DNA of 51,827 nucleotides, taken from Synechococcales cyanobacterium bin59.metabat.ball.084 (lineage in GTDB: Bacteria > Cyanobacteriota > Cyanobacteriia > Cyanobacteriales > Chamaesiphonaceae). A program made the position numbers and the translations under genes. Positions 1 through 51,827 of this stretch are shown here, in pieces. The notes beneath the pieces are model-generated. The model was not told the DNA's origin and did not search any database. It saw nothing but the letters and a program-made list of their open reading frames with translations. The stretch lies in contig JAAFHZ010000014.1 in the NCBI GenBank assembly GCA_013297675.1, positions 1-51,827 of the forward strand. Reading direction: 5' to 3'. How positions within the stretch are numbered: position 1 is the first letter of the stretch; each line of letters starts with the position of its first letter.

Positions 1-53
1 GTCTGGTAAATCTAAAAAAGCTTCTATGATTGCTAAGTTATTCAAAATTGTCA

Positions 54-1016
54 CTACTCCATAAGTTGCTGTACCATAATACTAGCACCACTTGTGCCAA
101 TTATCATAGAATGAAATAGCCCTGGATCGGGGTCGGTGATTGCTGAGTCTAATTCAAAGTCAAATACGATCGCATGTCCATGTGTTTGTATTAGCGCATC
201 ATCACGGTATGGTTGCCAACTCTCAACCGCATTACTCCTCTGTTCTTTTGAATAGTTTCCTTTATCGTCCTCCTCAAAGTAGCCTTCGATCTGTTGCATG
301 ATTTTGTATTTTTTTGAAAGGTTTGGTGGTAGGCGACTAGGGTTCAGCTCAATTAATACAAAAGCTTGCGCTGTAGAGTTTACGATCGCTAAGAATAAAT
401 CGTTATATGTTTCAAAAAGCCCGCCATGACTCATATCTACTAGATTCCAACCCAGCTTCAAAACCTTGTATAAACAGATGAATTCATTGGCCTTATTTAT
501 AATTAGCTGCTTACGATCCTTCCCTTCGCCCTTATTCCCCCAGAAGGAAAATAGATCTTTCTCGGTAATTTTTCCATTGCGATCGTAAACATAAAATAAG
601 TTGAATATTTCGCACCACATGTAGTCGTTCACCATGCAGATTTCTAGCTGGTCTGTTTCTAAATATGGTGACAATATGATGGATGATTTTAGTAGTCGAA
701 ATAAAAACTGATCGCATAGCAATGAAGAATCAAAGTATTGAGTCAGTGCCCCGTTTTCCACTAAATGGATGCAGAATGTTGACTTCTCAGCACGTCCAGT
801 GATATAAACCCCAACATTCTCAAAGCGGCTAAAAATGACATAAACCGCCTTGAATAAAAGTTCATTGCGATCGCTCAAGGAAACTGGTCGCCGCCCTTGG
901 CCGGGTATGTGACCAGATAATAATGAAGCCGAAAATTTATGGTGGCCTGCCTTGTGGTGATTCCGGCATTTCCCAACAGCCAAGTGGATCTGCTCTTGTG
1001 TCCAGTTGTAGGTCAT
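54..1016 (-). CDS. Hypothetical protein, 320 aa
   Basis: I do not recognise this protein. It is a complete reading frame starting at ATG 1016, with ordinary mixed composition, no signal peptide and no clear membrane segment, so it is probably cytoplasmic. The middle is rich in aromatic and Cys residues (around WCEIFNLFYVYD), and the last 60 residues contain an acidic stretch followed by a Gly/Ser-rich tail. I see no catalytic motif. It lies next to a decayed tyrosine recombinase and tRNA-Gly on the same strand, so it may be cargo of an old integrative element; that is inference from position only. Its length and intact frame argue that it is a real gene. Confidence 0.6.
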   Translation of the reverse strand: MTYNWTQEQIHLAVGKCRNHHKAGHHKFSASLLSGHIPGQGRRPVSLSDRNELLFKAVYVIFSRFENVGVYITGRAEKSTFCIHLVENGALTQYFDSSLLCDQFLFRLLKSSIILSPYLETDQLEICMVNDYMWCEIFNLFYVYDRNGKITEKDLFSFWGNKGEGKDRKQLIINKANEFICLYKVLKLGWNLVDMSHGGLFETYNDLFLAIVNSTAQAFVLIELNPSRLPPNLSKKYKIMQQIEGYFEEDDKGNYSKEQRSNAVESWQPYRDDALIQTHGHAIVFDFELDSAITDPDPGLFHSMIIGTSGASIMVQQLME

Positions 1017-1055
1017 AATTAAACCTCAATAATTATTTTTTAAATCTGTTTTTTC

Positions 1056-1088
1056 CCGGCTGGCTTTGGTAGAGCTGCCGGTTTTTTT
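1056..1088 (+). terminator. Orphan intrinsic terminator
   Basis: A CCGGC...GCCGG hairpin (arms 1056-1060 and 1077-1081) is followed by T7, the form of a rho-independent terminator for plus-strand transcription. No plus-strand gene lies before it; the DNA upstream is the antisense of the hypothetical gene at 54-1016. It may be a relic of a lost gene or may end an antisense transcript. Confidence 0.4.
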
Positions 1089-1103
1089 GTTGGTTCAAGC
1101 ATA

Positions 1104-1525
1104 TTAATCATTTGAGATTTTATCAACATTGTCGAATTCCACAAACACAGATTTCTTATTGATCGAACCCGCGTAATTCCGGTGCATCACCAAGGGACTA
1201 TGCCCGTAGCCTTGGTCACTGCAATATAATTTGCACCACCAGCAAGGCTGTGACTAACCGCAGTCGATCGCGTTTTGCCCGGTGGACGGTATCGAACATC
1301 AACATCTTTCAGCACCTTTGCCCAGACTCTTGAACTAAAGTTGTCCCGATCGATTGGGCATCCCTTGGGACTGATGATTCCAACCAGCGATCGACAGGCT
1401 GGGGTATTTGGCAAACCCAAAGCTAAAGTTCTTTGCTTGGGGTCTTTCCAGCGTAGACGCAGGCGACCATTGTGATTTTCGATAGTAACTTTCATGCGGG
1501 GTAAAAGTTGAACCCGATTGAACAC
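1104..1525 (-). pseudogene. Decayed tyrosine recombinase (phage-type integrase) remnant
   Basis: The N-terminal part (ATG at 1492, or upstream at 1525) reads like the start of cyanobacterial phage-type integrases: MKVTIENHNGRLRLRWK followed by a leucine-rich segment. It then jumps within about 50 residues to a C-terminal catalytic-like segment (GKTRSTAVSHSLAGG). The frame stops at 1187, but shifting one frame at the TG-H-SP region restores GHSPLVMHRNYAGSINKK, with the family's conserved GH and nucleophile-tyrosine context NYAG, down to a stop at 1104. So most of the middle, including the first catalytic Arg region, is deleted, and a frameshift splits the end. It lies about 100 bases beyond the 3' end of tRNA-Gly, the usual place for an integrase of an element inserted in a tRNA gene. 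It is almost surely inactive. Confidence 0.75.
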
Positions 1526-1563
1526 CTCTGAACACTTACCAAAAATCTTATTGAATACAACAA

Positions 1564-1598
1564 GGCTCCCAAGGAGTAGCTATTACTCTTTGGAAGCC
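1564..1598 (-). terminator. Hairpin downstream of tRNA-Gly
   Basis: A long inverted repeat with a few mismatches (GGCTCCCAAGGAGTA pairing with TACTCTTTGGAAGCC) lies 27 bases past the 3' end of tRNA-Gly on the minus strand. The position suits the end of the tRNA transcript. The T-tract after it is weak (TTGTTGTATT). Confidence 0.5.
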
Positions 1599-1624
1599 CT
1601 TATGTATCTTTCTTTCAGCCTTAA

Positions 1625-1695
1625 GCGGGAGACGCGATTCGAACGCGCGACATTTACCTTGGCAAGGTAACGCTCTACCACTGAGCTACACCCGC
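1625..1695 (-). tRNA. tRNA-Gly (anticodon GCC)
   Basis: The minus strand folds as a full cloverleaf of 71 bases. The acceptor starts GCGGGTG and ends CTCCCGC. The D-arm is GCTCAGTGGTAGAGC, the anticodon stem is TTACC/GGTAA around loop TTGCCAA (anticodon GCC), and the T-arm is GCGCG-TTCGAAT-CGCGT. CCA is not encoded. The 3' end faces the integrase remnant at 1104-1525, which suggests this tRNA once served as an attachment site. Confidence 0.95.
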
Positions 1696-1812
1696 GTTTT
1701 TAACGCTTATTGATAATGCCACAGTTCACGACCCCTGTCAACCATTTGCATTTAAATTCTCAGATAGACTACCGTGAAAGACAAAATCCCTGGCTAAAAC
1801 TGGACTTTACCC

Positions 1813-3045
1813 ATGCTTGATATTTTGCTTCTTTCCAACGGCCCCGGCGAAGTCACCACCTGGGTACGACCAGTGGTAGCCGCTTTGCGGGAGCGCTTTA
1901 GCACCGATCGAGCCAGAATCTCGGTGGTATTATCGCCCTGCCCTAACTCCGGTGGCCGCGAAGCCGAGATTGCCTTGGCTTATCCGGGAGTCGATCGAGC
2001 ACAGTCTGCCCAGCACTTTTGGAATTTTTTGCTCTGGGGCAAAACCGCCGACAACTGGGATTGGCATCCTCAGGGCATTGTGATCTTTTTGGGTGGCGAC
2101 CAGATTTTTCCGGTGGCGATCGGGCGGCGGTTGAAATATAAAACCCTGATTTATGCCGAATGGGAAGCGCGTTGGTTGCCTTGGATCGATCGATTTGCGG
2201 TAATGAACGATAGCGCCATGCAGAAAGTCCCGACTAAATATCTGGACAAAATCTCGGTGGTGGGGGACTTGATGGTAGAAGTAGGAGTAGCAGGACAGGC
2301 ATCGTCTCCCGCTAATTTGATCGGCATTTTGCCCGGATCTAAAGCACAAAAATTGCAGATGGGTTTGCCTTACATGCTGGCGATCGCCGAAATGTTGAAA
2401 CAGGCCAAGCCAGAATTGGAGTTTGTATTGCCTGTAGCTCCATCGATTACGGTGGAATATATTGCACAGTTTGGCGATCGCCTCCAAAACCCGATCGTCG
2501 ATCTGGTGGGTGGAACTACGGCAACTTTGCATCCGGGAGAGAACGCTTATCTAGAGACTGCCAGCGGTTTAGAAGTGCCATTACACACCAATTTCCCGGC
2601 TTATGAGCAGCTTAGCAAATGTGTTTTGTGCTTGACCACAATCGGCGCAAACACCGCAGAGCTGGCAGCTTTGGGAGTGCCAATGATTGTGGTGCTGCCG
2701 ATCTATCAGCTCGATGCCATGCGCAGTTGGGATGGAATTCCTGGAATCTTGGCGCGGTTGCCAGTGGTGGGCAGCCCGATCGCCACGGCCATCAACTGGT
2801 TGGCATTTAAGCAGCTCAAGGGGCGGAAGCTGGCTTGGCCAAATATTTGGGCGGGCAAAGAGATTGTACCCGAGCTGATTGGTTATTTTACTCCCAGAGA
2901 AATAGCTGATGTGGCGATCGATCATCTTGACCATCCCGAAAAGCTCACAGAGATGAAAGCGAGTTTAAGTGAGGTGCGGGGCACGCCTGGAGCGGCTCAG
3001 AAAATTGCAGACATTGTGCAAGAGCTGAGTGAGATTAAAAGTTAG
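1813..3045 (+). CDS. Lipid-A-disaccharide synthase-related glycosyltransferase
   Basis: This 410-residue protein has the two-Rossmann-domain (GT-B) layout of LpxB-like glycosyltransferases. The N-terminus LLLSNGPGEVTTWVRPV matches the nucleotide-sugar fold start SxGPGE seen in LpxB. The C-terminal half has LIGILPGSKAQKL (the family's LPGSR-like motif) and LTTIGANTAELAALGVPMIVVLP, the usual donor-binding region. Cyanobacteria carry a conserved 'LpxB-related' family of about 400 residues in addition to true LpxB, and this protein fits it better, because the lipid-A substrate motifs are diverged. Substrate and product are therefore unknown. It stands alone between tRNA-Gly and the topoisomerase gene on the same strand. 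Confidence 0.7.
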   Translation: MLDILLLSNGPGEVTTWVRPVVAALRERFSTDRARISVVLSPCPNSGGREAEIALAYPGVDRAQSAQHFWNFLLWGKTADNWDWHPQGIVIFLGGDQIFPVAIGRRLKYKTLIYAEWEARWLPWIDRFAVMNDSAMQKVPTKYLDKISVVGDLMVEVGVAGQASSPANLIGILPGSKAQKLQMGLPYMLAIAEMLKQAKPELEFVLPVAPSITVEYIAQFGDRLQNPIVDLVGGTTATLHPGENAYLETASGLEVPLHTNFPAYEQLSKCVLCLTTIGANTAELAALGVPMIVVLPIYQLDAMRSWDGIPGILARLPVVGSPIATAINWLAFKQLKGRKLAWPNIWAGKEIVPELIGYFTPREIADVAIDHLDHPEKLTEMKASLSEVRGTPGAAQKIADIVQELSEIKS

Positions 3046-3173
3046 TTGGTATTTTTGATAGTTCTGAGGTACTATGCTGATTTAACGCCATCCATCAACT
3101 ATCCGCAACTTTCCGGTTGCTGGTGATAAAGAATGGTGTACATTAATCCTCTGTTACCCCCGCAAATACCACA

Positions 3174-5966
3174 ATGTCTCAACTAGACCTGTTAGGAGCA
3201 GACGAACGAATTATTCCTACTGCTTTGCATTCAGAAATGCAGCGATCGTATCTCGAATATGCGATGAGCGTCATTGTGGGCAGAGCCTTGCCAGACGTGC
3301 GCGACGGCCTGAAGCCAGTGCATCGGCGGATTATGTTTGCGATGCACGAGCTGGGATTGACCCCCGATCGACCTTTTCGCAAATGCGCCAGAGTAGTCGG
3401 GGATGTATTAGGTAAATACCACCCTCACGGCGACCAATCGGTTTACGATGCCTTGGTGCGATTGGTGCAAGACTTTTCTTCGCGCTATCCGCTGCTGGGG
3501 GGACATGGAAATTTTGGCTCGATCGATAACGATCCACCGGCAGCAATGCGCTACACCGAAACCCGATTATCGGGGATTGGCCATGAAGCGGTGCTGGGGG
3601 AAATCAGCAGCGACATTGTAGATTTTATTGGCAACTTCGATAACTCTCAGCAAGAACCGACTGTATTACCAGCGGAGTTTCCGGTACTGCTAGTGAACGG
3701 CTGTTCAGGAATTGCCGTGGGCATGGCTACCAATATTCCACCGCACAATTTGGGTGAAATTATTGATGGGACGATCGCCTTAATTGATAATCCCAATCTG
3801 CCTGACCATGAACTGTGGACAATTATTCCAGGGCCAGATTTTCCGACTGGTGGTGAGATTATTGGTAATGATGCGATCGTGGAAGCCTATCGCACTGGTC
3901 GGGGGATTATCCCTGTGCGCGGTGTTTTCCATTTAGAAGAAGCCGCTCTTCAGGTGAAGGTTCCTGGTAAACACCGCAAACGGCGGGATGCGATCGTGGT
4001 GACAGAGCTGCCGTTTCAGGTAAACAAGGCGGCTTGGATTGAGCGGATTGCAGAATTAGTTAATGGCGGTAAAATCGACAACATTGCCGATATTCGGGAT
4101 GAAAGCGATCGAGATGGGATGCGGGTAGTCATTGAAATCAAAAAAGACAGCGATCATCAAAAAGTAATCAACAATCTTTATCGGCAGACTGCTCTGCAAA
4201 GTAACTTTGGCGCAATCTTTTTAGCGATCGTCGATGGTTTGCCTCGGCAGCTCAGTTTACGAGAAGCGCTGCAAGAATTTTTGAAATTTCGGGAGGAAAC
4301 TCTCACTCGTCAATATAACAAAGAGCTAGAAGGCTTTGAGCAACGCGCCCACATTGTGACTGGTATCACGATCGCCCTCGATAACTTAGATGAGACGATC
4401 GAAATTTTGCGTGGTGCTCCCGATGGTAGTACTGCCAAAATGCAGATGGTGGAGAGGTTATCACTCAGCGAAGAGCAGGCCGATGCAATTTTGGCAATGC
4501 CAATGCGCCGCCTAACTGGTATGGAGCGCCAGAATCTGGCCAATGAATTGGCAGAGTTACAAGCCAAAATTGCTGGCTTACAAAAGCTGCTGCAAGATCG
4601 CAAAGAATTGCTCAAATCCATGAAAAAAGATCTGCGGGCTTTGCGCAAAAAATACGCCGACCCCAGGCGCACCAGAATTATCAACGCCAAGCCGATTTTA
4701 CCCACTCCCCCAGCGCCTCCTAAAGTACCTAATCCACCAGTAGCTGAAATGGTTGCGCCCGTGGATGTGGTGACGAAAGAATCATCTACCCCATTAGCAC
4801 TGACTTATGAGGCAATCTCAGAATCAGCCAAAGATGCCAGCCTCTTGGTTGAAGCCCCAGAAATTCCAGAGCTGTTTTCTGGTGACGCGCAGCCGGAGGA
4901 AATACCCGCATCGACACCGACTCCAACGGTTGCTAAGAACTCCAATCGTACCTCCACCCTACCGCCAAGACCACCGGCCAAAGAAATTGCCAGACAGGTT
5001 GCCGCTGCTCGTTCTCAACAGATCTCTCTGATGATTACGCCGCCAGAACCAGCGCAGTTAGTAGAACTGGAGTTTTTGCGTAGTGGTTTGGTGCGCCGAT
5101 TTAATGATGAAAATCTGCGGTTAACTAGCACTAGTGAGTTTGTAACTAGTCGCCGATCAATCATGAGTGACCAAGAAATCATTGTGATTAGCGATAGTGC
5201 CAAGGCTCATGCTGTGAAGGTCGATCGGCTACCTAAAGTTGCTAACAGCAATCAATTGGGTGAATCTCTCGATGCGGCTATCCCTGGCTGGGATGGCGCA
5301 AAAATTGTGCAGGATCTGGAGTTCCCTAAAATTGATGCTGCTGATCCAAAGGCGCTCATTAATAACGCTTTGATTTTAGTGACTGCCCAAGGTCGAGTGA
5401 AACGCTTGTCCTTGGCGGAGTTAACGGCTAGTAGTACGCGGGGGATTTCGTTGATTAAAATGAAAGATGACGACAAGTTGCTGTTTGCAGTGCCGATTGA
5501 TGGTAGCGCTAAGGAACTAGTTGTAGCTACTTCCATGGGGCGCTTAGTCCGATTGACGATTTCTCAGGATCAAATGCCTGTTCAAGGTCGGCCATCTCAA
5601 GGAGTCCAAGGTTTACGAGTTGGTAGCAAGGAGCAGTTAGTGAATGCGGTGGCGGTGCAGAGTAGCGATAAGTTAGTGTTACTCACTAGTCTCGGTTGCA
5701 GTAAACAGATTCCGGTGACGGCGCTGCGGGCAGTGCCGGTGGGCAGCATTGGCGATCAGGCGGTGCGCTTTGGTGGTCGGACTGAGTTCCTTACTGGCAT
5801 GTTGGTAGCCCAGGCTGGCCAAGTTGCCACGGTGGTTACCGATCAGGCTCGGTTGCTGAAAATGGCCGTTGATAGTTCACCGCTCTTAAATAAAGAAGGA
5901 GCGGGCGATCGACTAATTGACCTAGAGCCAGAGGAGCAATCGATCGGCATGGGATATGATTGCTGA
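3174..5966 (+). CDS. gyrA: Type IIA DNA topoisomerase subunit A (GyrA/ParC-like)
   Basis: Breakage-rejoining subunit of DNA gyrase or topoisomerase IV, acting on chromosomal DNA with a GyrB/ParE partner. The N-terminal domain carries the hallmarks: KPVHRR (47-52), GKYHPHGD (80-87) and the catalytic tyrosine in AAMRYTE (Tyr127). A coiled-coil segment follows at about residues 430-505. Then comes an unusual Pro/Ala/Glu-rich linker of roughly 120 residues (about 508-630), before a beta-pinwheel C-terminal domain of repeated GRxxRL-type blades. At 930 residues it is longer than typical cyanobacterial GyrA (about 860). I see no canonical GyrA box (QRRGGKG), which favours a ParC-like activity or an altered gyrase; cyanobacteria often encode two such A subunits. 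The residue matching E. coli GyrA Ser83 is Gln88. The symbol is family-level only. Confidence 0.85.
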
Positions 5967-6055
5967 TAGTCTAAACTGTGATTAAGATGATTAATTTATA
6001 GACTATGATTCACATCCAGCAACCAATCAAAAATCCCTAGCTGAAGGATGAATAT

Positions 6056-7138
6056 ATGGAAATTACTACTCTGACCTCTATTCTGATTTCGTTTCTTCCG
6101 GCTTTGTTAAAGCTGGGAGGCAAAGCTGTTGATCAGGATACTGAATCAGCAGCAGGTAAGTTTGGAGAAGCGAATTTTGCCATGGCCCAAGCTATTTGGG
6201 AGGAATTAAATCCACGGGTACAGGTGAGGGAAGCAGCGATTAATTTGGCTAATAACAATCGGGAGGATTCACAGGCTGCTTTGCGATTACAGTTGAAAAA
6301 GTTATTGCAACAGGATCAGGAGTTGAAGAAGTCGATCGAGCAATTTTTCCAAGGAGATGATGATGTTTTTAGTAATAAAATCGCGCAAAATGTGATAGAA
6401 AATCATAGCAGTCTAACCGGTCATAAGAAAATAGTTGATATTTTCGACATTTATAATGGAAAAGATCCAAGAAACGTACCTACATATAGTGTGAGTGAGG
6501 CTGCTAGATATTTGCGAATTCCGGTGAAAACAGTGCGCTTTTGGGTTACTGGTCGGCGCTATTCTTCCACCCAAGGTCAGCAATTTTTTGCGCCATTTAT
6601 CCCACTTGCTAATTCTTCGCTACTCTCATTCATCAATCTAGTAGAAATCCATGTACTAAAGGCAATTCGCAAACATCATAAAATTCAACCAGAGAAGATA
6701 CGAGTAGCTTTAGACTATCTAGAATCACAATTGCAAGTAACTCACCCTCTAGCTCATAGTAAATTTCGGACTGATGGGATTGATCTATTTATTAGTTACT
6801 ATAGCACTTTGATCAATGATTCTCCCGCTGAACAAAGAATTCTTAAAGAATTACTAACTGCTTGTTTGGAGCGGATTGAACCAGATGATACGGGCTTAGC
6901 TAGCAAGCTTTATCCCTTCACCCATTCCCAAGAAGCCAATAGTCCTCGTTTAGTAGTAATCGATCCTCGCATTGCTTTTGGTCAACTTGTAATTGTAGGA
7001 ACAGGTATCCCCACCAAAATTGTGGCAGAGCGTTATGTCGCTGGCGATTCCTTAGAGGATTTAGCTGACGATTATAATTGTAATCGTCATTTAATCGAAG
7101 CAGCTATTCGCTGCGAAATGCCCTCCTCAACAACATGA
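6056..7138 (+). CDS. DUF433-type antitoxin with extra N-terminal domain
   Basis: Antitoxin half of a pair with the PIN-like gene that follows. The C-terminus (about 303-352: DPRIAFGQLVIVGTGIPTK to AAIRCE) is a DUF433 domain, a winged-helix-like fold used by VapB-type antitoxins. Residues about 143-165 (YSVSEAARYLRIPVKTVRFWV) form a MerR-like helix-turn-helix, followed by LSFINLVEIHVLKAIRKHH, the linker usually seen in long DUF433 proteins. The first 100 residues are additional: a hydrophobic start, LLKLGGKAVDQ, then a helical stretch ending NREDSQAALRLQLKKLLQQDQEL. This resembles a small domain that I recall from cyanobacterial conflict and signalling proteins. The gene overlaps the toxin by ATGA, so translation is coupled, and the pair probably autoregulates. 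Confidence 0.75.
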   Translation: MEITTLTSILISFLPALLKLGGKAVDQDTESAAGKFGEANFAMAQAIWEELNPRVQVREAAINLANNNREDSQAALRLQLKKLLQQDQELKKSIEQFFQGDDDVFSNKIAQNVIENHSSLTGHKKIVDIFDIYNGKDPRNVPTYSVSEAARYLRIPVKTVRFWVTGRRYSSTQGQQFFAPFIPLANSSLLSFINLVEIHVLKAIRKHHKIQPEKIRVALDYLESQLQVTHPLAHSKFRTDGIDLFISYYSTLINDSPAEQRILKELLTACLERIEPDDTGLASKLYPFTHSQEANSPRLVVIDPRIAFGQLVIVGTGIPTKIVAERYVAGDSLEDLADDYNCNRHLIEAAIRCEMPSSTT

Positions 7139-7566
7139 CTTCACCACCAATTACTTTTTTTATTGATCGCTGTTTGGGTAAAAAAGTTGAAGATGCTCTG
7201 CGGAATGCTGGCCTGATAGTGGAAATTCATGGAGATCATTTCGCTCCCGATGCTCTAGATGTAGATTGGTTAACAGCAGTAGGTGTAAGGCAATGGGTTG
7301 TTCTGACCAAAGATGAAAATATCAGCAGACGAACTTTAGAGAGGATGGCTGTTACCCGTGCTGGAATTAAGTTATTTATCCTGACTTCTCAAAATATTGC
7401 TAGTTTTGAAATGATTAATATTTTGGTGCAAGCGATCGAGCCAATGAAAAATTTAGTCTACAATCACCCTGCACCATTCATTGCCAAAATCCATCGGAAT
7501 CATCAGGTAGAGATGTGGCGCAGCTACGAAGATCTGATGTCTGAGCTGAATTCTGAGACAGAGTGA
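7135..7566 (+). CDS. PIN-like toxin (DUF5615/VapC45-like)
   Basis: A 143-residue protein with the pattern of PIN-like toxins partnered with DUF433 antitoxins. It has an N-terminal acidic motif in ITFFIDRCLGKKVEDALRNAG, a second acidic segment DVDWLTAVG, and WVVLTKDENISRR, where the TKDxxI segment is typical of the metal-binding core. Such proteins are thought to be Mg-dependent RNases; activity here is inference. It starts inside the stop of the antitoxin (4-base overlap), so the two form one operon. The C-terminal 35 residues (MWRSYEDLMSEL) are an amphipathic tail. Confidence 0.75.
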   Translation: MTSPPITFFIDRCLGKKVEDALRNAGLIVEIHGDHFAPDALDVDWLTAVGVRQWVVLTKDENISRRTLERMAVTRAGIKLFILTSQNIASFEMINILVQAIEPMKNLVYNHPAPFIAKIHRNHQVEMWRSYEDLMSELNSETE

Positions 7567-7629
7567 TTATGAAAAACTCCTGCTGCCGAGAATGCTCACG
7601 CAGTCGTGATAACGTCTAGCAAATGCAGC

Positions 7630-8784
7630 TCAATAATCGATGTATTCGTTGTTGGTCATGACCAAGCTAGCAAACCAATCTTCCAACTGGTCGCCCCAAG
7701 CAGATAGAGAATATTCCTGCTCAGCCTGTTGGCGACAGGCCGATCGATCGATTTCCCCCAACCTTCCAATAGCTTCCACCAACCCAGCTACACTATCTGG
7801 CTCCACCAAAAACCCCGTTTGACCATCTCGCACAATCTCGGTCGGGCCACCTCGGGCATAAGAAATCACTGGTACTCCGCAGGCCAAAGCCTCGATCGCC
7901 ACGTTACCAAAAGCCTCCACCCAGCGCGGAGTCATCAGCAACGCTCGACAGTCCCCCACAATCTGCTGCATTGCTGCCGTATCTAAAAAGCCGCAGTATT
8001 CAAAGTAGCCAGCATACTCGGCTTGGAGCTGCTGCCAATAAGCTTGGTCTTGGACTTTGCCCATAATTTTTAATATTAAGCCAGTGGCTTTTGCTGCGGC
8101 CAAGGCATCTTCTAAGCCCTTTTCTGGGGAAATGCGACCCAGAAAAGCCAGGGCATTAGCAGGATTCGCTCGATATTCGTAAACTCCCAAATCTAAACCC
8201 GCACCGCCCAAAATTCGGCAGTGTTCGGCAAACTCGAAGGTTTCGGCCTGGGTGCGGCTACAGACTCCGATCGAACCCGGAAAATCGATCGCCACCTTGC
8301 CCATCTCTTGATCTAGAGCCGAGATCAGCGAACCCATACTGATAAAGTGGGCGATCGGAGTTTGGAACCAAGGTGTCAGATAAAATGGCAGCCAGTCGTA
8401 GGCAATGTTGAAAATCAGATCATAATTGGCTTGCACCTGACGAGCATAGCTCCACATATTGGCCAAAACCGGATCAGCAGGCATGGCGATCGGAGCAGAA
8501 ATCTCTTGGGTTTGGGCAGTGGTTTGTAAATTGCCAGAGATCTGAGCGATCGAAAAATCTAGCAGCTCCGAGCCTGCGGGAGCCACAAGCTGAATTTCGT
8601 GACCGCGACGACGCATTTCGATCGCCAGGTTTTTGACCGTTAACTCTACGCCTCCGCCCAAACCGCTGCCAAGCGCTCCTACTGAGGTGGACATTATTAA
8701 TAACCGCAATGGCTCATGCTCCTGCTGTGTGTATTCGATCAACTGATGTAATCCGTACCAGCTCATAGCTAGTAGACCGAACAA
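7630..8784 (-). CDS. GT4 glycosyltransferase, likely pteridine glucosyltransferase
   Basis: A GT-B glycosyltransferase of family 4. The N-terminal signature STSVGALGSGLGGGVELT followed by RRRGHEIQLVAPAGSE closely resembles cyanobacterial UDP-glucose:tetrahydrobiopterin glucosyltransferases, the enzymes that glycosylate pterins such as cyanopterin. The C-terminal donor site has FLGRISPEKGLEDAL and, later, EAFGNVAIEALACGVPVISYARGGPTEIV, with the ExFGxxxxEA pattern typical of retaining GT4 enzymes. The first 25 residues (to EHEPL) precede the first beta strand RLLIMST and may not be translated; an internal start such as Met7 is possible. It is divergent from the PIN/TRAM gene. The GT4 assignment is firm; the pterin acceptor is inferred from memory of the N-terminal motif. 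Confidence 0.7.
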   Translation of the reverse strand: MFGLLAMSWYGLHQLIEYTQQEHEPLRLLIMSTSVGALGSGLGGGVELTVKNLAIEMRRRGHEIQLVAPAGSELLDFSIAQISGNLQTTAQTQEISAPIAMPADPVLANMWSYARQVQANYDLIFNIAYDWLPFYLTPWFQTPIAHFISMGSLISALDQEMGKVAIDFPGSIGVCSRTQAETFEFAEHCRILGGAGLDLGVYEYRANPANALAFLGRISPEKGLEDALAAAKATGLILKIMGKVQDQAYWQQLQAEYAGYFEYCGFLDTAAMQQIVGDCRALLMTPRWVEAFGNVAIEALACGVPVISYARGGPTEIVRDGQTGFLVEPDSVAGLVEAIGRLGEIDRSACRQQAEQEYSLSAWGDQLEDWFASLVMTNNEYIDY

Positions 8785-8839
8785 TCAAGCTTATAATTAA
8801 GGCGGCGGCTTGCCGCTCATTATTATTCTGGAGCTTTTC

Positions 8840-9916
8840 ATGCTCAACGCCATTATTATTTTATTGCTGGTTGCTGCGGTAGCTGGCGTAGGTTACGACA
8901 TCATCGATATCTTACCAGCCGAGCTAGTCGCCAAAGTCAACAATGTCTCTGGTTTGCGAATTGTGGCAGCTAGTTTTGGGGGATTTTTTGGTGGAGTCTT
9001 TGGGTTTTTGGTGATTACGATCTACCGGCGACTGGAAAAACAGATTCGATCGATGCCGATCGATGTTCTGGTAGCTCGTTCTTTAGGTCTGGTACTGGGT
9101 CTACTAGTAGCTAACCTGATGCTAGCTCCGGTGTTTTTACTGCCGATTCCTGCCGAATTTTCTTTCCTGAAACCTTTATTGGCGATCTTGAGCAGTACGC
9201 TGTTTTGTTATACCGGCGTAACTTTAGCTGATACCCACGGTGGAGCGTTTCTGCGCTTGTTTAGCCCGCAGAATTACAATGCAATGCTGGTGGCCGAGGG
9301 CACTTTACAGCCGGTAAAATCTAAGGCGATCGATACTAGCTGCATTATTGATGGCCGGATCGAAGAATTGATGGCGACGGGTTTTGTGGAAGGCCAGATA
9401 TTGGTGCCGCAGTTTGTGTTGCATGAGTTGCAGCTATTGGCAGATTCTTCTAATGATATGAAGCGCATTCGGGGTCGTCGGGGTTTGGATGCTCTGAAGA
9501 GAATGCAGGATCATTTTCCAGATTCGATCGTGATTCATCCTGCTAATTATGCAGATTTAACTACTGTAGATGATAAATTGTTGCGCTTTGCTAGTGAAAT
9601 TAATGGTATGTTGCTGACTAATGATTTTAATTTAAGCAAAGTTGCCGATCTGCAAAAGGTGCCAGTGCTGAATATCAATGATGTGGCCAAGGCGCTCAAG
9701 CCGATCTATTTACCGGGTGATAGCATCGAAATTAAGATTGTGAAAGAAGGTAAAGAAGCCTCCCAGGGTGTGGGCTATTTGGATGACGGTACGATGGTGG
9801 TAGTAGAAGAAGGTATGCAGTTTGTGAGTAAAGAGGTGCGGGTGGTAGTAACTTCGGCACTTCAGACTACGGCAGGGCGGATGATTTTTGCAAAACCTTA
9901 TGGAATGGCGATTTAA
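8840..9916 (+). CDS. PIN/TRAM domain membrane protein (YacL-like)
   Basis: The N-terminal region holds about four membrane segments (residues 1-125 from this start). A PIN nuclease-like domain follows, with acidic residues in AIDTSCIIDGRIEEL, FVLHELQLLADSSN and TTVDDKLLR...LLTNDFN, and a C-terminal TRAM RNA-binding domain (GDSIEIKIVKEGKEASQGVGYLDDGTMVVVE) completes it. This is the layout of YacL/PilT-N-like proteins conserved in cyanobacteria and Firmicutes; the cellular role is unknown. I chose ATG 8840 because GGAG lies 6 bases before it. An in-frame start at 8810 adds 10 residues (MPLIIILELF) without a clear ribosome site. The next gene starts 2 bases after its stop. Confidence 0.85.
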   Translation: MLNAIIILLLVAAVAGVGYDIIDILPAELVAKVNNVSGLRIVAASFGGFFGGVFGFLVITIYRRLEKQIRSMPIDVLVARSLGLVLGLLVANLMLAPVFLLPIPAEFSFLKPLLAILSSTLFCYTGVTLADTHGGAFLRLFSPQNYNAMLVAEGTLQPVKSKAIDTSCIIDGRIEELMATGFVEGQILVPQFVLHELQLLADSSNDMKRIRGRRGLDALKRMQDHFPDSIVIHPANYADLTTVDDKLLRFASEINGMLLTNDFNLSKVADLQKVPVLNINDVAKALKPIYLPGDSIEIKIVKEGKEASQGVGYLDDGTMVVVEEGMQFVSKEVRVVVTSALQTTAGRMIFAKPYGMAI

Positions 9917-9918
9917 TT

Positions 9919-10428
9919 ATGACTACAGGTATTAAGTTTGCGGCGGCGATCGAACTCACTCAACAGTTTGTGCTGCAATTGCAAGATGAAGCGCTGACTT
10001 CAGAGCAGGTACAGATTTTTGTGACCGACTTGGTGGCAACTCAGGAAGGAGCACGAGGCTTTTTTGTGGGCTATTTGACCAATGGGTTGGCAGTTGTAGA
10101 TAATAAAGTTCATCCCGGAATTGTTGCTGGGTTGCAGGCACATCCAGAGGTGGTGGCCGATTTATTGGTGAAGAATTTGGCAATGTCTACGGCGCAGAAT
10201 CTCCATTTCTTACGAGAAGAGCAGGCAGATATGGCGGCTAATTCGGCGACGGTGGCCAAGCGATCGCGGCAGCTCATCGATAGTTTACAAATGCCCGAAG
10301 TTAAAGTAATTTCGCAGCAAATTATTGAGGCTATTCGCACTGGTGCCGGTGAATACGCAGAGTTCTTGGAGCGCTGGGGCTATGATGCAGAACAAAAAAA
10401 GGCGATCGAGCAAGCTTTAGATCAGTGA
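9919..10428 (+). CDS. Conserved hypothetical protein, 169 aa
   Basis: A mostly helical soluble protein with no signal peptide. It starts 2 bases after the PIN/TRAM gene, so it is almost surely co-transcribed and possibly translationally coupled with it. The central part has GARGFFVGYLTNGLAVVD and then alternating hydrophobic/charged helices (HFLREEQADMAANSATVAKRSRQLI). I see no catalytic motif. It looks like a lineage-conserved cyanobacterial protein, but I cannot name a family or a function. The coupling hints at a shared role with the PIN/TRAM protein. Confidence 0.65.
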   Translation: MTTGIKFAAAIELTQQFVLQLQDEALTSEQVQIFVTDLVATQEGARGFFVGYLTNGLAVVDNKVHPGIVAGLQAHPEVVADLLVKNLAMSTAQNLHFLREEQADMAANSATVAKRSRQLIDSLQMPEVKVISQQIIEAIRTGAGEYAEFLERWGYDAEQKKAIEQALDQ

Positions 10429-10470
10429 GTTTTTGGAGAATTAATTACCCAAAGATAAAATCTTTGCGCC

Positions 10471-10501
10471 AAAAAATAACCCCGTCCACACAGTGAACGG
10501 G
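10471..10501 (-). terminator. Intrinsic terminator of glgA
   Basis: On the minus strand a CCCGT-x-CAC / GTG-x-ACGGG stem (10481-10501) is followed by TTATTTTTT, 16 bases past the glgA stop. It lies between convergent genes. Confidence 0.65.
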
Positions 10502-10516
10502 TCAGGCATTTTCTAG

Positions 10517-11902
10517 TTACAGTGTTTTGTCACCGCCGATGATCGACTTGTACAGAGCGTCATATTCGATCGCCGATTTATCCCAGCTCACATCACAGGC
10601 CATGGCTCTTTGCTGTAGAGCTTTCCAAGGTTCTTTGTACCGGAAGCCTTCCCAGGCCCGCACCATGCAGGTGTACATATCCAACGGCTCATAGCGATCG
10701 AAGCAATAGCCATTTCCTTGACTGGTAATCGGATCATGATGAAAAATGGTGTCCACCAAACCACCGGTACGCCGCACAATTGGAATACAGCCATAGCGTA
10801 GAGACATTAACTGACTGATCCCACAAGGCTCAAAGCGGCTGGGCATCAAGAAGGCATCGGCTCCACCATAGACTCGCCGGGAAAGAGTGTCGTTGTACAT
10901 TAAGTAGGTGGCCATTCGTCCAGGGTAGCGGGCGGCAAGCTGCCAGAGTTGAGTTTCGTAATTGCGATCGCCGGTTCCCAACAATACAAACTGAGCATCG
11001 GTGTAGGCCAAAAATCGATCCAGGGTTTGCAGCAATAGGTCTAGACCTTTTTGTTCGACTAGCCGCGATACCATGCCCACTAAAAATACGCCGGGGTCGA
11101 TGGTTAGGCCGACTTCTTTTTGCAGAGCGGCTTTGTTCTCGGCGCGGTTCTCTAAAGTGTTGGCATCGAAGGTTTTGACCAGAGCTTTGTCATTGGTGGG
11201 GTCGTTAATTTCGGTATCGATGCCGTTGACAATACCCGAGAGGCGGTTGCTGATAAACGAGAGCAGCCCTTCGATTTTTTCGCCATATTCGATCGTTTTA
11301 ATTTGCTCGGCATAGGTCGGCGAAACAGTGTTTACTCGATCGGCGTATTGCACGGCAGCAGCCATGGTGTTGTGCCCTTGCATATACCAAGGGCACCAGG
11401 TAATGCGGTCTAAGTACCAGCGCCAAGGCCCTTGGTAAGCCAGGTTATGAATAGTAAATACGGTGCTAATTTCTGGGTCTTGGTGCATCCAGACGGGCAA
11501 CATGCCGGTGTGCCAGTCGTGGCAGTGAATTATTTCGGGTTTCCAGTGGTTCCAGGCAAACTCGGCAGCGCCGTTAGCAAAAAAGGTGAAGCGCCAGTCT
11601 TCGTCTTCGCCACCATAGATGCGATTGGGGTCAAATACAGGGTGGCCAAAAAGGTACAGGGGTACGTCCGTATCTGGTAAGACGGTTTCGTAGACGGCGA
11701 AGTCATTGAACATGGCATAGCCCCGAAAAACCGGATCTGGGGGAATGGCGACTTTGGTGCCCATGAAGCCGTAGTAGGGCATAAAGATTCTGACATCGTG
11801 CCCCATTTTGCGTAAAAATTTGGGCAGTGCGCCCACTACGTCTCCCATGCCGCCAACTTTGGCCAAAGGCACGGCTTCTGCCGCTACAAATAAAATCTTC
11901 AT
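10517..11902 (-). CDS. glgA: Glycogen (starch) synthase, GT5
   Basis: ADP-glucose-dependent glycogen synthase that extends alpha-1,4-glucan chains in the carbon-storage pathway, in the cytoplasm. At 461 residues it is near the usual size (about 470-490). The N-terminus [23 protein letters not shown] carries the ADP-glucose-binding KxGG motif (Lys15). [12 protein letters not shown] is the conserved acceptor-side region. The C-terminal [28 protein letters not shown] is the ExCGL-like donor motif followed by the second TGGL loop. Cyanobacteria usually have GlgA1 and GlgA2; I cannot tell which this is. It is monocistronic, with its own terminator on the far side. Confidence 0.95.
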
Positions 11903-12045
11903 ACTAAAATCACTGGAATTGCATTCATCTTACGGCTTTGAGGGCGCGATGGATCATCTCACAAATAAAGTGATCTAAATGGAACCATGGACTAGTAGAA
12001 TTAGTCAAAAAACTTATATCCCCATTTCCACAATTAAAAACGAGT

Positions 12046-12480
12046 ATGAAAATTTATCGCTATGCTTTAGGATTAGCTTTTGGAACTTTGTTGCTCAGCC
12101 AGAGCGTAGATATGGCTGCCGCGAACTCCACCCAACCTGCCAATTCACCAGAGTCTTTGCAAGTTGCTCTGAAGCAAGAAGAACCAGTTTATGTAACCGA
12201 TCGACAGTTTACTAAAAATGAATGGTCTTTTACTATTATTCAAGCTGGTTCAGATCTAAAGTACAAAGGCTCTTCTCTGATCAGAGGCAAAGACATCATA
12301 GTTAATCAGGTAAAAAGAACCAAAGAAAAAGGTCGCCTGATCTATACTTGGAAAACTGGGCCAGCCACTTTCTATGTGGTAAGCTGGCGGCCATCTGACC
12401 CAACTTTTGCTCGCTTAAAGATCATTAAATCTGGCAATGTAGTTGTTGATAATTTATTATCAGAAGAAGCACAGCCGTAG
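12046..12480 (+). CDS. Exported hypothetical protein, 144 aa
   Basis: The N-terminus MKIYRYALGLAFGTLLLSQ followed by VDMAAANS reads as a Sec signal peptide with a cleavage site near residue 27, so the mature protein is probably periplasmic, about 115 residues. The mature part is beta-rich (SFTIIQAGSDLKYKG, LIYTWKTGPATFYVVSW) with no cysteines and no known catalytic motif. It is divergent from glgA and convergent with the helicase gene. I do not recognise a family. Confidence 0.6.
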   Translation: MKIYRYALGLAFGTLLLSQSVDMAAANSTQPANSPESLQVALKQEEPVYVTDRQFTKNEWSFTIIQAGSDLKYKGSSLIRGKDIIVNQVKRTKEKGRLIYTWKTGPATFYVVSWRPSDPTFARLKIIKSGNVVVDNLLSEEAQP

Positions 12481-12679
12481 CTGATAAGGTGATACTGAAC
12501 ATTAACTATAGTTGCGATGCTAGCTAATATAATCTTGGCTGGCATGGAATTTATTGATCGAATGGAAGTCATTAATCTTGGTAGTATTGCTACTACAGAC
12601 ATTCTTATGATTTCAATTGAAAAATATTTTCCCTGCTTGGTAGATCATAAAAGTCAGACTAATTTTTCAAATTAAGCTA

Positions 12680-12712
12680 AGGACTATATCAAATTACGTT
12701 CGATATAGTCCT
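12680..12712 (-). terminator. Hairpin downstream of the helicase gene
   Basis: A perfect 11-base stem (AGGACTATATC / GATATAGTCCT, 11-base loop) lies 38 bases past the helicase stop on the minus strand. The T-tract is weak, so termination is likely but not certain. The stretch 12481-12749 otherwise holds only a doubtful 52-codon plus-strand frame. Confidence 0.45.
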
Positions 12713-12749
12713 ATCTCAAAGACCGTCAGGCTGGATCGTGTGACAAAAC

Positions 12750-15413
12750 TTAATCCATTTTTTCATTAATGGGGAATCGATCGATCAACAGCACCGCCTG
12801 TCTGGCCGTATTTTTAAGCTGCTCCGAGATATGAGGCACATGGGGAATCTGCGATAACAAATCCACCGTGCGGCGCAGCATTCGCACCACATCGCCCTCG
12901 TCTAGACTGCTGCCCGCACAGAGATCTAACCAAGAAGTATCCAGCGCCCACTGTTGGACAATGCCCACCATCTCACATTCCATCCACACCGGCAAAGCCA
13001 CCTGTTGACGGCGCTGGGCTTGAAAAAGTTGGCGACGAGTGTTGCGTAACTCGCTCAAAGTGGCCATCATATCTGCTGGCGGTTCATAGTTTGTCCAGCT
13101 ATCGTTGCGAGGTGGCTCGGAAACCAGAGCGCAGAGAGTCGCGGCCAGATCTTGGGGTTCCAGACCATCTAAATAGCCAGAGTTAAGGCACAGAGCCAGC
13201 CATAGTTCGTTGTCTCCCCGCATGGCAGCGGCGATTTCGCCGAGACGAGTGGGTTGCACGTCATCGAGTCCACCCATTTGCCGCAGCACTTCAATGAGTC
13301 CGAGGAATTCTTGCCAATGGTGCGCCAGCATTTGTTGCAGGCGATCTTGGCGGGCGGTGATTTCTTGTTGGACGATCGACCTTCTCCGATACTTTTTCAG
13401 CAGAGAGCCAGGGTTGCCATGTTCCCAGAGCGGATGAGTAGAAAGAGTTTTCTTGAGTTGATCAATTTTGTCTAACTGTTTGGCTAACTCTGCTGAAACC
13501 GGCAAATCCATGTGGGGAATTAAGGCGGCGATCGCCCTCGATGCATCGTCACCACGGCGCACTTGACCGGCGCGTAAAGGCATCTCGGGTGGTGACTCCA
13601 AATTTTCTACATTGGGAAGCTGTTGGCCGGGTAGATATTTTTGCCAGTTTTGATGGATGGCGGCGATATCTTGGGAGTTCACCACATACCAGCGGTTATC
13701 TTTGCCCAGGCAAAGCAAAAGACGGCTGCGATTGACTACGTTGGATTTGGCAATTAGCAGGGCTGTGAGGGGATTGGCCGCCGAGACATGCTTGCCTTTG
13801 AGGCTCACTAGCGCACCCGGTTCTACTTCTGGAATCAGGCGGGTAACTTGGTTAGCGCGAACCTGGTCGAAATAGAGCTGGAGATTTTTGAGTTGGGCTT
13901 GCTCTAGCTTGAGTTGAGAATTATGGCTTTCGTATTCTTCTAGGTCTGCGGGCTTAATTTTGGCGAGTAAGTCATCCAAGATTTTTAATTCTTTGGTAGT
14001 TTCGGCGATCGCCAGCAACTGGGGCTGCAAATGAGATGTGGCGGTAAACTGACCAAAACTACGCTCCACTAGCTCTCGGGCTTCATCCAAAGTATGGGTT
14101 TGCAGCAGGTTCAGCACCATGCCATAGGTGGGAGTGAACTGACTAATCAGTGGATCAGCCTGGGATGTAGCCAGGAAAGCTGCTTCAGCGGCTCCTTCAA
14201 ACCGAGACTGCACCGTAATCACATTGCCCAACACATCTTTGCCTCGTCGTCCGGCGCGTCCCGACATCTGCAGAAATTCGGAGGCGGTTAAGAGGCGATG
14301 CCCTCGATCGGTTCTCTTAGACAAACTAGAAACCACCGTAGTCCTGGCAGGCATATTAATCCCGGCGGCCAAAGTCTCAGTGGCAAACACCACTTTGATC
14401 AAACCTTCGGTAAACAGTTCTTCTACTAACACTTTCCAGGCTGGTAGAATCCCGGCGTGGTGGGAAGCAATCCCGCGATACAGGGCCGATAACTGTGCTT
14501 GGCGGACTGCTTCGGGGTTATCGATTACCCATTGGTCAATTTTAACCTTGAGGCGCAGCTCTTCTTCTGGCGATACCAAGTTCAACACATTCATCTCGGC
14601 CACCGCCTGGTCGCAGCCCTTGCGGCTGAAGATGAAGAAGATGGCTGGCAACATCTCCCGTTCGGCCATCTTGCTCACAATGAAGGCATTGCTGGGTACT
14701 TCTTCTCGTTTGCGGCTGCCCTTGGGCTGGTGAGATTTGAGTTTGGGGTTCAGGTCTTTGGTGCCGTGGTTTAACAGCGGAAACAGTCCTTTGGGGCTAG
14801 CAAAGTGGAACTGTAAAGGCACTGGTCGAAAATCGGAATAAATGAGTTCGGTGGAGCCATGGACATGGCTAATCCATTCGGTGAGCTGTTGGCTGTTGGC
14901 CACCGTCGCTGACAGCGCCACAATTTGGACACCAGTGGGGCAATAAATAATCGACTCTTCCCAGACGGTGCCTCGCTGCTTATCGTTCATGTAGTGGCAT
15001 TCATCTAGCACCACCGCCTCTACGCCCACTAGAGAAGTTCCTACTTCACCAATGCGGGTGCCATAGAGCATGTTACGAAAAATCTCGGTGGTCATTACCA
15101 CGATCGGGGCATCGCGGTTAATTGATACATCCCCGGTCAATAAACCCACTTCATCCCGGCCAAACTCGGCTCGAAAATCTCGAAACTTTTGGTTAGATAG
15201 CGCTTTGAGAGGGGTGGTGTAAAAGACTCTGCCGTTGCCCTTGCGCGATCGATGGATGGCATACTCACCCACTAAGGTCTTGCCCGAGCCAGTAGGGGCA
15301 CAGACTACCACCGATCGACCTTCGTTGAGGGCGGTGATAGCCTGCATCTGAAAGGGGTCTAGTTCAAAGGGGAAAACTTGTTGCAGTTCAGCAGGGGTAA
15401 GGGCAGATGACAT
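12750..15413 (-). CDS. Ski2/Mtr4-like DExH-box RNA helicase
   Basis: An ATP-dependent RNA helicase of the Ski2-like superfamily 2 type, of about 887 residues. Motif I is APTGSGKT (about residues 40-47), motif II is the DExH box VVLDECH, motif III is LSATV, and motif VI lies in QMSGRAGRRG. The C-terminal third has the DSHCT-like helical region of Mtr4/HelY proteins (residues about 640-880, including SLDEGDVVRMLRRTVDLLSQI). Bacterial members are linked to RNA turnover; the RNA target here is unknown. I chose ATG 15413, which gives MSSALTPAELQQVF right before the Q-motif region. An in-frame GTG at 15461 would add 16 unconserved-looking residues. Confidence 0.9.
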   Translation of the reverse strand: MSSALTPAELQQVFPFELDPFQMQAITALNEGRSVVVCAPTGSGKTLVGEYAIHRSRKGNGRVFYTTPLKALSNQKFRDFRAEFGRDEVGLLTGDVSINRDAPIVVMTTEIFRNMLYGTRIGEVGTSLVGVEAVVLDECHYMNDKQRGTVWEESIIYCPTGVQIVALSATVANSQQLTEWISHVHGSTELIYSDFRPVPLQFHFASPKGLFPLLNHGTKDLNPKLKSHQPKGSRKREEVPSNAFIVSKMAEREMLPAIFFIFSRKGCDQAVAEMNVLNLVSPEEELRLKVKIDQWVIDNPEAVRQAQLSALYRGIASHHAGILPAWKVLVEELFTEGLIKVVFATETLAAGINMPARTTVVSSLSKRTDRGHRLLTASEFLQMSGRAGRRGKDVLGNVITVQSRFEGAAEAAFLATSQADPLISQFTPTYGMVLNLLQTHTLDEARELVERSFGQFTATSHLQPQLLAIAETTKELKILDDLLAKIKPADLEEYESHNSQLKLEQAQLKNLQLYFDQVRANQVTRLIPEVEPGALVSLKGKHVSAANPLTALLIAKSNVVNRSRLLLCLGKDNRWYVVNSQDIAAIHQNWQKYLPGQQLPNVENLESPPEMPLRAGQVRRGDDASRAIAALIPHMDLPVSAELAKQLDKIDQLKKTLSTHPLWEHGNPGSLLKKYRRRSIVQQEITARQDRLQQMLAHHWQEFLGLIEVLRQMGGLDDVQPTRLGEIAAAMRGDNELWLALCLNSGYLDGLEPQDLAATLCALVSEPPRNDSWTNYEPPADMMATLSELRNTRRQLFQAQRRQQVALPVWMECEMVGIVQQWALDTSWLDLCAGSSLDEGDVVRMLRRTVDLLSQIPHVPHISEQLKNTARQAVLLIDRFPINEKMD

Positions 15414-15766
15414 ATTAAAAGTGGGAGAAACAGGTGAGGAGCTTTTGTACCATTGTTGCACTATCGATCAAGTATTGACATGAAAGCTGGGAATGCAACA
15501 AGGCTGCAATTGAACTCTTCTTTTCCGTTGCCCCAGAGCTTAGCCGCCACATAACCTATGTTACAAAGAAACGGATTGAAAAAACCAGGATATCTATTAA
15601 ATAGCTGGAGACAAGCTAGTGATATTGGCTGATGGAGTATCGATAATTGATCGCATACACTAGAGGCAAGATTCTAAAATACCACTTCACTGCATCTTTA
15701 GCTCCGTAAATTGCTATTCGCCCTAATTACCACCAAATAATCACTATTTTTCAAGGAATATTTTAA
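15414..15766. other. Intergenic region before the T4SS-like operon
   Basis: About 350 bases between the divergent helicase gene and the T4SS-like operon, probably holding both promoters. A TTGACA hexamer lies at 15475-15480 on the plus strand, but I see no well-spaced -10 box for it. No open frame of interest, repeat or RNA was recognised. Confidence 0.4.
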
Positions 15767-16618
15767 ATGCTAGATTCTGCCAAGAGCACGAGTCGCATTA
15801 ACCGTTTGCAAACCGCCACCGGCAGTAAAAACATCGTAGCCATGTTTGCGCTGACCTCGATCGGCTTTTCTGCACTCACCCTAATGCTACAAATCGTAGT
15901 AATGACTAACGTCATCAACATTGCTCGCAAACCAGCGCCCTCTCTAGTGCAGCTCAGCGATGGCCAAGCCATCAAAGTCCAAGCAGTTGGCAACCAAGAT
16001 CGATCGCCCGAAGTAGTCCAACAATTTGTCACCGATTCATTAACCATGTTGATGTCTTGGACAAACGAATTCCCTGGAGGACGCGACGAAAAGAAAGTTG
16101 TTGATACTGGTGCCTTAGTCAAAATCAAAGAAGGCGATCGCAAGATTACTTCCCAAGCATTTCAGGCTAGTTTCACCTTCAGCGAAGACCTCCGCGCCGA
16201 ACTGATCAAAATTTTGGCAGAAATGACTCCTGATAGTGTTTTTAAAGGAGAAACTAAAACCGCTTTGAAATTTCAGCACGTTACTTTGCCTACCCCAGTT
16301 GATAAAAATCAAACTGGCAAATGGAAAATTAGCGTTGTTGCTACCCTGCTGCAATACCAACAGGGACGCGCTGATGTTGCCAAGATTCCTTTTAACAAAG
16401 AAATAGTCGTACAGGCGATCGACACGCCCCCGCTACCCAAATCAGGCAAGTTCTCCAACGAGCTGGAGTCTTTGGTTTATGGCATTCGTCAAGCCGGATT
16501 AGAAATTGTTTCGATGAAAGATATCGAAGGTGCCGAACCCAGCAAAATTTCAGTCCCTGGCAACAAAGAAAAATCTGCGCCTACCAGCAAACCTACTACA
16601 CCACCAGAGAAAAAATAA
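15767..16618 (+). CDS. VirB8-like inner-membrane protein (T4SS-like operon)
   Basis: This protein opens a six-gene operon. It has a short cytoplasmic N-terminus (about 23 residues), one membrane segment (about 25-52, AMFALTSIGFSALTLMLQIVV) and a periplasmic domain of roughly 180 residues ending in a Pro/Thr/Lys tail. This bitopic layout, together with its place directly before a VirB10-like gene, suits VirB8/TraE-type assembly factors of type IV secretion systems. The sequence of the periplasmic domain (LQYQQGRADVAKIPFN is one strand-rich segment) is too diverged for me to confirm the NTF2-like fold. The next gene begins directly at the stop (0-base gap), so translation is probably coupled. 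The role is inferred from topology and neighbours. Confidence 0.55.
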   Translation: MLDSAKSTSRINRLQTATGSKNIVAMFALTSIGFSALTLMLQIVVMTNVINIARKPAPSLVQLSDGQAIKVQAVGNQDRSPEVVQQFVTDSLTMLMSWTNEFPGGRDEKKVVDTGALVKIKEGDRKITSQAFQASFTFSEDLRAELIKILAEMTPDSVFKGETKTALKFQHVTLPTPVDKNQTGKWKISVVATLLQYQQGRADVAKIPFNKEIVVQAIDTPPLPKSGKFSNELESLVYGIRQAGLEIVSMKDIEGAEPSKISVPGNKEKSAPTSKPTTPPEKK

Positions 16619-18610
16619 ATGGACACTAACGATAACCAGCTACAGTCTGATACGATACCATCAATCCAAGATATGGCCGGATTAATGGGTCTAGATTTAG
16701 AATCTGATGATCCAATGAGTGATGGCAAAAATTCAGAGCCAGCTACTGACTTTGAGGCTAGCACTCAATTTAACGCAGAGTCTAACGAAGCGTCAGAGCC
16801 AGAAATCACTGCTCACAAAAAAACCGAGTCAGCAGATCATAGCCACGATATCTCAGACGAAGTTGAATTTAACCCCGAAAAAAATCGCACCAAAGTTAGC
16901 CTGCAACATAACGGCCTAGCCAAAGCGGTTCTCGTCGGCGGAGCCGGTCTAGCGGTAATTGTAGGCGGGATGGCCTTCTTTCAAGGACAAATCCCTAAAG
17001 AGCAAGTAGCTCAAGTAGTCAAGAAAAAAGACCCCGCTGAAGACAAAGTATCTTCGGCTAAAGCCGAGACGACTAAAGCACAGCAGTCTGAATCAGAAAC
17101 CAAAGCACAGCTAGCCCTCGCCAAACAGAAAGATTCTTTGGCGCAAGCACAACAAGCTGGGCAAATTAAAGATAGCGCCGAAAAAATCACTGATACCAAA
17201 ACTCCCATTGAAGCCACACCACCAGTAGTTGCTGCCCCAATTACCAGAGCACCCATTGTTACCACTGCTCCAGTTGCTGTAGCTGCGGTAAAAGCTTCTC
17301 CAGTAGCTGCTCAGCCTAGAGCTGTAGCTCCGATCCAAGCCCAGGTAGCAGAAGCCTTCGTGCGCAAAGTTACAGCAAAACCTGAGCCGGTGGCAGCTCC
17401 CGTAGCAGTTCCGATCGCACCAGTTAAGACAATTCAGCCAGAAATACAATTGGCTGCTAATAAGTCATCTCAAAAATCTTTACTAAAAGTGACGACTACC
17501 CCTGGATTTAGCGTCTCCCGCCAACCAGCCTTCGAGCGCCCGCCCGCCCCGGCTGTTGATCCTCTCCTAGAACTACAGCAGCTAGCTAGCATTGGTCGCT
17601 ATGGGGCAGTAGCTACTTCTGTAGCAGCTCCACCACCAGCACCAAATAATGAAAGCAATCGACCAAACAGCTTACAAGCCGTCTCTCCTGTGGCCTTAGC
17701 TGTTTCCTCTAACCTGCCACCCTTATCACAGTACTTTCAAAACTACGCCAACCAAGATTCTAATACCAGCACGGTTGGCAAAACTAATAATAACGAAAGT
17801 AGAGGAGCACGCACCGCTTTTGCCAATCAACAAATTATCTCTGGGGCAAAATCGATCGACAAAGAGCCACAAAAAGAATCTCCTAAAGATCTAGCAGTGA
17901 AAGATAGCTCTACCGGAACCGCCCTAGGAGCAAACCCGCTTTCGTCGATCGGCACTAAAATAGCCGAAACACCCTTGAGTATCACCACCCTCTTGGTAGG
18001 TACCTCCGCCAAAGGCTCTACCATCACCCCCGTTTTGTGGGGATCAGGCACCAACAGCAGTGCTAAGTTTTTGCTCAAACTCGATGAACCGATGCTAGAT
18101 GGCAACAACCGCGAAGCCTTCCCCGCAGGCACTCAGTTTGTAGTGACTGCAAAACAGGCTAATAGCACCATTGGCATTGCTGAATTAGAAATAGTCTCAG
18201 CGATCATCAAAGGCATGGAATTTGCCCCCCCCACTGGAGCAATCGTGATTCGTGATGATCAAGGTGGTCTGTTGATTGGTGAAGACTTCTTTAAGCGAGA
18301 AGAACACACTGCTAACCGCGATCTGTTGGGCATTTTTACTGGTGCTTTAAGCAACGTTGGTCGCATTCTCAACCAGCCTTCTGGCACTTTTAATACTAAC
18401 GGTGCTTTTGGCGGCAGCAGCAGTGTCATTACCAACCGCGACCCTAACGTATTAGGTGCGGCACTAGAAGGCGGCTTTAGAGATCTTTCTAGTGTTTGGT
18501 CTCAGCGCAATCAACAGGCCATCCAAGAACTAGCCGGTAGACCCAACATTTATCAAATTCCTAGGGGTCGAGGCGTTCGGGTCTTTATTAACCAATCCAT
18601 GACATTTTAG
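16619..18610 (+). CDS. VirB10/TrbI-like T4SS core protein
   Basis: VirB10 proteins span the envelope and form the inner ring of the T4SS core complex. The layout fits: a cytoplasmic acidic N-terminus (1-100), one membrane helix (about 103-122, VLVGGAGLAVIVGGMAFF), a long Ala/Pro/Val-rich periplasmic linker (about 130-440), and a C-terminal beta-barrel domain (about 445-663). The barrel contains GSTITPVLWG, LDEPMLDGNNREAFPAGTQFVV and the ending RGRGVRVFINQSMTF, which match the TrbI/VirB10 pattern of a 'p-x-G-t' strand and a late '...v-f-v...' strand. At 663 residues it is long for the family because of the linker. It is in the operon between the VirB8-like and VirB9-like genes, the usual 8-9-10 set in altered order. 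Confidence 0.75.
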   Translation: MDTNDNQLQSDTIPSIQDMAGLMGLDLESDDPMSDGKNSEPATDFEASTQFNAESNEASEPEITAHKKTESADHSHDISDEVEFNPEKNRTKVSLQHNGLAKAVLVGGAGLAVIVGGMAFFQGQIPKEQVAQVVKKKDPAEDKVSSAKAETTKAQQSESETKAQLALAKQKDSLAQAQQAGQIKDSAEKITDTKTPIEATPPVVAAPITRAPIVTTAPVAVAAVKASPVAAQPRAVAPIQAQVAEAFVRKVTAKPEPVAAPVAVPIAPVKTIQPEIQLAANKSSQKSLLKVTTTPGFSVSRQPAFERPPAPAVDPLLELQQLASIGRYGAVATSVAAPPPAPNNESNRPNSLQAVSPVALAVSSNLPPLSQYFQNYANQDSNTSTVGKTNNNESRGARTAFANQQIISGAKSIDKEPQKESPKDLAVKDSSTGTALGANPLSSIGTKIAETPLSITTLLVGTSAKGSTITPVLWGSGTNSSAKFLLKLDEPMLDGNNREAFPAGTQFVVTAKQANSTIGIAELEIVSAIIKGMEFAPPTGAIVIRDDQGGLLIGEDFFKREEHTANRDLLGIFTGALSNVGRILNQPSGTFNTNGAFGGSSSVITNRDPNVLGAALEGGFRDLSSVWSQRNQQAIQELAGRPNIYQIPRGRGVRVFINQSMTF

Positions 18611-18619
18611 GAGTAGCAC

Positions 18620-19375
18620 ATGCAGCCCAAATTTTTCTGGGGAAGCTGTGTAGTTACTGCCGCCTTCCTCTTTATCACCAGCCCAGCTCAAGCCGATATT
18701 GGCTTTAAGCAGGTGTCGATCGGCCAAAGCCAAGGTCTAGGCGGCAAAGATGTCCCGACCCTAGAAATTTCGCCGCTGTGGGGGTTAACCATCAGCTTCA
18801 TTAAAACTAATGAGCTGGTGCAGCAGGCCAGAATCAGTGACCCATCCAGAGTTTTGCTAGATTTTGACTCTCCCCTAGCGGGCGGCGGCGAACCGCGAGT
18901 TCCTCAGCTTGGAGTTGCCGGGCGCGGTCAGGCCGGAGCTACGGTAATTTACCTGCGGCAAATTGGGGAGCCATTTAAACTCCCTACTCGCCTCACTGCC
19001 AAAGCCAAAAAAAGTAGCAAGATTCCTCTGACGATTATCACTACCGATCGCTCTAATCAGCGTAAGCTGTATCAGTTTTTGCTAGTCTTGGGCAAAGACA
19101 CTAAATACAGCACAGTAGAAATAGTTCCCGATAGCTTCTTTGCTCGTCCGGTAGTAGCGGCACCCGCTCCACCGCCGATCGATATAGCTGGTCTATTTGC
19201 CAAGGGTTTAGCCTTAGCCACCCAGAAAAACATGATTGTACCCGCCAGTCCCCTCGATCGGCGTTTACAAGTATTGCAATCTATGTTGCAAAGAGGCACA
19301 TCATTAGAAGCCGCTGCCCAACAAACTAATGTGCCGATGCGGATTGTCCAACAAATTATGCAGCTCCAGCCATGA
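18620..19375 (+). CDS. VirB9/TraK-like secreted T4SS core protein
   Basis: The N-terminus (MQPKFFWGSCVVTAAFLF...PAQA) is a Sec signal peptide with a cleavage site near AQA-D. The mature beta-rich region (WGLTISFIKTNELVQQARISDPSRVLLDFD and VIYLRQIGEPFKLPT, followed by LTIITTDRSNQRKLYQFLLVLG) resembles the N-terminal domain of VirB9/TraK proteins of the outer-membrane core complex. A helical C-terminus (residues about 215-251) carries a LEAAAQQTNVPMRIVQQI helix-turn-helix-like repeat of unknown purpose. AGGAG overlaps the stop of the VirB10-like gene, 8 bases before the ATG. The VirB9 assignment comes from position, export and pattern, not a definite motif. Confidence 0.55.
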   Translation: MQPKFFWGSCVVTAAFLFITSPAQADIGFKQVSIGQSQGLGGKDVPTLEISPLWGLTISFIKTNELVQQARISDPSRVLLDFDSPLAGGGEPRVPQLGVAGRGQAGATVIYLRQIGEPFKLPTRLTAKAKKSSKIPLTIITTDRSNQRKLYQFLLVLGKDTKYSTVEIVPDSFFARPVVAAPAPPPIDIAGLFAKGLALATQKNMIVPASPLDRRLQVLQSMLQRGTSLEAAAQQTNVPMRIVQQIMQLQP

Positions 19376-20754
19376 TGACTTTTTTCGGTTTCAAACGTTG
19401 GTTAATAGTTAGTTTGACTATTTGTTGTTGGTTATTCGGTAGCTGGTTAACTCCAGCTACTGCCCTGGCCAATACTCCAAATATAGCCAAAGAATTAATC
19501 AATCTCCCGTCACTCCCCCTAAATCAGTTTCCAGAAATCCCTTGCACTAGTCAGCTCCAAACCCAGTTTACTCAACAGGCCAAAATCCCTTTTGGCTGCA
19601 ACTTAGGCGAGATGTTACCGGCTGAAAAAGTGCTGGCCATCGGGAATTTTGCTAATTTGGGGTTGACTCAATCTAACTTGGCGCAAATTGCCAACATTAA
19701 TAACATCAATCTTCAGCAAGTAGGCGCAGATCAGCTTCAGAAATTATATAGTTTAGTTACCCCCAATAAGTTATTGGGCGACCGATTCAATAATCTCTTT
19801 CAGAACAAGCTCCTCGGCGATTTACCACTAGTCAAAGAAGCATTGATCCAAGATATTACCAGCAAAATTCAGCTAGGTGATCTGAGTCAGCTTCAGCCGC
19901 TGAATAATTTATTGCAACAAGCCAATGGCTATGCCGATTTATTAAATCCCGAAAAACTCCAGCAGCAGCTTACCAATATTGCCTTAGATCAAGTAGTAGC
20001 TGCCTTACCTGATTTTGGTAATTTTTCTTTGGGTAATCTATCACTAGATACTTTGAAAAATTTCAATGTAAATGATGCCATTCCTGGCTTGGTAGATCAA
20101 GCATTAGGTAGTATTCCCGGCGTGGAATCTTTAATGATCGGCGACTTAGGCGCTATCGGCTTACCTAATCTTTCGTTATCACAGCTCCCTAATCCACTTT
20201 CATTAGTGGCTGGCATTAACTTTGGTCAGTTCGATCTACCACTCAGCAACAACGAAAGAGACCCAGGGCGACAACTATCTGGTGGTTTGCCTGAAGCAGA
20301 TTACCAGTTGCGCAAGCAAAAATGTAGTGATAAATGCAAGTTTGCTGAAATAATTTCTCCTAACCCTACCTATCATGGCGCAGCTTGGATGGATGGCGGT
20401 GAACATTGGGTGCCCGATGGCTTTGGCATTGTTTGCTGGGCTTGGCCCGGTGGCTGTAAAGGGCCAGCAGGCAACCATCCTTTTGGCAAGACTGTCCGAG
20501 TACTGCTAACTAATATTGATGCTAGCGCTGGCACAGCTCAAGTTTCCCTGACTTTTCCGATTTGCTGGGATGTATTTTTGGTGGGCACTACCTGCACTCC
20601 AGCAATATTCCCGATTCCTAGCGGTATCCCGATCTACACAGTACATGAGGGCGACTGGTTGCCCTTTGTGGCTCCGGTTAACTATAGCAATCAAAATGCT
20701 AATTGGTCTCCACCCAATTCGCCAGATAAGCCCATCTCTCGCTCGATCGCCTAA
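19372..20754 (+). CDS. Exported Leu/Asn-rich protein with Cys-rich C-terminus
   Basis: I do not recognise a family. The N-terminus (to about residue 33, WLTPATALA) is a signal peptide. The middle (about 95-290) consists of Leu/Asn/Gln-rich imperfect helical segments such as KLLGDRFNNLFQ and QLQPLNNLLQQ, which look like an extended adhesin- or fibre-like region. The C-terminal 150 residues form a separate domain with eight Cys (CSDKC, VCWAW, GGCKG, ICWDV, TTCTP), suited to disulphides in the periplasm or outside. It overlaps the VirB9-like gene by 4 bases and so belongs to the operon. It may be a surface or pilus-associated component of the T4SS-like machine; this is inference. Confidence 0.6.
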   Translation: MMTFFGFKRWLIVSLTICCWLFGSWLTPATALANTPNIAKELINLPSLPLNQFPEIPCTSQLQTQFTQQAKIPFGCNLGEMLPAEKVLAIGNFANLGLTQSNLAQIANINNINLQQVGADQLQKLYSLVTPNKLLGDRFNNLFQNKLLGDLPLVKEALIQDITSKIQLGDLSQLQPLNNLLQQANGYADLLNPEKLQQQLTNIALDQVVAALPDFGNFSLGNLSLDTLKNFNVNDAIPGLVDQALGSIPGVESLMIGDLGAIGLPNLSLSQLPNPLSLVAGINFGQFDLPLSNNERDPGRQLSGGLPEADYQLRKQKCSDKCKFAEIISPNPTYHGAAWMDGGEHWVPDGFGIVCWAWPGGCKGPAGNHPFGKTVRVLLTNIDASAGTAQVSLTFPICWDVFLVGTTCTPAIFPIPSGIPIYTVHEGDWLPFVAPVNYSNQNANWSPPNSPDKPISRSIA

Positions 20755-20759
20755 AACCT

Positions 20760-21269
20760 ATGATCATCCGACGTTTATTCTATTTGATTTTAGCTATATT
20801 TACCGCTAGTCTGCTGATCCTAATTTCTGGGCAGCAGGCGGCACTTTCTAGCACTAGCTCTTGCTATAGCCGGGGAATAGTGGTGGCTGAAATAAGCAAT
20901 CCCCAGCCCCAAGTAACTGGCGATCGATCAATGAAATCTTTCGTGCTGCTCGAAATGCCCAATCACTGGCAGAAACTAGTGGGTGTTGACCAACAAGGAC
21001 AATGCTTTGACTATGTAGAGCGACCAACTAACTATGTAACGCTCAGCGCTTTTATGCCAATCGAACTAGCCACAGATTTAGTAACACAGCGCTGGTCTAA
21101 GTTATCAGCAAGATCTGTTACATCGTCGATCGCTGCTAGTACCAGCAATCCAAATATTTGGCTGGCTCCCGAAGATGCTTTGGCTCTACATCGCTTAGGG
21201 TACCAAATTCCAGCAATGGCTAAAGTCTTACCAACACTCAGCCCTTACCAATTTGTCGCTGCTAAATAA
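20760..21269 (+). CDS. Exported hypothetical protein of T4SS-like operon, 169 aa
   Basis: The N-terminus (MIIRRLFYLILAIFTASLLILIS) is a signal peptide or anchor; the rest should be periplasmic. It has two cysteines (SSCYSRG, GQCFDYV), able to form one disulphide, and two domain-like parts joined by a Ser-rich linker (SARSVTSSIAASTS). I see no known motif. It starts 5 bases after the preceding stop, and its own stop is 2 bases before the coupling-ATPase gene, so it is an operon member. The role is unknown. Confidence 0.55.
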   Translation: MIIRRLFYLILAIFTASLLILISGQQAALSSTSSCYSRGIVVAEISNPQPQVTGDRSMKSFVLLEMPNHWQKLVGVDQQGQCFDYVERPTNYVTLSAFMPIELATDLVTQRWSKLSARSVTSSIAASTSNPNIWLAPEDALALHRLGYQIPAMAKVLPTLSPYQFVAAK

Positions 21270-21271
21270 AT

Positions 21272-23122
21272 ATGAAAGTTTTTATCTTGAAGTATTTACT
21301 GATTATTACCGCGATTACTGGTGTTGGCATCACTGAAATTAAGCCTGCTCAAGCCCAATTATTGCCAGATATTTCTGTGCCTCAGTGGGCGGAACCTTAT
21401 AAGCAACAGCTTTGGACACCTCAAGGTCTATTGACTTTGGTAGCTTTGGGCATTGGGGGCTATTGGCTGATGACCGAAGATCAATCCGTTCGAGGTCGGA
21501 TGGCTGGCGCTCACTGGGCGGGCAGGCGAGAAAAAATAGCGGCCAGACGGGTAGCTATTAAGCAAATTAATGAGCGGAAACGCGATGGTTTGACTACCTG
21601 GATTAACACGCCGATCATGAGTACGCTGAAAAGCCCTCGGATGAAGCAGGGTAAGGTAGTTAAGCGATTTGAAATTTCACCCCAAGCAAACACGGTGTTT
21701 ATCCCCGATGGTCAGCGGGGTACAACGGTTTGCGGTGCGCCTGGCAGTGGTAAGACTTTCTCGGTGATTGACCCAATGATTCGATCGGTTATCGATCAGG
21801 GTTTCCCCATTTGTCTCTATGATTTTAAGTTTCCTGGCGGCCAAGCAGAGATCCATGCAGCTTATGCCCGCAATAAGGGCTATGACGTGCGGATCTTCGC
21901 TCCCGGCTTTGAAGGCAGTGAATCGTGTAATTTGTTAGACTTCCTGAAATCTGCTGACGATTCAGAAACTGCGGGACAAATCGCCAAAGTTTTGAATAAA
22001 AACTTTAGCCTTAATGGCGGCAAAGGTGGTGAAGACCCCTTCTTTCAGCTTTCTGGCGATCAGTTAATCAAGGCTGTGCTTCAGTTGGCGAAACTTAGTA
22101 AATATCCAGATTTTTTGACCTGTCAGAAGATTTTGGCATTAGACCCCTCCGATTTGATCGATCGAGTGAAAGCCGCCAACATCAGTCCCTGGGTCAAAAC
22201 GAGCTGGGATCAGTTTATGTCCATGCGAGAATCAGAAAAAACGGCGGCAAGTGTGGCGGCGATCGCCTCCCTCATGTTCACCAATTTCGTTTCTCCTGAT
22301 ATCCTGCCCTGCCTCTGCGGTGAGTCTACGATCCCATTAGATCTAGAAGGCAAGCAAATGATCATCTTTGGTATGGATCAAAATCGTCGTGATATTGTTG
22401 GGCCAATTTTAGCTACAGTGATGCACATGATTGTAGTGCGCAACATTGCCAAAAAGCGCATCGATCCACTGGCAGTATTTTTAGATGAGTTGCCGACTAT
22501 TGCTTTACCCAACTTGGTCAATTGGCTGAATGAAAGTCGATCAGCTGGTTTCTGTGGAGTTTTGGGTTATCAAAATATGACTCAGTTGGAGCAGGCTTAT
22601 GGCAAAGAAACTGCCCGAGCAATTCTGTCAGGTTGCAATACTAAGTTCATTTTTAATCCGGGAGAATATGAATCAGCTAAGTATTTTTCGGATTATTTAG
22701 GTGACGAGGAGATCAGATATAAGCAGCGGAGCCGATCAAACAGCAAAGAGGGTGGTAGCCATAGCACCTCTGACCAAGATAAAACAAAAAAAATGTTCTC
22801 ACCCGAAGAAATTTTAAAGCTTCCGGCAGGCACCTGTGTGTTCATTAACCCAGCTTATGCTAATGCGACAGAAGCTAGTATTCCTATGAAGCTAAAGGTG
22901 CAAATTGGAGCTAGCGAGATCCAGCGGCGTGCCTATGGGGAAGCCAAGTTTGATTTATTTATGAAAAGGATCAAAAGTCAGACTGTTCATCAACAAATCT
23001 CCAGTGATGATATCGAGCTAAGAATTGCATCACTCATCGACTTCATCCCATCTGCTCAGCAAAGAAAAAACAAGCTTATTTTGGAATTTAAACATCTAGC
23101 AGAAAACACCAAATTTCCATAA
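21272..23122 (+). CDS. Type IV coupling protein (VirD4/TraG/TraD family ATPase)
   Basis: Hexameric AAA-type ATPase that recruits substrates to type IV secretion systems at the inner membrane. Two N-terminal hydrophobic segments (about 5-22 and 51-66) anchor it. Walker A is GAPGSGKT (155-162) and Walker B is AVFLDE (401-406), followed by LPNLVNWLNESRSAGFCGVLGYQNMTQLEQAYG, the conserved TraG/VirD4 'SAGxxxxxxxQxxxQL' region. At 616 residues it is in the family range. It is the last gene of the operon, 2 bases after the previous one. It has no relaxase partner in this window, so its substrate is more likely protein, or DNA brought by a relaxase elsewhere. Confidence 0.92.
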   Translation: MKVFILKYLLIITAITGVGITEIKPAQAQLLPDISVPQWAEPYKQQLWTPQGLLTLVALGIGGYWLMTEDQSVRGRMAGAHWAGRREKIAARRVAIKQINERKRDGLTTWINTPIMSTLKSPRMKQGKVVKRFEISPQANTVFIPDGQRGTTVCGAPGSGKTFSVIDPMIRSVIDQGFPICLYDFKFPGGQAEIHAAYARNKGYDVRIFAPGFEGSESCNLLDFLKSADDSETAGQIAKVLNKNFSLNGGKGGEDPFFQLSGDQLIKAVLQLAKLSKYPDFLTCQKILALDPSDLIDRVKAANISPWVKTSWDQFMSMRESEKTAASVAAIASLMFTNFVSPDILPCLCGESTIPLDLEGKQMIIFGMDQNRRDIVGPILATVMHMIVVRNIAKKRIDPLAVFLDELPTIALPNLVNWLNESRSAGFCGVLGYQNMTQLEQAYGKETARAILSGCNTKFIFNPGEYESAKYFSDYLGDEEIRYKQRSRSNSKEGGSHSTSDQDKTKKMFSPEEILKLPAGTCVFINPAYANATEASIPMKLKVQIGASEIQRRAYGEAKFDLFMKRIKSQTVHQQISSDDIELRIASLIDFIPSAQQRKNKLILEFKHLAENTKFP

Positions 23123-23245
23123 TCAACGTTTTTAGCCTGCTTGAAAATGAGTTAATCAGTTAATTAGCCGATGCGAAATCAACAAGAAAAATTTAAGATA
23201 GTTATTACAGTTAAATCGACAAATTACGATACTAGAAGGTAAAAT

Positions 23246-24022
23246 ATGAAATGGTTAGAAGCTTTCCTTAAGGGAGTAAATGCATTTAGCAAGATCTTTA
23301 AAACGCTCGAAAAACTTGGAGAGATCTTTGGGGGTAATGATAAAAAAGGATCTACTGGAGGTAAGAAATCGGAGGTATATAAAGCTATGAATAAGGAAGG
23401 GCAAGAAAAAGTTAACGGGCTAAAAAAAGCTCTCGATGCAGCAAGAGATAGTAACAACAAACCTGAAGCTGCTAGAGTTTTAAGAGAGCTATCGAATGTA
23501 TATATTCAACAGTCCCGATTAATGACGAATTTAGACCCGAAATTAAAAGCTGAAGCGAAAATAATTAGTGACAACTTACGTGAACTAGCCAACAAAGTTG
23601 CAACGAATCAAGATGCGATTCCTAGAAGTACCGAGGTAAGTCAAAATAACCATAATCAAGACAAAACTCTTGATCAAGTTGTTACTACTAAGTATGTAGA
23701 GGCTTCAGACAATGCAAGCCAAGCTTTAAGCATAGAAAATAGCAATGGTAAAATGTATGACTTAGCCCTGAAATCATTTGAAGAAAATAATGGGCTAGAT
23801 GCTACTCCATTAGATGCTTTTAAGTTTATGGTAGATCATGATGTTCCTTCTCTAAAAGCTAAAGAAGTTGTTCTTGCTCATAATCCTGATGAAAAAGATT
23901 CACTGGAGGCAAATATTGACAAATACATAGATCTCTTTAAAATGAGCAAAGAGAACTCAACAGAAATGGCATCGAACAATGAGACCAAAATGATTGCGAA
24001 GCAAGATCAACTGGTTGCATAA
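23246..24022 (+). CDS. Hypothetical protein sharing a domain with the next gene
   Basis: I do not recognise a family. The first 30 residues are an amphipathic, hydrophobic stretch (MKWLEAFLKGVNAFSKIF) without a cleavage site, possibly membrane-associating. Residues about 50-129 align with residues 172-249 of the next gene: both have K..LD-A...NNK, VL-E-S..YI-Q, an N-D-P motif, and a second helix ending LA..V....P. The C-terminal half (about 130-258) is polar and Asn/Lys/Glu-rich with LDQVVTTKYVEASDNASQALS. Codon use is more AT-rich than in the T4SS-like operon. AGAAGGT lies just before the ATG. It is co-directional with, and 123 bases after, the coupling-ATPase gene; a functional link is a guess. 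Confidence 0.6.
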   Translation: MKWLEAFLKGVNAFSKIFKTLEKLGEIFGGNDKKGSTGGKKSEVYKAMNKEGQEKVNGLKKALDAARDSNNKPEAARVLRELSNVYIQQSRLMTNLDPKLKAEAKIISDNLRELANKVATNQDAIPRSTEVSQNNHNQDKTLDQVVTTKYVEASDNASQALSIENSNGKMYDLALKSFEENNGLDATPLDAFKFMVDHDVPSLKAKEVVLAHNPDEKDSLEANIDKYIDLFKMSKENSTEMASNNETKMIAKQDQLVA

Positions 24023-24043
24023 GATTACCTTCAAAATGGTTGC

Positions 24044-24081
24044 AACTGGCAAGACTTATCCAAAATAGTTTCTTGCCGGTT
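24044..24081 (+). terminator. Hairpin between the two domain-sharing genes
   Basis: Arms AACTGGCAAGA and TCTTGCCGGTT pair along 11 bases with one G-T wobble. No T-tract follows, so it may be a weak terminator or an mRNA processing structure. Confidence 0.35.
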
Positions 24082-24158
24082 GTCCATGTACAGAATGCTG
24101 TTATGATCAATCCCTCCCTGTCAAATCATCTTAACTTGTTGAAAAAATCTTTTTGAAT

Positions 24159-24932
24159 ATGAAATCTAAAACCTACAAGTATTTAGCTGTGCTGCCATTT
24201 ATACTCCTCATGGGTTGCACTAACATAGCTTCCTCACCAAAAATAACAGAGACATCGCCTGCTGAGACATCTTTGATTACTGATGGAATGGAAAATGCTA
24301 AAAAAAGTCAGTTAGTTACAAATGTCGAGAAAATAAATAGATTAGTTGCTTCAGTGAAAATTGCTGAAGAAAACATTCAAAAAGACCCTGTTAATAAAAG
24401 CTCTCATTTGACAAAGGCTACTACTGAGCGAAATGAAATTTCTACTACTTATTTGAAAAGTGCTGATTTGATTAATGACAGCTTACTGCTGTTGGGAACT
24501 AGATATCCGTCAGAAGCAGCACTTTCTAAAGAAGTTGTTCTCGCTATGAAAGAAATGGCTGTGAGAGCCCGTCAAGCAAACTTCCCTCTCAATGAATTTT
24601 ATCCAGAAAAAATTAATTTAAAGGATTTCAACGCTAAGATACCCGATGTATTTAAATATTTTGACCCCCTTGCCAAAAATAAAATGAAGGGTTTTAAAAA
24701 TGATTTGGATTCAGCTAAACAAGCTAACAACAAAGAAAAGACTACTCTAGTTTTGCAGGAAATTAGCAAGATTTACATTGACCAAGTTAAAGTAATAGCA
24801 ATCAATGATCCTACTGTAGTTGAGGAGCTAAAAATCATGGGAAATAACATTCTTGATTTAGCCGATGCTGTCAAACAAGGTAAAGATCCTCTACCTGATT
24901 CTGAGGGGCTAGGATTAAAATCTTTGTTTTAA
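24159..24932 (+). CDS. Putative lipoprotein sharing a domain with the upstream gene
   Basis: The N-terminus MKSKTYKYLAVLPFILLMGC carries a lipobox (LMGC, Cys20), so the mature protein should be lipid-anchored in the periplasm. Residues about 50-150 are helical. Residues 172-249 (KMKGFKNDLDSAKQANN to DPLPDSEG) are homologous to residues 50-129 of the preceding gene. The rest has no recognised motif. I used ATG 24159; an in-frame TTG 6 bases upstream is less likely. Like its neighbour it is AT-rich. The pair could be an immunity/effector or envelope-partner arrangement, since one member is exported and one is not. There is no direct evidence of function. Confidence 0.65.
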   Translation: MKSKTYKYLAVLPFILLMGCTNIASSPKITETSPAETSLITDGMENAKKSQLVTNVEKINRLVASVKIAEENIQKDPVNKSSHLTKATTERNEISTTYLKSADLINDSLLLLGTRYPSEAALSKEVVLAMKEMAVRARQANFPLNEFYPEKINLKDFNAKIPDVFKYFDPLAKNKMKGFKNDLDSAKQANNKEKTTLVLQEISKIYIDQVKVIAINDPTVVEELKIMGNNILDLADAVKQGKDPLPDSEGLGLKSLF

Positions 24933-25070
24933 AGATAATCTGAAAATTGATATAGGAGAGGAGTATTGCCAGCTTATAAGGTTTAGGTGCCGTGCAAATT
25001 TATAAATCTTTATGCACAGAGAGCCTCAGCCTATACGAAAATCGATGGATGGTTTTGGTGCTGAAGATAT

Positions 25071-26141
25071 ATGGCAGATAAGAAAAGAATTGGAGTGCTC
25101 ACTAGTGGCGGTGATTGCGCGGGCCTCAATGCTGCCATTCGGGCAGTAGTGCATCGAGCGATCGATGGCTACGGATGGGAAGCAATTGGCATTTACCGTG
25201 CCACCCAGGGCTTAATGGAACGTCCCGTAGGTGCAGTAAATTTAACCATTCCGATGGTTGATCGACTGTTAGTGGCTGGCGGTACTTTTCTGGGTACGAC
25301 TAATCAGGGAAATCCCTTTGCTTTTCCGATGCCCGATGGACAATTACTCGATCGCACAGCAGAAATTGTAGCTGGCTATCATGAACTCAAACTAGATGCC
25401 CTGATTGGCATTGGCGGTGATGGCAGCTTAGCTATTCTGCGCAAAATTGCCCAGCAAGGCAACATCAACTTTGTGGCTATCCCCAAAACCATTGATAATG
25501 ACGTAGATATGACCGAGAGATCGATCGGCTTTGACACCGCCGTAAACATTGCCACCGAAGCCCTCGATCGACTGCACTTTACCGCCGCTAGCCACTCCCG
25601 CGCGATGATTTTGGAAGTAATGGGGCGGGATGCCGGACATATTGCGATTTCTGCGGGCATTGCTGGGGGAGCAGACGTAATTTTAATTCCCGAGATTCCC
25701 TACACCGTGGCTAACCTCTGTGAACGGATTCGCCAGCGCCAGATTCAGGGCAAAAACTATTCCCTGATTGTGGTTTCTGAAGCTGTTAAAACCGAAGAAG
25801 GCCAAATTATTGAGGCTGGCGACAAACGCTATGGCGGTATTGGTCAGTATTTAGCCGATCGGATTTCTGAATGTAGTGGAGCTGAAACCCGAGTGATAAT
25901 TTTGGGGCATACCCAGCGAGGTGGCACTCCATCTCCATTAGATCGCTTGGTGGCATCGGCCTTTGGGGTAGCCGCCGTAGATCTGGTGGCTGAGGGAAAA
26001 TTCGATCGGATGGTGGCTTGGCAGCGCCGAGAAGTTATTGATGTGCCGATCGAACAGGCGATCGCCCGTTACTGTGTAGTGAAACCAGAAAGTACTTTAG
26101 TGAAAGCAGCTAGAGGTCTAGGAATTTATTTGGGTAACTGA
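25071..26141 (+). CDS. pfkA: 6-phosphofructokinase, PfkA family
   Basis: Catalyses phosphorylation of fructose-6-phosphate in glycolysis; cytoplasmic. At 356 residues it is in the usual size class. The nucleotide site has TSGGDCAGLNAAIR (10-24) and GGDGS (115-119). The catalytic segment is PKTIDND (138-144, catalytic Asp in TIDND), and the substrate site includes MGRDAGHIA (about 209) and GHTQRGGTPS (about 285). The donor-selecting positions are mixed: Gly in GGDG is the ATP type, while Lys in PKTIDND is the PPi type, so the phosphoryl donor (ATP, ADP or PPi) cannot be assigned from sequence. It is monocistronic. Confidence 0.93.
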   Translation: MADKKRIGVLTSGGDCAGLNAAIRAVVHRAIDGYGWEAIGIYRATQGLMERPVGAVNLTIPMVDRLLVAGGTFLGTTNQGNPFAFPMPDGQLLDRTAEIVAGYHELKLDALIGIGGDGSLAILRKIAQQGNINFVAIPKTIDNDVDMTERSIGFDTAVNIATEALDRLHFTAASHSRAMILEVMGRDAGHIAISAGIAGGADVILIPEIPYTVANLCERIRQRQIQGKNYSLIVVSEAVKTEEGQIIEAGDKRYGGIGQYLADRISECSGAETRVIILGHTQRGGTPSPLDRLVASAFGVAAVDLVAEGKFDRMVAWQRREVIDVPIEQAIARYCVVKPESTLVKAARGLGIYLGN

Positions 26142-26391
26142 ATCAAAAAACTCTGAAAATATTATTTCCAGGGCTTGTAAAACATAAATGATAGCTAAGA
26201 TTCTATCCCTAGCTAGGATGCCAAATATGATCTAGTAGTAAATCTTCAGTGTTTTGGCTGAGCTAGATTATTTGTTATGGTTAGGCTATGATGTAAAGGG
26301 ACTGGCTAAGCATTATTCGCAATAGCTCACGTCTAGTCACTGTTTCAGTGGCATTCATCATATTCCCAAAGCAGATTCAACTGATCCGATC

Positions 26392-26823
26392 ATGGCAATT
26401 GCAACCGGGTACGACTGGGACAAAATATCTTTTGCTTCCACGCTCTTTTTATGTCCGATAATTGATGAAATGCTATCGACAGTACCCAGCAAGTGGCACC
26501 CAGAAATTAGACTAGGTCTTCAAGAAGCATTGGTAAATGCAACAAAGCACGGCAACAACCTCGATCCTTTGAAACGAGTTGTTGTCCGTTTTTGTTTAGT
26601 GGAGGGAAATTATTGGTGGATTATTTCTGACGAGGGAACTGGGTTTGAGAACCCCTGCGGCTGTCACCAAGAAATTATTGATCTATTGCCCGATCCAGAG
26701 TCAGAAAATGGCCGAGGAATGTCTTTGTTACATCAAATTTTCGATCGAGTAGTCTGGAATCATCAGGGCACCGAACTGCGCCTGTGTAAACAATTGGAAT
26801 GTCGAGAACCAATTCTCTGCTAG
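26392..26823 (+). CDS. RsbW-like anti-sigma/serine kinase ATPase domain
   Basis: A 143-residue HATPase_c protein of the RsbW/SpoIIAB class, which bind ATP and either sequester sigma factors or phosphorylate STAS-type partners. The N-box is EALVNATKHGN (about 45-55), the G1 box is ISDEGTGF (with the ATP-contacting Asp), and NGRGMSLLHQIFD is the G2-like segment. No STAS antagonist or sigma gene lies beside it, so its partner is unknown. It is preceded by about 250 bases without a gene and followed by ffh on the same strand after 59 bases. Confidence 0.8.
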   Translation: MAIATGYDWDKISFASTLFLCPIIDEMLSTVPSKWHPEIRLGLQEALVNATKHGNNLDPLKRVVVRFCLVEGNYWWIISDEGTGFENPCGCHQEIIDLLPDPESENGRGMSLLHQIFDRVVWNHQGTELRLCKQLECREPILC

Positions 26824-26882
26824 CATCCTGCACCAGCAACGGTTTATGATGGGATCTTCACATATTCCCTTTCTAATAACCT

Positions 26883-28271
26883 ATGTTTGACTCTTTAGCT
26901 GAAAACCTAGAATCTGCCTGGAAAAAGCTCCGGGGTCAAGACAAGATTAAATCTAGCAACATTCAAGATGCCCTGAAAGAAGTGAGGCGGGCGCTAATAT
27001 CTGCTGATGTGAATATCCAAGTGGTCACTAACTTTGTGCGAGAAGTGGAAGAAACTGCTCAAGGTGAAGGGGTCTTGACCGGAATTCGACCAGACCAACA
27101 GTTTATTAAAGTGGTCTACGATGAGCTGGTGAAAACCATGGGGCAGACTAATGCGCCCCTAGCTCACGCCAAATCAGCCCCCACCGTAATTTTGATGGCG
27201 GGCTTGCAGGGGGCGGGTAAGACGACGGCTACTGCGAAGCTTGCGCTGCATTTACAAAAAGAAAATCGCAGTACTTTATTGGTGGCTACCGATGTCTATA
27301 GGCCAGCAGCGATCGATCAGCTCATCACTCTGGGTAAACAAATTAATGTGCCAGTGTTTGAATTGGGGATCGATGCTAACCCGGTAGAAATTGCTCGCCA
27401 GGGGATCGCCAAAGCACAGGAGTTAGGAGTCGATACCGTGATTGTAGACACCGCTGGTCGTCTGCAAATTGACCAAAGCATGATGGATGAACTGGCCAGC
27501 GTAAAAACGGCGATTAATCCAGATGAAGTGCTGTTGGTTATTGACTCTATGACCGGTCAAGAGGCCGCCAATGTAACCTTGGCTTTCCATGAAAAGATTG
27601 GGATCACTGGGGCGATTTTGACCAAAATGGACGGTGATACCCGAGGTGGCGCGGCGCTATCGGTGCGGGCGGTTTCTGGCCAACCGATTAAGTTTGTGGG
27701 TGTCGGTGAAAAAGTTGAAGCCTTGCAGCCTTTTTATCCCGATCGAATGGCTTCGCGGATTTTGGGGATGGGTGATGTGCTCTCTTTGGTCGAGCGAGCA
27801 CAAGAAGAATTTGATATTGCCGATGCCGAAAAGATGACCGAAAAAATTATGGAGGCGCGCTTCGATTTTGATGATTTTCTGAAGCAGATGCGGATAATTA
27901 AAAATATGGGTTCTTTGGGGGGTCTACTCAAAATGATTCCGGGGATGGGCAAAATCTCTGGCGATCAGCTCAAGCAGGGCGAAGACGAACTGAAGAAAGC
28001 CGAAGTAATTATTAGCTCCATGACTAAAATGGAGCGCAGCGATCCAGATTTGCTAGCAAAAACTCCTAGTCGGCGCAGACGGATTGCCCAGGGCTGTGGT
28101 CGCACTGAATCCGAAGTCAATAAATTAATTGCCGACTTTACCAGAATGCGAACAATGATGCAGCAAATGACCTCGGGGAACTTTCCGGGAATGCCAGGGA
28201 TGCCCGGCATGGGTGGCGGCGGTGGGATGAAAAAGCCGAAGAAAAAAAAGAAAGGCTTTGGCACTTTGTAA
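26883..28271 (+). CDS. ffh: Signal recognition particle protein Ffh
   Basis: GTPase of the signal recognition particle; binds signal sequences of nascent membrane proteins and delivers them to FtsY. The N-domain begins MFDSLAENLESAWKKLRG. The G-domain has GLQGAGKTTATAKLA (P-loop), DTAGRLQID and LTKMDGDTRGGAALS. The M-domain (about 310-430) binds SRP RNA through a basic RRRRIAQG segment and ends with a Met/Gly-rich tail (PGMPGMPGMGGGGG) and a run of lysines. At 462 residues it is normal size. Confidence 0.96.
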   Translation: MFDSLAENLESAWKKLRGQDKIKSSNIQDALKEVRRALISADVNIQVVTNFVREVEETAQGEGVLTGIRPDQQFIKVVYDELVKTMGQTNAPLAHAKSAPTVILMAGLQGAGKTTATAKLALHLQKENRSTLLVATDVYRPAAIDQLITLGKQINVPVFELGIDANPVEIARQGIAKAQELGVDTVIVDTAGRLQIDQSMMDELASVKTAINPDEVLLVIDSMTGQEAANVTLAFHEKIGITGAILTKMDGDTRGGAALSVRAVSGQPIKFVGVGEKVEALQPFYPDRMASRILGMGDVLSLVERAQEEFDIADAEKMTEKIMEARFDFDDFLKQMRIIKNMGSLGGLLKMIPGMGKISGDQLKQGEDELKKAEVIISSMTKMERSDPDLLAKTPSRRRRIAQGCGRTESEVNKLIADFTRMRTMMQQMTSGNFPGMPGMPGMGGGGGMKKPKKKKKGFGTL

Positions 28272-28331
28272 CTCAGTAGTCAGAAGTGCGAATGCTGCGA
28301 ACTGTCGCCCTTCTGACTGAAGATCTTAGTC

Positions 28332-28949
28332 TTACGTTTTACGTCTATGTCGAGATTTTCTACTGCTGCGAGGCTTGGAATTATTTGCTCTCACTGGATC
28401 TTGACCATTGAGCGTCTCAAACCGAAGTGGATTGACTGACTTTTTCTCAGCAAAGATTTTCTTAGATAGCGAACTCAAAAAGTCTGCAGAATAATGGCTC
28501 ATTGAGCCTACTTCTAAACCCACAAAAATACTCAGTAGAATGGAATAATGCTTAATGACAAACTGCTGGGTTGTTTTCCAGAGCTGTACCTCATTCCACA
28601 TTGGCCACTTCAAAAAATAACAGGCCGATTGGTAAAGCAGAGCAAGCAAAATTACCCACAACCCCACATATAGCAAGCGGCAAATCGTGCCGATGATCGG
28701 ACCATGAGAAAGAGCTGATCGATGGGGAACTGCTTGCCGATAGGGCTGCCACATCCAGCGCAGCCAGCCCCAGCGAATCGATTGATTAGAATGGATATCT
28801 AGATCAGGGCCAAACATTAAGCCCCCAAACAAAAAACTCCCCGCCATCCACAGAGTGAGTTCGGCGTTGCGGGTTAGCAGCAGACTAATTCCGGTGAGGA
28901 TGGGTAAAGAAATTAGCGTTATTCGATCGTGGGTGCGCCCAGAAGACAT
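28332..28949 (-). CDS. DUF2227-type putative metal-binding membrane protein
   Basis: A 205-residue protein of the cyanobacterial 'metal-binding protein' family. The N-terminus MSSGRTHDRITL with the GRTHDR motif, then GLMFGPDLDIHSNQS and VPHRSALSHGPIIG, provides the conserved His/Asp residues (HD..., PDLDIHS, HR..SHG) that suggest a metal site. There are three to four hydrophobic segments, including one at about 90-115, so it is membrane-associated. The C-terminus is a basic tail (SSRKSRHRRKT). Function is unknown; it may be related to YdjM-like metal-dependent hydrolases. It is convergent with ffh. Confidence 0.8.
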   Translation of the reverse strand: MSSGRTHDRITLISLPILTGISLLLTRNAELTLWMAGSFLFGGLMFGPDLDIHSNQSIRWGWLRWMWQPYRQAVPHRSALSHGPIIGTICRLLYVGLWVILLALLYQSACYFLKWPMWNEVQLWKTTQQFVIKHYSILLSIFVGLEVGSMSHYSADFLSSLSKKIFAEKKSVNPLRFETLNGQDPVRANNSKPRSSRKSRHRRKT

Positions 28950-28976
28950 AACAAATTAAGGTGCGAGGAGATCAAC

Positions 28977-29084
28977 ATGGCTTCTTCAATATTATGGGGT
29001 CTGATGAAATCTCGGCAGTATTTCCAACTTTTTTACAGATCAGGGAACAAAGTAGCAGACATGACAGTCACACTGGAATATTAA
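28977..29084 (+). CDS. Candidate 35-aa small ORF upstream of fasciclin gene
   Basis: ATG 28977 follows GAGGAG by 6 bases, a strong ribosome site, and opens 35 codons (MASSILWGLMKSRQYFQLFY...) ending 44 bases before the fasciclin start. I recognise no family. It could be a leader peptide or chance; the good ribosome site is the only support. Confidence 0.25.
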   Translation: MASSILWGLMKSRQYFQLFYRSGNKVADMTVTLEY

Positions 29085-29128
29085 GATTTATCTTAAATAA
29101 TTCCACTAAAAATGAGGTCTCACTCCGC

Positions 29129-29791
29129 ATGAACGACTTAAAACTTCGTAATATTGTAGTAGCAACACTAGGTTTAGCCCTGACAGTCACCAGCTTTGGT
29201 GCCCTGCAAGCCCAGTCTATGCCCTCCACCAAGAAAGATCCTGGTGTCACTTCTTCGGGTGCAACCACTGTTGCCCCCGGAGCTAAACCTGCAACCACAG
29301 CTAAGCCTGTGAGTTCTGGTAAGCCCGTAACTACCGCCCAGCCTGCTGGTAAAGCGCCAGCGGCTGCTGGCAATATCGTAGAGTTAGCCGCTAGCAACAA
29401 AAACTTCAGCAAGTTAGTAGCTGCCGTCAAAGCGGCTGATTTAGCTGAAATTCTTTCTAGCACTGGTCCTTACACTCTGTTTGCTCCCACTGATGCCGCT
29501 TTTGCTAAGTTGCCTGCTGGCACCCTAGAAAAGCTCTTGAAGCCTGAAAATAAATTAACACTGCAAAAGGTGTTGAAATATCACGTAATATCTGGTGCTG
29601 TGATGGCGGCTGATGTAAAAACTGGCAAAGTAAATAGCGCTGAAGGTAGTGCTCTCAATATCGTTGCCAGCAAAAACTCTGTTACTGTTGGCGGTGCCAA
29701 AGTAATCAATGTTGACAACATTGCCAGTAACGGTGTTGTCCATGTGATTGATAAAGTTTTGCTGCCACCTACTCTAACTGCTCTTAAATAA
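29129..29791 (+). CDS. Secreted fasciclin (FAS1) domain protein
   Basis: The signal peptide (MNDLKLRNIVVATLGLALTV...ALQAQS) is followed by a Pro/Thr/Ala-rich linker (about 35-85), then one FAS1 domain: IVELAASNKNFSKLVAAVKAADL, the conserved GPYTLFAPTDAAF (H1-like box) and the closing SNGVVHVIDKVLLPP (H2-like box). FAS1 proteins act in adhesion or the cell surface. I chose ATG 29129 because the signal peptide begins there; frames further upstream give no export signal. A bidirectional terminator separates it from psbU. Confidence 0.93.
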   Translation: MNDLKLRNIVVATLGLALTVTSFGALQAQSMPSTKKDPGVTSSGATTVAPGAKPATTAKPVSSGKPVTTAQPAGKAPAAAGNIVELAASNKNFSKLVAAVKAADLAEILSSTGPYTLFAPTDAAFAKLPAGTLEKLLKPENKLTLQKVLKYHVISGAVMAADVKTGKVNSAEGSALNIVASKNSVTVGGAKVINVDNIASNGVVHVIDKVLLPPTLTALK

Positions 29792-29814
29792 GCTGTTGGT
29801 AATGGTAATTCAGT

Positions 29815-29848
29815 AAAAAAGTCCCAGTCAATGACTGGGACTTTTTTT
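29815..29848. terminator. Bidirectional intrinsic terminator between fasciclin gene and psbU
   Basis: A perfect stem GTCCCAGTCA / TGACTGGGAC is flanked by A6 and T7, giving U-tracts in both directions between the two convergent genes. Confidence 0.93.
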
Positions 29849-29864
29849 GGGGGATAGCTAATAT

Positions 29865-30260
29865 TTAGTAATAGCCGTTGTTATACCGATCGCCGCCTTC
29901 GTTGAAAGTATCATCGGTGCTGGTAGCAGTAAAGTTATCCAAATTCTTTTCAAGCAAAGACTTTTGGTTTTCGCTGAGTCCCGGCAAACCCAAAACGTCG
30001 TCTACTGCCTTATAAGGAGCATTGTCTACAATTTTTCTAGCCAAAGTAGGATATAGTCCCGGATACTTGCGGAAAGCCCGCACATTGGTATTATTTAGGT
30101 CGATTTTCTTACCGAATTCGGTGCCCAGCTTAGAGTCAGCAGTGTTACTACCCTGAGTGATCACCGGAGTCTCGGCTTCCGCCCAAGAAGGAGCCGCAAA
30201 ACCCACCATACAAGTTAGGCACAGGCAAAAAGCGATCGCCATCCGAATTAGCTGTTTCAT
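29865..30260 (-). CDS. psbU: Photosystem II extrinsic protein PsbU (12 kDa)
   Basis: Lumenal extrinsic subunit of photosystem II that stabilises the oxygen-evolving complex. Signal peptide ([27 protein letters not shown]), then the mature protein, with the conserved [25 protein letters not shown] and a helix-hairpin-helix-like [19 protein letters not shown]. Normal length (131 residues). I chose ATG 30260 because GGAG lies 7 bases before it; an in-frame TTG at 30272 would add 4 residues. The C-terminus ends in a Tyr/Asn-rich tail. Confidence 0.96.
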
Positions 30261-30282
30261 ATATGTCTCCAATTTATCTTTG

Positions 30283-30288
30283 ATTATA
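30283..30288 (-). promoter_or_regulatory. Candidate -10 box for psbU
   Basis: The minus strand reads TATAAT, a consensus -10 hexamer 22 bases before the psbU start. No good -35 box is spaced 16-18 bases before it. Confidence 0.35.
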
Positions 30289-30423
30289 TTAAGCGGTCAC
30301 AAGTCTTGCGCTGATCCATTTTAGCTGATCATTTGGTTATCAAGACCATATAATCGCCAGAATCTTAACCTGCCAGCCCTGCTATGATAGACGTTCATTT
30401 CACCCATTTACCTCACTGGCACT

Positions 30424-32223
30424 ATGCGACTTTCTCAGAGCCTCTTTGTCACCCTGCGCGAAGAACCGGCAGAAGCCGAAATCCCTAGCCATAAGCTGTT
30501 ACTACGCGCAGGCTATATTCGTCGAATCGGCAGCGGACTATATGCGTACTTGCCCCTGATGTGGCGAGTACTCAATAAAGTGCGGCGAATTGTCCAAGAA
30601 GAAATGGATGCTACTGGTGCCCAGGAGTGCCTGTTACCGCAGCTCCAACCCGCTGAACTTTGGCAGCAGTCTGGTCGTTGGGATACCTATACTCAAGCTG
30701 AAGGCATTATGTTTGCCTTCACCGATCGGCAGCAGCGAGAAGTTGCCCTCGGGCCTACTCATGAAGAAGTGATTACCGCAGTAGCCCGAGATATGATTCG
30801 CTCCTATCGGCAGTTGCCCCAAAACCTCTACCAAATTCAGAGCAAATTTCGGGACGAGATTCGGCCTCGGTTTGGTTTGATGCGTGGGCGAGAATTCATT
30901 ATGAAAGATGCCTATTCTTTTCATGCCAACGAAGAAAGTCTGAAAGAAACCTATCAAGCCATGGCTGTGGCCTATAGCAACATGCTGCGCCGCTGTGGTC
31001 TAGAGTTTCGGGCAGTAGATGCCGACTCTGGGGCGATCGGTGGCTCTGGTTCTCAAGAGTTTATGGTGCTGGCTGATGCTGGTGAAGACGATGTGCTGTA
31101 TACCGCCGATGGCCACTATGCTGCCAACGTCGAAAAAGCGGTGTCGGTGCCCGCTGCTGCGGTAGCTTCAATTTTTACTAGCAAAGAAGAAGTGGCTACC
31201 CCAGCCAGTGACACGATCGAGAAACTCACGAATGTTTTGAAGTGTGCAGCTAGTTCAATTGTTAAAAACGTTTTGTATCAAGCCACCTACGATAACGGCA
31301 CCACCGTAATTGTGCTGGTGAGCATTCGCGGTGACCAAAAAGTAAACGAGGTCAAACTCACCAACGAACTAAGTAAACGGGCTGCGGATTATCAGGCCAA
31401 GACTATTATTGGCTTGGTGGTGCCCGACGGTGAAGCTATGAGTAAATGGGTGGCTCAGCCGCTGCCATTGGGCTATATCTCCCCAGGAATCGGTGACGAT
31501 TGCCTGAAACCCGGTACCGTAATAGCAAAAATTCTGCGCTTAGTAGATAACACTGCGGCTGACCTGACTAACTTTGTGACCGGAGCCGATCGATCGGGCT
31601 ATCACGTCACCGGAGCCAACTGGAATACCGATTATCCTTTACCTGCTCAAGTTGATGTGCGCACGGCGTTAGTGGGCGATCGCGCCGTTCACGACCCGAG
31701 CCAAACTCTGGAAACAGCCCGAGGCATCGAAGTTGGGCATATTTTTCAGCTTGGTACCAAATACTCCGAGGCCATGGGTGCAACTTTTACTACCGAACAA
31801 GGCACCGAACAGCCTTTGGTCATGGGTTGCTATGGGGTCGGCGTTTCGCGCTTAGCCCAAGCGGCAGTAGAGCAGTCCTACGACAAAGACGGCATTATTT
31901 GGCCAGTGGCGATCGCTCCTTACCATGTAATTATCTGTGTACCGAATATCACCGATGCAGCGCAGATGACAGCGGCAGAGCAGCTCTATCAAGAGCTAAA
32001 CGCCGCAGGCATCGAAACCATTTTAGATGATCGGGATGAGCGGGCGGGGGTGAAATTTAAAGATGCTGATCTAATCGGCATTCCCTATCGCATTGTCACC
32101 GGTCGATCGCTGCAAAATGGTCAGGTGGAAATAGTTACCCGATCCACGAAACAATCTCAAGAAATTCCCGTCCCAGAAGTGCAAGGGGTCATTCGCTCTT
32201 GGATTGCTGCGAGTATGGAGTAA
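30424..32223 (+). CDS. proS: Prolyl-tRNA synthetase
   Basis: Class II aminoacyl-tRNA synthetase that charges tRNA-Pro. 599 residues, the bacterial form with an insertion (editing) domain at about 225-385. Motif 2 lies in [26 protein letters not shown] and motif 3 in [17 protein letters not shown]. The C-terminal anticodon-binding domain starts near [12 protein letters not shown]. It starts ATG 30424 with [19 protein letters not shown], the family start. It is monocistronic. Confidence 0.96.
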
Positions 32224-32338
32224 TCTTGCTGAGAATTCTTTGGTGAAAATTTAGCTGATGAGAAAATTTATCTGGTAGCTGGTTATGCTAAACTGGCTGG
32301 CGTGATTAATTAGGGTGTCATTATTACGTTTTTAGAGT

Positions 32339-32360
32339 GATGGAGAAGTGTTTCTCCATC
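32339..32360 (+). terminator. Hairpin downstream of proS
   Basis: A 9-base perfect stem (GATGGAGAA / TTCTCCATC, 4-base loop) lies about 115 bases past the proS stop. The T-tract is weak (TTCCC). Confidence 0.4.
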
Positions 32361-32410
32361 TTCCCACCAAAAAATCTTACAAAAATCTGAACATATAACA
32401 GGAGTGTGGG

Positions 32411-33226
32411 GTGGAATTAATCACTGCGTTGTTGACCGGCTTTCTATCTGCGCTGTCTTTTGGCGGAATCGTAGCCGATAAATCTGTTGAGAGCGCAATT
32501 GCCGCCAGGGTGAACCGGGTAGAGAATATCCAGGTGCGCATTGATAACGCCCCCAACTTGCAAATTCTCAGTGGCAAGGCCGATCGGGTGCGGATGTCGG
32601 CCAGGGGACTATGGTTAACTAAAGAGCTGCGGATTGATGGTTTTGAGTTAGAAACTGACCCTATTTCGATCGATCCGAAGCTGCTTCAGGGTGATCTTAG
32701 TAAGCTGCGACTAGAATCTTTGCCCCGACCATTACAGGCGGGTGTAAAAATTTCTTTGACAGAAAGTGATCTAAACAAAGCATTAAAATCGGTGGAAGTC
32801 CTCAACCGAGTACAGGAAATTGTCAGTAAGGGCTTAGCTATTTTTGGTGGTTCAGCGGGAATTATCTATAAGGTAGAGAATCCGCAAGTACGCTTTTTGG
32901 CTGGCAACCGTCTAGGCTTTCAGATGAGTTTAACCGATGGAGCTAATACCAAGAACCGCTTGGATTTAGACTTAGAAACCGGAGTCGAAATTAGTGGTGG
33001 TCGTAAGATTAAACTCACTAATACTCAGGGGACTGTAAACCGTATTCCGTTACCAGGCTTTGTTTTACAAAGCATTGTAGATAGCGTGAATAATCAGGCA
33101 GATTTAGCGGTACTGGAAAGTGCTGGTTTAACTGCTCGAATTCTAAATGTAAAAATGGTGGATAAAAAGTTGGAACTCGCTACCTTTGTGCGTTTTCAAC
33201 TGCCGCCAAGACAACAGCCGAGATAA
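32411..33226 (+). CDS. DUF2993 (LmeA-like) protein
   Basis: A 271-residue protein of the DUF2993 family: NLQILSGKADRVRMSARGLWLTKELRIDGFELETDPISI is the family's central pattern, and KLELATFVRF closes it. Family members are related to LmeA, which binds phospholipids or lipids in the envelope. The N-terminal MELITALLTGFLSALSFGG is a hydrophobic anchor-like segment. The start is GTG with a GGAG-rich ribosome site (GGAGTGTGGG directly before it). The GerMN-domain gene follows after 140 bases. Confidence 0.8.
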   Translation: MELITALLTGFLSALSFGGIVADKSVESAIAARVNRVENIQVRIDNAPNLQILSGKADRVRMSARGLWLTKELRIDGFELETDPISIDPKLLQGDLSKLRLESLPRPLQAGVKISLTESDLNKALKSVEVLNRVQEIVSKGLAIFGGSAGIIYKVENPQVRFLAGNRLGFQMSLTDGANTKNRLDLDLETGVEISGGRKIKLTNTQGTVNRIPLPGFVLQSIVDSVNNQADLAVLESAGLTARILNVKMVDKKLELATFVRFQLPPRQQPR

Positions 33227-33366
33227 TTCAATAATAATTTGGTGGTTGGTTAATGTGCTTTTTTCGGCTGTCGAAGCAGCTAGAATTTGATAAGATCGAG
33301 GAGTCACCAGATGTTCCATAATTTCGGTCAGGCATTCAATATATTTTTTGTGGTGGAGTCAAAGCA

Positions 33367-34080
33367 ATGAAACAAATGAATCCTAAAACACTGGCAGCAG
33401 CGATCGCCGCTGGAGCGGTGGTTGCTGGGGTTGGGGTGTCGGTGTTGATGCCTCGGCCAGCAGTGAAATTTAGTGGCACGGTAGAAATTGATCCTAAAAG
33501 CAGTAATCCACCGGTAGCCGTGCAGACCGAGACACCTCCACCGGCACCTCCTTTAAACCCAGCTCCACCTCAGGTTGAGCCACCTGTGCAGCAAGTGCCG
33601 CCGGTAGAACCAATTCCGATTCCAGAACACAGCGTTAAAATTAACAAGGTACAGGTAACAGATCAGGGGATTGAAGTAGTCCCTAGTGACCGGACTGTGA
33701 AGCAGACTACTCGTACTGCCGAAGAAAATCTGCAGGCAGCTTTTGGCGAAATGCTCAACACCAAAACCTCCGAGAAAGATCCTAAGAGCAAAACTTCTTC
33801 TGCTATTCCAGCCGGAACTAGATTACTGAGCCTCAAGGCAGATAAAAATGGAATTCGGGTAGATCTTTCGGAAGAGTTTAGCAAGTCTGCCGGGGCGGCC
33901 TCGTTACAAAGTCGCTTGGCTCAGGTGATTTATACCGCTACTGCTTTGAATCCTCGTGCCAAGGTATGGTTATCGGTTAACGGTGAGGAGCTAAAAGAAT
34001 TGGGTGGCCTGGAGTTAGATCAGCCGATGACTCGCGCCAGCCTTAAGAAAGACTTTAGTTCGATTCAGGGCGCTCAATAG
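33367..34080 (+). CDS. GerMN domain protein, membrane-anchored
   Basis: An N-terminal anchor (about 8-28, LAAAIAAGAVVAGVGVSVL) is followed by a Pro-rich periplasmic spacer (about 50-95) and a C-terminal GerMN (sporulation/germination) domain at about 150-235. The domain is recognised by SLKADKNGIRVDLSEEFSK (with GxxxVDLS) and LNPRAKVWLSVNGEELKEL. In cyanobacteria such proteins occur in the envelope; the partner is not known. An intrinsic terminator lies 30 bases past its stop. Confidence 0.85.
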   Translation: MKQMNPKTLAAAIAAGAVVAGVGVSVLMPRPAVKFSGTVEIDPKSSNPPVAVQTETPPPAPPLNPAPPQVEPPVQQVPPVEPIPIPEHSVKINKVQVTDQGIEVVPSDRTVKQTTRTAEENLQAAFGEMLNTKTSEKDPKSKTSSAIPAGTRLLSLKADKNGIRVDLSEEFSKSAGAASLQSRLAQVIYTATALNPRAKVWLSVNGEELKELGGLELDQPMTRASLKKDFSSIQGAQ

Positions 34081-34110
34081 CAAACTATTTTTAAGCTGGC
34101 TATTTACTCA

Positions 34111-34137
34111 AAACCCCTGCACTTTGCAGGGGTTTTG
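34111..34137. terminator. Bidirectional intrinsic terminator
   Basis: An ACCCCTGC / GCAGGGGT stem with T4 on both sides lies between the GerMN-domain gene and convergent accB. Confidence 0.85.
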
Positions 34138-34155
34138 GTATCTGGATAAATCAAT

Positions 34156-34608
34156 CTAGCCCGGATTTACGTACATTAAGACCTGGCCAAACTCTACTGG
34201 TTGACCGTTCTCTACCAAGATTTCCATCACTTGGCCACTGGTTTCGGCTTCTAGCTCATTCATTAGTTTCATGGCTTCGATAATGCAGACGGTCTGACCT
34301 ACCGCAATTCGATCACCCACGGAGGCAAAAGATGGTTCATCGGGAGCCGGGGCGCGATAGAAGGTGCCCACCATCGGAGACTTCACCTCCACCCATTTTT
34401 TATCTACCGTTGCAGGGGCGGCCACCACATCGATCGGTGCGACCATTACCGGCTGAGGAGCGTTACTAGTAGATACTACCGTGGTTACAACCCCCGGATT
34501 TTTTTTCACGGCCAGCTCAAAATCGGCGTTTTTTAAATTTAGCTCCACCACGTCAGTATTGGCGATCGCCGCGATTAGCTCGCGCAGCTCTTGGAAGTTT
34601 ATCGACAT
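34156..34608 (-). CDS. accB: Biotin carboxyl carrier protein of acetyl-CoA carboxylase
   Basis: Carries CO2-biotin between biotin carboxylase and carboxyltransferase in fatty-acid synthesis. The C-terminal biotinyl domain has the EAMKLMNE signature (Lys114 is the biotinylated residue) and the VGDRIAVGQTVCII strand. The Ala/Pro/Val-rich linker (about 45-70) is typical. The N-terminus MSINFQELRELIAAI matches the family start. It follows efp on the same strand (59 bases), the conserved cyanobacterial efp-accB order, probably one operon. Confidence 0.95.
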   Translation of the reverse strand: MSINFQELRELIAAIANTDVVELNLKNADFELAVKKNPGVVTTVVSTSNAPQPVMVAPIDVVAAPATVDKKWVEVKSPMVGTFYRAPAPDEPSFASVGDRIAVGQTVCIIEAMKLMNELEAETSGQVMEILVENGQPVEFGQVLMYVNPG

Positions 34609-34667
34609 ATATGTATTACCACAGTTTTATGCTATCGCAGTGGGTTTGGCACAGGGAGATAGCCCAG

Positions 34668-35231
34668 TTATTCTTTTTCTCTACCGAGGTAAGTATCGGT
34701 GCGAGTATCGATCTTAATTTTTTCACCAATGGTAATAAACAAGGGCACCATCACTTGGGCACCACTCTCGACGATCGCTGGTTTGTTGCCGCCAGTAGCT
34801 GTATCTCCCTTCATGCCGGGGTCGGTTTGGGTTACTTCTAAGACTACGGCATTGGGCAGTTCTACTTCTAATACCTGTTCACCCCAACGCACTACGCTAA
34901 CTTCCATGCCTTCTTTGAGGTACTTCACTCGATCGCCGATTTGCTTTTCGGTGAGGGTGGCTTCCTCGTAAGATTCCATGTCCATGAAAATGAACTGATC
35001 ACCTTCTTTGTAGGTGTGCTGCATGGTGCTTTTTTCCAGGTTGGCCTGAGGCATGGTTTCGCCTGCTCGGAAGGTTTGCTCCACGGTGTTGCCCGACTGG
35101 ACATTTTTGAGCTTGGTGCGCACGAAAGCTGCTCCCTTACCGGGTTTGACGTGCAGAAATTCTACTACTCGCCAGACGCTATTATTCCATACGATTGAAA
35201 CACCGGGCCGAAAGTCATTGCTGGAGATCAT
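34668..35231 (-). CDS. efp: Elongation factor P
   Basis: Relieves ribosome stalling at polyproline stretches. 187 residues with the KOW-like domain ([25 protein letters not shown]), the loop residue Lys32 in [10 protein letters not shown] (the modification-site region), and two OB-fold domains; the C-terminus holds [21 protein letters not shown]. Upstream on the same strand as accB, in the conserved cyanobacterial order. Confidence 0.96.
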
Positions 35232-35316
35232 GAGTTGGTGAAGAAAATAGTCAGCTTCTAATTTTATCAGCCTGTGGTCAGTAGAGCCGAAAAATCTCGA
35301 TTTGGAGATTTTTTGG

Positions 35317-35580
35317 CTAAAACTTAGCTCGCACAGTAAAGGTATAGTCGCCGCCTGCTTCTAGTTGGTAGTCCCATTGCAGCAAAAAGCGCAGCAAGGC
35401 ATCTTGAATTAAGGCTCTGCCCAAAGAAGGTTCGATCGATAAATTATCTCGTTCGCCGCGAAAGCGCCAGCAAAACTTCCAAGTAAAATCTCCGGCCTGT
35501 ACTTCGCCCCCAATGACTCCTCTTTGCCAAGAGTGATCGGTAACGCGCACATTTGCCGTGGTTTCCGAGCGGCGAGCCAT
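35317..35580 (-). CDS. DUF3146 family protein
   Basis: A small cyanobacterial protein, 87 residues, that fits DUF3146: [21 protein letters not shown] followed by [37 protein letters not shown] and the ending [12 protein letters not shown]. Function is unknown. I chose ATG 35580 because AGGAGGT lies 6 bases before it; an in-frame codon at 35598 would add 6 residues. It is upstream of efp and co-directional with it. Confidence 0.85.
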
Positions 35581-35610
35581 GTTGTTACCTCCTAACATCT
35601 CTAGATATCG

Positions 35611-36309
35611 CTAGCGACCACAGCCCAGGCTTTGATAGCTGCTCATTACTCTGCCACAGCAGCGCAGCTTTCGCCAATAGCTTAAGCCAATTTTATCGGG
35701 GTTATCTGCTGCGAGTAAATCCAGGCCAATGCCATTGCGGCCTATTTCGACACCAGAGCTGTGAATATATTGCCGATCGCCTAGGTGCATGGCTACATGG
35801 TCAGTTTTTTGGGGAGTGCCAAAAAAGATCAGGTCGCCAGGGATTAATTCATCGATCGAAATATGCTGAACAAAAGCCTCTTGTTGATAGGAATCACGCG
35901 GTAGCCAAACCCCCTGAGACATAAAGGCGGCCTGCATCAGTCCAGAACAGTCATAATCGGGGGCAACGGTGCCGCCCCACAAATATTGATTTGGCACTTT
36001 CATTGCTGCTTCGGCAAAAGCCATGATGGCCGAAAGCCGCTGCTCAATTTTGGGGCGATCGATCACCAATGGCTCATAGAAATACATACTGGGTTCTAAA
36101 TGACGCAGGTCGCGCACCAGTAGCCAGCCCGGATAGTCATCTTCGACCGATCGCACCCGCACGACCTGGTTTTCGACGTTGGTATCAATTATTTTAATTT
36201 TGCGGCCTGCTGCAACCTGGGAGGCCAAGCCTTCGGCCTGAGTAGAGCTGTAGAGGTTAATGTTCGATCGACAGGTATATTCGATATCTGTGGAAAGGGG
36301 CAGGCTCAT
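35611..36309 (-). CDS. NlpC/P60 (C40) cell-wall peptidase with SH3-like domain
   Basis: Gamma-D-glutamyl-diamino acid endopeptidase type, cleaving peptidoglycan stem peptides. An N-terminal SH3-like domain (about 10-75) is followed by the C40 catalytic domain with nucleophile Cys121 (DCSGLMQAAF), His171 (TDHVAMHLG) and a third polar residue near His183 (YIHSSG). This matches the known cyanobacterial proteins of about 235 residues. There is no signal peptide, as in other cyanobacterial members, so it may act on recycled muropeptides in the cytoplasm. It is 20 bases from tpiA. Confidence 0.92.
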   Translation of the reverse strand: MSLPLSTDIEYTCRSNINLYSSTQAEGLASQVAAGRKIKIIDTNVENQVVRVRSVEDDYPGWLLVRDLRHLEPSMYFYEPLVIDRPKIEQRLSAIMAFAEAAMKVPNQYLWGGTVAPDYDCSGLMQAAFMSQGVWLPRDSYQQEAFVQHISIDELIPGDLIFFGTPQKTDHVAMHLGDRQYIHSSGVEIGRNGIGLDLLAADNPDKIGLSYWRKLRCCGRVMSSYQSLGCGR

Positions 36310-36329
36310 AGAAATTTTAGGATTTGAAT

Positions 36330-37058
36330 TTATCCTTGGTAATTGGCTATCCGAGCAAAGCTCTGGGCATCTAAGCTAGCACCACCCACCAATACTCCAT
36401 CAATTTCTGGCTGAGCCATAATTTCATCGATGTTGTCGGGTTTGACTGAGCCGCCGTATTGAATACTAACGGTGGAGTTGGTCAACTGGGCGCGAATTTC
36501 GCCGATCGTGCGGTTGGCTTCTTCGGCTGCACAGGTGTCACCAGTGCCGATCGCCCAGATTGGCTCATAGGCAATTACTAATTTCTTAAGGTCTACATCT
36601 ACCAAGCCAGCTTTGAGCTGCTCGGCAATCACTTGTTTAGTAGTACCAGCATCACGCTGTTCTTTGGTTTCGCCCACGCACAAAATGGGGACTAAGCCTT
36701 GCTGCTGAGCTGCTTTGAGGCGCAGGTTGACGGTTTGATTGGTTTCACCAAAATATTGCCGACGTTCGCTGTGGCCAATAATTACATAGCGCACGCCTTG
36801 TTCGAGTAACATTGCCGCTGAGATTTCTCCGGTATAGGCACCGTCTGCTTCCCAGTGAACATTTTGGGCACCCAGCCGCACTAGGTTGCCATGGAGAAAT
36901 TTGCTGACCGTGGCTAGGTCGGTAAAAGGTACACAGAGGACAATCTCTCGGTCTTCTGGAGTGGCTTCAGTTAAGGGCAAAAACCCTTGCAAAAACTCTG
37001 CCGCTTCGGCTTGAGTTTTGAACATTTTCCAGTTGCCAGCAATGATTACTTTCCGCAC
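36330..37058 (-). CDS. tpiA: Triosephosphate isomerase
   Basis: Interconverts dihydroxyacetone phosphate and glyceraldehyde-3-phosphate, in glycolysis and the Calvin cycle. The 242-residue TIM barrel has Lys11 (GNWKM), His96 (IIGHSERR) and catalytic Glu165 ([11 protein letters not shown]), and the phosphate loop is YGGSVKPDN. The co-directional NlpC/P60 gene follows after 20 bases, so the two may be co-transcribed. It is the last core gene before the accessory island. Confidence 0.97.
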
Positions 37059-37137
37059 AATAAATCTCTATCACTTGTATCCACAAGGTTATAGCTTACC
37101 GTGAATCGTGCCTGGATCTTCGTGGTGGTGATGAACT

Positions 37138-37434
37138 TCAGTTGCGATATGGTTCAATACTAGCTTTAGAACAATCGAGTCTGTCTACATAGAGTAATGG
37201 TTTCGGCAATGACCCGTACTCCTTACGACCAATTTGCCAAGCAGCGCCTTTTCTTTTGACTGTGGGGATCGATCGCTCTCCAGAACCAATATTAATGAGG
37301 GAGAGGCAGGGTTTGAATTTCACAGTAAAAAGTAGAGGTCGGAGGAGCGGATAATATTGTTCATCGAATGGGCAATTGATGAATACATTCGATTCACAAT
37401 CCGCTCTCACTAACTCAATAGCCTCATCACTCAC
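37138..37434 (-). pseudogene. Remnant of a nucleotide-binding/TIR-like hypothetical protein
   Basis: The N-terminal VFINCPFDEQYYPLLRPLLFTV is a pattern I know from a widespread uncharacterised cyanobacterial family, in which it starts a longer Rossmann/TIR-like protein. After about 55 residues the sequence becomes atypical (SGERSIPTVKRKG, then unrelated LYVDRLDCSKAS), and the frame ends at 98 residues. I read it as a 5' fragment whose 3' part was replaced or lost. It lies at the island's left edge beside tpiA. Confidence 0.6.
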
Positions 37435-37534
37435 GTTTGGTCACTAGGTGGGAGGGGGTCGTTTCCATGGGAGTCCTTTCGCTGAATAGTCCCATCCTTT
37501 TTATGGATAACGAACTCAGAACCCTGGTTCTTGC

Positions 37535-37909
37535 TTACCTCCCGCCCCCAAGAAATTGTGTGAGTAACTGGGTACCAATGCCTTGACCACGATATTCAGG
37601 AAAAACTGCAATCCCTAATTCCGGTGTCTCATCATCGACATAGCCATAGCCTTTATTGTCTCCAGTGAGCAATCGCAACCAAACTGCACCGACAGGCTGC
37701 TCTGTCGGGAGATGAATGACCATAAACCCACAATCACCATTACGCCGCCAACCTTGAACATAACGGGCAAGTTCCGGCAAATGAACTACTTCGCGTGACA
37801 CGGCAGCTTGACCTTCAGGGATATATAAAGCCTGATACAGCATCTCCCAGAGAAACGGCTCATCCTCGTCTTTAAGTGCTTGAATAATCCAATCCATTGT
37901 TTTCAACAT
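37535..37909 (-). pseudogene. C-terminally truncated GNAT acetyltransferase
   Basis: GNAT fold through motif A: ELGIAVFPEYRGQGIGTQLLTQFL, the acetyl-CoA-binding R/Q-G-x-G-x loop. Full GNATs run about 40-50 residues further, to the motif B segment; here the frame ends after QFLGGGR at 124 residues. It is therefore probably inactive, or a recently shortened cassette gene. It starts 21 bases after the attC-like site at 37931-38014 in the same (minus) orientation, the usual geometry of a cassette gene. Confidence 0.65.
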
Positions 37910-37930
37910 GCATCAGATTGTTTAGAGGAA

Positions 37931-38014
37931 GGCTAACGTTGCTGTTCAGCGGCTGCAAGTGACCTTTACATCCACATCAACGGCTTGATTCAGTCCGCTG
38001 TAACAAAGTTGTGT
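37931..38014 (-). repeat. attC-like integron recombination site
   Basis: On the minus strand the 84-base site ends in GTTAGCC (R'-like) and contains L-type arms CAGCGGA and CCGCTGAA, which pair (CAGCGG/CCGCTG). It begins with ACACAAC (R''-like). This R''-L''-L'-R' layout with a short pairing arm on each side and an unpaired centre is that of integron attC sites. Genes on both sides are spaced as cassette genes would be. The R ends deviate from consensus by one or two bases. Confidence 0.6.
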
Positions 38015-38041
38015 TGTTCGCGCAGCACAACTTTGTTACAG
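37998..38041. repeat. 19-base inverted repeat overlapping the attC-like site
   Basis: Two 19-base arms (starting CTGTAACAAAGTTGTG), with one mismatch, flank a 6-base loop TTCGCG. The arms contain TAAC and GTTA, the same ends as attC sites, so it may be an attC-derived duplication. It lies just upstream of the phosphatase gene. Confidence 0.85.
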
Positions 38042-38126
38042 AATACTCGACTCTCATTTTGACACACTGGACTGATATGAAAACTTAAGAGTTAGAATTG
38101 ATCGTTAAATAGCTCGACAATACAGC

Positions 38127-38729
38127 ATGTACAAATTTTCTGCGGCTTCAGAAAATGAACTTATTGTATTTGGCTCTACCCGACCCGGATACACCAACAA
38201 ACAAGTCATTAAGTGGATCGAGTTCATGCAGAATCAAGGCGTTAAACATGTCTGTTGTTTATTGCCCAAAACTCAGCTATCTCACTATTCAGATTTGCTT
38301 AGCATTTATCGACAAGTCTTTGGATTCGATCAAGTTTGTTGGGCACCGATCGAGGATTTTAACTTTGTGGTACCCGAAATTCTTGTTCACCAGATTTTGC
38401 CTTTTTTAGCCATTGCCAACCAACAGAATGAAAAAGTGGTTGTTCATTGCTCCGGCGGAATTGGGCGCACAGGACATATTTTAGCAGCATGGCTCGTAGC
38501 TGGACGAGAATTCTCCAGCAAATCGGCGATCTCTGCCGTCAAGCAAACTGGGAGAAATCCTTACGAAGCTATAATTGTAGCCCCATTCAAAGGTCGAAAT
38601 CCTTGGAAAGTTGCTGCGGAACTCAATACCCTTCTGGATGAGTGTCATCGTTTCAGAAACAAGCTTATCCAGCTTGATACCGAGCACCAACCAATAAGCT
38701 TCAACCTACTGTTCCCACCGACCCACTAA
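38127..38729 (+). CDS. Dual-specificity/tyrosine protein phosphatase
   Basis: A cysteine-based phosphatase. The CX5R loop is HCSGGIGRTG (Cys108, Arg114), and a general-acid Asp is likely at Asp77 (PIEDFNF) in the WPD-like position. About 200 residues, with no signal peptide. It runs against the other island genes (plus strand) and lies between two attC-like sites, so in the cassette reading it is an inverted cassette gene. The substrate is unknown. Confidence 0.88.
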   Translation: MYKFSAASENELIVFGSTRPGYTNKQVIKWIEFMQNQGVKHVCCLLPKTQLSHYSDLLSIYRQVFGFDQVCWAPIEDFNFVVPEILVHQILPFLAIANQQNEKVVVHCSGGIGRTGHILAAWLVAGREFSSKSAISAVKQTGRNPYEAIIVAPFKGRNPWKVAAELNTLLDECHRFRNKLIQLDTEHQPISFNLLFPPTH

Positions 38730-38732
38730 GCA

Positions 38733-38814
38733 GCACAACGATTAAGTTGAGCAGTAGTCATGAACCCGATCGAAGCAAAAAACCTTTAATATCAACTCCA
38801 AAGACTTGTTAGAC
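38733..38814 (-). repeat. attC-like integron recombination site
   Basis: 82 bases on the minus strand. It starts GTCTAAC (a full match to R'' RYYYAAC) 9 bases after the ParE-like stop and ends GTTGTGC (R' with one deviation). Inner arms AGTTGA and TCAACT pair. Position, size and orientation match a cassette boundary. Confidence 0.62.
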
Positions 38815-38823
38815 TGCTGCCTA

Positions 38824-39117
38824 TTACTGTCGATCGACCCAATACTGCGGTTTGCGCTTATGGTGCGCCACGGCCAAAATACGAATCTGATCATCCAACA
38901 GACGGTACAGCAGAGAGTAGGGGAACTTGGGTAAAGTTAGGCGACGAATAGAGCCTCTCACTTTGGAACCGGCTTCGGGGTAGCGCACGAGAAAATTTAC
39001 TGCGTGTTCTACTTCGTCCAAGTACTCCAAACCAAGCCCAGATTCTTGTTCCTCATAGTAGGAAACGGCATCAAGCAGTTCTTTTTCTGCCAGCGGATGA
39101 AAGATGACACTTCTCAT
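38824..39117 (-). CDS. ParE/RelE-superfamily toxin
   Basis: A 97-residue toxin of the ParE/RelE fold: MRSVIFHPLAEKELLDAVSYYEEQ, LGLEYLDEVEHAVNFLVRYPEAG and LPKFPYSLLYRLLDDQIRILAVAHHKRKPQYW are the family's conserved blocks (the RxxxxxxFPYxxxY segment and the C-terminal H-x-R-x-P-x-Y/W). ParE members target gyrase, RelE members the ribosome; which applies is unknown. The ATG overlaps the antitoxin stop (ATGA), so translation is coupled. Confidence 0.9.
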   Translation of the reverse strand: MRSVIFHPLAEKELLDAVSYYEEQESGLGLEYLDEVEHAVNFLVRYPEAGSKVRGSIRRLTLPKFPYSLLYRLLDDQIRILAVAHHKRKPQYWVDRQ

Positions 39118-39344
39118 TGTAAGGATGTACGAACTCGCTGAAATACTTGTTCGGCAGGAATTCCAGTGGTTTCATCATTGTCCATTGCTCGATCACGCAT
39201 CTCAGCTTCTTCAACCCAAATTGAGGAAACCTCTTGATCGATTTCATTACTTTGCCCTAGTCGCTCCAACATTCGAGCTAATAGAGTTACCTGAGATTGC
39301 TTTGGAAGTAAAAGAACTTCGGCTTCAAGGTTTTCAAGTGTCAT
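39114..39344 (-). CDS. Antitoxin, putative addiction-module component family
   Basis: A 76-residue partner of the ParE-like toxin, matching small 'addiction module component' antitoxins: an N-terminal helix (EAEVLLLPKQSQVTLLARMLERL) and a central acidic WVEEAEMRDRAMD ending in GIPAEQVFQRVR, the family's V/IPxEExFxxxR-like ending. It precedes the toxin by a 4-base overlap and is likely the autorepressor/neutraliser. Confidence 0.85.
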   Translation of the reverse strand: MTLENLEAEVLLLPKQSQVTLLARMLERLGQSNEIDQEVSSIWVEEAEMRDRAMDNDETTGIPAEQVFQRVRTSLQ

Positions 39345-39377
39345 GGCTATTTGATGGTGAAGTACACCTATTATACT

Positions 39378-39880
39378 TCAGACTCCTGCATGAGATGTTT
39401 GGTCAATGCGTTTCAAATAGGGATATTCCATAAAGTAACGCTCTGGTTCTATGTGTACTACGACAAAGCCTAGTCTTTCGTAAAGGACTTTTGCTGGACT
39501 GGAAGTTAGGACTCGCAGACGCACTGGCTTGCAGTCTTGATGAGCCTCTTCAATAATGTCAAGTATGATCGCAGTTCCGATGCCTTGATTTTGGAATTCG
39601 GGGAGAATATAAAGATCTTCGACTTGAGTATGGGTAGCATGGCGCTCTACCGCGATAGCGCTATGCGCGCTCCGAAAGGAATCGCTCCCACTCGCCATTG
39701 ACCCACAAAAATACTCTGGAAAGCTTTTGAATTAAGACCATCTAAAAGCTGAGAACGAACGATCTCATCACTCCACTGTCCCCACGCGGCAACCACATAG
39801 TTTTCCATTGTGGATTTGCAAAGCTCGTATAAGAACTCAAAATCAGAAGGTGGCATGAGTTCTAGATTATAACTACACAT
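39378..39880 (-). pseudogene. GNAT acetyltransferase disrupted by a 26-base insertion
   Basis: Two fragments in different frames make one GNAT. The N-terminus (MCSYNLELMPPSDFEFLYELCKS to GQWRVGAI) is followed in the other frame by AIAVERHATHTQVEDLYILPEFQNQGIGTAIILDI (motif A), then SPAKVLYERLGF (motif B). Removing bases 39655-39680 restores a continuous reading ...VGAIAVERH... across the joint. The insertion shifts the frame by 26 (2 mod 3), so the gene is very probably inactive. It shares strand and direction with the ParE-type pair that follows, perhaps in one cassette. Confidence 0.85.
39655..39680. repeat. 26-base insertion inside a HIP1 octamer
   Basis: Deleting this stretch restores GCGATCGC (HIP1) and the GNAT frame together. 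It can be read as a 24-base GC-rich, partly palindromic element (AGCGCTATGCGCGC...) plus a duplicated AT dinucleotide. I see no second full copy in the window. Confidence 0.75.
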
Positions 39881-39955
39881 ATCGAATGGAAAACTTCAGT
39901 GTTTTTGCATTTTACTAGAGACAGGATACGATACATGTTCTCTTACTTACAGTCT

Positions 39956-40047
39956 CTCTAACGTCATGCGCTTCACCAGACGGCAGTAGAACTTGCAACA
40001 CAACTAATAGCGTATGCCGCCGTTCCGAGTGCAAGCGCTTGTTAGGC
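39956..40047 (-). repeat. attC-like integron recombination site
   Basis: 92 bases. On the minus strand it begins GCCTAAC (full R'' consensus), 7 bases after the stop of the frameshifted gene, and ends GTTAGAG (R' with one deviation). Internal arms include GCGCTT paired to AAGCGC and ACGGC paired to GCCGT, with unpaired bases on one side, as in the extrahelical bases of attC. This is the best of the three sites. Confidence 0.7.
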
Positions 40048-40054
40048 TTAGGTG

Positions 40055-40599
40055 TTAGCTATAAGAACTAGAAGCTTGTGTTTGAAAATAACCTTGAGGC
40101 GAATCATCAACAAAGACTTTACCACGACTATTACCCTGAAACACATGCTTCTCTCTATAGGGAGATTCCATGAACTCACCCCAACAACAAACAATTAATT
40201 CAGCTTGATTTGCCATGTCTACGACATCCAAGTTAAAGCGATTTCCTTGATTGTTCATCTCATCCTGAAAAGAAATGATCTGACTTCCATATTCTTGGCT
40301 TAGAGCGCTATCAGAATCCCTAAATTGTTCTAGATCTTTATATCCAATAGATTGCTCTATTAGCTTATCTAGAATATTTCTCAATGGATCATAGTGAACA
40401 AGTAAAACTGAAATAGATTCTTCTTCAGTTTTTTTTTCAACCAATCTACTGGAAATTCTTGTAACAAAGCAATATTAAATTGTGCAATAAAATGCTCTGA
40501 TTTATTATGATCGATTTGAGTGGTATTTGGAGCAACAGGATTCCATTGATTTGAAATATTTTTATCCTGCTGAGTAACATATTTAAATCGAAGCACCAT
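40055..40599 (-). pseudogene. Hypothetical cassette gene split by an A9 tract
   Basis: The ATG at 40599 has AGGAGG 4 bases before it, so translation starts. The frame reads to residue 72 and stops; from an A9 run (T9 at 40429-40437 on the plus strand), the other frame continues for about 125 residues (TEEESISVLLVHYDPLRN to SSSYS). Merged, this gives about 181 residues with no family I recognise. It is either a frameshift mutation or a slippage-expressed gene. An attC-like site follows after 7 bases. Confidence 0.6.
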
Positions 40600-40647
40600 T
40601 TAACCTCCTAGCATACGAAACTCAGTGCATAAGATTTCACTTATGCT

Positions 40648-40748
40648 GCCTAACTACTGGTTATGCTGACAAGTTCAGTCTAACATGCCGAATAGGGTAA
40701 TTAGATCGACAAACGTCGGCATATCCCCAGAAAATAGGGGTGTTATGC
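40648..40748 (-). repeat. Degenerate attC-like sites
   Basis: On the minus strand, GCATAAC...GTTAGAC (40678-40748, with an inner ATGCCGA / TCGGCAT stem) is followed by GCATAAC-CAGTA-GTTAGGC (40648-40666), two R''/R' pairs of which the second has only 5 bases between its halves, as after an internal deletion. They lie upstream of the split gene's start, where the previous cassette boundary would be. Weaker than the other sites. Confidence 0.4.
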
Positions 40749-40949
40749 AGAAAGCCATCGGCATAACATCCTAAGTAGGGTATTTAGGCGGACAATTATT
40801 CTATTGTACCAATATTTTAAAGAAGCTACGAAAGGATGCAGAAAATGTCATTCTAAAGTAGACTCTAACCTCACGTCAGGCTCAGAGGTCTTTTTGCGTC
40901 CGAATAGGGTAGATTTGGCATTTTACTTGCATCCACTCTCACAACTCAT

Positions 40950-41019
40950 AATCATTGGAACCTAAGCATTAACCGACGAATCCTTCAGCATCGCCAATAA
41001 CTCAGGATCTTTGTCGATC
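40950..41019 (-). repeat. 70-base duplicate of part of the XRE gene
   Basis: About 64 of 70 bases match 41611-41680 inside the XRE antitoxin gene, in the same orientation, offset 661 bases. The copy reads IDKDPELLAMLKDSSVNA and then a stop. It shows that a second, now decayed, HigA-like copy existed here. Confidence 0.85.
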
Positions 41020-41033
41020 ACTTACGGTGCAAA

Positions 41034-41249
41034 CTAAGCGATCGAATCCAATTTATCCAAAACTCTTAGACCCTCCACCACATCTCCCTGTCCAGCCATC
41101 AACTTAAACCGAGTCTGAGTATCAAACTCCACCAAAGCAACCGTAGATAGCTCCTCAATCAACTTATTCACACTCACCCCCTGCGACTCAGCAAGCTCCT
41201 TCAGCCTCAAATGCTTATCATCCGGTATCCGCACAGTTAAAGTAGCCAT
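41034..41249 (-). CDS. RHH-type antitoxin-like DNA-binding protein
   Basis: A 71-residue protein with a ribbon-helix-helix N-terminus (MATLTVRIPDDKHLRLKELAESQGVSVNKLIEELSTVAL), the fold of CopG/Arc and many antitoxins. It probably binds operator DNA. Its start is within 6 bases of the stop of a PIN-domain fragment upstream, so the pair was a toxin-antitoxin module that lost its toxin. Confidence 0.8.
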   Translation of the reverse strand: MATLTVRIPDDKHLRLKELAESQGVSVNKLIEELSTVALVEFDTQTRFKLMAGQGDVVEGLRVLDKLDSIA

Positions 41250-41254
41250 CTCGG

Positions 41255-41418
41255 TTAACTCCTTATAATTTGCTCTGGCTTCAAAATCGATATCTTCGGA
41301 AAAGTCAGCTCCGATGCCCGAAAATCCTTCAGATTATTAGTATCAACAATCCTGACATTCCCAGCCACCGCCAACTCAATCAAATGGTTATCACCCTCAT
41401 CTTGTAGATTTGTTTGCC
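41255..41418 (-). pseudogene. C-terminal remnant of a PIN-domain toxin
   Basis: The minus strand reads DEGDNHLIELAVAGNVRIVDTNNLKDF...ELTFPKISILKPEQ and stops, a match to the C-terminal half of PIN toxins (the 'DxxDNHxxELAxAG' and 'T/N-N-L/DxxDF' blocks). No N-terminal half with its first acidic residues is present, so it is inactive. The XRE gene ends right before it. Confidence 0.7.
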
Positions 41419-41721
41419 CTAAGCCACCTCTTTCGGCAACATCTTAATTTCCAACCTCTGATTCAAAGCCGAAGCAATCCGCGCCAGCATCGACAAAGAA
41501 TGCCCATCATAATCAGCATCCTCCAACCGAGCAATAACCGATTGAGTCGTCCCCACCAAATCTGCCAACTGCCGTTGAGTTAACCCAGCCTGCTTCCGAA
41601 CATCATAAATAATCATCGAAACCTGAGCATTAACCGACGAATCCTTCAGCATCATTAATAACTCAGGATCTTTGTCGATCGATCGGCGAATAATTTTTAG
41701 AGTATCACTAGTATTATTCAT
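41419..41721 (-). CDS. XRE/HigA-like antitoxin
   Basis: A 100-residue helix-turn-helix protein (KQAGLTQRQLADLVGTTQSVIARLEDADYDGHSLSMLARIASALNQRLEIKM), a Cro/C1 domain as in HigA antitoxins. I chose ATG 41721, preceded by GGAAGAAG; a longer in-frame start at 41841 would run through the decayed toxin. The gene is intact, but its partner is not (see 41716-41819). Confidence 0.85.
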   Translation of the reverse strand: MNNTSDTLKIIRRSIDKDPELLMMLKDSSVNAQVSMIIYDVRKQAGLTQRQLADLVGTTQSVIARLEDADYDGHSLSMLARIASALNQRLEIKMLPKEVA

Positions 41722-41819
41722 CTGCTTCTTCCTCTGGTTCCAAATAAGTATGAATTGTAGGATTAAGCACGAACATCTCCTTTCCCATCTTGAAACAAAA
41801 TAATGCGTGTTGCTGGCAT
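41716..41819 (-). pseudogene. Remnant of a HigB/RelE-like toxin
   Basis: ATG 41819 opens MPATRIILFQDGKGDVRA and a stop, resembling the start of HigB toxins. In another frame LNPTIHTYLEPEEEADE follows and runs into the XRE start. The fragment is very short, so the identity is an inference from the start and the position upstream of a HigA-like gene. Confidence 0.4.
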
Positions 41820-41953
41820 TGGTAGATTTAGTCATACTCACCTTTAACTTTATCGCATTTTTGCGATTTTAGCGATTGCGGTTTTCAGTCGCAAGATGTT
41901 CTAGAAACCCCATGAACCGCTTTTCGGCATCAACATTCTGATGATCGCCTCTT

Positions 41954-43033
41954 TTAGATATTTTTTGAGGGCACTGATGACTTCATTAAGCATTCAATGA
42001 CCCAGCGGGGACAGCCACGATTGGTGATGATAGTTTTTTCGCTGATTTTTTTACCGTTGTTGTCGTTGATGATTTCGGTTTTGGTGATGGTTTCACCGTT
42101 TTGGATGTAGTTCTCTAAGATTTTTAGCACGGCGACTTGCAATTCTCGTAAGTCTTGCTGAGCCTTAGCCGATATTTCATTACTATTATTAAAGACTTTC
42201 TCAAACAACAAAATTGCATCGGAATCGATCGGAGTAGTGGCCTCATACATACCCGATAGAGTAGTACTCATATCGGTACCCATCTCGGTCATAGTGGATG
42301 TTGCATCAGCTTCGATCGACAGCTTAGAGGTGAGTTTTTCTAAAATATCGCTTTCTTGCGGTTGGGGTGGCACTGGGGGCAGAGTACGGCGGCGCGGGAT
42401 TTCGGGTTCAGATAGCTGATAAATCCAGGCCAGATTGTGGTCGGCAGGTAGTTCAATGACTCCAGCAACCGATCGAAACAGCAGTTTTCTGTCTTGAAAG
42501 ACGATTTCTTGGACGCGGTGCCATTTAGATTTATTTAAAAACAGCAGGTCGAGCTGCAATTCACCTGCCGATTCGTGGGTGTGGGTATACCAAAAAGACT
42601 GAATTTCGTAGCCGCTAGTGTATCTGAGTTCGTAGCCGTTGGGGATTTGGTATTTTTGGTAGCGAAAAAAGCCCCGTTGAGTAGGATTGTTGTCGATCGG
42701 CACAAAGTTGTGCTCAATCACAATGTTGTGAATAAATTCTCGATAGCGAGAGTCTTGTTTGAGCAAAATATAATGCAGCTTGTTGGCTACTTTATTGATT
42801 GCGATCATTTCCCCTTGGGGCGTAGCCAATTGCAGAGAATTATGAGCATAGTCGATCGATAAGTTGTTGTTGCGCACCGATCTTTTCTTGCCGCGAGCAA
42901 AACGCTGAATCATGGTTTCGTCATCGACGGTAGAAAAAATGCTTTCGTCGCCATTGGCCGGTGGCTGTGCAGGATTCAGCCCCAGTTCATTGATGGTTTC
43001 GATGTCGTAATCTGATGGGTAGTTACCAGTCAT
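41954..43033 (-). CDS. Unknown protein, paralogue of the gene at 45723
   Basis: A 359-residue protein. Residues about 35-210 form a domain also present in the protein encoded at 45723-46580: MIQRFARG (compare LIQKFAQG), GFFRYQKYQIPNGYELRYT (GFLEYRHYVTPAGYRVQYT), HRVQEIVFQDRKLLFRSVAGVIELP and LAWIYQL (compare LLWLYQM). The C-terminal 130 residues are specific to it: Pro-rich, then a helical segment, ending CPRWVIECLMKSS. I recognise no catalytic residues and no known family. No signal peptide is seen. Confidence 0.65.
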   Translation of the reverse strand: MTGNYPSDYDIETINELGLNPAQPPANGDESIFSTVDDETMIQRFARGKKRSVRNNNLSIDYAHNSLQLATPQGEMIAINKVANKLHYILLKQDSRYREFIHNIVIEHNFVPIDNNPTQRGFFRYQKYQIPNGYELRYTSGYEIQSFWYTHTHESAGELQLDLLFLNKSKWHRVQEIVFQDRKLLFRSVAGVIELPADHNLAWIYQLSEPEIPRRRTLPPVPPQPQESDILEKLTSKLSIEADATSTMTEMGTDMSTTLSGMYEATTPIDSDAILLFEKVFNNSNEISAKAQQDLRELQVAVLKILENYIQNGETITKTEIINDNNGKKISEKTIITNRGCPRWVIECLMKSSVPSKNI

Positions 43034-43274
43034 TATGTACTTGGCGGCTCAATTAAAGTAGATAGGAAAAATATTCTGACCAGCGAAAACTGCAATGGTT
43101 TTTCGATCTGTTGGCTAACATCGATCTGGGTGACTTAATTGGCAGGGATGTCAAAATTATGACACGCCAGATTGAGTCCTTGTAGTAACCAACGGGGTTT
43201 TGAGTGGGCTAGGTGCCCTCTTTCCTTAGACTTAGCATTCCCAAAAGTTGGCGGTAGATCACTAGCACAACCAA

Positions 43275-43306
43275 AAGAGAGCAGATGCGATCGCATCTGC
43301 TCTCTT
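43275..43306. repeat. 32-base perfect palindrome centred on HIP1
   Basis: AAGAGAGCAGATGCGA followed by its exact complement, with GCGATCGC at the centre. It lies about 130 bases past the pnp stop. As RNA it would form a long stem; as DNA it could be a protein site. Part of the 400-base stretch 43034-43435, which holds no gene. Confidence 0.9.
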
Positions 43307-43351
43307 GGGTGATCTCTAGAATTGGTTGATTGGAATATGCTTACCGTTGGG

Positions 43352-43421
43352 TTCGACTCCGCTCACCCAACTAGATGCTTTCTCAGCCACCTAGTTAACC
43401 AGGTGGCTGAGCGGAGTCGAA
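43352..43421. repeat. Nested inverted repeat of the TTCGACTCCGCTCA type
   Basis: The outer arms TTCGACTCCGCTCA (43352-43365) and TGAGCGGAGTCGAA (43408-43421) match exactly; an inner stem CTCAGCCACCT / AGGTGGCTGAG (43382-43411) competes with the outer right arm. This sequence type recurs in cyanobacterial genomes as palindromic repeats (from memory). It is 15 bases from the pnp stop and may end or protect the pnp mRNA. Confidence 0.8.
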
Positions 43422-43435
43422 GCACCGGCAGCTAG

Positions 43436-45586
43436 CTACTCACCGCGTCCTTCGCGGGCTGCGGCTGCTTCTTCGGGGCTGATCCCCAAACGAGTCAGGT
43501 TTAAGCGCCCCTTGTTATCGAGTTCGCGGATTTTTACGATTACTTCGTCACCTACGCCCACTTCATCTTCTACTTTGCCCACCCGGTAGTCGGCTAGCTG
43601 AGAAATGTGAATCATACCTTCTTTACCGGGCAATATTTCTACAAAAGCACCGATCGGAATAATCCGAGTGACGCGGCCTACATAGACATCCCCTTGGTTT
43701 AAGCGCCGAGTAAGAGCTTTGACCATTTGGATGGCGCGTTTGGCCTTTTCTTGATCGAGCGCCGATACCGTTACAGTACCGTCATCTTCGATATCCACTT
43801 TGGCACCGGTTTCTTCGGTGATGCCTTTGATGGTTTTGCCTCCGGGGCCAATAACCAAACCGATGAACTCGGGTTCGATGCGGATTGTTAACAGGCGTGG
43901 AGCATAGGGAGACATTTCGAGTCGGGGTTGACCGATCGACTCCAGCATTTTCCCTAAAATGTGTGCCCGAGCTGGCTTGGCTTTGTTAATAGCTTCAGCA
44001 ATCGTCTCCAAAGGCAGACCGGCAATTTTCATGTCCATTTGCAGTGCCGTAATACCGACATCGGTACCAGCTACTTTAAAATCCATGTCGCCTAAAAAGT
44101 CTTCGATGCCTTGAATATCGGTCAGAATCCGCACTTCGTCGCCTTCTTTGATCAAGCCCATGGCTGCACCACTTACCGGCTTAGTAATCGGCACCCCGGC
44201 ATCCATCATTGAGAGAGTGGAGCCACAGACGGAACCCATAGAAGTAGAGCCGTTAGAAGATAATACTTCTGAAACCACTCGTAGTACATAAGGAAACTTT
44301 TCTTTCGATGGTAAGACTGGGAGCAGCGCTCTTTCAGCTAAGGCACCGTGACCAATTTCTCGCCGTCCAGGAGAGCGCATTGGCTTAGTTTCTCCTACCG
44401 AGTAAGGAGGCATGTTGTAATGGTGCATGTAGCGCTTGCTGCCTTCGGGATGCAAATCATCCGCCAGGTCTTGCGCATCACCAGGAGTACCTAAGGTACA
44501 TATCGATAAGACTTGGGTAAGTCCCCGGTTAAATAAGCCAGAACCATGTACTCGTTTAGGTAACAGGCCCACTTGGCAAGAGATAGGTCTAACTTCATCT
44601 AACTTCCGACCATCAACCCTGATACCTTGCTCAATAATCTGCTGACGCATGAGCTTTTTGGTAACAGATTTAAACAAGCCATCTACTATTCGACTGTTGG
44701 CGGCAGCAGCGACAGCGATCGGGTCAGTTTCTGGCAGTTCACCAATAGCAGTGACTACTTCGGCTTTCACTTCGTCCAGAGCCATATCACGAGTTTTCTT
44801 ATCTGGTTCACCCTTGGCTAAGATAAGCTGTACGGGCTTAGTAACTTGATCGGCAATGAAGTTTTCCAGGGTGGTATCAACAACCGGTGGTTCTTCGGTA
44901 ACAATTTCGATGCCTAGCTCGGCAATTAACTCGCGCTGTGCTTGGATCAAATCGCGGACTGCTTCATAACCAAAGTCGATCGCTTCAATGATGTCTTGCT
45001 CAGGCAACTGATTTGCTCCGGCTTCTACCATGATTACGCCTTCAGGAGAACCAGCTACTACCAAGTCTAAATCGCCAATTTCGATTTCGCGGTAGGTCGG
45101 GTTAATAATAAAATCGTCGCCGACTAAGCCCACTCGCACGGCGGCCATTGGTCCACCAAAGGGAATTTTGGCTAACAGGGTGGCGATCGATGCCCCCGTT
45201 ACGGCCAGTACATCTGGCGGCACCAACTCATCTAAAGACATGGTGGTGGCCACGATCTGAATATCGTCCCGCAACCAGCTTGGGAAAAGTGGTCGCATTG
45301 GTCGATCGATCAATCGACAGGTGAGGGTGACTTTCTCAGGGGGTTTGCCTTCTCTGCGCCAAAACCCGCCCGGAATACGACCTGCTGCGTAGAGCCGCTC
45401 TTCGTAATCTACCAACAGGGGAAGAAAGTCGATACCATCTCGACCTTTGGCTCTGGTTGCGGTCACTAGTACGCTAGTTTCGCCTGACTCGATTAATACA
45501 CTGCCACCGGCCTGGGGAGCTAACAACCCGACTTTAAGCCGAATATCCCGACCGTCAAAGGATATTGACTTATTTATTTCTGCCAT
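43436..45586 (-). CDS. pnp: Polyribonucleotide nucleotidyltransferase (PNPase)
   Basis: 3'-to-5' phosphorolytic exoribonuclease in mRNA decay. 716 residues: first RNase PH domain ([20 protein letters not shown]), an alpha-helical linker, second RNase PH domain (SQVGL... and [13 protein letters not shown]; catalytic core around [15 protein letters not shown]), a KH domain ([14 protein letters not shown]) and an S1 domain ([20 protein letters not shown]). The two unknown paralogues lie on either side, all on the minus strand. Confidence 0.97.
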
Positions 45587-45722
45587 GTATATTCACTTCC
45601 TGCGCGCTGTTCTCTTTTTGCTGTGAGTAATACTAACACTTCTAGGCAAAAGTTTCCGAGGGCAATGGTGAGAATGGGGCAATAGCGTCGTTTTGGGGGA
45701 TGAGAGATGGTAAGAAATGTTA

Positions 45723-46580
45723 CTATCTGACGCTAGAATGTAAGATTTGGGATGAAGCTTCGGCGGCTGTCAAAATTTGGATTCTTCTTTGCAGTGCAGC
45801 AATTTTTTGCTCAGCTAGAGCCAACTGCTGCTCAGCTTCCATCGCCCGCTCTTCGGCAGCAATAGTGGCTCGCTGCTGCTGCTTGAGCATGTCCTCTAAG
45901 TTGGGAGCCTTGGGTGGTGCTTTTGGTTGAACTGGCGGTATGATTTCGCTGCGGGTTGGCCGGGCATCGGTTACATCTGCTGCTTTCTCCCAAGCGTCAT
46001 CGCCGTGCTCTGGGGTGGCGGTTGCCTCGGTGGTTTCAGCAGTAGGCATTTGGTAAAGCCAGAGCAATTGCTCGTTGCTTTTGATATCAATTTGACCGGG
46101 TAAAGTTTTGATGGTAAACCGACCAGCTTCCACCACAATATTTTGAATTGGGTACCAGTTGTCGTTGAGGCGTACCAAAATATTCATGTTGAAGCGCTGT
46201 TTGTTTTGGAAGCGCTCAGTTGGCCACCATTTTTTCCACAAAATGGCTGGCTCGGTGTATTGCACCCGATAACCAGCGGGGGTGACGTAGTGGCGGTACT
46301 CCAAAAACCCGGATAGCTTGGCATCGCCAAGTAAAACAAAATCTCGATCGATTAAATGGTTGCTAAGTTTTTCGGCATAGGCAGAGCCAGCTTTGATCAA
46401 AGCGGTGCGGGGCTGGCGCTGTAGATACATAATGGCTAAAATCTCGCCACTTTGAGCAATGACTTGTGACACTCCGGCATTGGTTTCTAAACGCACTCGA
46501 TCATTCGAGAGCAATTGGTTACTGCCTTGGGCAAATTTCTGAATTAGTTTGGTGTCGCCGGAGTTGAAGATACTAGACAT
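45723..46580 (-). CDS. Unknown protein, paralogue of the gene at 41954
   Basis: About 285 residues from ATG 46580 (MSSIFNSGDTKLIQKF); an in-frame TTG at 46664 would add 28 residues. The N-terminal 190 residues are homologous to those of the protein at 41954-43033. The C-terminus is different: Pro-rich, then a long coiled coil (LEDMLKQQQRATIAAEERAMEAEQQLALAEQKIAALQRRI). No known family or catalytic motif. It ends about 136 bases upstream of the pnp start, on the same strand. Confidence 0.7.
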   Translation of the reverse strand: MSSIFNSGDTKLIQKFAQGSNQLLSNDRVRLETNAGVSQVIAQSGEILAIMYLQRQPRTALIKAGSAYAEKLSNHLIDRDFVLLGDAKLSGFLEYRHYVTPAGYRVQYTEPAILWKKWWPTERFQNKQRFNMNILVRLNDNWYPIQNIVVEAGRFTIKTLPGQIDIKSNEQLLWLYQMPTAETTEATATPEHGDDAWEKAADVTDARPTRSEIIPPVQPKAPPKAPNLEDMLKQQQRATIAAEERAMEAEQQLALAEQKIAALQRRIQILTAAEASSQILHSSVR

Positions 46581-46817
46581 AATTCTGAGTGGGTATTGGG
46601 GTGTAGCCTGTTGCCTCAAGCATACAAGCTGGTTCATCGATTTCGGATCAGACAAAAGGCTCAATTCAGAGCTAATAAATTAAAGACAGCTAAAATTATG
46701 GCAGAACTGGGGAAAATTGCTGAATTGAAAAATATCTGGAAGATCAGCGAAACCGGCTATAGTAATCGCACAACATTATTCAGTCACTTTTTACCTTTAC
46801 CCGCGTAAATTAATCTA

Positions 46818-47450
46818 ATGTTAAGAATTGCCATTGTCGATTACGACTCCGGAAACTTGCACTCAGTATGTAAAGGCTTGCAGTATGTGGGTGCTGAGCC
46901 GATCGTTACCGATTCTCCTCTGGTGCTGGCTGCTGCCGATGCGGTGGTGTTGCCGGGAGTGGGATCTTTTGACCCGGCGATGCGCCATTTACAAGAGCGA
47001 GGTTTGATTGAGCCTTTGCGCCGAATTGCTAGCAGCGGCCAGCCTTTTTTGGGAATTTGTCTAGGACTTCAGTTGTTGTTTGAAAGTAGTGCAGAAGGCT
47101 CGGCGGAGGGCTTAGGAATTTTGGCTGGTCAGGTACAGCGCTTTCGATCGACTCCCGGGCTTACTATTCCTCACATGGGTTGGAATCAGTTGGAGTTAGC
47201 GCAGCCAGACTGTCCGCTGTGGAAGAATTTGGTGCCGGGGGCTTGGATGTATTTTGTCCATTCTTTTTATGTAGAACCGCAAGATCCTGCCGTGACGGCG
47301 GCGCTGATTACCCATGGTGATCAGCGAGTAGCGGTGGCGGTGGCTAAGGATCATTTGCAGGCGGTGCAGTTTCACCCCGAGAAGTCGGCAACGGCTGGGT
47401 TGCAGGTGTTGGAGAACTTTTTGAAAACTGTGCCGGTAAAGTTGACATGA
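46818..47450 (+). CDS. hisH: Imidazole glycerol phosphate synthase, glutaminase subunit HisH
   Basis: Supplies ammonia from glutamine to HisF in histidine biosynthesis. A 210-residue class I amidotransferase. The nucleophile elbow is LGICLGLQLL (Cys in GICLG), and the oxyanion and His/Glu part is VQFHPEKSA. The start MLRIAIVDYDSGNLHSV is typical. hisF is not adjacent. Confidence 0.96.
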   Translation: MLRIAIVDYDSGNLHSVCKGLQYVGAEPIVTDSPLVLAAADAVVLPGVGSFDPAMRHLQERGLIEPLRRIASSGQPFLGICLGLQLLFESSAEGSAEGLGILAGQVQRFRSTPGLTIPHMGWNQLELAQPDCPLWKNLVPGAWMYFVHSFYVEPQDPAVTAALITHGDQRVAVAVAKDHLQAVQFHPEKSATAGLQVLENFLKTVPVKLT

Positions 47451-47460
47451 TATTAGTACT

Positions 47461-47494
47461 AAAAAGCCATCCGGCTAACTTTGCTGGATGGCTT
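47461..47494 (-). terminator. Intrinsic terminator between hisH and the next gene
   Basis: AAGCCATCCGGC / GCTGGATGGCTT pair with one mismatch; the minus strand then has T5, so it ends the minus-strand gene at 47513-47902. It may also stop hisH transcripts. Confidence 0.75.
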
Positions 47495-47512
47495 GCGAGG
47501 AAAATTATCAGC

Positions 47513-47902
47513 TTAACGACGGACTTCTTCGGCATTGTAAGGAATGATCGGCAGCTTATCTTTAGCCACCCGGTAACTGTTTGCTTCCATTAAAGACTTG
47601 GTGACGCGAGGATCGAAAGAATACTGAAAATCGGCATTTTTGGTGGCAATGCGCTGCTTGGCATCTTTGACTTCAGACCGAAGATGGTACAGCTTAGTTT
47701 GTTGATTCATGCTGTAGAGCACCAAGTTAGTCAAGGAGGTGATGCCTAAAATGGAAAGTAACAAATAAATCACTAGCTTAGTGCTAGAAGCAAACAGCCG
47801 CTGCTGTTGAGAAACAGTGGCTTTCGACGGAATACGTCGAGGGCGGGAGGTGATGGTATCGTACACAGGCTTCCGAAGATCGCGGGATGGTAGAGCTGTC
47901 AT
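47513..47902 (-). CDS. Bitopic coiled-coil membrane protein, 129 aa
   Basis: A basic N-terminus (RKPVYDTITSRPRR), one membrane segment (about 43-65, LVIYLLLSILGITSLTNLVLY) and then a heptad-like helix (TKLYHLRSEVKDAKQRI). This is the layout of FtsL/DivIC-like division proteins, but I see no proof of homology; it may be a cyanobacterial protein of unknown function. It ends with the terminator above. Confidence 0.6.
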   Translation of the reverse strand: MTALPSRDLRKPVYDTITSRPRRIPSKATVSQQQRLFASSTKLVIYLLLSILGITSLTNLVLYSMNQQTKLYHLRSEVKDAKQRIATKNADFQYSFDPRVTKSLMEANSYRVAKDKLPIIPYNAEEVRR

Positions 47903-48054
47903 GATAGTAAGTTACCCAAACTGATGGAGAAAATTATAAGACACATAGCAGTATTTAGGGCAACTCAACACTACCCTAGAAAAAATATATAGCATTCGAT
48001 CGCCCCTTGCAGAAGTAATTCTGGCTAGGAGCGATCGGCTAACCGCAGATATCT

Positions 48055-48144
48055 CTACTTATAAAGCTCTGTGGCCAAACGTAGAGCCAAGAAACCGGGA
48101 ACTAGAGCCACGGCCAGGGCGATGTAAACTTGGGTATCGGTCAT
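48055..48144 (-). CDS. psaM: Photosystem I subunit XII PsaM
   Basis: 29 residues (MTDTQVYIALAVALVPGFLA...). The family has MxLTDTQ..., one membrane helix and the invariant ending RLxTELYK; here it is RLATELYK. It forms a single-helix subunit at the photosystem I trimer interface. AGGAG lies 8 bases before the ATG. It is easily missed because of its length. Confidence 0.95.
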   Translation of the reverse strand: MTDTQVYIALAVALVPGFLALRLATELYK

Positions 48145-48334
48145 GATCGATTCTCCTAAGATTTTTAAATTCTTAATAAGAACCCATCGTTTCATTATTT
48201 TGGCGCTCCTGTCAGCCTTTAGTAAAATTTTGTATTGATTGTGCCGGAAAAATATATGCGAGTACTTCTGTCAGAAGTATAAATACGGCAGTTGCGTTAG
48301 ACTCGAAGCATTCGGAATACTATCTTTGAAGTTA

Positions 48335-49030
48335 ATGCTAGAGCAAATTTTGCCCGCACTTGGGAATATGGGTCTTGAGACCCCCGCAATTTTGATTGTG
48401 TTAGTCGCCTTGGAGGCTGTACTTTCTGCTGATAATGCCATTGCCTTGGCGGCGATTGCCAAAGGCTTGCCCAACGAAGCCGATCGAGATAAAGCTTTGA
48501 ATCTGGGTCTGGTGGTAGCTTATATCTTGCGCATGACCTTGATTTTGACCGCTAGTTGGGTGAACAGTTACTGGCAATTTCAGATTTTGGGCGCTGCTTA
48601 CTTACTGTGGTTAACCTATAAGCATTTTTCTAGCAACACCGAAGAAAGCAATGGTGAAGAGGTTAGTGAATACAGTTCTTTATGGCAGGTGGTGCCGATC
48701 ATCGGCATTACCGATTTAGCTTTTTCTTTAGACAGTGTGACCACTGCCACAGCGATCTCTAGCAATACTTGGTTAGTATTAGCAGGTGGTACAGCGGGTG
48801 TAATTACACTGCGGTTTATGGCTGGTCTGTTTATTCGCTGGCTCACTGAGTACGCCAACTTAGAAGATGCTGGCTACGTCACCGTTGGCTTAGTGGGTTT
48901 AAGACTGGCTACTCGCGCCGTCCAACCCAGCTTGGTGCCCCCAGAGTGGGTAACGATCGTGCTAATCACTGGGATTTTCTTGTGGGGTTTTTCTCGCAAG
49001 GTGGTCAGTGAGGGCAGCGGTGAGTCCTAA
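48335..49030 (+). CDS. TerC-family integral membrane protein
   Basis: About 231 residues with seven likely membrane segments. The TerC signatures are ALEAVLSADNAIALAAIA and TDLAFSLDSVTTATAIS, each with the conserved Asp (SADN, SLDS) in a membrane helix. TerC proteins are linked to metal handling, Mn included, and to the plant thylakoid. I chose ATG 48335 (MLEQILPALGNMG); an in-frame TTG at 48239 would add 32 polar residues. It ends 25 bases before the [2Fe-2S] gene, so the two may be an operon. Confidence 0.9.
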   Translation: MLEQILPALGNMGLETPAILIVLVALEAVLSADNAIALAAIAKGLPNEADRDKALNLGLVVAYILRMTLILTASWVNSYWQFQILGAAYLLWLTYKHFSSNTEESNGEEVSEYSSLWQVVPIIGITDLAFSLDSVTTATAISSNTWLVLAGGTAGVITLRFMAGLFIRWLTEYANLEDAGYVTVGLVGLRLATRAVQPSLVPPEWVTIVLITGIFLWGFSRKVVSEGSGES

Positions 49031-49055
49031 TCTAAAAATTTTGTAGGAAATAGAC

Positions 49056-49508
49056 ATGAGTGAGCAATTAGCACCCAATGAAGTAGCAGAACAGTTAGCA
49101 TCTGCCACTCAAAATTTAGGATTGCGATGTATCGATCGACATATTTTTATTTGTGCTGACGCTACCAAACCAAAATGTGTCGATCGCGAACTTAGTCTGC
49201 AATCTTGGGAATACTTAAAAAAAAGGCTGCAAGAATTAAAACTTGATCGTCCATCTAAACAACAATTAAACGAACCCACAGACATAATATCTGATCAAGT
49301 TCCAGAGATGGTTTTTAGAACCAAGGCTAATTGCTTACGCATCTGCCAACATGGTCCGATTGCAGTCGTATACCCCGATGGAGTTTGGTATCACTCTGTC
49401 ACTCCTAGCGTGATAGAAGAAATCATTCAACGCCACTTAATTGGCAGCGAAATCGTTACTGAGCATGTGTTTTGTCAGCATCCTTTGGATTTAAAAAAGT
49501 CAGAATGA
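49056..49508 (+). CDS. Thioredoxin-like [2Fe-2S] ferredoxin-type protein
   Basis: A 150-residue protein. Cys33, Cys41, Cys93 and Cys97 ([11 protein letters not shown] and [12 protein letters not shown]) fit the Shethna-type/COG3411 cluster motif C-x7-C ... C-x3-C. The thioredoxin-like fold follows: [26 protein letters not shown]. It may transfer electrons; the partner is unknown. It lies 25 bases downstream of the TerC-family gene. Confidence 0.88.
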
Positions 49509-49691
49509 TCGCAAAACAGCCATTACACTTATAATAATGGCGCTCCTATAGAGTAGTGTATTTCGATTGAAGTGCTTTGCGTAGTATATTAATTATAAAT
49601 AGCCAAATTTGTAACCGATATATTTTATGTAAAACACCTTTCGTACTACATTTGTAACATTAAGTATCTACAAGTTTGTGGCCATATAATC

Positions 49692-50339
49692 ATGAAAGGA
49701 TCTATCGATCGAGATAAGAAAAAACTACTTTTAGTAGACGATGACCCTAACCTAGTCTTGTTAGTGAAAGACTATCTAGAATTTCGGGGTTATGAAGTAA
49801 CGGCGGCCAACAATGGTCGAGAAGCGCTAGAACTGCTGGACAAGGATGTGCCAGACATGATTATTTGTGACGTAATGATGCCAGAAGTAGATGGCTATGG
49901 CTTTGTAGCCGATCTGCGCAAGCGTCAAGACATTGGCTGGATTCCGGTGCTATTCTTGTCGGCTAAAGGACAAAGCCAAGACCGGATCAAGGGTTTGAAC
50001 TTGGGAGCTGATGTTTATATGGTTAAGCCTTTTGAACCAGAAGAACTAGTGGCACAGGTAGAATCTTCTTTGAGTCAGTCAGGCCGTATCCGTCAACATG
50101 CTGATACCGGGGCACCCAGTGAGACGTTGATTCAGGTAAACCCTTCAGTAGAACTTACTCCTACTGAACTCAAAGTAGTCCAACTGGTGGCCAAGGGCTT
50201 AGCCAACAAAGATATTGCCCAAAACATGAAGCTCAGTCAACGAACCGTAGAAAGCCATGTTTCTAATATGTTGGGCAAAACTGGTTTAAATAACCGCACT
50301 GAGCTAGCGCGGTGGGCGATCGAAAGCCGCATGGCATAG
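49692..50339 (+). CDS. NarL-family response regulator, Rre1/Ycf29-like
   Basis: An N-terminal receiver domain (about 11-125) with acidic pocket VDDDPN (16-18), phosphoacceptor Asp60 (IICDVMMPE) and Lys112 (MVKPFEPEEL). The C-terminal LuxR-type helix-turn-helix (about 153-212) reads ELTPTELKVVQLVAKGLANKDIAQNMKLSQRTVESHVSNM. The receiver wording resembles cyanobacterial Rre1 and plastid Ycf29 regulators, which respond to stress. No histidine kinase gene is next to it. TATAAT lies 3 bases before the ATG, and I see no ribosome site, so the start may be leaderless. Confidence 0.85.
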   Translation: MKGSIDRDKKKLLLVDDDPNLVLLVKDYLEFRGYEVTAANNGREALELLDKDVPDMIICDVMMPEVDGYGFVADLRKRQDIGWIPVLFLSAKGQSQDRIKGLNLGADVYMVKPFEPEELVAQVESSLSQSGRIRQHADTGAPSETLIQVNPSVELTPTELKVVQLVAKGLANKDIAQNMKLSQRTVESHVSNMLGKTGLNNRTELARWAIESRMA

Positions 50340-50367
50340 ATTGGTGGCGAAAACTTGCAAGGCAAAG

Positions 50368-50432
50368 ATAGAGAGCTGAAATACGCCGCCAAACTAGATT
50401 GGTAAACTTCGGCCAATTAGCTCTCTATTTGT
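50368..50432 (+). terminator. Terminator of the response-regulator gene
   Basis: A 10-base perfect stem (ATAGAGAGCT / AGCTCTCTAT) with a long loop is followed by TTTGTTT, 29 bases past the stop. Confidence 0.6.
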
Positions 50433-50479
50433 TTGGGGTAGGTTGGCGATAATCGGACAAAAGATGTGCGATAAAAATT

Positions 50480-51211
50480 GTGACTTATAACCTGCGTATT
50501 ACAGACTTGCCGATCGATGAACGCCCTCGGGAGCGACTATTAGCTAATGGGGCAAACCATTTAAGCACTGCGGAACTCATTGCTATTTTGCTGGGCACAG
50601 GCCAAGGTCCAGGTAAATTATCGGCAGTGGGGTTAGGACAATATTTATTAAAGTATTTGGGCGAATCACAGCGAGATCCTTTGATGCGATTACGAGAAGT
50701 AAGCGCGGCTGAGTTGATTGAAATTCCGGGAGTCGGTCCGGCCAAGGCCACCGCAATTTTGGCGGCGATCGAGCTAGGCAAAAGAACTTTTCAGATTAAG
50801 CCCGATGAACGATCGATTATTGACAGTCCCGGCTCGGCGGCAGCGGCGCTCAGCCACGAGTTAATGTGGATGAGCCAAGAAAAATTTGCGGTTTTATTGC
50901 TAGATGTAAAAAACCGTTTATTGGGTACTCATATTATTACGATCGGCACAGCCACCGAAACTTTAGCTCCACCCCGCGAAATTTTTCGAGAAGTATTACG
51001 ACAAGGTGCTACAAGAGTAATAGTTGCCCACAACCACCCCTCAGGAAGCCTAGATCCCAGCAGCGAAGATTTGCGTTTGACTGAGCAATTATTGGCCGGA
51101 GCAAAACTGCTCAATGTGCCGCTGCTAGACCATTTGATTTTGGGCAATGGCGATTGGGCTAGTCTGCGACAAACGACTGAATTGTGGTCAACACAATTTG
51201 ATAACTTGTAA
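50480..51211 (+). CDS. radC: RadC family protein (UPF0758, JAMM/MPN domain)
   Basis: A helix-hairpin-helix N-terminus ([23 protein letters not shown]) precedes the MPN/JAMM domain with [22 protein letters not shown] (the metal-binding H-x-H-x7-S-x2-D motif). 243 residues is normal. Despite the name, a role in DNA repair is doubtful in this family. Confidence 0.95.
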
Positions 51212-51316
51212 TACAATTGGCTGAAGTAAAACCATTGTGTGATCAAAGTTACAATTTGCCTGTGATAGAAAACTTAACATGTTGTAATTACAATTAAAAT
51301 TTTAGGCGGTAGGGTC

Positions 51317-51514
51317 ATGGCTATTAGCGGACACTTATGTCCTGGATGTGGTTCTAGAGATGTATATCGATCACGCCGTCGTGGATTAGATAAAGCTATA
51401 TCAATCATTGGGCTATATCCTTTCTTGTGTGAAGAGTTTGGTTGTAAAAAACGTTTTTATCGTCGCACTCGTCGTTTTGCTAAGCCGGTACCTTCTCCTT
51501 GGAAGACAGAGTAA
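51317..51514 (+). CDS. Small zinc-ribbon protein, 65 aa
   Basis: A pair of CxxC-like sites (LCPGCGSRDVYRSRR and LCEEFGCKKRFYRR) forms a zinc-ribbon shape. It is basic (Arg/Lys-rich) at the C-terminus, suited to nucleic-acid binding. I know no family by this pattern. A GGCGGTAGGGTC stretch lies before the ATG. Confidence 0.65.
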   Translation: MAISGHLCPGCGSRDVYRSRRRGLDKAISIIGLYPFLCEEFGCKKRFYRRTRRFAKPVPSPWKTE

Positions 51515-51531
51515 TGATTGAAATATCTATG

Positions 51532-51586
51532 TATCACAGTAGAAGGGCGTGTCATTAATTCCATGACACGCCCTTCTACTGTGATA
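51532..51586. repeat. 24-base perfect inverted repeat
   Basis: Arms of 24 bases (starting TATCACAGTAGAAGGG) are separated by 7 bases, with no mismatch. It lies between the convergent zinc-ribbon and membrane-protein genes, and may serve as a bidirectional terminator or be a miniature palindromic element. Confidence 0.9.
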
Positions 51587-51590
51587 ACGA

Positions 51591-51827
51591 CTATTTTTTG
51601 TCTGATGTCTGATCTGATGGATTTTCGACCCGCTGTTTAATATCTTGTAGTGTTTGTAGCACTAAGCGCTTAGCCTGAAGTTGCCATCCCCATTTTTGTA
51701 ACACGATCGCTCCTGCCAAGCCACCGGCTGTAGCCAAATAATCGAGGGGTTGATTAGCGGCAATACCAAATAATAATCCCAACCCGGCAATACCCCAAAA
51801 TGGCAAAGAAACTGCCTGCCGCTGTTC
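51591..51827 (-). CDS. Membrane-protein gene, N-terminus beyond the window
   Basis: The visible 78 residues open in the middle of a protein (EQRQAVSLPFWGIAGLGLLFG...) and run to the stop at 51591. A membrane segment (about 10-20 and 30-45) is followed by a polar tail ending SDQTSDKK. No family recognised. The start lies to the right of the window end. Confidence 0.6.
   Translation of the reverse strand, partial: EQRQAVSLPFWGIAGLGLLFGIAANQPLDYLATAGGLAGAIVLQKWGWQLQAKRLVLQTLQDIKQRVENPSDQTSDKK

Follow-up and report, generated by a model that had tools for sequence, protein, structure and literature searches.

A putative integron platform with a tandem-palindrome attI, three attC cassettes and no adjacent integrase gene in a cyanobacterium

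Integrons typically have a single attI close to the integrase gene (PMC9024848). In class 1 integrons this site, attI1, carries two direct repeats upstream of the L-R boxes and is ~65 bp long (PMC4792948); attI sites outside class 1 have been termed poorly described (PMC9024848). Arrays with at least two attC in one orientation and no intI nearby are classed as CALINs. Cyanobacterial attC have already been modelled as a distinct structural class (PMC8352920), and both cyanobacterial attC and CALINs are already known (PMC8352920, PMC9024848).

We analyzed a stretch of 51,827 nucleotides (51.8 kb; hereafter the window) from contig JAAFHZ010000014.1 (C46) of a Chamaesiphonaceae cyanobacterium. 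An initial annotation had described it as a possible CALIN with three attC at 37931-38014, 38733-38814 and 39956-40047, all in minus orientation. The attC array without a nearby intI supports this description, which was nevertheless incomplete, as it missed a block of repeats at ~40648-40796 that we assign to a putative attI. The array runs from this attI through three attC-bearing cassettes, with all attC on the minus strand:

40648..40796, minus strand: predicted attI, three to four palindromic repeat units ~41 bp apart (repeat-unit model matches and position)
40654-40648, minus strand: attI core site GTTAGGC, the array-side end of attI, with the crossover G|TT between 40654 and 40653
40800..41022, minus strand: attI upstream flank, also present beside another attI copy without intI, on contig C146
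39962..40653, minus strand: cassette 1, an unknown-function gene (40599-40055) and attC; boundaries placed by the crossover rule
39956..40047, minus strand: attC of cassette 1 (covariance model, 43.7 bits, E 5.6e-10)
38739..39961, minus strand: cassette 2, genes for a GNAT (39880-39378), an antitoxin (39344-39114) and a ParE toxin (39117-38824), and attC (Pfam)
38733..38814, minus strand: attC of cassette 2 (covariance model, 28.3 bits, E 1.5e-5)
37937..38738, minus strand: cassette 3, a dual-specificity phosphatase gene (38127-38729, plus strand; Pfam DSPc, E 5e-11) and attC
37931..38019, minus strand: attC of cassette 3 (covariance model, 62.1 bits, E 2.7e-15; profile HMM, E 8e-15)
37138..37909, minus strand: array end, a GNAT gene (37909-37535; Pfam) and an ORF (37434-37138) without further attC
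37058-36330: TPI, a core gene past the array end, flanking the array on one side, with the PNPase region on the other

A simple finder that combined an R box with an L helix recovered only one of the three attC, together with background. Since it was not discriminating, we collected attC beside other cyanobacterial intI and replaced the finder with profile and covariance models. The starting point was 80 cyanobacterial intI loci, whose adjoining arrays supplied a training set of 62 sites; the window genome and its genus were left out. The resulting alignment displays strong covariation along a 22-pair stem: paired cells amount to 85.9% as compared with 68% in shuffled and 27-44% in slid alignments, and double changes to 256 versus 93. 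The R''/R' and L''/L' inverted repeats characteristic of attC are in place, and two single columns of the model (17 and 27) are left unpaired on the L'' side.

Run over the window with filters off, the covariance model returned exactly three attC matches, scoring 62.1, 43.7 and 28.3 bits, at the places and on the strand (minus) first annotated; the runner-up in the window scored 16.5 bits (E 0.039). Such a search had been proposed at the outset, with zero matches as the refuting outcome, and every one of the three sites matches. The profile HMM derived from the same intI-adjoining arrays detected 37932-38012 (E 8e-15) and 39957-40046 (E 1.9e-6). As a control, the covariance model recognized a class 1 integron attC, from the dfrA5 cassette, at 39.0 bits. 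The weakest window site, that of cassette 2, is 83-85% identical to stronger attC of the same genome on C146 (47.1 bits) and C100 (43.9 bits), and the attC of cassette 1 is 89% identical to one in the same-genus genome G001. These matches bear on an alternative in which the three sites would be hairpins or terminators between genes, and the mixed genes would form a defence or toxin-antitoxin island. The dense packing of accessory-type genes would suit such an island, as would the weak folding of the sites as single-stranded DNA (z of -1.4 to -0.7 on the minus strand, with energies barely differing between strands). However, with family-model matches at E 1e-15 to 1e-5, their covariation, the recognized class 1 control and a region free of terminator-like sites in a promoter and terminator scan, its probability is negligible. 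The predicted attC identity derives from the family model and its covariation, not from energy folding of single sites. In an Rfam gathering scan of the window no attC was matched, tRNA being the sole match. A perfect 16-bp inverted repeat (CTGTAACAAAGTTGTG / CACAACTTTGTTACAG, 37998-38041) overlaps the R'' side of the cassette 3 attC and could be an inverted duplication competing with the fold of this site.

The cargo had been described as GNATs, a ParE-type pair, a phosphatase and an unknown. Pfam supports this composition (GNAT, dual-specificity phosphatase, ParE toxin with antitoxin, and a second GNAT), and the cassette 1 gene matched no Pfam family. What the description lacked is that two genes are frame-split and that the phosphatase gene is oriented opposite to the array. 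The cassette 1 gene (40055-40599) is divided between two frames, a run of nine T breaking it near 40381-40444, and the cassette 2 GNAT gene (39378-39880) likewise occupies two frames. A 34-bp palindromic element (TACCGCGATAGCGCTATGCGCGCTCCGAAAGGA.., 39653-39686) lies within the latter where the frame breaks; two identical copies are found elsewhere in this genome, on contig C216 (L167, 5642-5675 and 8009-8042). Arrays of other genera, both with and without intI, share cassettes with the window. In cassette 2, the segment comprising the toxin-antitoxin pair and attC (38735-39382) matches part of the intI-bearing integron array in Chamaesiphon sp. GL140_3 at 87% identity. The phosphatase DNA of cassette 3 shows 87% identity to an intI-less, attI-headed Cyanosarcina array (L177), in which it is likewise reversed, and 75% identity to the Chamaesiphon-family genome G003 (L174). 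Elsewhere in the window genome, a cassette of ~1.2 kb is present at 82-90% identity at at least six loci (L156, 1501-2722; contigs C61, C58, C93, C146 and C126), several copies carrying the same attC; judged by eye only, its gene resembles Rpn-type or transposase-like nucleases.

The 41-bp palindromic repeats at ~40648-40796 head the array. Most cyanobacterial integrons carry this kind of block immediately upstream of intI, its array-side end being the crossover core G|TTRRRY. The repeat unit has a consensus of about ATTAGRCNGAAA..TTTCCGTMTAACATCCC and a start-to-start distance of ~41 bp, and each palindrome pairs two inverted R-box-like half-sites. Neighbouring units are spaced by 39-43 bp in 115 of 143 pairs, which is close to four DNA turns. 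A repeat-unit model based on 64 units from other cyanobacteria (again leaving out the window genome and genus) matched the window only within 40653-40774 (E 6e-6, 5.5e-4 and 2e-3), with E above 4 for the rest. Aligned in the array sense, 22 block ends read TAAT..ANTWG|TTRRRY; a clean G|TTR core is missing from three of them (two in G001, one in the window genome). Because the window block matches the intI-upstream repeats and ends in the crossover core, we consider the array attI-headed, the block being a predicted attI by both similarity and position. With such a head, the array would therefore represent an integron minus intI, not a bare attC cluster. A plain CALIN would instead be a decayed attC cluster from ordinary integron degradation, with the block as an unrelated intergenic palindrome. 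It is consistent with the broken intI of this genome and with the two frame-broken cassette genes, but the block corresponds to the sequence directly upstream of intact intI in other cyanobacteria, heads the array in the right orientation with the crossover core at its end, and has copies that diverge at the crossover. We regard this alternative as improbable. Promoter-like sites in the region were fewer than expected by chance in a promoter scan. A small element (~110 bp) bounded by terminal inverted repeats (GGGTGCGTGTGACTTTCT..AGAAAGTCACACGCACCC) interrupts the C181 attI block and also lies next to the C118 attI (L156, 616-722; L157, 3681-3790).

The window contains no intI, as annotated, and thus none beside the attI, where a complete integron would have it. 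The genome nevertheless holds one: a genome-wide search, suggested together with the original description, revealed a single intI, located on contig C103 and reduced to a pseudogene by an in-frame TAG and a frameshift, and about 26 attC on 16 or so contigs. The C103 pseudogene has its own attI. In total, the repeat-unit model detected 10 attI blocks, on C46, C103, C110, C118, C146 (twice), C153, C164, C181 and C93. Each shares its contig with attC except the one on C103, the only contig with intI. For attI blocks without intI in four genomes, the nearest attC points away from attI in 22 of 23 cases (p 6e-6, from a tally made by hand). An assembly artefact, with the intI of the array on another contig and the window joined from unrelated pieces, might be suspected in a draft genome of 220 contigs, the more so as the TPI and PNPase neighbourhoods occupy separate contigs in G001. 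Yet the sole genomic intI already has its own attI on C103, and multiple attI are also found in the three-contig genome G003 and in the complete Calothrix chromosome, leaving this explanation highly improbable. Neither attC nor attI was found beside the TPI and PNPase regions of G001.

Several of the blocks are duplicates of one another. Over 369 bp, the window attI and ~215 bp of its upstream flank match the intI-less copy on C146 at 94% identity, and the C153 and C181 platforms are 97.6% identical over 615 bp. Similarity in both alignments ends at the crossover, and the cassettes beyond it differ. Seventeen paralogous attI pairs from the window genome and G003 all behave in this way, with 74-100% identity across the 35 bases that end in the G, but 15-37% beginning at +4. 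Platform copies thus hold different cassettes, and cassettes are common to other genera, as expected from cassette turnover. A tblastn search with IntI revealed no intI similarity in the upstream flank of the window attI (40800..41022). A candidate three-codon intI stub (ATGCAGAAA near 40838) was rejected because the corresponding C146 position is ACG. Immediately upstream of the attI flank lies a repeat of the 5' portion of an XRE-type antitoxin gene (window 40948-41022 and 41609-41684), which is present again on C146 at the outer end of the flank; it may mark the route of duplication of the attI module.

Platforms of this kind are not confined to the window genome. Among 60 genomes (our own included), attC were detected in 48 and attI repeats in 35, the latter in 34 of the 48 attC-bearing as compared with 1 of the 12 attC-less genomes (Fisher p 1e-4). 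Cyanosarcina (G052) has four paralogous platforms and one intact intI. The four have attI and a gene-less first cassette in common, divergence between them beginning at the G|TT in the attC of that cassette; the three extra platforms retain no more than a short 5' remnant of intI. The short gene-less attC cassette comes first after attI in several Cyanosarcina platforms (L185, L175, L176 and L177). Five attI loci and one intact intI were found both in Calothrix NIES-3974 (complete chromosome) and in Leptolyngbya PCC 7375. Within the 12-13 kb examined, six of the eight extra loci in these two genomes have attC pointing away from attI; of the other two, one retains just an intI fragment and the other lacks both attC and intI. 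One extra Calothrix platform is 97.6% identical over 338 bp to the intI-bearing platform and retains 29 intI codons. In Leptolyngbya (L206-L208), attC close behind attI are 97-99% identical between platforms.

The history of intI loss is pertinent to another explanation, namely that the genome acquired or duplicated several complete integrons, each of which was filled by its own intI in cis and later lost that gene, so that the many intI-less attI sites would be relics and IntI would never have acted in trans. Several extra platforms indeed retain the first 16-96 codons of intI, and so were once complete. The 5' stubs at L172, L177, L178, L175, L202 and L204 span about 25-77 codons, and at L204 the last 34 codons are retained as well; separate deletions removed intI at different platforms. 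About a third of known intI genes are pseudogenes (PMC2426708), which also speaks for this explanation, and the divergence at the crossover could in some pairs predate the loss of intI. On the other hand, the shared flank is entirely without intI in C46/C146 (~215 bp beyond the attI repeats) and C153/C181 (~520 bp), and only in these, yet the cassettes differ from the crossover on. Moreover, Calothrix, Leptolyngbya and Cyanosarcina each combine one intact intI with several near-identical platforms of differing content. We regard loading purely in cis as the less likely account. For the two pairs whose shared flank has no intI, it follows that some exchange came after its loss, which makes IntI action in trans the best inference from the sequences.

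Our preferred reading is that the window array is a platform without integrase, consisting of a tandem-palindrome attI and three cassettes loaded or exchanged by IntI in trans, and now probably frozen (probability roughly 0.82). According to this scheme, attI platforms would have been duplicated around the chromosome with the loss of all or most intI copies. IntI made elsewhere in the same genome would then load or exchange cassettes at intI-less attI, and an assumed promoter in the attI region would drive the cassettes. The attI/cassette/attC order and the crossover-limited divergence fit IntI-mediated insertion and exchange at platforms. The only intI of the window strain has an in-frame stop and a frameshift, and its platforms are therefore probably frozen; in relatives, one intact intI might still serve four to five platforms in trans. 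The broader proposition, that cyanobacteria have distributed integrons with one integrase and several duplicated tandem-palindrome attI platforms, for which lack of intI is the normal state and not decay, seems to us evenly balanced.

In the open-access literature searched, we found no description of a tandem-palindrome attI or of several attI platforms per integrase. The analysis provides a sequence definition for an attI family outside class 1, by which cyanobacterial attI platforms can be found computationally, and demonstrates genomes with several attI platforms per integrase. IntI action in trans at orphan attI sites becomes a directly testable question. Some CALINs, it is suggested, may be loadable platforms, and the integron model would widen from a single array to a network of arrays.

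Compared with known systems, the locus resembles a CALIN (IntegronFinder, PMC9024848) in its three attC of one orientation in a neighbourhood without intI, but differs in having a recognizable attI with a crossover core and in being one of ~10 platforms in the genome. The accessible part of the cyanobacterial attC taxon model (PMC8352920) does not extend to attI sites or the number of platforms. As in attI1 of class 1 integrons, a G|TT core is preceded by additional repeats; unlike in attI1, the repeats are palindromic, typically numbering two to six or more, and are spaced 41 bp (about four helical turns) apart, for a total of 80-270 bp. With the sedentary chromosomal integrons of Vibrio and Xanthomonas the platforms have in common attI, attC cassettes, toxin-antitoxin and acetyltransferase cargo and frequent intI decay (PMC12444791, PMC2426708 and general knowledge), whereas here several short arrays are scattered, each headed by its own attI and at most one accompanied by intI.
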